Source: an uncultured Bacilli bacterium (GTDB lineage: Bacteria; Bacillota_I; Bacilli_A; RFN20; CAG-826). Taken from it: 34,057 bases of DNA. Below, piece by piece: positions 1 through 34,057 of this stretch (the stretch's first letter is position 1; each line of letters opens with the position of its first letter). A model generated the notes under the pieces. The model searched no databases, was not told where the DNA came from, and saw nothing but the letters and a program-made list of their open reading frames with translations. The stretch spans positions 1 through 34,057 of the forward strand of contig CALVXK010000012.1 in assembly GCA_944369075.1 (NCBI GenBank). Reading direction: 5' to 3'. The position numbers and the translations under genes were made by a program.

Positions 1-28
1 CTAAAGTTAATAAATTTTTCTTTTTCAT
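1..28 (-). CDS. 5' end of a divergent lipoprotein paralogue (runs off left edge)
   Basis: Only the first nine codons are inside the window. Read on the minus strand from the ATG at 28, they give MKKKNLLTL, identical base for base to the start of the lipoprotein gene at 1088. An AAGGAG ribosome binding site lies about 13 nt upstream of the ATG, the same unusually long spacing as in the other copy. The lysine-rich start fits the n-region of a signal peptide. I infer a second member of the same lipoprotein family; nothing beyond the start can be seen. Confidence 0.75.
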
Positions 29-77
29 AAATTAATTTAATCTCCTTAATGTAAAAAGAAAGTTTCTATTAAATAAG
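1..77 (-). repeat. 77-bp perfect inverted repeat, left copy
   Basis: Bases 1-77 are the exact reverse complement of 1039-1115. The repeat holds 5' leader, ribosome binding site, start codon and first nine codons of a lipoprotein gene. Identity ends abruptly at 77; the left end may continue beyond the window. Confidence 0.97.
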
Positions 78-1038
78 TAATATAACCACTAGTATAAATT
101 TGACTTCAGTGATTAGTAAACCTATCTAATCTAATTGTCCTCTTCCATATTATTTACTCTTTTAATTGACAAATTAGAGATAACAATTTTCTTAAGAAGA
201 TTAAATTAATTTTATGTATTTCTATTTAATTAATAGCAGTTTGTGAACCAAAGAAAATAACAATTATTAATCGCTATCTAACTAGTTTAATTAAAATCAA
301 CTCTTGGTTGATTTTAATCTTCTTAGCAACTTGCTAAGAAGTAACAAAGATAACTTAAGACAATATAATAAATAGTTATCAATTCATGTAGATAGTTATC
401 TTTGTTTAAACTTTTTTAAATAAAGCAATAACTATTACATCTTTAATCCACTCTTTCTTAATTAATTAAGTAGATAATACATTAATTAATTCTTTCTAAT
501 TAAGATTATCGTTAAATTAATTTATCTAAATAATGATTTAATAAGTAGTTATAACAATAACAAGTAAACCATTATTTATTTTAATTAATTTTTCGATAAC
601 AAAAAGAGTTACGTTCCATAACGACACCTATATAATACTATCAAAGTTTCTATTATGCAATACATTTTTACTAATTTTCTACTAGTGTCACTTTAAGACT
701 ACTTTTGTAGGTATTCTTTGATTTCTTTTAATTCATGTCTTTCTAAAGAAAGACAAAGATTTAGAGATCAAAGAATATTAACTTTTATTAGTATACAATA
801 ATTAGTCAAAATTAAAAAAAGTTTCTATTATAAAATTTTCTAAACAGCCAATTTTAGTAGGTTTTACTACTAAAAATGACAATTTATCTTTAACTAGGGT
901 TACTATTTTTTTCAAATTTTTCGTACAGCTATAAATAAGATTGTATTTTTCAATTCAAAGGAAACGATTTTAGTTTTTGGGCAGAAAAGTTAACAATTAT
1001 TGATTTTTGATATATAAATTTTTCTTTTTCTTCTAACC
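78..1038. other. Hairpin-rich non-coding spacer between divergent lipoprotein genes
   Basis: About 960 bases with no convincing gene. It holds several perfect inverted repeats: 290-300/308-318 (11 bp); 319-329/331-341 (11 bp, 1-nt centre, 23-bp near-palindrome CTTCTTAGCAA-C-TTGCTAAGAAG); 343-355/394-406 (13 bp); 712-722/767-777 (11 bp) enclosing 737-743/748-754; and 852-860/867-875 (9 bp). The motif AGTTTCTATTA recurs near 62, 643 and 820. These could be transcript hairpins, protein-binding sites or remnants of older genes. No known RNA family was recognised. Confidence 0.6.
990..1018 (+). promoter_or_regulatory. Probable sigma-A promoter of the 1104-residue lipoprotein gene
   Basis: TTAACA at 990-995, a 17-nt spacer, then TATAAA at 1013-1018, about 70 nt before the start codon. 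It sits just outside the 77-bp repeat, so the two divergent genes do not share it. On the other strand a comparable TTTACT-18-TATACT pair lies near 88-117. Confidence 0.5.
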
Positions 1039-1115
1039 CTTATTTAATAGAAACTTTCTTTTTACATTAAGGAGATTAAATTAATTTATGAAAAAGAAAA
1101 ATTTATTAACTTTAG
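1039..1115 (+). repeat. 77-bp perfect inverted repeat, right copy
   Basis: Exact reverse complement of bases 1-77. It covers the transcript leader, the AAGGAG site and the first nine codons of the gene at 1088. This suggests recent duplication or gene conversion between the two divergent genes. Confidence 0.97.
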
Positions 1116-4100
1116 GAGCTTTATGCTTATCCTTAGGTTTAGTTGTTTCTTCTTGTAATCAAACAACTACTCCAGGAACTCCAGGCGAACCAGGAGAGCC
1201 AGGTGAACCAGGACAACCAGGTAAAGATGGTGCAGATGGTAAAACTTATGTTGATGTAATTATTCAAAAAGGCGCAGTCGAAAATGGTACAGTAAAACAA
1301 GATGTTTACTTTGTAACAGAAGGCGCTCATGATAAAATTACATTTACTTTTGAGCCAAGCAATGAAGACGAAAACATTCTTATTAATTTCGAAATTAATG
1401 GCCAACCTGTAACAGATTTTACTCCAGGATCATTAACATACACAATCGCTGATGCTGATGTCTACAGAGGTTCAATTCAAATTACAAACGGTGAATTTAC
1501 TTCTGTCGAAGGTTATGGTCAAAAACTTTTAGATGATGCTGTCAAAGAAATCTTAAAATCAGATAAGTCATTAGACTTAGTAGACTCCAATAGCACACCA
1601 TTCCTTGACCATGATAAAAAAGAATATGTTGAAAATGAATATTCATTAGATGCTACTTCTTCTGTTCAAGATGTTTACAATGATGCTAGTGACGCTGTTG
1701 CTGAAGCAGTCGAAAGCGCATTAAAAGATCATAAAGACGATGTTAAAGCTCAATTAGAAGCAATTGAAACAACAGCTACTGCTGAAGTTACAAAAATTCA
1801 AGACGCTTACAAAAAAGCAGTTGAAGATGCAAAAGTTGTAGCTAAGGAAGATTTATCAGATTTAAGTGACGAATTAACAAGGGAAGAATTTGCTGAAGAA
1901 GATCAAAAAGCTCAATTAGAATCATTCGAAGCTAAAATCGATGCTGCTACTACTATTCAAGGTTTAGGACAAGTTATTAATGGTTCTGAATTAGAAGGCA
2001 CAAATGATACTGGTGATGCAGAAGCTAATTCATTCTATAACTTAAAAAATATTGCTTATAGCGAAATTGACGCAGCATTAGAAAGTGTTATTGGATACGA
2101 AGAAGATTTAGAAGATAACGAAGCATTATTAAATTCTTTGAAAACTTGGGGCGTTGATACAACCAAATTACCATCTGCTATCGCTGAAGAACACTATAAA
2201 ATCGTTTCCAAAGCTACTGAAATCAAATGGGTTGAAGATAAAACAAATGGTAATCATACAGATTTAGGTTATGCTGGTGCAGAAGCTATTGAAGGTTCTG
2301 TTACAAACATTAAAGATACATTACTCGAAAACATTAAAGCTAAATACCATAAAGAAATCAATGAATCAAAAGCGTTAGCAGATTCAGAATCAACAAAAAC
2401 TGCATTACTCGGTGTTGTTGATACAGCAATTTCTAACTTTGCTAATGCAGATACTAACCAAACACTTATGGGATTAGACCAATATGTTGGTACTGGTGTC
2501 GAAGGCTTCTCAAAAGAATCAGCTGGCGGCAAAACAATTACAGATGCTAAAACTGTTAACTTAATTGGCTATATTGAATATTGCTTAGCACAACCTGTTA
2601 ATGGTTCTGTTAATACTGCATTTATGCAAGAAAGATTACAAGCTGCTAAGACTGAGGTTTTATCTCAATTAAAAACTGCAAAAGATGCAATTAAAGATTC
2701 TTTATATCTTGAATTAACATCATATTCTACAGTAAATAAAGTTAGTTATGTTGAAAATAGAACTATTAGTAAAAAAGGCTCTATCTCTTCTACAGTTGTT
2801 AATCCATTCTTTGCAACTAAAACAGAAGAAACAAATTCAGGCTTTGAAGTAACAGGAAAAACTGAAACTACAGCAGTCGAACCAGTTGATGTTAAGAACT
2901 CAAATGGGGTTGCTCAAGAAACAAAACCAACATACAATCTCAATGATTGGTACAACGTTTTAACAAAATGTGAAGTTACTCCTGAAGAAGGTAATTATGG
3001 TACCCTTTATATTCAAGAATGGGCAAACGATCACACTTCTGATTTTAAGAAGATTTACGTTGATGGATTAAAATTATTAAAAGAAAAATTATCAGGTGCA
3101 AAAGCAACTTCATCTAGTGATGCAGAAAACGCAACAGGTGTCTTAGGTGCTATTTCAACTTCAGGATTAAAAGGTTCATTCGTTAAAGGCGAAGATTCTT
3201 GGAGTCAAGTTACTGGCGATGATTATGATTATGTAACAGCTGGTAAACTTGAAACTCAATGGGAAAATATCAATAAGAGTTTAACTTCAACTACCGAAGA
3301 TTCCAAAATTACCAAAGCTGAAGATATCGTTTCATTCGCTGACGGCGTTAAAGAAAACATCGATTCTCTAGTTGCATTAAATGATGGATTCAAAGCATGG
3401 TTTGCAGGAAGTAAAGTTGAAGGTACTGATGTTTATACAGGTGGTATTATCAACAAAGACTTGGCTTACAAGAAATATTTTGATGGAACTACATCCTCTT
3501 TAAGAAAAGCATTTAACGCAGAATTAAATGCTGCATTAAAAGGTGAAGTTACAGAAGTTAGTGTCAAATCATGGACAAAATCAAATAATTTAAATAAATT
3601 ATATGAAGCTGACGTTGCTGAATACCTTGAAAATGCTAAAGAAATTTTAGCTCAAAAGAAAGATGCAATAATTGCTAATAATGCAAGTGTCACAGAAGTT
3701 CCAGCAATTAACAGCGTTTATAATTCATATATTTCATTTGTTGGCCACAAACTAGGTAAAGACAGCCAAGGTAATTGGGTAGTTGATGATGCAAAAGGTA
3801 CATATTCAGGATATCTTTGCAAAACAATTGCTAGTGTTGATACATGGTTAAAAGACGCTGGTGAAGCATTAACTAATAAAAAAGTTAGTTTAAGCCCAGC
3901 TGTTGAAATAGAAACTACTAATTCAACGACATATACACCAGCAGGTTCGACAGATTCATATAGTTGGCAAAATAATAAAGATTTTGCATTAAGTGCTGAA
4001 GAAGTTACTAAAGAAGATAAAACAACATATACTCTTTATACAGCTACAGGTACTGCTATTGCTCAACCAAAAGATAACAAGGCTGTTAATGCTTTCTGGG

Positions 4101-4402
4101 GCACTTCAGTAGAAGAAAACTCTAAAGTATATGTATTACAATTACACTTTGCTGCTGATACAAAACTTAAAACAGGTTATGTTGATACAGTTGGAACTGC
4201 TTTAGGTTCAGTTGGTGGTTCTGGTGTAACACAAGTTAAACAAAAAGATGTTGGTAGTGATGGCTCAATTACATTCGTTGTTGGTGCTGGAAAATTGAGC
4301 GATGAACTTGATTATACTGACAACGTATTAGCAATTGAAGTTTTAGGAGCCGATGGAAGCGTTGTTGCAACATATTACTTCGATGCATCTAATTTAAAAT
4401 AA
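1088..4402 (+). CDS. Large lipoprotein with collagen-like Gly-X-Y stretch
   Basis: A secreted, lipid-anchored surface protein of 1104 residues; function unknown. Residues 1-22 form a lipoprotein signal peptide (MKKK n-region, hydrophobic core) ending in the lipobox VSSC, with Cys23 as the predicted lipid-modified residue. A Thr/Pro linker leads into Gly-X-Y triplets at about residues 30-51 (PGEPGEPGEPGQPG type). The rest is long, acidic, Ala/Glu/Lys-rich and largely helical (about 145-560), with more Ser/Thr-rich, probably beta-rich parts toward the C-terminus. No enzymatic motif was recognised. The start is supported by AAGGAG 13 nt upstream and by the identical start of the divergent paralogue. 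A strong terminator follows. Base composition is less AT-extreme than in neighbouring minus-strand genes, as expected for a highly expressed surface protein. An adhesin or structural role is only a guess. Confidence 0.85.
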   Translation: MKKKNLLTLGALCLSLGLVVSSCNQTTTPGTPGEPGEPGEPGQPGKDGADGKTYVDVIIQKGAVENGTVKQDVYFVTEGAHDKITFTFEPSNEDENILINFEINGQPVTDFTPGSLTYTIADADVYRGSIQITNGEFTSVEGYGQKLLDDAVKEILKSDKSLDLVDSNSTPFLDHDKKEYVENEYSLDATSSVQDVYNDASDAVAEAVESALKDHKDDVKAQLEAIETTATAEVTKIQDAYKKAVEDAKVVAKEDLSDLSDELTREEFAEEDQKAQLESFEAKIDAATTIQGLGQVINGSELEGTNDTGDAEANSFYNLKNIAYSEIDAALESVIGYEEDLEDNEALLNSLKTWGVDTTKLPSAIAEEHYKIVSKATEIKWVEDKTNGNHTDLGYAGAEAIEGSVTNIKDTLLENIKAKYHKEINESKALADSESTKTALLGVVDTAISNFANADTNQTLMGLDQYVGTGVEGFSKESAGGKTITDAKTVNLIGYIEYCLAQPVNGSVNTAFMQERLQAAKTEVLSQLKTAKDAIKDSLYLELTSYSTVNKVSYVENRTISKKGSISSTVVNPFFATKTEETNSGFEVTGKTETTAVEPVDVKNSNGVAQETKPTYNLNDWYNVLTKCEVTPEEGNYGTLYIQEWANDHTSDFKKIYVDGLKLLKEKLSGAKATSSSDAENATGVLGAISTSGLKGSFVKGEDSWSQVTGDDYDYVTAGKLETQWENINKSLTSTTEDSKITKAEDIVSFADGVKENIDSLVALNDGFKAWFAGSKVEGTDVYTGGIINKDLAYKKYFDGTTSSLRKAFNAELNAALKGEVTEVSVKSWTKSNNLNKLYEADVAEYLENAKEILAQKKDAIIANNASVTEVPAINSVYNSYISFVGHKLGKDSQGNWVVDDAKGTYSGYLCKTIASVDTWLKDAGEALTNKKVSLSPAVEIETTNSTTYTPAGSTDSYSWQNNKDFALSAEEVTKEDKTTYTLYTATGTAIAQPKDNKAVNAFWGTSVEENSKVYVLQLHFAADTKLKTGYVDTVGTALGSVGGSGVTQVKQKDVGSDGSITFVVGAGKLSDELDYTDNVLAIEVLGADGSVVATYYFDASNLK

Positions 4403-4422
4403 TTAATTAGATAAAGATTATT

Positions 4423-4451
4423 AAAAACAGGAAGTTTTACTTCCTGTTTTT
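4423..4451 (+). terminator. Rho-independent terminator of the lipoprotein gene
   Basis: A 12-bp perfect stem (AAAAACAGGAAG / CTTCCTGTTTTT) with a 5-nt loop, ending in a T-rich run, 21 bases after the stop codon. Confidence 0.9.
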
Positions 4452-4490
4452 ATTTATTTAATAAAGAGATATATGCTTAAAGAATTAATT

Positions 4491-5543
4491 TTAAATGTAA
4501 TCTTCTATGTTCTTAATAGCATCTTCTACACTAATATATTCATTAACGTTAACGCTATTAAATTGATGATTAAAGAATGTTCTTTGTCTTTTAGCGTATT
4601 TAATACTATTACGAATTATTTCTTCTTTGACATTATCTAAATCACTACGAATAAGATTATTATTATCTTTATCGATAAACTCTTTATATCCAATTGCTTT
4701 AAAAGAATTAGAAGAAGAACCATATTTAGTTAAAATAGATTTAACTTCATTAAGTAGTAAGTTATCTTTAAACATTACTTCTTCTACTCTTTCTTTAATC
4801 TTTTGATCTAATATCTCTTTAGAAGGATTAATGTAAATAAATCTAATTAAATCATTAGACTTATTATTAAAATATAGTCTATCTTTACCATTATCATTTA
4901 ACTCATCTTTAGTTAAATGATAATGTTCATTTATATATAAAGATCTAAGTAATCTTTTACGGTTATTATTTCCAATCCTAATAGCATCTTCTTTATCTAG
5001 AAGAAGTAACTTATTAAATAATTCTAGATTACTTAGATCTTTATATTTAGTTTCATAATCTTTTTCTTCTTTATTTATTTGATTATCATCTTCTTTATAG
5101 AGATGATAATCAAATAATGATGCTTTAATATATAATCCGCTACCTCCTACAAATATAAGGTTATAGTTAGATATATATTTTCTTATTAATTCTCTAGATA
5201 TATTTTGATAGAAATAAATATCATTAGATTCATTAGGATATAAGTAATCATAAAGAAGTAATGATTTAGTTCCATCTAAAGAAGAAACTAATTCTAGTTC
5301 TTCTTTAGATGGTTTAGCTGTACCTATATCCATTTCTTTATATATTTGATAAGCATCAAAATTAATGATTTTAGCTTTATTTACTCCTCCTAAATAAGTA
5401 AGTAAAAAAGAAGCTAACTTCGATTTAGAAGAAGCTGTTGGTCCCATAATTACATAGATATGGGTATTATTTTTAGAGTTATCTAATTCTTCAACAAAGT
5501 TTTTGGAATCTAAATCATTTTTAAGTGTTTTAATTAATTTCAT
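4491..5543 (-). CDS. miaA: tRNA dimethylallyltransferase MiaA
   Basis: Transfers a dimethylallyl group to A37 of tRNAs reading UNN codons; MiaB then acts on the product, and miaB lies about 3.6 kb upstream on the same strand. Seen: a P-loop GPTASSKS at about residues 34-41 (family GPTASGKT, so Gly to Ser and Thr to Ser), FDAYQIYKEMDIGTAKP matching the family DSxQVYxGMDIGTAKP with Ser changed to Ala, and GGSGLYIKA. At 350 residues it is slightly longer than the usual ~310, mainly because about 28 residues precede the P-loop. It begins 5 nt after the stop of the preceding gene and lacks a clear Shine-Dalgarno site, so translational coupling is likely. Identity is secure; the altered P-loop positions are conservative. 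Confidence 0.9.
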   Translation of the reverse strand: MKLIKTLKNDLDSKNFVEELDNSKNNTHIYVIMGPTASSKSKLASFLLTYLGGVNKAKIINFDAYQIYKEMDIGTAKPSKEELELVSSLDGTKSLLLYDYLYPNESNDIYFYQNISRELIRKYISNYNLIFVGGSGLYIKASLFDYHLYKEDDNQINKEEKDYETKYKDLSNLELFNKLLLLDKEDAIRIGNNNRKRLLRSLYINEHYHLTKDELNDNGKDRLYFNNKSNDLIRFIYINPSKEILDQKIKERVEEVMFKDNLLLNEVKSILTKYGSSSNSFKAIGYKEFIDKDNNNLIRSDLDNVKEEIIRNSIKYAKRQRTFFNHQFNSVNVNEYISVEDAIKNIEDYI

Positions 5544-5548
5544 TTAAA

Positions 5549-6067
5549 TTACTTATCTTTCTTTTTATTTTTAGGTTCATCACTTAGATCTAAATCTTCA
5601 TTTAATTTAGATTTCTTTTTATTTAAGTATTCTTCTAACTTAGATTTATCTTCTTCACTTAACTTATCACTTGTTTCATTTAATGAATTAGCTAATCTTT
5701 TAATTAAAGATTCTAAAGATTCATTGTTAGCCTTATTACTATTTGTTTCTTCTTTAAAATCATTTTTAATTGTTTTTCTAGAAGAATCGATTAACTCTTT
5801 TAGTTCTTCTTTTAAGTTATTTTTGTTTTCATCATCTAAATCTAGATCATCTAAAATATCTTCAAATGAATCATAATTATCTAATGAGAAATCTGCTTTT
5901 GAAATTGGTATTTCAAAAGCATATACCTTTATCTTATCTTTATTGTTATTACTACTACTATTATTATTACTAGAATTAGATAACTTCTTTAAATCAAAAG
6001 AATAAATGTTCTTACCATTTTCATCTTTTCTTGTATCTATTTTAACTTCGTTTTTCTTTTCTTCCAT
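5549..6067 (-). CDS. Acidic, Asn/Lys-rich hypothetical protein upstream of miaA
   Basis: A 172-residue soluble, highly charged protein of unknown function. It has an Asn/Ser homopolymeric patch at about residues 31-42, a short moderately hydrophobic stretch (KVYAFEIPISKADF, about 47-60), then Asp/Glu/Lys-rich helices likely to form coiled coil, and a Lys-rich tail. No signal peptide or membrane segment. The start is well supported: AAAGGAG lies 6 nt before the ATG. It is the first gene of a two-gene unit with miaA (5-nt gap). The Asn/Lys richness partly reflects the AT-rich genome. No family was recognised. Confidence 0.7.
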   Translation of the reverse strand: MEEKKNEVKIDTRKDENGKNIYSFDLKKLSNSSNNNSSSNNNKDKIKVYAFEIPISKADFSLDNYDSFEDILDDLDLDDENKNNLKEELKELIDSSRKTIKNDFKEETNSNKANNESLESLIKRLANSLNETSDKLSEEDKSKLEEYLNKKKSKLNEDLDLSDEPKNKKKDK

Positions 6068-6174
6068 TTTTTCTCCTTTCTTTTGATTTAATACATTAAT
6101 TTTACAAAAACTTCAGTATTTAGTTAAGTAATATTACTTAGATTCTAAATAATAATTGGTATATCTAATTTTAT

Positions 6175-6205
6175 ACAAATCGATTTGTTACAAATGAATT
6201 TGTAA
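6175..6205. promoter_or_regulatory. Two adjacent palindromes, likely operator
   Basis: ACAAATCGATTTGT (6175-6188) and TTACAAATGAATTTGTAA (6188-6205) share the half-sites ACAAAT/ATTTGT around a 2-nt centre. Their centres are 15 bp apart. They lie between the divergent genes starting at 6067 and 6253, directly upstream of the promoter at 6218-6246. This layout is typical of a dimeric repressor bound at tandem sites; the regulator is unknown. Confidence 0.55.
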
Positions 6206-6217
6206 AAATTTACGGTG

Positions 6218-6246
6218 TTATTTTTAACTTGGTTTTTAAGTATAAT
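6218..6246 (+). promoter_or_regulatory. Promoter placing the transcript start at the ATG
   Basis: TTATTT (6218-6223), 17-nt spacer, TATAAT (6241-6246), then exactly 6 nt to the ATG at 6253. There is no Shine-Dalgarno site. The predicted transcript starts at or beside the A of the ATG. Confidence 0.65.
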
Positions 6247-6252
6247 GGTACT

Positions 6253-7653
6253 ATGTTAAATGAAAATGTATTTATTGGTAGAAAGAAAGAACTTAATGAA
6301 TTAACTAAAGTTTATAAGTCCAATAATTTCGAATCAATTTTAATTTATTGTGTAAGATATGTTGGTAAATCTAGATTAGTTAAAGAATCATTAAACTGTA
6401 TAAATAATAATGTAGTTATCATTTATTTTAATGTTTTAATAGGTACATTAGCTACTAATATAAAAATACTAACAAATATAATAAGAAGATCCTTTAACAA
6501 TAAATACTTAACATTTTATTCACTAGAACAAATACTTGAATTTATATTTGAACAATCTATAACAAAGAAAATTTTCTTTGTTATAGATGAATTTTCTTTC
6601 TTATTAGATTTAGATATCGATACTAAGTCTAAATTAGTTACTTTTATTGATAAATACATTAATGATTCTAAATTAAAGTTAGTTCTAATAACTAGCGATA
6701 CTAAAATAAAGAAGGAAGTAATAAGTTCTAGTTCTACTTTATATAATAGATGCAATCATATAATTTGCTTAGAACCATTTGATTATTATGAATCTTCTTT
6801 GTTTTATAAAAACTATAGCGATGAAGATAAAATAATCGCATATTTAGCATTTGGAGGTTTAGCATTAATTAATAAACAAATCGATTTAAGTTTAACTCCA
6901 TTACAAAACATTAAAAATTTAATAATTGCTAGAAACACTTTATTAGAATTTCTAATAGAAAGAATTACTTTGAAAACAAAAACTCTTCCTTATATAAATT
7001 ATGCTATTTCTCTTATTGCTTAAGGTATAACTAAAAGATCTGATTTAACTTCGGTTCTTAAAAAGAGCGGTAATGATAGAAATTCTTATCTTTTAGATAA
7101 ACTAGAAGAAATGGATATAATCGAAAAATTTACACCAATAAACGATAAATCTAACAAGAAGAAAACTTATTATTCAATAAAAGATAATTGCTTACACTTC
7201 TATTACCGTTATATTTATGGAACCATATGGTCTTATTTAAGATTTGAACCTGATAAGTTTTTTGAAAAGTTAATAAAAGAAGATTTTTATAATGCTTATC
7301 TTCATAATAAGCTAAATGAAATAACCAAATCATTTTTAAATAGAAAAAATCTTAAAAATGAAATTAATCCTCCTATATTAGAAAGCGGAACATATCTTTA
7401 TGAAGATAAGAAAAATAAAGCTAATCAATTATTAAACTGTGTAACTAAAGACCAAAATGGATATGTTTCTTATAAATATATAGTTAGTAACGATAAAGTT
7501 GGTATTAAAGAAATTAATGAAGAAGAAACTAAAATTAAAGACATAAAACAAGACTTTTATAAACTAGGATTTGTTTCTACTAAAGGATTTAACGAAGATA
7601 TTGATAGAAATAAATATAATTTATTTCCTTTAAAAGACTTTTATAAAGATTAA
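6253..7653 (+). pseudogene. DUF234-type archaeal-family ATPase broken by an in-frame TAA
   Basis: Two open stretches (to 7023, and from 7024) are in the same frame and form one typical ATPase of about 467 codons, interrupted only by TAA at 7021-7023. The N-terminal part has a P-loop-like CVRYVGKS (family GRRRVGKT, first Gly replaced by Cys) and Walker B FFVIDEF. The part after the stop begins GITKRSDL and continues through a winged-helix region into KDNCLHFYYRYIY and FEKLIKEDFYNAYL, characteristic of the C-terminal DUF234 nuclease-fold domain. I use the ATG at 6253, not one further upstream, because the TATAAT box ends 6 nt before it and MLNENVFIGRKKEL matches the family start. The second half could restart at ATG 7111 but has no ribosome binding site. 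The damaged P-loop also suggests decay. Readthrough or a sequencing error is possible. Confidence 0.8.
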
Positions 7654-7678
7654 GAGATAAATTTTAGTATACTAATAC

Positions 7679-7716
7679 AATCGGAAGTTTAGTATATTTT
7701 TCCGTTATTTCCGATT
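7679..7716. repeat. 38-bp palindromic repeat, copy 1
   Basis: Begins AATCGGAAGT and ends TTTCCGATT, with 8-bp outer arms (AATCGGAA/TTCCGATT). It lies 25 nt after the broken ATPase gene and upstream of the candidate promoter of the next gene. It aligns without gaps to copy 2 as a direct repeat. Confidence 0.85.
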
Positions 7717-7753
7717 CTAATAGCAAAAATTGAAATTTTATGTTATTATACAC

Positions 7754-7789
7754 TCGGAAGTAAAGGAATAATATCCGTAATTTCCGATT
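7754..7789. repeat. 38-bp palindromic repeat, copy 2, in the leader of the ATPase gene
   Basis: TCGGAA (7754-7759) pairs with TTCCGA (7782-7787). The ribosome binding site GAGG (7792-7795) follows at once. CTCG at 7753-7756 could instead pair with CGAG at 7791-7794 and cover that site. Its reverse complement closely matches copy 3. Confidence 0.85.
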
Positions 7790-7801
7790 GCGAGGATATT
7801 T

Positions 7802-9103
7802 ATGATAATTAAACGAGACCTCATTTTAAATAATTTAATAGCGAAAAAAGATAACGGGCAAATCAAAATAATTACCGGAGTTCGCAGATGCGGTAAATCT
7901 TTTTTACTTTTCAATCTTTTTAAAGATTATCTTTTAGAAAATAACGTTCCAGAAAATCATATAATTACACTAGCATTAGATAGCGCATTAAATGCAAAAT
8001 ATCGTGATCCTTTAACTCTAGCTTATTTCCTAAAGGATCAAATTTTTGATCAAAATTCTAAATTTTATATTTTGTTAGATGAGATACAATTCGTAAAAAA
8101 GAAGAAAATTCAATCAAATCCCGATATCTTTGTTTCTTTTTATGATGTTTTGAACGAATTACTAAATCTAGGAAATTGTGATATCTATGTTACTGGAAGT
8201 AATTCTATGATGCTTTCAAAAGATGTTTTAACTGAATTTAGAGGCCGTGGAGATGAATTACATATTTCGCCTTTAACTTTCAGTGAGTTCTATAATTTCA
8301 ATTCTAAAAGTAAAGAAGAAGCTTTTCAAGAATACCTTTATTATGGAGGTATGCCAGCAATACTTGCTAAAGCAAGCGAAACCGAAAAGAAAGAATACTT
8401 AATAAATTTGTTTAAAGAAACATACTTAAAAGACATTTTAGAAAGAAATAAAATCGCTTATCCTGAAGTTCTTGAAATGATTATAAATGAACTTTGTTCT
8501 TCCGTCGGTTCCTTAACTAATTCAAACAAGATTTCTAAAACATTAAATAGTGTTCGTAACGTTAAAATAGATAGTGAAACTGTCGCTAAATATCTAGAAT
8601 ATCTAACTGATGCATATCTTTTTTCTAGAGCAAGTAGATACGACATTAAAGGAAAGAAATATTTCTCATTCCCATATAAATATTATTCAGTTGATTTAGG
8701 TTTATTAAATGCAAGATTAAACTTTCGTCAATTTGAAGAAACTCATTTAATGAAAAATTTAATTTATAATGAATTAATTTCTAGAGGATATAGCGTTGAT
8801 GTTGGAGTAGTTGATAGCACTGATGAAAATAATAAAAAGTGCTCATATGAAATAGATTTTGTTGTAAATATGAATAATTCTAAGGGGAAATATTACATTC
8901 AATCGGCCTTTAAGATGGATAATGAAGAAAAAAAGGAACAAGAAATTAGACCATTTTTAAAATTAACAAAAGATTTTACTAGGAGAATCGTTGTTTCTAA
9001 AAGTAACTTAAAACCATGGATTGATGAATACGGAATCTTACATTTAAACATCTTTGATTTCTTACTAACTAAGAATTTAAACTCATTTTTTAACGATAAC
9101 TAA
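7802..9103 (+). CDS. AAA+ ATPase with C-terminal DUF4143 domain
   Basis: A 433-residue predicted ATPase of the AAA_14/DUF4143 family, common in anaerobic and host-associated bacteria and of unknown cellular role. Seen: Walker A GVRRCGKS at about residues 26-33, Walker B YILLDEIQ, sensor-like VTGSNSMML, GRGDELHISPLTFSEF, then the C-terminal DUF4143 part (SVDLGLLNARL, NLIYNELISRGYSVDVG, EIDFVVN) with a restriction-nuclease-like fold. The usual E-x-K after the EIDF strand appears as QSAFK, so nuclease activity is doubtful. The ATG has GAGG 6 nt upstream. The gene is framed by three copies of a 38-bp palindrome and stands between miaB and the broken ATPase, which suggests acquisition as a unit. 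It is intact, unlike its two relatives in this window. Confidence 0.85.
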   Translation: MIIKRDLILNNLIAKKDNGQIKIITGVRRCGKSFLLFNLFKDYLLENNVPENHIITLALDSALNAKYRDPLTLAYFLKDQIFDQNSKFYILLDEIQFVKKKKIQSNPDIFVSFYDVLNELLNLGNCDIYVTGSNSMMLSKDVLTEFRGRGDELHISPLTFSEFYNFNSKSKEEAFQEYLYYGGMPAILAKASETEKKEYLINLFKETYLKDILERNKIAYPEVLEMIINELCSSVGSLTNSNKISKTLNSVRNVKIDSETVAKYLEYLTDAYLFSRASRYDIKGKKYFSFPYKYYSVDLGLLNARLNFRQFEETHLMKNLIYNELISRGYSVDVGVVDSTDENNKKCSYEIDFVVNMNNSKGKYYIQSAFKMDNEEKKEQEIRPFLKLTKDFTRRIVVSKSNLKPWIDEYGILHLNIFDFLLTKNLNSFFNDN

Positions 9104-9109
9104 AAATAG

Positions 9110-9147
9110 AATCGGAAGTAACGGATATTTCTCCCTTACTTCCGATT
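9110..9147. repeat. 38-bp palindromic repeat, copy 3, inverted; possible terminator
   Basis: A 13-bp perfect stem when flanking G9109/C9148 are counted (GAATCGGAAGTAA / TTACTTCCGATTC). It lies 6 nt after the ATPase stop and 35 nt before the convergent end of miaB. It is the inverted counterpart of copy 2. It has no T-tract, so terminator function is uncertain. Confidence 0.85.
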
Positions 9148-9182
9148 CTAAATGAATATTAAGTATTAAATTAAGGTTATTA

Positions 9183-10682
9183 TTATTTTTCTACTAACTC
9201 ACCATTAAAGGAATAAAGTTTATCTTCATTAATTTTAACTTTAACAAGTTTACCAATTAAAGATTTATCACCTTTAAAATTAACAGTCTTATTATTTTCT
9301 AATTGCCCGCTTAAATATTCTTCATTAGTTTTAGATACACCTGTAACTAAAACTTCTTCGATCTTATTTAAATGTAATAAGTTATCTTTTTCTATTCCTT
9401 CTTCTAATACTCTAGTTAACTCCTTAAATCTTTTAACCTTTTCTTGATATGGAGTTAGATCTTCCATTTTAGCGGCTAAAGTACCTTCTCTAGGAGAATA
9501 AATAAAAGTATATGCACTAGAATAAGATACTTTTCTTACTAAATCTAAAGTATCTAAGAATTCTTCATTACTCTCATTAGGGAAACCAATAATAATATCA
9601 GTCGAAAGAGCAATATTAGGTATTTTAGCTTTTATTCTATCTACTAAAGCAAGATATTCTTCTTTAGTGTATCTTCTATTCATTCTTTTTAAGACTGAAT
9701 TAGAGCCAGATTGAACAGGAAGATGAATATAATTCATAACGTTATCATATTTAGCAATAACATCAATTACTTCATCTTTAAATTCACTAGGATATGATGT
9801 TAAAAATCTTACTCTAGGAATATTTAGTTTTGCTACTTCTTCAAGTAAAGTAGCAAAACTAACCTTATTACCTTTATATGTATAATCTTTTAAATCTTTA
9901 CCATAAGAATCTACATTTTGTCCAAGTAATATAACTTCTTTATATCCTTCTTCTTTAAGTAGTTTACATTCAAGTAAGATATCTTCTACTCTTCTACTTC
10001 TTTCTTTTCCTCTAGTATAAGGAACAATGCAGTATGAACAAAATTTATCACAACCAAAGGCTATATTAACATAAGCGGAAAAATCATTATTTCTTTTAGT
10101 AGGAAGATCTTCAATAACATCTCCTTCTTTAGAAGAAACATCGACTAATCTATTTTTACCTTTATTTTCTAAATAAGAATCAATTAAGGTAATAAGGTCA
10201 TCGATATTATGTGTTCCTAAAATAATATCGATATAAGGATAAACATTAATTAATTTATCAAGTGTATCTTTTGTTTCAACCATACACCCACAAAGAATTA
10301 AAATTAAATCTTGGTTTTTGTCTTTACTCTTATCTTTATTTAGTTTTTCTTTTAAATGTTTAATGTTACCAATTTCCGCATAAACTTTGTTATTAGCATT
10401 TTCTCTAACTGCACAAGTATTAATAACAATAATTGAAACTTCATTAATATCTTCACTTCTTTCCATATTTAAAGAAGAAAGAAGTCCACTTAAAGTTTCT
10501 TCATCTCTAATGTTTGCTTGGCAACCATGCGTTTTAATGTAATACTTCTTTCCTTTTAATTTATTTAGTGTAACTTCACTAACTTGATGTTCTTTATTGT
10601 TATAACGAATTACATTACTTGATTTAATTCTTTTTCTTGCTTCAAGAAGAGATGGTATATCAATATAATTTACATTTCTCAT
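9183..10682 (-). CDS. miaB: tRNA-2-methylthio-N6-dimethylallyladenosine synthase MiaB
   Basis: A radical-SAM methylthiotransferase that adds a methylthio group at C2 of i6A37 in tRNA, following MiaA. The N-terminal UPF0004 domain carries Cys54 (HGCQANIRDEE), Cys90 (INTCAVREN) and Cys133 (CGCM) for one Fe-S cluster. The radical-SAM CxxxCxxC is Cys211, Cys215 and Cys218 (GCDKFCSYC). A TRAM RNA-binding domain ends the protein. At 499 residues it matches the Bacillus-type MiaB, which has a similar N-terminal extension. AAAGG lies about 7 nt before the start. The gene begins 19 nt after the ymdB stop, so the two are probably cotranscribed, as in many Bacilli. Confidence 0.96.
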   Translation of the reverse strand: MRNVNYIDIPSLLEARKRIKSSNVIRYNNKEHQVSEVTLNKLKGKKYYIKTHGCQANIRDEETLSGLLSSLNMERSEDINEVSIIVINTCAVRENANNKVYAEIGNIKHLKEKLNKDKSKDKNQDLILILCGCMVETKDTLDKLINVYPYIDIILGTHNIDDLITLIDSYLENKGKNRLVDVSSKEGDVIEDLPTKRNNDFSAYVNIAFGCDKFCSYCIVPYTRGKERSRRVEDILLECKLLKEEGYKEVILLGQNVDSYGKDLKDYTYKGNKVSFATLLEEVAKLNIPRVRFLTSYPSEFKDEVIDVIAKYDNVMNYIHLPVQSGSNSVLKRMNRRYTKEEYLALVDRIKAKIPNIALSTDIIIGFPNESNEEFLDTLDLVRKVSYSSAYTFIYSPREGTLAAKMEDLTPYQEKVKRFKELTRVLEEGIEKDNLLHLNKIEEVLVTGVSKTNEEYLSGQLENNKTVNFKGDKSLIGKLVKVKINEDKLYSFNGELVEK

Positions 10683-10701
10683 AATTAACCTTTCCTTTGC
10701 C

Positions 10702-11577
10702 TTATTTTTTCTTACTTTCTTCTAAATATATTGGTGTAATTGATATAGGTTCAAAACTTAAATCATCAAACTTTAATATTACAGCGCTAAATATAGTACT
10801 AGAATCATCCATTAACTTCATACTTACTTTCTTATTACCTAAGAGTTGTCTTTCAATTACTGATTTATATTCAAATCCAAGTATTCCAAGGTTATCTCCA
10901 CACATTCCAACATCTGATATATAAAGTGTTTTTAAGCTAGGGTTATCTTTACTTACTAGTAACTTATTATCTTTAGTTTGAACATGGGTATGAGTTCCAA
11001 TTAAGGCACTTATTTCTCCAATAAAGTAATAAGCAATTGAATACTTTTCACCATTAGTTTCTGCATGAAAATCAATAATATGAATATCGTTATCTCTTTC
11101 TTTAGTTTCTTCTTCTTTTCTTGCTATCTTATCTAATAAATAAGATATAGCTTTAATAGGAGAGATAACTTCTTCTTTCATAAATGTTGAACCTAAGACA
11201 CTAGTTACTCTAATCTTAACTACTTTAGACATATATTCTACTAAAAATAGTTTAGATCTAGTTTCGATATTATCTTTAGATGATTTTAGTAAATCATCTA
11301 AAGAATTAAGTGGAGGAACAACATTGTCATTATCTATAAATAAACTTAACTCTTCTTTTTTATCTAAATAGTGATTCCCTAAAGTTATTGCATCGACAAA
11401 ATCTAGTTTATTTAAGAAGTTATAGTGATTTAAGTTAATACCTCTACCATTAGTAATGTTTTCAGCATTAACAATGCTGAAAACAATATCATATTTATTA
11501 ATGATATTACTTAAATTTCTCTCTAAGGTTTTTCTTCCTAGTTTACCTACAACATCTCCAACAAAAAGTATATTCAT
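10702..11577 (-). CDS. ymdB: YmdB-family 2',3'-cyclic nucleotide phosphodiesterase
   Basis: A calcineurin-like metallophosphoesterase of the YmdB family. In B. subtilis it hydrolyses 2',3'-cyclic nucleotides and affects biofilm formation and RNase Y-linked RNA levels. Metal-site motifs seen: GDVVGKLGR with Asp8, VNAENITNGRG, GNHYLDKKE (family GNHTWDKKE), IIDFHAET, GTHTHVQT and the closing SDVGMCG. Length of 291 residues is slightly above the usual ~265. In Bacilli this gene normally directly follows rny; here about 1.4 kb of accessory DNA separates them. No good Shine-Dalgarno site precedes the ATG; AT-rich promoter-like sequence lies very close. Confidence 0.92.
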   Translation of the reverse strand: MNILFVGDVVGKLGRKTLERNLSNIINKYDIVFSIVNAENITNGRGINLNHYNFLNKLDFVDAITLGNHYLDKKEELSLFIDNDNVVPPLNSLDDLLKSSKDNIETRSKLFLVEYMSKVVKIRVTSVLGSTFMKEEVISPIKAISYLLDKIARKEEETKERDNDIHIIDFHAETNGEKYSIAYYFIGEISALIGTHTHVQTKDNKLLVSKDNPSLKTLYISDVGMCGDNLGILGFEYKSVIERQLLGNKKVSMKLMDDSSTIFSAVILKFDDLSFEPISITPIYLEESKKK

Positions 11578-11600
11578 ATCTTATATATTTAACGTTATAA

Positions 11601-11675
11601 AAATACATTAAATTAACCTAGATTACAAGCAAATAACACGTTATTTATCTAGTTTTTTGTTAATTTAATGTATTT
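11601..11675. repeat. 75-bp long palindrome between divergent genes
   Basis: A perfect 17-bp inverted repeat, AAATACATTAAATTAAC (11601-11617) with its complement at 11659-11675, is continued inward by CTAGAT/ATCTAG (11618-11623/11647-11652) and by AAATAAC/GTTATTT (11631-11637/11640-11646). The whole element could form one long hairpin or cruciform. It sits at the boundary between conserved ymdB and the accessory patch, so it may be a miniature-element scar as well as a control site. Confidence 0.85.
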
Positions 11676-11750
11676 AAAAGATTAAAGAATAAATATAATC
11701 ATTTTTTCTAAATTTTGTTAAAATAACTTAAGTATTTTTAGGAGCAGAAC

Positions 11751-11939
11751 ATGAGTTACACTAAAAGAAACATAAAGTATATTTATGAATACAATCGTAA
11801 GACTTATAAAGCCTATTCTTTAAGGATTAATAGGAACAAAGATGCTGATATAATCGAATTTCTTAAACATAAAGAAAGCGTTAATAATTACCTTATTGAA
11901 TTAATTAGAAGGGAAATGGAAGTAAATGCGAATAAATAA
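11751..11939 (+). CDS. Small ribbon-helix-helix-like protein, mobile-element type
   Basis: A 62-residue basic protein. Its middle, YSLRINRNKDADIIEFL, followed by SVNNYLIELIRREM, resembles small ribbon-helix-helix-like proteins found in plasmids, conjugative elements and phages of Firmicutes. A short beta-like strand (KAYSLRI) precedes two helices, as in that fold. An AGGAG site lies about 7 nt upstream of the ATG, clearer than at many genes here. It probably binds DNA, but a role in plasmid or element control is inference from family resemblance. It stands alone in the accessory patch between ymdB and rny. Confidence 0.65.
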   Translation: MSYTKRNIKYIYEYNRKTYKAYSLRINRNKDADIIEFLKHKESVNNYLIELIRREMEVNANK

Positions 11940-11951
11940 TAACGCTTTTCG

Positions 11952-11997
11952 AAAAAGGTGCAATAATTATATGCATGCAGTGTCCAAAAAGGTGCAA
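11952..11997. repeat. Direct repeat of AAAAAGGTGCAA
   Basis: AAAAAGGTGCAA occurs at 11952-11963 and again at 11986-11997, 34 bp apart, in the short gap between the small basic protein and the ATPase remnant. It may be a pair of operator sites or end sequences of a lost insertion element. Confidence 0.5.
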
Positions 11998-12004
11998 CCA
12001 AATA

Positions 12005-12033
12005 TTTAAAATTCGATAATAATCAAATATAAT
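12005..12033 (+). promoter_or_regulatory. Promoter 6 nt from the ATG of the ATPase remnant
   Basis: TTTAAA (12005-12010), 17-nt spacer, TATAAT (12028-12033), then 6 nt to the ATG at 12040. The spacing is identical to that at 6241, 26660 and 29602. Confidence 0.6.
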
Positions 12034-12039
12034 TTAAGG

Positions 12040-12381
12040 ATGATCTTGAAAAGAAAATTTTACGATTATTTACTTAATTGGAAGAAAATAAAAAGTAAGC
12101 AATACTTACTAGTTACTGGTGCTACACAAGTTGGTAAAACTTTTATAATTTCAGAATTTGGAAAAAGAGACTATACATCATTTATTTACATTAACTTTAA
12201 GAAGGATAAAGCTTTAAAAGAAATTTTTGTTTCAAAATCAGATCATCTTCTTACAGATGAACAAATATATAAAAACATTAAAATTTTCAATCCACCTATA
12301 GCATATAAACTTACTTCGGGTAATGTTGGGCTTGTAGATAAAAAGAAAACAATACCACATTATATGATAATGTTCTTATAA
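12040..12381 (+). pseudogene. DUF4143-type ATPase with large in-frame internal deletion
   Basis: The 113 codons join the two ends of a normally ~400-residue ATPase. Residues 1 to about 64 are the family N-terminus (LKRKFYDYLLNWKK, Walker A GATQVGKT, FIYINFKKD). Residues from about 70 on (YKNIKIFNPPIAYKL, GNVGLVDKKKTIPHYMIMFL) resemble the C-terminal end of the same family. Walker B, sensor and most of DUF4143 are missing. The open frame was preserved across the deletion and the promoter looks intact, so a short protein may still be made. It ends one base before the convergent antitoxin-like gene. I treat it as a remnant; a functional mini-protein cannot be excluded. Confidence 0.7.
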
Positions 12382-12382
12382 A

Positions 12383-13003
12383 CTAATTATTATTAAACGA
12401 ATTAATTACTTTTTTAACCTTATCTTCGATATTCATAATCTTAGAATAAGTAACTAATTTATCAATATTTTTATCATTACTATTAAAGTATTTAAACAAT
12501 ACTTCTAAGTATAATGCTAGGTCAATTTGCGATTTATATTTAATTAAATCACAAATTGTTCTTTCTTTATCATATACTTTAATCTTATTACCAAAAGGAG
12601 ATAATGTTTCAATTATACCTAGATTAAATACTTCTTTATTCTCCACTACATGAAAAATAACCGGTTTTGGAAATCTAGATGAACTAACAGTTGATCCTTT
12701 TAAACTTGTAACTTCTAAACCATAAGAAATAAAAGATAGCTTATCTAAATTTATTAGATTATGTAAAAATAAAGCAGATCTAAGAGAAAAAACTACTTTA
12801 GGATAAACATACTCAAAAACTAAATAATCATCGACTAACCGCTCTTTTTTAGCATAAAATCCTCTAGCAATCTTAACTAAATTATTTTCTTTTTTAAACT
12901 TTGTAAATAAAGAAGAAGGTATATGATTTAACCTAATATCTTCTAAAGTAACATAACCTTTATTTTTATTAAGTAGTTCATCTATTTTTTGATAGTTAGT
13001 CAT
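12383..13003 (-). CDS. AbiEi-family antitoxin-like protein, without its toxin
   Basis: A 206-residue protein with the layout of AbiEi antitoxins, which autorepress and neutralise AbiEii nucleotidyltransferase toxins. It has an N-terminal winged-helix region (YVTLEDIRLNHIPSSLFTKFKKENNLVKIARGFYAK, about residues 17-52) and the typical central and C-terminal parts (VFSLRSALFLHNL, GIIETLSPFGNKIKVYDKERTICDLIKYK). In AbiE systems the toxin gene follows on the same strand; here the next DNA is the convergent ATPase remnant and no nucleotidyltransferase is present. It stops with TAG, rare in this window. Either an orphan antitoxin/regulator or the survivor of a degraded locus. Confidence 0.75.
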   Translation of the reverse strand: MTNYQKIDELLNKNKGYVTLEDIRLNHIPSSLFTKFKKENNLVKIARGFYAKKERLVDDYLVFEYVYPKVVFSLRSALFLHNLINLDKLSFISYGLEVTSLKGSTVSSSRFPKPVIFHVVENKEVFNLGIIETLSPFGNKIKVYDKERTICDLIKYKSQIDLALYLEVLFKYFNSNDKNIDKLVTYSKIMNIEDKVKKVINSFNNN

Positions 13004-13030
13004 ACTTTAATTTTAATGTAAATCATAAAT

Positions 13031-13066
13031 AAAGAAAAGTCGTTAGAAACTAGATTCTAACGACTT
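13031..13066 (-). terminator. Terminator after rny
   Basis: A 12-bp perfect stem (AAGTCGTTAGAA / TTCTAACGACTT, 13037-13048 and 13055-13066) with a 6-nt loop. On the minus strand it is followed by a T-rich run (TTTTCTTTATTT). It lies 11 bases past the rny stop. Confidence 0.88.
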
Positions 13067-13076
13067 AAGGTTTTAA

Positions 13077-14633
13077 TTATTTTGCAGTTTCAATTGCACG
13101 GTATTCTCTAATAACATTAACTTTAATTGAACCAGGATATTGCATCTCATTTTCAATTCTAGTTTTAATTTCTTTAGCAAGTTTAAATGCTTCAAGATCA
13201 TTAATTTTATCAGGAATAACATTAACTCTAACTTCTCTACCTGATTGAATAGCATAACAAGAAGAAACTCCATCATATGATTTACAGATATTTTCAAGTT
13301 GTTCAAGACGTTTAATGTAAGTTTCTAGAGTTTCACTTCTACTTCCTGGTCTAGCAGCACTTAAAGTATCAGCAGCAATAACTAAAGAGGAAATAACATA
13401 TTTAATAGGTACATCACCATGATGAGCTTCAATTGAATTAATTACTACATCATTTTCACCACACTTTTTAGCAAGTCTAGCACCAATTTCAACGTGGGAT
13501 CCTTCAACTTCAAAGTCGCTAGCTTTACCAATATCATGGAGTAAACCAGCTCTTTTAGCAAGTTGTTGATTTAATCCTAATTCAGCAGCCATAACTCCAG
13601 CAAGTTGAGCTGTTTCAACAGAATGTTCAAGTTGGTTTTGACCATATGAAGTTCTATATTTAAGTCTACCTACGTTATAGATAAGTTCTTTATCCATTTT
13701 ACCAATACCAAGTTTAAATACAGCATCTTCACCAGCTTTTCTAATTGATTCATCAACTTCTTTTTGGCATTTAGCGACTACTTCTTCAATTCTTCCTGGT
13801 TGAATACGACCATCTTTAATTAACATTTGTAAGGCTCTAGAAGCAATTTCTCTTCTAATTGGATTAAAACAAGAAACAGTAATGGCTTCAGGAGTATCAT
13901 CAATTAAAATATCAACGCCTAAAGCAGCTTCTAAAGATTTAATATTTCTTCCTTCTCTACCGATGATTCTACCTTTCATTTCATCACTTGGAAGAGAAAT
14001 AACATTGATTGTTCTTTCACTCGTTACTTCTTGAGAGTGACGAGCAATAGCATTAGCGATAATATCTTTTGCAACATCATCAGCTTTAGCTTCAGCTTCT
14101 TCTTCTTTTTCTTTAATAAACTTAGTGATATTTAAAGATTCTTTTTCTTCTACACGACGATAAATTTCGTTTCGAGCTTCTTCTTTAGTAAGATTAGCAA
14201 CTTTTTCAAGCTCAACAATAATTGAATTAATCTTTTGATCTAATGAAGATTGTCTTTTCTTATTATCTTCGATTTGTTTATCACAAACCTTTTCTTTTTC
14301 TTCAAGTAAAGATTCTTTCTTCATAAGTTGACTATCTCTATTATTTAAAGATTGTTCTCTTTGAAGTAATCTATCTTCTTGTTCTTTGACTTCTTTTTTT
14401 CTTTCAGCAATATCTTTACTTGCTTCTTGTTTCATTTCATATACTTGTTGTTTTGCATCAAGGGCAGCATTCTTTTGTAAATGCTCGGCTTTTATTTCAG
14501 CTGTTTTAATAATCTTATCAGCTTTTATTTCCGCTCTTTTTTTAGCAAAGAAAGGAATAAAATAGCATAAAGAAAAACCTATTACTCCTCCTACTAACAC
14601 ACCACAAACAGCACAGATGATTATTTCTACCAT
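13077..14633 (-). CDS. rny: Ribonuclease Y
   Basis: A membrane-anchored endoribonuclease that starts bulk mRNA decay in many Firmicutes. Seen in order over 518 residues: an N-terminal transmembrane helix (about 4-28), a long charged coiled coil (about 30-200), a KH domain with [15 protein letters not shown], and an HD domain with [10 protein letters not shown] and SIEAHHGD. Length and layout match B. subtilis RNase Y (~520). The start is supported by GGAGG 6-7 nt before the ATG. A hairpin with a UUCG loop lies in its leader. In Bacilli rny sits between recA and ymdB; the order is kept here, but accessory DNA has entered on both sides. Confidence 0.97.
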
Positions 14634-14657
14634 GGTGACCTCCTTAAAAATATTAAA

Positions 14658-14673
14658 TTTAACCGAAGTTAAA
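14658..14673 (-). promoter_or_regulatory. UUCG-tetraloop hairpin in the rny leader
   Basis: On the minus strand TTTAAC-TTCG-GTTAAA forms a 6-bp stem with a cUUCGg loop, about 12 nt before the GGAGG site of rny. It may stabilise or regulate the transcript. Confidence 0.45.
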
Positions 14674-15095
14674 ATAATTAAAATATATGTAATATATAAT
14701 ATAGTAATTACAAATTTTATTAATTAAATCTTACTTAAGGGGTAACTTTTTAAATATTTATCGTTTTTATTTTATATTATTACCTGATTAAAAATGCTTA
14801 CATGATAAATGCTAAGAATTTATTAAAAAGAAATATATAAACTAATAATTAAACTTTAATAAATATGTATATATAAAAGTATCTAATTTAAATAAGTAAT
14901 TAATTAATAATAATTAACTAATAGTTAGATACTACATAATAATTTTATCATAAAGTATTTTGAATTCTAATATTTTATTTATAAATTGACATTATTAATA
15001 ATTACTTAATGTTAACTTAGTAAAATAGATATTTAAATCTTAAAAGAATTTAGATAAAATAACCGAATTGTTAATTATTTTAAAGAGATTTAAAT
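14674..15095. other. AT-rich intergenic region between rny and mntP
   Basis: About 420 bases without a gene. It holds the unassigned promoters of two divergent genes and one clear inverted repeat, AGTATCTAA (14878-14886) with TTAGATACT (14925-14933), around an AT-only interior. A TTGACA at about 14986-14991 has no well-placed -10 box. AAGGGGTAAC near 14738 faintly recalls the start of the manganese riboswitch, but the rest of that motif was not found. Confidence 0.5.
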
Positions 15096-15728
15096 ATGAA
15101 TTTTGATATTGTAAATGTAATTTTAACTTCTTTATCGATGTCGGTTGATGCAATGACGGTTGGAGCAATTGATGGATTAGAAGAAAAAGATATGAAGATG
15201 ATTAAAGTAATTTTAATTGCTTTAACTTTTGGTTTATTTCAAGCTATTATGCCAATAATTGGTTACTTTATTGGTTTTTCATTTAAAGATGTTTTAGAAA
15301 CATATATTCCTTATATTGCTTTTGCTTTACTTTTAATCTTATCAATTAAATCATTAATTGATTTTATTAAAGAATTAAAAGAAAGGAAGAAACAACAAGA
15401 AAATATTGATAGCGAGAATAATAGTAATAATGGTAATAATACTAATGTTACTAAAACTAAGAAAATTAAAGTAACTACTATTCTTTTTCAAGGAGTAGCT
15501 ACTTCAATTGATGCTTTATGTATTGGGTTTGTCTTTTTAGACTATGATATTCCTAGTGCCATGTTAACTTTTGGAATAATTGGTATTACTACATTTATCT
15601 TAACTTTACTTACTACTACATTTGGCTCTAAATTAGCCTCTAAATTAGAAAAATGGGCTTCTTTAATTGCTTCAATAGTATTTTTAGCCATCGGATTAAA
15701 AATACTTATCGAAGGTTTAATTGGTTAA
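15096..15728 (+). CDS. mntP: MntP-family manganese efflux pump
   Basis: A six-helix inner-membrane exporter that lowers cytoplasmic Mn2+. The two-repeat layout is clear: helix 1 with SMSVDAMTVGAIDG (Asp18), and after the central loop the matching GVATSIDALCIGFVF. A hydrophilic Asn/Ser/Lys loop (about residues 93-125) separates the halves and is longer than in most relatives, giving 210 residues instead of ~185. AAAGAG lies about 8 nt before the ATG. Expression in many bacteria is Mn-controlled by MntR or a riboswitch; neither could be shown in the upstream region. It is convergent with the CoA-disulfide reductase gene, 4 bases between stops. Confidence 0.88.
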   Translation: MNFDIVNVILTSLSMSVDAMTVGAIDGLEEKDMKMIKVILIALTFGLFQAIMPIIGYFIGFSFKDVLETYIPYIAFALLLILSIKSLIDFIKELKERKKQQENIDSENNSNNGNNTNVTKTKKIKVTTILFQGVATSIDALCIGFVFLDYDIPSAMLTFGIIGITTFILTLLTTTFGSKLASKLEKWASLIASIVFLAIGLKILIEGLIG

Positions 15729-15732
15729 TTAA

Positions 15733-17397
15733 TTACTTATTAGTATAACTTTGATCTAATTTAATCATTGAATATATTCTATATCCTCCTGCTAAATGAG
15801 AAGTCTTATAGTTTAAATTAGATAATATTCTACAACCAACATAACTTCTTAATGCACTTTGACAAATTAAAACAATTTCTTTATTTTTATCAAGTTTATC
15901 TAAATTATCTCTTAATTCATCTAAAGGTATGTTAACGCTATTTTTAATATGGCCTAAAGCATATTCTTCTTTAGTTCTAACATCAACTAGCATTACGTTT
16001 TTATCATTAATTAAAGAATCAACTTCTTCAAAATAATGTTGTTTAATTAACCCATTTTTAATGTTTTCAATCATGTAACCAATCATATTTATTGGATCTT
16101 TAACTGAAGAAAATGGTGGAGCGTAAGATAGATCTAATTTAGCAAGATCATAACCTTTAATTTTAAATCTAATAGCAGTTGCTAAAACATCAATTCGTTT
16201 ATCTACTCCATTATTTCCAATAATTTCTGCTCCTAAGATTTCAAAAGTATTCTTATCAAACATTACTTTAATAGTTAAAGGAGTTGCTCCAACATAATAA
16301 GAAGCATGATTTAAAGGGGAAAGGTATATTTTTTCATAAGGGATATTCTTTCTTTTTAATGTTTCTTCACTAAATCCAGTAGAAGCTACATTAAGAGAAA
16401 ATATTTTTAAAATAGATGTTCCAAGTGCTTTTATATCAATATTTTCATTTAATATTAAATGATTTGCAAGTTCTCTACCTTCCTTATTAGCAAGCCCGGC
16501 TAAAGGGATATAACTAATTTCATTATCGATAAAAGAAGGAATAGATATAACATCTCCTATTGCATAAATATCTTTATCACTAGTTTGGAAGTTATTATTT
16601 ACTTTAATAGAATCTTTAAATCCTAAATCTAAATTAGCATTTTTTGCTAATTTAGATGAAGGTCTAACACCTATTGCTTCAATTAAGATATCACTTTCTA
16701 AATATGAATTATCTTTAAAATATACTCTAACTTTATTATTAACTTCTTCTACTTTACTAACTAAAGTATTTAATAATAGGTTAATTCCATTATTTCTTAA
16801 TTCATTATGTAAAAAAGAAGCCATATCTAAATCTAAAGAAGCTAAACAATGGCTTGTTCCTTCAATTAAAGTAACTTTCTTATTAGCTTTAACTAAGTTT
16901 TCACTTATTTCTAGACCAATAAAACCTCCACCAATTACAATTACATCTTTTATATTATTTTCTTCATTATTAATTATTGATTTAATTTTAATTGAATCTT
17001 CTACTGTTTTTAATTCAAATATTTTATTTGAAAGAGGTGCAATTTTAATTGCTTCTGCTCCAGTAGCAATAATTAATTTATCGTATGTATCTAAATATAC
17101 TTTATTAGTTTTTAAATCTTTAATTTCAATAGTTTTATCTTCTTTATTTATTTTAATAACTTCACTATTTACTTTAACATCAATATTAAATCTAGCTTTT
17201 AAAGGATAAGGAGTTTGTAAAGTTAAAGAAGATTGATCCTTAATTACATCTCCTACAAAATAAGGAAGACCACAATTTGCATAAGAAACAAAATTAGTCT
17301 TTTCATAAATCTTAATTTCTGATTTTTCATCTAATCTTCTAAGTCTACAAGCAAGAGACGCTCCGCTTGCCACTCCACCAATAATTACATACTTCAT
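15733..17397 (-). CDS. CoA-disulfide reductase fused to rhodanese domain
   Basis: A FAD- and NAD(P)H-dependent oxidoreductase that keeps coenzyme A reduced, or reduces related persulfides. N-terminal FAD motif IIGGVASGASLACRLRR; single active-site Cys42 in SYANCGLPYF, as in CoA-disulfide reductases, not a CxxxxC pair; NAD motif VIGGGFIGLEISE; C-terminal FAD motif DIYAIGDV. A rhodanese domain follows at about residues 460-545, with DVRTKEEYALGHIKNSVNIP and Cys512 in LICQSALRSY. The 554-residue layout is that of the CoADR-RHD fusion known from B. anthracis. AAAGGAG sits 6 nt before the ATG. It probably serves thiol redox balance and sulfur handling in an organism exposed to oxygen or polysulfide. 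Confidence 0.9.
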   Translation of the reverse strand: MKYVIIGGVASGASLACRLRRLDEKSEIKIYEKTNFVSYANCGLPYFVGDVIKDQSSLTLQTPYPLKARFNIDVKVNSEVIKINKEDKTIEIKDLKTNKVYLDTYDKLIIATGAEAIKIAPLSNKIFELKTVEDSIKIKSIINNEENNIKDVIVIGGGFIGLEISENLVKANKKVTLIEGTSHCLASLDLDMASFLHNELRNNGINLLLNTLVSKVEEVNNKVRVYFKDNSYLESDILIEAIGVRPSSKLAKNANLDLGFKDSIKVNNNFQTSDKDIYAIGDVISIPSFIDNEISYIPLAGLANKEGRELANHLILNENIDIKALGTSILKIFSLNVASTGFSEETLKRKNIPYEKIYLSPLNHASYYVGATPLTIKVMFDKNTFEILGAEIIGNNGVDKRIDVLATAIRFKIKGYDLAKLDLSYAPPFSSVKDPINMIGYMIENIKNGLIKQHYFEEVDSLINDKNVMLVDVRTKEEYALGHIKNSVNIPLDELRDNLDKLDKNKEIVLICQSALRSYVGCRILSNLNYKTSHLAGGYRIYSMIKLDQSYTNK

Positions 17398-17471
17398 ATT
17401 TTCTCCTTTATTAAGTTATTAACTAAAGTTTAGTAATTATTAAAAGATAATTAAACTTAGATGCTTTAAAA

Positions 17472-18671
17472 TTAGATAATAATTTTATTTATGCTTCTTT
17501 TTAAATAATAAACGATAAGAATAGATGTAATGTAGACTACATTTTGATTGTAATCTTCATAATCGATATTAAATAATTCTTTAATCTTATCTAAACGATA
17601 ATTAACTGTATTTTTATGAACATAAAGTCTTTTCGATGTTTCAATTAAAGACTTATTAGAAACAAGATAAATATATAAAGTATCTAAGAAGTTAGTCTTA
17701 TACTCCAAGTCATAATGATATACTTCACTAATATTCTCATTAACAAAGTTTAATAGTTCTTCGTTATTTAACGAAATTAAAGGAAGTAAAGGTAAATAAT
17801 TATTTAAATCATATAACATATAGTCTTTAATTGAATCTTCTAATAACTTAAGTATTTTTACTTCATCTTTATAAATAGTAGATATTGAATATAAATCTTT
17901 AATTTTAGAAGAAATAATCATATAAAAATGATGTTTAAATATAAAATCATTAATATTATTAACTTCTACTTGATTAATAAGTCTTGATACTAAAAGTACT
18001 AAATAGCCATCTTTATATGTAAAAGAAACTAAAGATTTAGATAATAAATTTTTAAAATATGTTTCTGTTAAATCTCTATTCTTATCGTTATATTGATGAT
18101 TAAAATCAAATACTAATAGATAATAATCTTTTCTTAAATCAAAACTTAATTCTTTTATCTTTTCTAAATATACTTGTTTATCTTTATAAATGTTATTTAA
18201 TAACGCCATAAAGAAAGTATTAATAGTAATTGAATCACCATTAAATTTTTGATTTAGTAATATTTTTGATGTTAATTTAGAAAATATTTGAATCATTTCT
18301 AAACTTATATCTTCAATCTTCGTGCTAATTTCTAGAATAATCATAATTCCAATAATGTTTTTATTCTCGTCTTTTAAATTTATGATTAATCTTCTATTAG
18401 ACGATAAAGAAGTAACTATTTTAAAATCATCAATTTCTTTTAAATCTTTTCTAATTTTTTTATATAAATCAATTTTTAAATAACCGTTTTTAATAGTGTA
18501 ATTCCATGTTTCATCTTCAAAAAGAAATGGTGAAATATAGGCTACTAACTGGAAATCTCTATTAAAAACCATGATTGGGTTATTAATTAAATAGTAAAAT
18601 CCTTTAATTAGATCGTTAAGTCCTTTAGATTTAATAATAATATTAAATATGTCTTTATATAAGTTTTCCAT
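17472..18671 (-). CDS. PucR/CdaR-type transcriptional regulator
   Basis: A 399-residue regulator. The C-terminal helix-turn-helix (about residues 335-395: SNKSLIETSKRLYVHKNTVNYR then LDKIKELFNIDY) is the PucR/CdaR HTH_30 type. The N-terminal third (MVFNRDFQLVAYI) resembles a PAS/GAF-like sensor, and the middle resembles the GGDEF-like domain of CdaR proteins without its catalytic motif. It is divergent from the operon starting at 18788, with 116 bases between them, which strongly suggests that it controls those genes in response to their substrate. The Shine-Dalgarno site is weak (GAGAAC). The effector is not known. Confidence 0.85.
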   Translation of the reverse strand: MENLYKDIFNIIIKSKGLNDLIKGFYYLINNPIMVFNRDFQLVAYISPFLFEDETWNYTIKNGYLKIDLYKKIRKDLKEIDDFKIVTSLSSNRRLIINLKDENKNIIGIMIILEISTKIEDISLEMIQIFSKLTSKILLNQKFNGDSITINTFFMALLNNIYKDKQVYLEKIKELSFDLRKDYYLLVFDFNHQYNDKNRDLTETYFKNLLSKSLVSFTYKDGYLVLLVSRLINQVEVNNINDFIFKHHFYMIISSKIKDLYSISTIYKDEVKILKLLEDSIKDYMLYDLNNYLPLLPLISLNNEELLNFVNENISEVYHYDLEYKTNFLDTLYIYLVSNKSLIETSKRLYVHKNTVNYRLDKIKELFNIDYEDYNQNVVYITSILIVYYLKRSINKIII

Positions 18672-18722
18672 AATTTGTTCTCATAGCACAAAAATACAAA
18701 AATATTTTATAACCACAAAACA

Positions 18723-18750
18723 TTGTTTTCAACTTCTATTAAATTAAAAT
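18723..18750 (+). promoter_or_regulatory. Candidate promoter of the dehydrogenase-permease-decarboxylase operon
   Basis: TTGTTT (18723-18728), 16-nt spacer, TAAAAT (18745-18750), 37 bases before the ATG at 18788. GGAGG lies about 8 nt before that ATG. The divergent regulator probably binds in this same gap. Confidence 0.5.
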
Positions 18751-18787
18751 TTTAGACGTAAAAAATAAGTTTTGGAGGAAAATAAAA

Positions 18788-19897
18788 ATGAAAGACTTAT
18801 TACTTATGAGAGCTCCTTTGAAATACATTCAAGGAGAAGGTGCTTTGGAACATTTCTATGAAAATTGTTCAAGTTTTGGCTCTAGATTCTTATTTGTTTG
18901 CTCACATTCCGGTTATAATCAAACAAAAGATTTAATCGAAAAATCATTTGGTGATAGCAACACTTATAGAAGATATGAAGTCTTTGGTGGAATTTCTTCT
19001 CTTGGTGAAATCGAAAAGATGAAGAAGATCGTTGAAGAAGATAAAATCGATGTTGTAGTTGGTGTTGGTGGCGGTAGTGCTGTCGATACAGCAAAAGCAA
19101 CTGCTTACTATGAAGGTAAGAGAATTGCTATTATTCCTACAGTTTGTGCAACAGATGCACCTTGTACTGGATTAAGTGTTATCTATAATGATGACCACTC
19201 ATTCAACTCTTACTTATTCTATCCTAATAACCCAGATTTAGTATTAGTTGATTCTAGAGTTATCGCTAATGCTCCTGCAAAATTCTTAGTTGCTGGTATG
19301 GGTGATGCTCTTGGAACATATTTCGAAGCAAGAGCTTGCTATAAGACTCATTCATTATCTCTTGAAAATGGTGGAATTAGCCTTTCAGCAATGGCTTTAT
19401 GCGAACTTTGCTATAAAACTCTTAGAAAAGATGGTGCAAAAGCTCTAGTAGCTGTTAATAATCATTTAGTTACTCCAGAACTTGATTCTATCATTGAAGC
19501 AAATACTTATTTAAGTGGTGTTGGTGCTGATAATGGTGGACTTTGTGTTTCTCACTCATTCTATAATGGCGTAACTTCATTAAATAAAAAGACTGCAATG
19601 CATGGTAACTGTGTTGCTTATGGTACACTTGTTCAACTCTTACTCGAAGATTCAAGTGTTGAAGAATATAACGAAGTTAGAGACTTCATGGTATCAGTTG
19701 GACTTCCAATTACATTAAAAGAAATTGGTTGTACAAAAGAAGATGTTCACCAAATCGCTGTAGCAAGTTGTGCTAAAGGTGAATCAATTCATAATTTAAG
19801 TGGAGATGTTAGAGTTAAAGAATTAGAAGATGCTATTTTACTCCAAGATTGCTTAGGAGAAAAATATTATCAAGAACATTCTTGCTGTAACAAATAA
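18788..19897 (+). CDS. Glycerol-dehydrogenase-family NAD-dependent, metal-dependent dehydrogenase
   Basis: A 369-residue member of the GldA branch of the iron-containing alcohol dehydrogenase superfamily. The NAD-binding loop GVGGGSAVD is at about 92-100. The three zinc ligands are at the family positions: Asp173 (GMGDALG), His256 (VSHSFYNG) and His272 (AMHGN). IPTVCATDAPCTG is also typical. GldA enzymes oxidise glycerol but also interconvert diols and hydroxyketones, including acetoin and 2,3-butanediol. Given the acetolactate decarboxylase two genes downstream, acetoin reduction is as plausible as glycerol oxidation. The C-terminus HSCCNK is unusual. GGAGG supports the start; the permease begins 5 nt after its stop. 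Codon use is less AT-biased than nearby, suggesting high expression. Confidence 0.85.
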   Translation: MKDLLLMRAPLKYIQGEGALEHFYENCSSFGSRFLFVCSHSGYNQTKDLIEKSFGDSNTYRRYEVFGGISSLGEIEKMKKIVEEDKIDVVVGVGGGSAVDTAKATAYYEGKRIAIIPTVCATDAPCTGLSVIYNDDHSFNSYLFYPNNPDLVLVDSRVIANAPAKFLVAGMGDALGTYFEARACYKTHSLSLENGGISLSAMALCELCYKTLRKDGAKALVAVNNHLVTPELDSIIEANTYLSGVGADNGGLCVSHSFYNGVTSLNKKTAMHGNCVAYGTLVQLLLEDSSVEEYNEVRDFMVSVGLPITLKEIGCTKEDVHQIAVASCAKGESIHNLSGDVRVKELEDAILLQDCLGEKYYQEHSCCNK

Positions 19898-19902
19898 TTT
19901 TT

Positions 19903-21132
19903 ATGGCAGAAGAAAAGAAAGCAAAAAAGCCATTCAAAGGAATTGGCATCTGGAATTTCTTAAATAAAATTCCAGCCGGAACAATGTTTGTTCCACTTGT
20001 TCTAAGTGCAATCATTACAACAATTTGTATCCACTGTGGCTTAGGGATGTCATTATGGGATTATCTTGGTAATCCTATGAAAGACCTCTTCGGTTCCACA
20101 GGACAAATGTTACTTATTGGTTTAATGTTATTCTGCACTGGTACTACTATTACTGGTCATGACTTCGTTGAAGTCGGTAAAAGAGGCATTTGGATTATCC
20201 TCGCTAGATTAATCCCTGCATATGCTATTTGTGCTATTATCTTCGTTGTTTGTGGTGTAAATGGTTTTGCTGGAATTGATGCTATTACATTAACTTGCTG
20301 TTTAACTTCAGCTAATGCTGCTCTTTACATGGGAATTATTCAACCTTATGGTGATGATTCTGATAAAGGAACATTCCCTATTATGTTGATATTCTCTATG
20401 CCTTTACTCCCATTCATCTTCTTAAGCTGTTTTGGTGAAGGTAGTGGAAACATCTTATCAAGTGTAATGCAAATTATCTCCTTATTAATCCCATTCCTTC
20501 TTGGTGTTTTACTCGGTAACCTTGATCACAAGATTAGAGACGTATTCAAAGGTGGTAATGCTATCATTCTTCCTTTCTTAGGCTTCCAATTTGGCTCAAC
20601 TATTGACCTTGTCAAAGCATTCCAAGGAGAAGTCTTATTAGCTGCTTTAATCTTAACTATAATCTATTGGGCTGTAACTCTTATTATCCCTGTCATTGTC
20701 GATAAACTTATTTTAAAAAGACCAGGTTACGCTTCAGTAGGTTCAGCCTCCTTAGCTGGTGTTGCTCTTTCAATTCCTGCTATGGTTGCAACTTATAGTT
20801 TCAATGGAGTTAGCGGAGCTGATGCAGCTTCAAATGCAACAGCAATCCTTGCCTTCGTATTATTAATTACAAACATTCTTGCTCCATTCTTTACTAAATG
20901 GAATATGAATATTTACTTCAAACATAATAAAGAAGGCGCTATAAAAGTATTCTCTAGATCTCACCCAGAACTTCTTGCTCAAGTTTATGATGAAAATGGT
21001 AATTATAGAACACATCACCACAATCATCATTACTTCTCAAAAATTTTCAAAATTAAATCTCATAAAGGAGAGGTTAATGCTGAAAATAAAGAAGTTAAAC
21101 CTGATGAATCTAATGAAAATAAACAAAACTAA
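19903..21132 (+). CDS. KdgT-family permease (2-keto-3-deoxygluconate type)
   Basis: An integral membrane transporter of about ten helices. NFLNKIPAGTMFVPLVLSA at about residues 14-32 and LFCTGTTITG are typical of the KdgT family (PF03812), which imports 2-keto-3-deoxygluconate by proton symport. At 409 residues it is about 80 longer than the usual ~325. The extra part is a basic/acidic soluble tail from about residue 345, with a His cluster (HHHNHH) near residue 370. No Shine-Dalgarno site is visible; the ATG follows the previous stop by 5 nt, so coupling is likely. The true substrate is uncertain: no keto-deoxygluconate kinase or aldolase is nearby, and the partner enzymes point to an alpha-keto or hydroxy-keto acid. 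Confidence 0.82.
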   Translation: MAEEKKAKKPFKGIGIWNFLNKIPAGTMFVPLVLSAIITTICIHCGLGMSLWDYLGNPMKDLFGSTGQMLLIGLMLFCTGTTITGHDFVEVGKRGIWIILARLIPAYAICAIIFVVCGVNGFAGIDAITLTCCLTSANAALYMGIIQPYGDDSDKGTFPIMLIFSMPLLPFIFLSCFGEGSGNILSSVMQIISLLIPFLLGVLLGNLDHKIRDVFKGGNAIILPFLGFQFGSTIDLVKAFQGEVLLAALILTIIYWAVTLIIPVIVDKLILKRPGYASVGSASLAGVALSIPAMVATYSFNGVSGADAASNATAILAFVLLITNILAPFFTKWNMNIYFKHNKEGAIKVFSRSHPELLAQVYDENGNYRTHHHNHHYFSKIFKIKSHKGEVNAENKEVKPDESNENKQN

Positions 21133-21153
21133 AGTTTTTGGAGGAAACTTTAT

Positions 21154-21870
21154 ATGAAAGAAAATAAACTTATTCAAGTTTCTACACTTAACGACTTAAT
21201 GTTAGGTGACTATGAAGGTAGTGTTAAAATTAAAGAATTAATGAAACATGCTGATACCGGAATTGGTACATTTGATGGCCTTGATGGTGAAGCAATCTTC
21301 TATAAAGGAAAAGCCTACAATGGTAGAGCTACTGGTGAAGTTAGTGAAATGAACGAAGACGATAGTGTTCCATTCGCTTGTGTCACTAAATTCAATGAAG
21401 ATGTTCAAGAAAAAGAATTCTCATTCGATTCTATTGAAGATTTCAAAGAAAAACTCGAAAAAGAACTCCCATCTAAGAACTACTTCTATATGGTTAAGTT
21501 AAATGGTACTTTTAACGTAAGAGTTAGAAGCTGCTTCAAGCAAAAGAAACCATATGAACCTTTATACAAAGTTGCTTGCGATCAAAGAGAATTTGAATAT
21601 CACGAAATCGAAGGACATGTAATTGGTTTATATTGCCCTAACTATGTTGAAGGTATGAATTTACCAGGCTGGCACATTCATTTCTTATCAAAAGATTTAA
21701 AACATGGCGGACATATCTTAAAAGTTGCATCTAATAATGCTACTTATAAGATTAATAAATTAAACCAATGGAACGTTATTCTTCCAGATTCAAAAGATTT
21801 CAGCACATTTAATCTTAAAGAAGATTTAAGTGCTAAAACTACTGCTGTTGAAGGTAGTTCCAAAAAATAA
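21154..21870 (+). CDS. alsD: Alpha-acetolactate decarboxylase
   Basis: Converts (S)-2-acetolactate to acetoin. Family marks over 238 residues: LIQVSTLNDLMLGDYEGSV near the start, MKHADTGIGTFDGLDGEAIF (active-site Glu46), VRVRS (about 122-126), and the zinc site GWHIHFLSKDLKHGGH with His174, His176 and His187. The H-x-H-x10-H spacing equals that of the B. brevis enzyme. A strong GGAGG precedes the ATG and a terminator follows, making this the last gene of the operon. In most bacteria alsD pairs with acetolactate synthase alsS; none is in the window. An acidic Ser/Lys tail of about 20 residues follows the domain. Confidence 0.9.
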   Translation: MKENKLIQVSTLNDLMLGDYEGSVKIKELMKHADTGIGTFDGLDGEAIFYKGKAYNGRATGEVSEMNEDDSVPFACVTKFNEDVQEKEFSFDSIEDFKEKLEKELPSKNYFYMVKLNGTFNVRVRSCFKQKKPYEPLYKVACDQREFEYHEIEGHVIGLYCPNYVEGMNLPGWHIHFLSKDLKHGGHILKVASNNATYKINKLNQWNVILPDSKDFSTFNLKEDLSAKTTAVEGSSKK

Positions 21871-21898
21871 CTTTGAAACTATCCCTATTATCTTCCTT

Positions 21899-21938
21899 AA
21901 ACCTATAGCTAAATCGACACCTAGCTATAGGTTTTTTA
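21899..21938 (+). terminator. Terminator of the alsD operon
   Basis: ACCTATAGCTA (21901-21911) pairs perfectly with TAGCTATAGGT (21922-21932), 10-nt loop, followed by TTTTTT. It lies 30 bases after the alsD stop. Confidence 0.93.
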
Positions 21939-21968
21939 TATGCTTAATTGAATAAATAGATGATTAGA

Positions 21969-22484
21969 TTATTCCTCTCTATATTTCTTTTTAAATAATT
22001 TAGCTTTATTTACTTTAAAAGTCATACCAAACATTTCGATATCTTCTTTTTCACCAATTATATTTGTAGATAAAGTTATAGTATCGATATTATCAAAACC
22101 AAGATCATGATAAAGCTTGATGTTACTTGTTGCTGCAGGGTTAACTTCAATTTGAACTCGATGTTCTCCTCTACTTAGTAAAATTTCTTTAATCTTTGTT
22201 AGAGCAAATTTGCCAAGTCCCTTACCTCTAAATTCATCTCTTACATAAAGATATTCAATGTTATTTAAATAGCCATATTTTTCATTAACATAGATGAATC
22301 CAGCAATATTATCTTCATAAACTATTAAATAAGAGCAACTCTTTTTAGATAAAAACTTACGAATATCATCTAAAATATCAGCTTTACTTGCTTCATAAAT
22401 TTGTGTTTTCCAGAAGTCTTTAATCATAACTGAAAGTATGTTTAAATCATCTAACTCGATTTCTTTAAGATAGGTTTTAGCCAT
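21969..22484 (-). CDS. GNAT-family N-acetyltransferase
   Basis: A 171-residue acetyltransferase. The acetyl-CoA pyrophosphate loop is RGKGLGKFAL at about residues 86-95 (R/Q-x-x-G-x-G/A), preceded by NIEYLYVRDEFRG and followed by VQIEVNPAATSNIKLYHDLGF, which closely matches RimI-like GNAT enzymes. A short C-terminal extension ends in a basic KKYREE. AAAGGAG is present but about 11 nt from the ATG. Acceptor unknown. It lies downstream of recA on the same strand with its own upstream gap of 118 bases, so separate transcription is possible. Confidence 0.85.
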   Translation of the reverse strand: MAKTYLKEIELDDLNILSVMIKDFWKTQIYEASKADILDDIRKFLSKKSCSYLIVYEDNIAGFIYVNEKYGYLNNIEYLYVRDEFRGKGLGKFALTKIKEILLSRGEHRVQIEVNPAATSNIKLYHDLGFDNIDTITLSTNIIGEKEDIEMFGMTFKVNKAKLFKKKYREE

Positions 22485-22602
22485 AAATAAAAATACTCCT
22501 TTCGATTATTTATTACATATTTATGTATATAAATATTAACATATTTTAATCTTAAAGAGAAATTTGCTAACTTAGAACTTAAACCTAACTTAGCTAAATC
22601 GA

Positions 22603-23673
22603 TTATTTATTCATGATTTCTTCTACTTTTTCGTTATCAAAAGAAGGCTCTTCTTCTTTAACTTCTTTATCTTCCTCCATTGCTTTAATAACAAGTTCTT
22701 TTACTTCTTCAAAAGTATCTTTATGCTCTCTTAAAAATTCTTTAGCGGTTTCTCTGCCTTGTCCCATTCTATCGCCGTTAAATTCATACCAGGCTCCAGA
22801 TTTTGAAATGATTTTATGATCAACTGCTAAATCTAAAAGTTCTCCTTCTTTTGAAAAACCTTGACCATAAATTAAATCGAGTTTAACTGTTTTAAAAGGT
22901 GGTGCTACTTTATTTTTAACAATTTTAATTACACTTGTATTTCCAATAATATTAGCACCTTCTTTTATGGCTTCGCTTCTTCTTATATCAATTCTAATTG
23001 AAGCATAGAATTTTAAAGCTCTACCACCTGTCGTAGTTTCATTATTTCCATAAATTACTCCTACTTTTTCTCTAAGTTGGTTGATAAAAATTAAAGTAGT
23101 ATTTGATTTTGCTAATATTCCTGATATTTTTCTTAAAGCTTTAGACATCATCCTAGCTTGAAGTCCAACACTAGAATCTTGCATTACTCCATCAAGTTCA
23201 ATTTGAGGAACTAAAGCCGCAACAGAATCTATTACAATAAGATCAAAAGCCCCACTTTTTGATAAAGCCTCAACAATTTCAAAAGCTTCTTCCCCACTTG
23301 ATGGCTGAGAAACGACTAATTTATCTATCTCAATCCCAATTTTCTCTGAATAATCAGGATCAATCGTATTTTCTACATCAATATATGCACATCTTCCACC
23401 TGCTTTTTGAACTTCAGCAACCGCTGTTAAAGCTAGTGTTGTTTTACCACTACTTTCAGGACCATAAATTTCAATAATTCTACCTCGAGGATAACCTCCA
23501 ACTCCTAATGCTTTATTTAAAAGCAAAGAACCAGTAGAAATAACTTCAAGATCTACTGAAGGCTTATCACCAAGACACATAATAGCGCCTTGACCGTATC
23601 GAGTTTTAATTTCTGCTAAGACTTCTTCAAGTTCATCACAAGCTTCGACGTCAATCTTCTTTTTTGTCTTCAT
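22603..23673 (-). CDS. recA: Recombinase RecA
   Basis: The DNA strand-exchange ATPase for homologous recombination and SOS induction. Walker A GPESSGKT is at residues 71-78, Walker B LIVIDSVAALVP at about 146-157, and the family signature ALRKISGILAKSNTTLIFINQLREK follows. The C-terminus is acidic, as usual. Length 356 is normal. The only ribosome binding site, AAAGGAG, is about 16 nt from the ATG, which is long, but no in-frame start is closer. Order pgsA-cinA-recA matches Bacilli. No LexA box was recognised in the short upstream gap. Confidence 0.98.
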   Translation of the reverse strand: MKTKKKIDVEACDELEEVLAEIKTRYGQGAIMCLGDKPSVDLEVISTGSLLLNKALGVGGYPRGRIIEIYGPESSGKTTLALTAVAEVQKAGGRCAYIDVENTIDPDYSEKIGIEIDKLVVSQPSSGEEAFEIVEALSKSGAFDLIVIDSVAALVPQIELDGVMQDSSVGLQARMMSKALRKISGILAKSNTTLIFINQLREKVGVIYGNNETTTGGRALKFYASIRIDIRRSEAIKEGANIIGNTSVIKIVKNKVAPPFKTVKLDLIYGQGFSKEGELLDLAVDHKIISKSGAWYEFNGDRMGQGRETAKEFLREHKDTFEEVKELVIKAMEEDKEVKEEEPSFDNEKVEEIMNK

Positions 23674-23725
23674 ACTTATTAAATAAAATCTCCTTTATAA
23701 TCAAGAATGTTTTGATAAAGGAAAT

Positions 23726-24208
23726 TTATCTCTCTAATTTTAAAATTTTTTCTAAAATTTTTCTAAAAGCTATTTCAATTGCTTTTTCTCTAACTTCATT
23801 TCTACTTAAACCATTTAAAATTTCCTTAAATGTTTCTTCTTTATCTAAAAAAATTAAACCAATATAAATAGTTCCTGGTAAAACATCTTCTTTGTAAGAT
23901 ATTGGTCCGGCTTCTCCTGTAAAAGATAAAGCAATATCACTTTTAAATATATTTTTACCACTTCTTGCCATCTCTAAAGCACATTCTTTAGAATCAACAG
24001 AATATTTATCAATTAATTCTTTAGAAATATGGAGCACACTTTCTTTTATTTCTTCTTGATAAGAAACAATACTTCCTTTAAAAACTTTTGAAGCATTAGG
24101 TATATCAACAATTTTAGAAGAAGCTAAACCACCAGTAAAAGATTCAATAATTGAAATAGATAAATTATTTTTAATTAAAGCTAAAACAAGTTCTTCGTTT
24201 ATATTCAT
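23726..24208 (-). CDS. pncC: CinA C-terminal domain protein (PncC-type NMN amidase)
   Basis: A stand-alone 160-residue version of the CinA C-terminal domain, which deamidates nicotinamide mononucleotide to nicotinate mononucleotide in pyridine-nucleotide recycling. Seen: IIESFTGGLASSKI (family ESCTGG, Cys replaced by Phe) and SFTGEAGP (family SGIAGP), then GTIYIGL. The N-terminal molybdopterin-binding-like half of full-length CinA is absent. It starts 2 nt after the pgsA stop and is followed by recA, preserving the Bacilli pgsA-cinA-recA order. The altered signature Cys makes catalytic activity less certain than family membership. Confidence 0.85.
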   Translation of the reverse strand: MNINEELVLALIKNNLSISIIESFTGGLASSKIVDIPNASKVFKGSIVSYQEEIKESVLHISKELIDKYSVDSKECALEMARSGKNIFKSDIALSFTGEAGPISYKEDVLPGTIYIGLIFLDKEETFKEILNGLSRNEVREKAIEIAFRKILEKILKLER

Positions 24209-24210
24209 AT

Positions 24211-24867
24211 TTAATCTTCTAAAAGCACTTTATAGTTATCTTTTAAATAAATTGCTCCACTAAGAAGTGACATAAAGCAAGCTGCATAACATAAAATATC
24301 GCTAATATGAACTAAATAAGGCCAAGATGAATCAAATAAAGAAAATGGGAAACCATTAAGTAAAACAAAAGTAATAGCAACCATTTCTAAGACTGTCTTA
24401 GCTTTTCCAAACATATTAGCAGCAATAACTTTATTCTTACTTGCAGCTACAAATCTTAATGAATCAACAATTAAATCTCTAATAATCATTAAGATTACTA
24501 AGAAAAATGGGAAAGTTAAATCTTTACCTTCTAAAGATTTAAAGTTAATTGCAAGAAATATCATTACTCCGTTAATTAACATTTTATCTGCTAAAGGATC
24601 TAAAAATTTACCTAAAGTTGTAACTTGGTTATTTTTTCTAGCTAAATATCCATCTAAAAAATCGGTTAAAGATGCAACTAAAAATACTATCAATATAATT
24701 AAATTAATTAAATTTACTGTTACATTTGAAATAGTTAAATCATAACTTGAAATAGTAATTACATGAAAATAATCTAAATAATATAAAACAAATATTCCAA
24801 GAAGTAACAAAATAGCTAGAACAATTCTTGAAATAGTAATTTTAGTAGGTAAATTAATTCTTTTCAT
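24211..24867 (-). CDS. pgsA: CDP-diacylglycerol-glycerol-3-phosphate 3-phosphatidyltransferase
   Basis: Makes phosphatidylglycerol phosphate in the membrane, the first committed step to phosphatidylglycerol and cardiolipin. The CDP-alcohol phosphotransferase signature is complete: DGYLARKNNQVTTLGKFLDP followed by LAD, within residues of about 70-95. Several hydrophobic helices are present. The protein has 218 residues, about 25 more than B. subtilis PgsA, mostly from an extended loop after the first helix (about 30-50). AAGGA lies about 7 nt before the ATG. It heads the pgsA-pncC pair. Confidence 0.95.
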   Translation of the reverse strand: MKRINLPTKITISRIVLAILLLLGIFVLYYLDYFHVITISSYDLTISNVTVNLINLIILIVFLVASLTDFLDGYLARKNNQVTTLGKFLDPLADKMLINGVMIFLAINFKSLEGKDLTFPFFLVILMIIRDLIVDSLRFVAASKNKVIAANMFGKAKTVLEMVAITFVLLNGFPFSLFDSSWPYLVHISDILCYAACFMSLLSGAIYLKDNYKVLLED

Positions 24868-24903
24868 AACGCAGTCCTTATTTTAAAAATAAATGTAGGA
24901 GAA

Positions 24904-25316
24904 TTTTAGTCCATAAGCCATGTTCTGTTATATACAATCATTTATCTAATGTATTTCTACACTACCTTAACTATATTTTTATTTCATTTACTTATAGTTA
25001 CGATTTCCCCTACCAATATTTGGGTTTCTCGCTTATGGGGTTTACCAAACGTTTCATCTATTTTATTTCTAAAATAATTCGTCACTGTGGCACCTTAGTT
25101 CATTACTAATTCATGTATATTATTTCTAATATATTTAGAAAATTCATGAAGCCGTTATCTACTCCTACTTAGATACCTAGTATTATTTATTTATCATCTA
25201 GCATAAACGTTATGACCTAGTAAAAAGATCATGCGAGCATGGACTTTCCTCTATCAATTAATTTGTTTATATAAAATATAAATAATATTAATTAACAGCG
25301 ATTGTATAGACTAAAA
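24904..25316 (-). ncRNA. rnpB: RNase P RNA, bacterial class B
   Basis: The catalytic RNA that matures tRNA 5' ends. On the minus strand the universal blocks appear in order: GAGGAAAGTCCATGCTCGCA near the 5' end, TAGGTCATAACGTTTATGCTAG, GGTGCCACAGTGACGAA, GGTAAACCCCATAAGCGAGA, CCCAAATATTGGTAGGGGAA, and the 3' block ACAGAACATGGCTTATGG. The outer P1 stem is set by TTTTAGTCTATA (5') pairing with TATGGACTAAAA (3'), which gives the ends used here and a length of about 413 nt. The block arrangement is that of the Bacillus-type class B RNA. It lies downstream of gpsB, as in B. subtilis. Confidence 0.96.
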
Positions 25317-25369
25317 AGCAATACTATATGTATTGCATGATAAATTTTAATATATTTTAAAGATAGATA

Positions 25370-25756
25370 CTACTTTAATTTTGATGGATCAATTCCATGC
25401 TTATATAAAGTTTTTTCATAGACATCAATCTTATGAAGAAGCTCTAAATTATCTAAAGATGAGTTCTTAGAATAATCGATATCTAAAGAGGTTAAAGAGA
25501 TATCATTTTCTTTAACTTTTTTATTTAATTCTGGTCTAGATTTAATAGTTTTAATTGTTTCTTTTAACTTAATATTTTCATCTTTAAGATTTCCAATTAA
25601 AGACTCTAAATCTTTTATTTTTGAATTAAAATAGTCATAATCTTCAATTATCTTATCTAAATAAGTATCAACATCTTCTGGATCATAGCCTTTATAAGAA
25701 GGAAGAAATACCTTATTTAATAAATCTAGTTTTGTATAATTTGCTCTTTTTTCCAT
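25370..25756 (-). CDS. gpsB: DivIVA/GpsB-domain cell division protein
   Basis: A 128-residue coiled-coil protein. Its N-terminal domain (LDLLNKVFLPSYKGYDPEDVDTYLDKIIEDYDYF, residues about 11-44) matches the DivIVA/GpsB lipid-binding region, with a coiled coil at about 45-75 and a second helical region at the end. GpsB links septal and side-wall peptidoglycan synthesis. The position just upstream of rnpB favours GpsB over DivIVA. A TTCAAA-17-TATAAT promoter (25766-25794) ends 9 nt from the ATG and overlaps the 3' end of the upstream gene. The stop is TAG. Confidence 0.85.
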   Translation of the reverse strand: MEKRANYTKLDLLNKVFLPSYKGYDPEDVDTYLDKIIEDYDYFNSKIKDLESLIGNLKDENIKLKETIKTIKSRPELNKKVKENDISLTSLDIDYSKNSSLDNLELLHKIDVYEKTLYKHGIDPSKLK

Positions 25757-25765
25757 ACCTTTTTA

Positions 25766-25794
25766 ATTATAGATTAACTTAGCTTATTTTTGAA
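25766..25794 (-). promoter_or_regulatory. gpsB promoter with a 9-nt gap to the ATG
   Basis: On the minus strand TTCAAA (25794-25789), 17 nt, TATAAT (25771-25766), then 9 nt to the ATG. The predicted leader is only a few nucleotides. AAGG lies in this gap but would be largely cut off. Confidence 0.55.
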
Positions 25795-26653
25795 TTAGAA
25801 GATAAGAATTAAATCTAAGAAATATATCTTTTAAATCATTTAATTTTCTTCTTGTAAGAACACGAAATAAGTCTTCTTTATATTTATCATCTAAATAGCC
25901 TAAATAAGCTTCATTTAGAGCTAAAGTAATATTTAAAAGTGTATCTGTATCACCATTAAGTTTAATAATGGTTTCAATCAACTTTTCAGTATTATTATCA
26001 ATCTCTTTATTAAAAAATAAATTTAATACTATTTCCAAAGTGTCTTGTACTTTTGGACTTTTAATATTACTTTGACTTATTTCGTTCATTTTAAAATTAT
26101 ATTTGTTTACCACAATTTCTTGATATAAATCGTCTAAAGTTTTATAAGTTTTATTTAATAAATGATAAATAATTTCGCTAAATAGAATACTACAAAAAAT
26201 AGATTCAGGATCATTATGTGTTACATTCGTTGTAAGTTTAACTTCTTCAATCATTTTATTATAATCATTAACGAAGAAATAAGGAATAGGACTAATTCTC
26301 ATCAAGCAACCATTACCTTTTGACCCGTATCCATTATTTTTATCTACTTTACTAGGATTATTTCCGCAGCGATACATATAGAAAATAAAACCACTTCCAA
26401 AACCATTATTAGGATATTTACTAAAATATTTATAAAGATAATCAAAATATAAAACATTTTTCTTATCGATATATTTGTCTAATAAGTATTCCATTGTAGC
26501 AATTGTTAAAATTGAATCATCACTTACATTAGAACTTAATTTTAAAAATGGATAAATTCTACTTATTTCATTAACATAAAAATGATTTTCATAATAAAAA
26601 CCATAAATATCACCAATTAAAGGTCCTATTAATTTATATTTTTCTTTTTCCAT
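25784..26653 (-). CDS. ADP-ribosylglycohydrolase family protein
   Basis: Probably removes ADP-ribose from proteins, nucleic acids or small molecules (DraG/ARH family). Family motifs: LIGPLIGDIYGFYYE at the start, SDDSILTIATMEYL (family TDDTxMT, metal site), GNGCLMRISPIPY, NVTHNDPESI and NGDTDTLLNI (family GGDxDT, second metal site). Asp residues for two metals are present, although the usual TDD is SDD and GGD is NGD. I place the start at 26653, giving 289 residues: a TATAAT box sits 6 nt before this ATG, and the family sequence begins right after it; an in-frame upstream ATG (26713) would add 20 residues but would lie upstream of that promoter. Substrate unknown. Confidence 0.85.
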   Translation of the reverse strand: MEKEKYKLIGPLIGDIYGFYYENHFYVNEISRIYPFLKLSSNVSDDSILTIATMEYLLDKYIDKKNVLYFDYLYKYFSKYPNNGFGSGFIFYMYRCGNNPSKVDKNNGYGSKGNGCLMRISPIPYFFVNDYNKMIEEVKLTTNVTHNDPESIFCSILFSEIIYHLLNKTYKTLDDLYQEIVVNKYNFKMNEISQSNIKSPKVQDTLEIVLNLFFNKEIDNNTEKLIETIIKLNGDTDTLLNITLALNEAYLGYLDDKYKEDLFRVLTRRKLNDLKDIFLRFNSYLLIQK

Positions 26654-26659
26654 GAAAAT

Positions 26660-26665
26660 ATTATA
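26660..26665 (-). promoter_or_regulatory. TATAAT box 6 nt before the ADP-ribosylglycohydrolase ATG
   Basis: A perfect -10 box on the minus strand, with the same 6-nt gap as at three other genes here. The -35 region is weak (TTCCAT at 17 nt). No Shine-Dalgarno site, so the mRNA is predicted to be leaderless. Confidence 0.55.
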
Positions 26666-26706
26666 CTTTTCTTGCGAAAATAATGGAACAATAGTTGCAA
26701 TTTCTT

Positions 26707-26735
26707 TTGACAAAATGGGTATTCTTTGATATTAT
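26707..26735 (+). promoter_or_regulatory. Strong promoter of tRNA-Leu(GAG)
   Basis: Perfect TTGACA (26707-26712), 17-nt spacer, TATTAT (26730-26735), 22 nt before the tRNA. It is divergent from the ADP-ribosylglycohydrolase promoter. Confidence 0.85.
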
Positions 26736-26757
26736 TTTTAAGCATTTTAAAAGCAAC

Positions 26758-26842
26758 GCGAGAATGGCGGAACTGGTAGACGCGTACGTTTGAGGGGCGT
26801 ATAGGGCAACCTGTGTGAGTTCGATTCTCATTTCTCGCACCA
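26758..26842 (+). tRNA. tRNA-Leu (anticodon GAG)
   Basis: Reads CUC/CUU. Acceptor stem GCGAGAA pairs with TTCTCGC, TTCGATT in the T arm, a long class II variable arm, anticodon loop TTGAGGG with stem TACGT/GCGTA, and a genome-encoded CCA. It stands alone with its own promoter and terminator. Confidence 0.95.
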
Positions 26843-26894
26843 AAATTAATTATTAGTAGCGACACTATCAAAGGTATCGCGATATAATATATAG

Positions 26895-26919
26895 CTGCTC
26901 AGTTAATGAGCGGTTTTTT
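26895..26919 (+). terminator. Terminator after tRNA-Leu(GAG)
   Basis: CTGCTCA (26895-26901) pairs with TGAGCGG (26907-26913) with one T-G pair and a 5-nt loop, then six T. Confidence 0.85.
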
Positions 26920-26994
26920 ATTTATAGCGAAAAATTTATACATGTAATGAAATATAAAATTTCCACGTGGTAATATAAGTTCACGATAATTACG

Positions 26995-27024
26995 AATTAA
27001 AAAAGGCTCTATTATCGAGCCTTT
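26995..27024 (-). terminator. Terminator after the M3 oligoendopeptidase gene
   Basis: AAAGGCTC (27002-27009) pairs with GAGCCTTT (27017-27024), 7-nt loop. On the minus strand it is followed by a T-rich run, just past the gene end at 27035. Confidence 0.88.
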
Positions 27025-27034
27025 ATATTATTCA

Positions 27035-28729
27035 TTAAAGTTTTGTATCATCAGTCGAATCAAGAATCTTCATTAATGGTTTAGTATATTTTTTAACTGT
27101 ACCATCAACAAATGGATTCTTTAAATGGGCTTTAGTGATAAGTTCAACAAATGGATATTTGCCACCCATCTTTAATAATTTAATATATTTCTTCCATGCT
27201 TTTTCTCTATTTTTATCCATTTCACACTTAAATTCAAATGCCAAGACTTGAGCTAAAGTATAATCGATATAATAGAATGGAGAACTAAAGATGTGTGATT
27301 GTCTAATCCAAATTTTACCTTTATTTAAGAATGGAACATTTTTGTAATTCATCCATGGACGATATTTCTTTTCAAGCTCCATCCATTTAGCGCATCTTTC
27401 TTCATGAGTTGCATCAACATTATGATAGACCCAGTGTTGGAATTCATCAACTTCAACACCATAAGGAAGGAAAGCAATTGCTTCACTTAAATGAGCATAT
27501 TTATATTTTTCTGCATCACTTCCAAAGAATGATTCCATGTAAGGATAAGCAAAGAATTCCATGGACATAGAATCAATTTCACAAGCTTCAAGAGTTGGCA
27601 TTCTATAAGCAGGGACTTTAATTTTACTACCTAAATATCCTTGGAAAGCATGACCTACTTCATGAGTTAAAGTATCAACGTCTTGGCTAGTTCCGTTTGA
27701 ATTAGAGAAGATAAATGGTGCTTTATATTTAGGCATATAAGTCATATATCCACCACCTCTTTTACCAGGTTTAGCATCTAAATCCATGAGGTGATTATCG
27801 ATCATGTAATTGAAGAATTCGCCACTTTCTTTTGACATATCTTCATACATTTCTTTAGCTCTTTGAACTAAGAATTCTGAATTTCCTAAAGGTTTAGCGT
27901 TTCCTGATTTAAACATGACGTTATAATCTAAGAAATTAGGTTTTGAAATTCCAAGTCTTGCAGCTTGTTTTCTTCTAATTTTCTTGACCATAGGAACGAC
28001 TACTTTATAAATTTGATCTCTATATTTAGCGACGTCTTCTTCGTTATAATCAAGTCTTCCAAGTCTAAGATAAGCCATTTCTACGAAGTTTTTAAAACCT
28101 AATTCTTTAGCCATCTTATCTCTAAGGTGAACCATTTTATCGTAGATTTCGCCAATTTTTTGGTCATTTTCTTCTAAATAACCATAATATAATTTAGCTG
28201 CTTCTTCTCTTACGTCTTTATCTTTATCGCTTAAGAATTTACCAAGTTGAGTTAAAGAATATGTTTCGCCTTTAAATTCAATTTCAGCTCCAGACATAAT
28301 CTTTGAATATTCTAAATCAAGATTATTTTCTTCAACCATTAAAGGAATGATTTTTTCATCATAGACCTTAAAAGAAGCATCGATCATTTTAAAATAGAGT
28401 GTACCAAATATTTCTTCTAAGTCTTTTCTAAATTTAGAATTAACTAAAACTTTACGAAAAGCTTGATCATAGCCTTGAATAACAGGTAAGATTTCATTAA
28501 TCTTATTCATTGCTTTTTCATAAACTTTATCTTTTGTATTAATTGTATTTCTAATTGAAATTACAGTTACATCAGTATCAAGTGAATCAGAGAATTTAAA
28601 ATAAGATCTAACTACTTTAATAGCTTCTTCTTTACTACCTGCCTCATTTAATTTAGTAGTAAGTTCTTCTAGTTTCTTCTTTGTTTTTTCTAAAGAAGGA
28701 ACTCTTTTTTTCATATCTTCAAATTTCAT
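27035..28729 (-). CDS. M3-family oligoendopeptidase (PepF-like)
   Basis: A cytoplasmic zinc metallopeptidase that degrades short peptides. The zinc motif HEVGH has His356, Glu357 and His360 (TLTHEVGHAFQGYLG), with the third ligand in PTLEACEIDSMSMEFF about 25 residues on. The typical C-terminal motifs SSPFYYIDYTLAQVLAFEF and GTVKKYTKPLMKIL are present. At 564 residues it belongs to the shorter M3 group often called M3 family oligoendopeptidase, not the ~600-residue PepF. No signal peptide. GAGG lies about 10 nt before the ATG. A separate LemA-like gene lies 43 bases upstream, and a terminator follows. Confidence 0.92.
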   Translation of the reverse strand: MKFEDMKKRVPSLEKTKKKLEELTTKLNEAGSKEEAIKVVRSYFKFSDSLDTDVTVISIRNTINTKDKVYEKAMNKINEILPVIQGYDQAFRKVLVNSKFRKDLEEIFGTLYFKMIDASFKVYDEKIIPLMVEENNLDLEYSKIMSGAEIEFKGETYSLTQLGKFLSDKDKDVREEAAKLYYGYLEENDQKIGEIYDKMVHLRDKMAKELGFKNFVEMAYLRLGRLDYNEEDVAKYRDQIYKVVVPMVKKIRRKQAARLGISKPNFLDYNVMFKSGNAKPLGNSEFLVQRAKEMYEDMSKESGEFFNYMIDNHLMDLDAKPGKRGGGYMTYMPKYKAPFIFSNSNGTSQDVDTLTHEVGHAFQGYLGSKIKVPAYRMPTLEACEIDSMSMEFFAYPYMESFFGSDAEKYKYAHLSEAIAFLPYGVEVDEFQHWVYHNVDATHEERCAKWMELEKKYRPWMNYKNVPFLNKGKIWIRQSHIFSSPFYYIDYTLAQVLAFEFKCEMDKNREKAWKKYIKLLKMGGKYPFVELITKAHLKNPFVDGTVKKYTKPLMKILDSTDDTKL

Positions 28730-28772
28730 ATTTTGAATATACCTCTTCTTTTTTAAATAAATTTAAGTAATT

Positions 28773-29369
28773 TTATAATATTTGTTTCTTTTCTGCTACT
28801 TTAAACATCTTTTTTATGAATTTAGTAAATCTCAGATTTCTCCAATAATTAAACCCTATGACATTAGAGTTAAATAATTGGGTAGTAACTATAAATCTAG
28901 AAGAAATATCATCATTGATACTTAAATTTAAATTAATACTGTTTAAATCTTCTTTATTAGAAATTTTAACTACTTTAAGTAATTCATTAATAATAAAGAA
29001 ATATTTATCTAAGGATGTAAAATAAGATACAAGCAAAGATGTATCTTTATGTTCTTCATATTTTAAATAATCCTCATTAGATGTTATTTCTAGTAATGAT
29101 TTTATTTCATTACTAGAAATATTAAGTTTTGAATAATTAATAATAGTTTTATCTAAATAGTTATCTAGAGTTACATATTTACTTAATATCTCGATTATTT
29201 TAAATAATGCATTAACTTTTTGATATAAAAGGATATTAAGTGTTTTATTTTGCATATCTAATTTCTTTGAAAATGATGCCATAAAGACAAAGGAAATAAT
29301 TACATAAGTTATATAGCTAATAAGAATTAGTCCTAAAACAATAAGAAAAATAAGAATTTCATCACTCAT
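28773..29369 (-). CDS. Divergent LemA-like membrane protein
   Basis: A 198-residue protein with one N-terminal transmembrane helix (about 5-33) and a helical soluble domain. The pattern resembles the LemA family: N-terminal anchor, a helix starting NILLYQKVNALFKIIEIL (family NLLKRRxDLIPNLV), and the C-terminal SRFIVTTQLFNSNVIGFNYW, corresponding to the family ARRxYNxAVxxYN followed by a Phe/Pro-rich turn. Similarity is weak and LemA assignment is inference. TATAAT lies 9 nt before the ATG with no Shine-Dalgarno site. Function of LemA proteins is poorly known; some are linked to envelope stress or signalling. Confidence 0.55.
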   Translation of the reverse strand: MSDEILIFLIVLGLILISYITYVIISFVFMASFSKKLDMQNKTLNILLYQKVNALFKIIEILSKYVTLDNYLDKTIINYSKLNISSNEIKSLLEITSNEDYLKYEEHKDTSLLVSYFTSLDKYFFIINELLKVVKISNKEDLNSINLNLSINDDISSRFIVTTQLFNSNVIGFNYWRNLRFTKFIKKMFKVAEKKQIL

Positions 29370-29578
29370 ACAACAAAAATTATACCTTAACTAAAATAAA
29401 TTACTTAATAAATTTGTTCTTAAAAGATATAAAAACCTTTCCATGAAGTAATTTTTGTTCACGTGGAAAGCTATTTTAATGTATTTAATGGAAATAAAAA
29501 GGATGTAATAGTCGTAATTAAAAAATAAAAAATACGATAAACTAGTTCATAAATTGACAATATAGTTTAACTATTTTT

Positions 29579-29607
29579 TTGCTAAACTTATATAGATATA
29601 CTATAAT
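29579..29607 (+). promoter_or_regulatory. Promoter of the HAD-ispD operon, predicted leaderless
   Basis: TTGCTA (29579-29584), 17 nt, TATAAT (29602-29607), then 6 nt (TTTGGT) to the ATG at 29614. No Shine-Dalgarno site. Confidence 0.7.
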
Positions 29608-29613
29608 TTTGGT

Positions 29614-30438
29614 ATGAAAGAACCAATTTTAGCTTTACTTTATGATTTTGATAATACTTTAGCTTCTTCCGATATGCAAAATTTTAGTTTTATTCCAAAA
29701 GTTTTACATATGGAACCAGGTGAATTTTGGAATCTAACTAACGAAATATTTAAAAAGTGGGACATGGACAAAGTCTTATGTTACATGTATTGCATGGTTA
29801 ATATCTGCAAAGAAAAAGGTATTAAACTTACAAGAAGTTTATTAAATGATTGTGGTAAAGACATAAAATTTTTTGAAGGAGTTACTACTTGGTTTGATAG
29901 AATCGATGAATATGGTGCTAAAAATAATGTTAAGATTGAACACTATATTATTTCATGTGGTAACCTAGAAATTATTGAGGGATCTTCAATATTCCATCAT
30001 TTTAAAAGAGTATTTGGTTGTGAATTTATTTATGATGATGAAGGTAATGCAATTTGGCCAAAAACTGCTATAAATTATACTGGTAAAACACAATATATTT
30101 ATCGTATTAAAAAAGGTATTATCGATGGTAATGATGATATCAAAATTAACCAAAAGATTGATGAAAAGAAAGTACCTATTGATAATATGATATATTTTGG
30201 AGATGGATTAACTGATGTTCCTGCTATGATTACTGTAAAAGATGGTGGAGGAACTTCTATTGCTGTTTATCCAAAAGGAAAGAGAGAAAAAGTTACTAAA
30301 TATTACGAAGATGGAAGAGTTAACTATATTTGTAAAGCTGATTTTTCAAAAAATAGTGAATTAGAAAAAATTGTTAAATTACTAATAGAACAAACACATG
30401 TTAAAGCTTCTTTAGAAGAAAGAAAGAAGAATTTATAA
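29614..30438 (+). CDS. HAD-superfamily phosphatase
   Basis: A 274-residue haloacid-dehalogenase-type hydrolase. Motif I DFDNTLA at residues 11-17 carries the nucleophile Asp11 and acid Asp13, motif II is IISCG (Ser near 114), and motif IV is YFGDGLTDVPAM with GDGxxD. The helical insertion between motifs I and II is like the phosphoserine-phosphatase-type C1 cap. The fragment GGGTSIAVYPKG near the C-terminus is typical of this HAD subgroup in Firmicutes. Substrate not predictable. The stop overlaps the ispD start by one base (TAATG), so the two are translated together. Confidence 0.82.
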   Translation: MKEPILALLYDFDNTLASSDMQNFSFIPKVLHMEPGEFWNLTNEIFKKWDMDKVLCYMYCMVNICKEKGIKLTRSLLNDCGKDIKFFEGVTTWFDRIDEYGAKNNVKIEHYIISCGNLEIIEGSSIFHHFKRVFGCEFIYDDEGNAIWPKTAINYTGKTQYIYRIKKGIIDGNDDIKINQKIDEKKVPIDNMIYFGDGLTDVPAMITVKDGGGTSIAVYPKGKREKVTKYYEDGRVNYICKADFSKNSELEKIVKLLIEQTHVKASLEERKKNL

Positions 30439-31172
30439 TGATTAATGCTATACTTTTAATCGCAGGGAATTCCTTAAGATTTACTGAAAATAATGATAAT
30501 AAATTAAAACAATATGTAAAAATAAATAATATTGAATTATTTCTTTATCCTTTAAAAACATTATTATCGATATCAGATATCGATAATATTATCTTAGTAG
30601 TACGTAAAGATTATATTAAAGAAACAAGGAATACTGTTATTGAACATAATGAAATATTTAAAAATTCAACTAAAGATTTAAATAATATTCATATAATTGA
30701 AGGTGGTTTTTCTAGACAAGAAAGTGTTTTTAATGCTTTAAAATATATCAAATTTCATTTATTTAATGATTTAGATAAAGATTTAGTAATTGTTTTAGAT
30801 GGTGCTAGAGCTTTAGTAAGTAAAGAAATAATTATCGCTAATATTGATGCTTTTATTAAAGATAAAGATGTTAAAGGAACTACTACTTATTTAGATTCAA
30901 CTGATTCTTTAATGATAGTCGAAAATAACTCAATTACTTCTTATGTTGATCGAGATAAGATCAAAAGAATAGAAACTCCTCAGACTTTTAGATTTAACAC
31001 ACTTTATAAAGCACATCTTTCTTCTACTAAGATTAGAAATGACGATTTAAGTCTTGTTTTAGCTAAGGATCCATTTACCAAAATTAAGTTAATAAAAGGT
31101 GATCAATTTAACTTTAAAGTAACTACAAAAGAAGATTTTTTATTAATGAAAGAAATACTCGAAAATAAATAA
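30438..31172 (+). CDS. ispD: 2-C-methyl-D-erythritol 4-phosphate cytidylyltransferase (IspD-like)
   Basis: Couples MEP with CTP in the non-mevalonate isoprenoid pathway; isoprenoids are also the MiaA cofactor source. The nucleotide-binding start LIAGNSLRF with KLKQYV matches the family AAGxGxRF...PKQ, with Arg and Lys kept but Gly-Ser changed and Pro lost. GGFSRQESVFNAL and ETPQTFRF are characteristic. VLDGARALVS stands for the family VHDAARPLV, and the C-terminal Lys is kept in NFKVTTKEDFLLM. At 244 residues it is near family length. TarI-type cytidylyltransferases are close relatives and cannot be fully excluded. It is the second gene of a coupled pair with the HAD phosphatase. Confidence 0.75.
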   Translation: MINAILLIAGNSLRFTENNDNKLKQYVKINNIELFLYPLKTLLSISDIDNIILVVRKDYIKETRNTVIEHNEIFKNSTKDLNNIHIIEGGFSRQESVFNALKYIKFHLFNDLDKDLVIVLDGARALVSKEIIIANIDAFIKDKDVKGTTTYLDSTDSLMIVENNSITSYVDRDKIKRIETPQTFRFNTLYKAHLSSTKIRNDDLSLVLAKDPFTKIKLIKGDQFNFKVTTKEDFLLMKEILENK

Positions 31173-31180
31173 ATATTTAA

Positions 31181-31209
31181 TTAAACTTAGGCTCGATTTT
31201 GGCTATAAT
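31181..31209 (+). promoter_or_regulatory. Promoter of the S1 protein-pgi operon
   Basis: TTAAAC (31181-31186), 17 nt, TATAAT (31204-31209). The ATG is 20 nt downstream, giving a leader of only about 14 nt that would cut off most of the AAGG at 31214-31217. Confidence 0.65.
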
Positions 31210-31229
31210 ATGTAAGGTTTGTAATTTTT

Positions 31230-31631
31230 ATGGCCAAGAAAGAGTTATATAAAATTAATGATATTATCGAAGGTGTTGTTATCTCCATAAGAAAATATGG
31301 GGTATTTCTTTCGTTTGACGATGGTTATGCAGGATTACTTCATATTTCAGAAATTTCAACTAACTTTGTTAATAATATTAATCGTTACTTTCATCTAGGC
31401 GATAGAGTTAAAGTACTTGTTAAAGAGGCGGATTTAGACACTAAATTTTTAAAAGTATCTTTAAAATTACTACCAGTAGAATTAAATCCTTACGCTAAGA
31501 TTTTACCTTCTAAAAAGATAACTTCTTATTTAAGGGATATTGATTTTACAAAATTAGAAAAAGCTCTTCCTAAGATGATTAAAGAAGAGTTAGATAGAGA
31601 AAAAATAGAAGAGGGGAAAATTAATTTATGA
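31230..31631 (+). CDS. S1-domain RNA-binding protein (CvfD/YugI-like)
   Basis: A 133-residue protein with one S1 domain at about residues 9-73 (IIEGVVISIRKYGVFLSF, GYAGLLHISEIS, FHLGDRVKVLVKEADLDTKFLKVSLK), followed by a charged tail. Single-S1 proteins of this size in Firmicutes (CvfD, YugI/GSP13) bind RNA or ribosomes and affect gene expression under stress. The TGA stop at 31629-31631 is the only TGA stop in the window and overlaps the pgi ATG by four bases (ATGA), so pgi translation is coupled. Exact target unknown. Confidence 0.85.
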   Translation: MAKKELYKINDIIEGVVISIRKYGVFLSFDDGYAGLLHISEISTNFVNNINRYFHLGDRVKVLVKEADLDTKFLKVSLKLLPVELNPYAKILPSKKITSYLRDIDFTKLEKALPKMIKEELDREKIEEGKINL

Positions 31632-32917
31632 TTAAAGTTGGTTTTGATTATGTAAACAAAGATCAAATGGTTAATTTCGATGAATATGAAGCAAAAGTAA
31701 GAGAAATTAACGATGTTATTCATAATAAAACTGGTGCAGGAAGTGATTTCTTAGGTTGGCTTGATTATCCAGTAAATTACGATAAAGAAGAAATCGAAAG
31801 AATCATTAAAAAAGCCGACGAATTCAAGAAAAATTACGATATTTTAGTAGTTTGCGGAATTGGCGGATCTTATCTTGGTGCTAGAGCTGCTATTGAAGCT
31901 TTAAATGGCGGTTACAAAAAAGAAGGTGCGATGGAAGTTTTATATTTAGGTAACTCCTTAGATCCAAATTACATTCACGAAACTTTAAATTATATTAAAG
32001 ATAAAAAGTTTGCTGTTTGCTGTATTTCTAAATCCGGTACTACTACTGAAACAAGCGTATCTTTTAGAATCTTAAAAGAAATGTTAGAAGAAAAACTTGG
32101 AAAAGAAGGTGCTAAAGATGCAATTGTTTGCGTTACCGATAAAGAAAAAGGTGCCTTAAAGAAACTTGCCACTATTGAAGGATATGAAACTTATATCTTA
32201 CCTGATGATATTGGTGGAAGATATAGTGTTATGACTCCGGTCGGATTATTCCCAATTGCTTGTGCTGGAATCGATATTAAAGAACTTCTTAGCGGTTTAG
32301 CTAAAGCAAGAGAAGATTTTGCTAATCCAGATATTCATACAAATCCTTGCTATCAATACGCTTTAGAAAGAAATCATTTATATAACTTAGGTTATAAAGT
32401 AGAAATGCTTGCTTCTTATGAAATGAGATTAAGAAGTTTAAATGAATGGTGGAAACAACTTTTTGATGAATCTGAAGGTAAAGATGGAAAAGCTGTCTTA
32501 ACAGCAAGCGTTACTTTTACAACAGATTTACACTCTTTAGGTCAATTTATTCAAGAAGGTTCTAAAATTTTATATGAAACAGTTATTTATATCGAAGAAC
32601 CAGATAATGATGTAGTTGTTCCTAGTGATAAAGATGATTTAGATGGATTAAATTATCTTGCTGGTAAAAAATTATCTTACATTAACCATAAAGCATATGA
32701 AGGTACACTTAAAGCACATAGTGAATCAGGCAATGTTCCAAATATCACAATTACTTTAGATAAAATGTCTACGTTCAATCTTGGTTACTTATTCTTCTTC
32801 TTTATGAAAGCTTGTGCAATGAGCGCATACTTACTTGGCGTTAATCCATTTAACCAACCAGGAGTTGAAATTTATAAGAAAAATATGTTCCATCTCCTTG
32901 GTAAAAAAGGTTATTAA
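31628..32917 (+). CDS. pgi: Glucose-6-phosphate isomerase
   Basis: Interconverts glucose-6-phosphate and fructose-6-phosphate in glycolysis. Seen: VVCGIGGSYLGARAAIEAL, ISKSGTTTETSVSFR (phosphate-binding SxSGTT), GGRYSVMTPVGLFPIACAGID (first family signature), the catalytic Glu in QLFDESEGKDGK, TDLHSLGQFIQEG (catalytic His), and the second signature NPFNQPGVEIYKKNMF with the conserved Lys. At 429 residues it is of the short Bacillus type (~450). GAGGGG lies about 10 nt before the ATG, inside the end of the preceding gene. A strong terminator follows. Confidence 0.97.
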   Translation: MIKVGFDYVNKDQMVNFDEYEAKVREINDVIHNKTGAGSDFLGWLDYPVNYDKEEIERIIKKADEFKKNYDILVVCGIGGSYLGARAAIEALNGGYKKEGAMEVLYLGNSLDPNYIHETLNYIKDKKFAVCCISKSGTTTETSVSFRILKEMLEEKLGKEGAKDAIVCVTDKEKGALKKLATIEGYETYILPDDIGGRYSVMTPVGLFPIACAGIDIKELLSGLAKAREDFANPDIHTNPCYQYALERNHLYNLGYKVEMLASYEMRLRSLNEWWKQLFDESEGKDGKAVLTASVTFTTDLHSLGQFIQEGSKILYETVIYIEEPDNDVVVPSDKDDLDGLNYLAGKKLSYINHKAYEGTLKAHSESGNVPNITITLDKMSTFNLGYLFFFFMKACAMSAYLLGVNPFNQPGVEIYKKNMFHLLGKKGY

Positions 32918-32938
32918 TTAATAAATATTAACTATTTT

Positions 32939-32971
32939 AAGAGTATCAAATTCCAAATTTGATACTCTTTT
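32939..32971. terminator. Bidirectional terminator between pgi and the small membrane protein
   Basis: GAGTATCAAATT (32941-32952) pairs with AATTTGATACTC (32956-32967), 3-nt loop. The flanking A and T residues can serve both converging genes. Confidence 0.85.
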
Positions 32972-33347
32972 ATTTTGATTCATAAATCATTAATAGATTT
33001 AAAAAATATAGTAAGATTAGTAATACAAAAAAACCAATAATTATTGATGAAAATGAAAAGAATACTACAAAAAGTATAGCCCCGATTAAATTTGAAATAA
33101 TCGATGAAAGTCTAATAAATTTATTAGGAACAAAGATATTTATAGAATTAAGAATTATTGTAATAATCAAAAAAATTATATCTATTTGGTAATATAACGG
33201 GGTATTAAATAAGTTAATAAATACCTCATCTTTGCTCATCAAAGGAGCAAACCTAACAAAAATTAAAGCTAGGGGAATTAAGATAGAAAAAAGTTTAACA
33301 ACTATACGATTAAATTTAACAGTTTTAAAATAATTTAGTATTTTCAT
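32970..33347 (-). CDS. Small integral membrane protein of unknown function
   Basis: A 125-residue hydrophobic protein with about four membrane segments: roughly residues 18-34, 48-70, 80-97 and 98-120. The N-terminus is basic (KILNYFKTVKFNRIVVK), suggesting an inside orientation. No conserved motif or family was recognised. TATAAT lies 9 nt before the ATG (33357-33362 on the minus strand) without a Shine-Dalgarno site. It is alone between the pgi terminator and the tRNA promoter. Confidence 0.65.
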   Translation of the reverse strand: MKILNYFKTVKFNRIVVKLFSILIPLALIFVRFAPLMSKDEVFINLFNTPLYYQIDIIFLIITIILNSINIFVPNKFIRLSSIISNLIGAILFVVFFSFSSIIIGFFVLLILLYFLNLLMIYESK

Positions 33348-33429
33348 AATGTAAAAATTATACTAATTTTCCGAAAAATATTGTAGAATTTATACAGACT
33401 TTTGAAGTATCAAAAAATTAAAAAACTCG

Positions 33430-33458
33430 TTGACTTTAAAAGCCATTATTGGTATATT
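33430..33458 (+). promoter_or_regulatory. Promoter of the five-gene tRNA cluster
   Basis: TTGACT (33430-33435), 17 nt, TATATT (33453-33458), 33 nt before the first tRNA. Confidence 0.8.
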
Positions 33459-33491
33459 ATTTAAGCACGCCTAAGAGTGTGAGTTAAGGAA

Positions 33492-33567
33492 GGATGTTTA
33501 GCTCAGCTGGGAGAGCATCGCCTTTACACGGCGGAGGTCAGAGGTTCGAGCCCTCTAACATCCACCA
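33492..33567 (+). tRNA. tRNA-Val (anticodon TAC)
   Basis: Acceptor GGATGTT/AACATCC, D arm TAGCTCAGCTGGGAGAGCA, anticodon loop TTTACAC with stem TCGCC/GGCGG, T loop GGTTCGAGCC, encoded CCA. Confidence 0.97.
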
Positions 33568-33584
33568 TTAAATACTTCATTTTT

Positions 33585-33668
33585 GGAGGGGTAGCGAAGA
33601 GGCTAAACGCGGTTGACTGTAAATCAATTCCTTCGGGTTCGGCAGTTCGAATCTGCCCCCCTCCACCA
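33585..33668 (+). tRNA. tRNA-Tyr (anticodon GTA)
   Basis: Acceptor GGAGGGG/CCCCTCC, anticodon loop CTGTAAA in stem GTTGA/TCAAT, long class II variable arm (ATTCCTTCGGGTTCG), T loop AGTTCGAATC, encoded CCA. Confidence 0.97.
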
Positions 33669-33681
33669 CCCAATTATATAT

Positions 33682-33757
33682 TGGGGTGTAGCCAAGAGGT
33701 AAGGCAACAGACTTTGACTCTGTCATTTCGCTGGTTCGAGTCCAGCCACCCCAGCCA
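33682..33757 (+). tRNA. tRNA-Gln (anticodon TTG)
   Basis: Acceptor TGGGGTG/CACCCCA, anticodon loop CTTTGAC in stem ACAGA/TCTGT, T loop GGTTCGAGTCC, encoded CCA. The weak U-A first pair is typical of tRNA-Gln. Confidence 0.97.
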
Positions 33758-33793
33758 ATAGTTACAACACTCAATTAGGCGGTAAACATATAT

Positions 33794-33869
33794 GATCCAC
33801 TAGCTCAGTTGGTAGAGCACTTGACTTTTAATCAAGGGGTCTGGAGTTCGAATCTCCAGTGGGTCACCA
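33794..33869 (+). tRNA. tRNA-Lys (anticodon TTT)
   Basis: Acceptor GATCCAC/GTGGGTC with one T-G pair, D arm TAGCTCAGTTGGTAGAGCA, anticodon loop CTTTTAA in stem TTGA/TCAA, T loop AGTTCGAATC, encoded CCA. Confidence 0.97.
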
Positions 33870-33876
33870 TTTTAGT

Positions 33877-33963
33877 GCCCAGGTGGCGGAATAGGTAGAC
33901 GCGCAGGACTTAAAATCCTGTGGTAGCGATACCGTACCGGTTCGATTCCGGTCCCGGGCACCA
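33877..33963 (+). tRNA. tRNA-Leu (anticodon TAA)
   Basis: Acceptor GCCCAGG/CCCGGGC with an A-C mismatch at the fifth pair, anticodon loop CTTAAAA in stem CAGGA/TCCTG, long variable arm, T loop GGTTCGATTCC, encoded CCA. It is the last tRNA of the cluster. Confidence 0.95.
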
Positions 33964-33967
33964 AAAA

Positions 33968-33990
33968 CCGAATATTATTCGGCTCTTTAA
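33968..33990 (+). terminator. Probable terminator of the tRNA cluster
   Basis: CCGAAT (33968-33973) pairs with ATTCGG (33977-33982), 3-nt loop, followed by CTCTTTAAA. The T-run is short. Confidence 0.6.
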
Positions 33991-34057
33991 ACTTTACAGG
34001 GGTTTCCGGGGGTTTAGGGCAAAATTAACAAAAATTCTTTAAATTTAAAGGGGGACG
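33991..34057. other. G-run-bearing tail after the tRNA cluster
   Basis: No gene is seen. Runs of 4, 5, 3 and 5 G occur at 33999-34002, 34008-34012, 34017-34019 and 34050-34054, standing out against the AT-rich surroundings. The first three are separated by TTTCC and TTTA. The window ends here. Confidence 0.5.

Follow-up and report, generated by a model that had tools for sequence, protein, structure and literature searches.

An exact inverted repeat at the start of a contig from an uncultured Bacilli bacterium rather probably represents two of the three copies of a leader cassette in a lipoprotein switch resembling the Vpma, Vsp and Vsa systems. By analogy with these, we infer that a recombinase acts on the leaders, that inversions occur, and that the upstream sequence U1 is the sole expression site, with a single promoter and silencing elsewhere. 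The locus is probably a small, phase-variable locus for surface lipoproteins, and the sequence comparisons given below support the view that these leaders are, or were until recently, a target of recombination. The window, i.e. the whole stretch of DNA that was analysed, comprises 34,057 nucleotides and is an entire contig (C12) of the genome G000 (1.25 Mb, 35 contigs), with base 1 being the contig end. The parts of the locus are collected in Table 1.

Table 1. Features of the lipoprotein locus in the window and of the recombinase genes on contig C9 and in the sister species G011.
Feature	Position	Strand	Basis or remark
Gene B leader copy, truncated by the contig end; untranslated 5' part, RBS and nine initial codons	1..77	-	matches 1039-1115 exactly as reverse complement; aligns collinearly with C7:14268-14354 (leader B of G011)
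U1, the B-facing half of the spacer; conserved, non-coding, with stems; expression region (proposed)	78..700	-	putative promoter role
Weak promoter-like core, TTGCAT, 17 nt, TATTAT; TATAAT also on plus strand	631..660	-	read by eye, conserved in G011; consensus scans at chance
U2, spacer half facing gene A; not conserved except last ~25 bases	701..1038	+	identity with G011 only 50% over 701-1013
17-nt tract exactly antisense to gene A start region (1090-1106)	1014..1030	+	inverted repeat I4, flank alignment, folding z-scores
Gene A leader copy, sharing at least 88 bp with the other copies; proposed recombination site	1039..1126	+	
Lipoprotein gene A, 1104 aa, lipobox, collagen-like stretch	1088..4402	+	
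miaA (IPP transferase), outer locus flank, same neighbour in G011	4491..5543	-	Pfam IPPT E 1.9e-42; alignment to G011
Tyrosine recombinase gene	C9 316-1506	-	Phage_integrase E 9.5e-15; also integrase PHROGs
Tyrosine recombinase gene	G011 C7 20702-21904	leftward	

The inverted repeat and its true extent

As described in the initial annotation, bases 1-77 and 1039-1115 are exact reverse complements; from composition alone, about 2e-31 such pairs would be expected in 1115 bp. The repeat spans a leader of 48-49 nt, including AAGGAG, and the first nine codons of the gene at 1088-4402, again as had been claimed. The length of 77 bp, however, could not be upheld. Contig ends of G000 were compared, leaving out six contigs that matched each other over all 600 bases in both orientations, and exactly 77 bp were found to be common to another end in 27 of the approximately 58 readable ends. 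Such sharing indicates that 77 is the k of the assembler and that the length is an artefact. The true common leader is of at least 88 bp. Downstream of the 77 bp, at least 11 bp more are common to the window and contig C34, and the first 77-mer of C34 ends precisely at the first difference between its gene and that of the window. Contig C9 starts with the identical 77 bp. The sharp end of the identity, also described earlier, holds good only upstream, where the three copies already disagree at the first base (T, G or A). On the downstream side, it does not, as the identity continues, and in the sister species G011 it reaches 113-191 nt from the leader start, into coding DNA.

The assembly can be pictured as a graph node, in which a leader of at least 88 bp is entered by three upstream sequences (the window from 78, the window to 1038 and C9 from 78) and exits into at least two lipoprotein genes. 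The G000 assembly joined only U2 to A, leaving U1, the third upstream flank (U3) and B open. A repeat of 88 bp should be easily crossed by ordinary reads, and the G011 assembly was resolved through repeats longer than, or at least as long as, this. The open junctions may hint at mixed junctions in the population; low coverage or a mixture of strains would also fit. At the right end of the window, the last 77 bp (33981-34057) are common to the right ends of contigs C6 and C10, which points to another assembly-breaking repeat at that place. Perfect contig-end repeats having the k-mer length of the assembler are, in this sense, real repeats whose true extent is hidden.

It might be argued that the inverted pair is an assembly fold-back that is absent from the genome, given that the contig begins at base 1 and that its repeat has the length of the assembler's k, 77. 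This is highly improbable, as G011, a different species with an assembly of its own, has this inverted pair, spacer included, in the interior of a contig of 77.8 kb. The pair is, therefore, taken as genuine, a fold-back or chimera being ruled out for it, and such an explanation survives only for the number 77.

The locus in related species and its recombinase

The sister species G011 (CALVOX010000007.1, uncultured Bacilli bacterium BRZ_KS__bin22, with a contig name in the SPAdes style) has a recombinase 90% identical to that of G000, and its 77.8-kb contig, C7, holds the intact locus. The order is miaA, lipoprotein A (leftward), leader, a spacer of about 0.9 kb, leader, lipoprotein B (rightward), lipoprotein C (leftward), leader and recombinase (leftward), beyond which lie a DJ-1/PfpI gene and, further on, ribosomal genes. 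Three G000 contigs match this arrangement in both order and orientation: the window covers A and the spacer, C34 covers B, and C9 covers the recombinase side. The two divergent lipoprotein genes first described are thus only partly borne out in the window, from which the second gene is absent apart from 28 nt. On the G011 contig, the second, divergent lipoprotein is indeed found beyond the spacer. Gene B itself is off the contig and is probably C34 39-3041. The search for more leader copies in the genome was also successful, with a third copy on C9, downstream of the tyrosine recombinase gene. At the locus, three lipoprotein genes are present in G011 and two were found in G000; gene C was not found in the G000 assembly. 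Translated with the standard code, the large genes stay open throughout.

The lipoprotein of C34 (39-3041, 1000 aa) and that of the window share the same signal peptide and lipobox as well as a collagen-like stretch, while their bodies are only 33% identical. Across the paralogues, the bodies are 33-45% identical, as in old paralogues. Between the species, lipoprotein B (C34 39-3041 versus G011 C7 14316-17303) is 86% identical over residues 1-829, and its four-fold sites are 87% identical, above the 62-80% of the neighbouring genes. The C-terminal part beyond residue 829 is unrelated between the species, as if exchanged. The G011 lipoprotein A (C7 10173-13325) has an in-frame TAA at codon 882 of about 1050, with the same frame open beyond.

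The recombinase gene of C9 reads towards the third leader and ends about 240 bp upstream of it. Between the two lies an intrinsic terminator, the hairpins of which are conserved; a stem adjoining the T-run of the terminator carries a compensatory change between the species, GTGTAACAAG/CTTGTTACAC versus GTGTAATAAG/CTTATTACAC. In the protein, R235, K276, R342 and Y375 do not vary among ten relatives. Where histidine is usual, nearly the whole subfamily reads HGFxR and LLGQ, and the presence of these at the usual catalytic histidines argues against the switch. In a search of 224 genomes of the family, strong relatives of the recombinase were found only in this genus. Recombinases 40-48% identical occur in five species beside a tRNA gene and a MerR-like gene, in one conserved place. 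G023 has a related but distant recombinase (40%; 3653-5113 of sequence L140), oppositely oriented and adjacent to the DJ-1 gene; on another of its contigs, a lipoprotein truncated by the contig end adjoins miaA. Searches of the leader and the recombinase against viral contigs gave no match. The leader was also considered as the attachment site of a simple integrated element. This was rejected, since A and C, the two direct copies, do not enclose the recombinase, and no further copy was found on its far side.

Three further species, G020, G015 and G017, have homologous lipoproteins at the matching locus beside DJ-1/PfpI, with no recombinase there. The matching locus of G020 (C2 78001-104000) holds four lipoproteins whose leaders differ, again including a divergent pair about 770 bp apart. 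Some of its leaders have a hairpin immediately before the RBS, and a Fic-domain gene lies near the DJ-1 gene.

Conservation of the leaders and their flanks

The three leaders are 98-100% identical to each other, both within and between G000 and G011. This near-identity covers the 48 nt before the ATG (98-100%) and continues into the signal peptide. That such leaders precede bodies of 33-45% identity, with a recombinase beside the third copy in both species, argues for the switch. Between G000 and G011, the leader is about 99-100% identical, whereas the four-fold sites of neighbouring genes are 62-80% identical, and this is in favour of the switch as well. In G020, G015 and G017, which have no recombinase at the locus, the paralogous leaders are mostly 55-70% identical and the matching leaders across species 79-96%; the divergence between paralogues in these species again speaks for the switch. 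Against it stands one leader pair of G020, which is 98% identical without a sharp upstream boundary and without a recombinase at the locus. The recombination at the leaders that was first suggested gains support, in part, from the contrast between leaders and proteins, from the recombinase gene adjoining the third leader and from the mostly diverged leaders of the relatives lacking it at the locus.

Identical runs of at least 77 bp between G000 and G011 number 39 in 28 kb, many of them probably in conserved genes. The cross-species identity of the leader is, therefore, weak evidence when taken alone, and its value as a proof of selection is lessened. It is improbable, though conceivable, that strong selection preserves the leader as a common regulatory element, such as a signal for RNA binding or translation, with no recombination involved. 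Its identity between the species agrees with this, as does the finding that long identical runs between them are not rare. However, the matching leaders in related species vary freely between paralogues, and functional selection would not fix every base, third codon positions included, in three copies.

The main rival to the switch is that RecA-type gene conversion keeps the leaders and the signal-peptide codons alike, the integrase being a relic of a mobile element, with no programmed switch at all. We consider this rather unlikely, yet it deserves more weight than selection on the leader. Gene conversion is likely to have occurred as well, because the identity enters coding DNA and ends only 113-191 nt from the leader start. 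The longest of these stretches, found between B and C of G011, extends into coding DNA by up to 191 nt, which is beyond what a site-specific core needs and argues against the switch. The apparent exchange of the C-terminal part of B between the species, the RecA encoded in the window, and the position of the 43-48% recombinase relatives beside a tRNA gene or in a phage-like setting, like mobile-element integrases, are further points on the side of conversion. Nevertheless, gene conversion alone leaves unexplained the sharp upstream boundary in all three copies, the identity between species in non-coding DNA, and the failure of species without a recombinase at the locus to homogenise their leaders.

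The initial annotation had also stated that the promoters differ on the two sides. The flanks do differ, one of the three being unlike the other two, but no promoter could be called above chance. The A and C flanks share ATTTTTCTTTTTCTTCTAA directly before the leader, whereas the B flank differs and has no such tract. In C, the tract doubles as the T-run of the recombinase terminator. The tract has complementarity to the region of the start codon, over 17 nt in the case of A, and an antisense fold is predicted for A of both species and C of G011, with z-scores of -3.2, -2.9 and -2.1. In the G000 C leader, the duplex forms in the prediction, although not better than in shuffles (0.1), and this non-significant fold counts against the switch; in the B leader, it does not form (0.16).

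U1 is 92.8% identical to its G011 counterpart, as compared with 62-80% at the four-fold sites of neighbouring genes. Its inverted repeats or stems keep their pairing between the two species, and no ORF of at least 30 aa is present at 78-700. This conserved non-coding half of the spacer fits a single expression region facing B; as consensus promoter scans of the region stayed at chance level, it is from this fit that we infer such a region. Rfam gave only sub-threshold matches (microRNA, snoRNA and thermometer families), taken as chance. Elsewhere in the genus, a long match to the spacer was seen in G011 only. A search for a recombination core or dyad in the leader did not rise above shuffles.

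The proposed switch and known systems

In the proposed switch, the leader cassette would combine an untranslated 5' part of about 48 nt, RBS included, with the signal-peptide codons, and the recombinase would exchange strands between its copies in analogy to Vpma, Vsp and Vsa. An exchange between A and B would invert the spacer of about 0.96 kb, and one between B and C would invert a block of about 6 kb with genes B and C; an exchange between A and C, which are direct repeats, would lead to deletion. Because the crossover would fall within the common leader and signal-peptide sequence, the reading frame would be kept after either inversion. The inversions would bring A, B or C behind U1, the conserved spacer end facing B, which would be the only upstream context to drive expression. 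The other sites would be silent: leader C would stand behind the recombinase's own terminator and A behind a diverged flank, both with the tract antisense to the start codon. The absence of the A/C tract from B, the terminator before leader C and a layout that lets each gene reach U1 all argue for the switch.

The exchange of two promoters by one inversion of about 960 bp, as first put forward, is too simple for a system of three leaders and three genes. The inversion of the spacer was not seen either, as its orientation relative to miaA is the same in both genomes compared (G000 and G011). This common orientation, along with the chance-level results for the core and the promoter scans, argues against the switch. 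As a tentative extension, it is possible that a minimal switch of three genes and one expression site was derived from a mobile-element integrase independently of the mycoplasma systems, and that its idle genes are doubly silenced, by the lack of a promoter and by the tract pairing with the start codon. If the switch is real, the inversion strategy of mycoplasmas, with one promoter and many lipoproteins, would extend to an uncultured species of Bacilli with the standard code, and its recombinase would have close relatives found only in one genus. The locus, thus, offers a compact three-gene system for testing.

The closest comparison is with the Vpma locus of Mycoplasma agalactiae, which encodes the recombinase Xer1 and has one promoter, with the 72 nt ahead of the start codon as putative sites (PMC2268961). 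Both have a family of surface lipoprotein genes in one locus, a near-identical stretch before every start codon, a tyrosine recombinase gene within the locus and terminators between genes. Both also have genes in the two orientations, so that inversions can reach one promoter, as is proposed here. The presence of the same elements in the Vpma locus (PMC2268961) argues for the switch. The differences are that Vpma has six genes as against three here, and that the shared stretch here covers the signal peptide as well. Moreover, the recombinase here resembles phage integrases, in a comparison with family profiles only, and the host is not a mycoplasma and uses the standard code. The locus would, therefore, work like a Vpma-type locus; likeness in working rather than membership is claimed, the inversions and the single promoter being proposed here from analogy.

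Conserved gene starts are also seen in the Vsp system of Mycoplasma bovis and the Vsa system of Mycoplasma pulmonis, where site-specific inversion puts a promoter before silent lipoprotein genes (PMC2268961). The segment that is moved in Vsa includes 714 nt of coding DNA (PMC2268961), whereas the shared part here ends within or soon after the signal peptide. Invertible promoters, such as those of Mpl in Mycoplasma penetrans and of the Bacteroides surface loci, are similar in that inverted repeats enclose a short non-coding segment ahead of surface genes. Unlike in those systems, both repeat arms here contain gene starts, and the third copy would allow a second, larger inversion.
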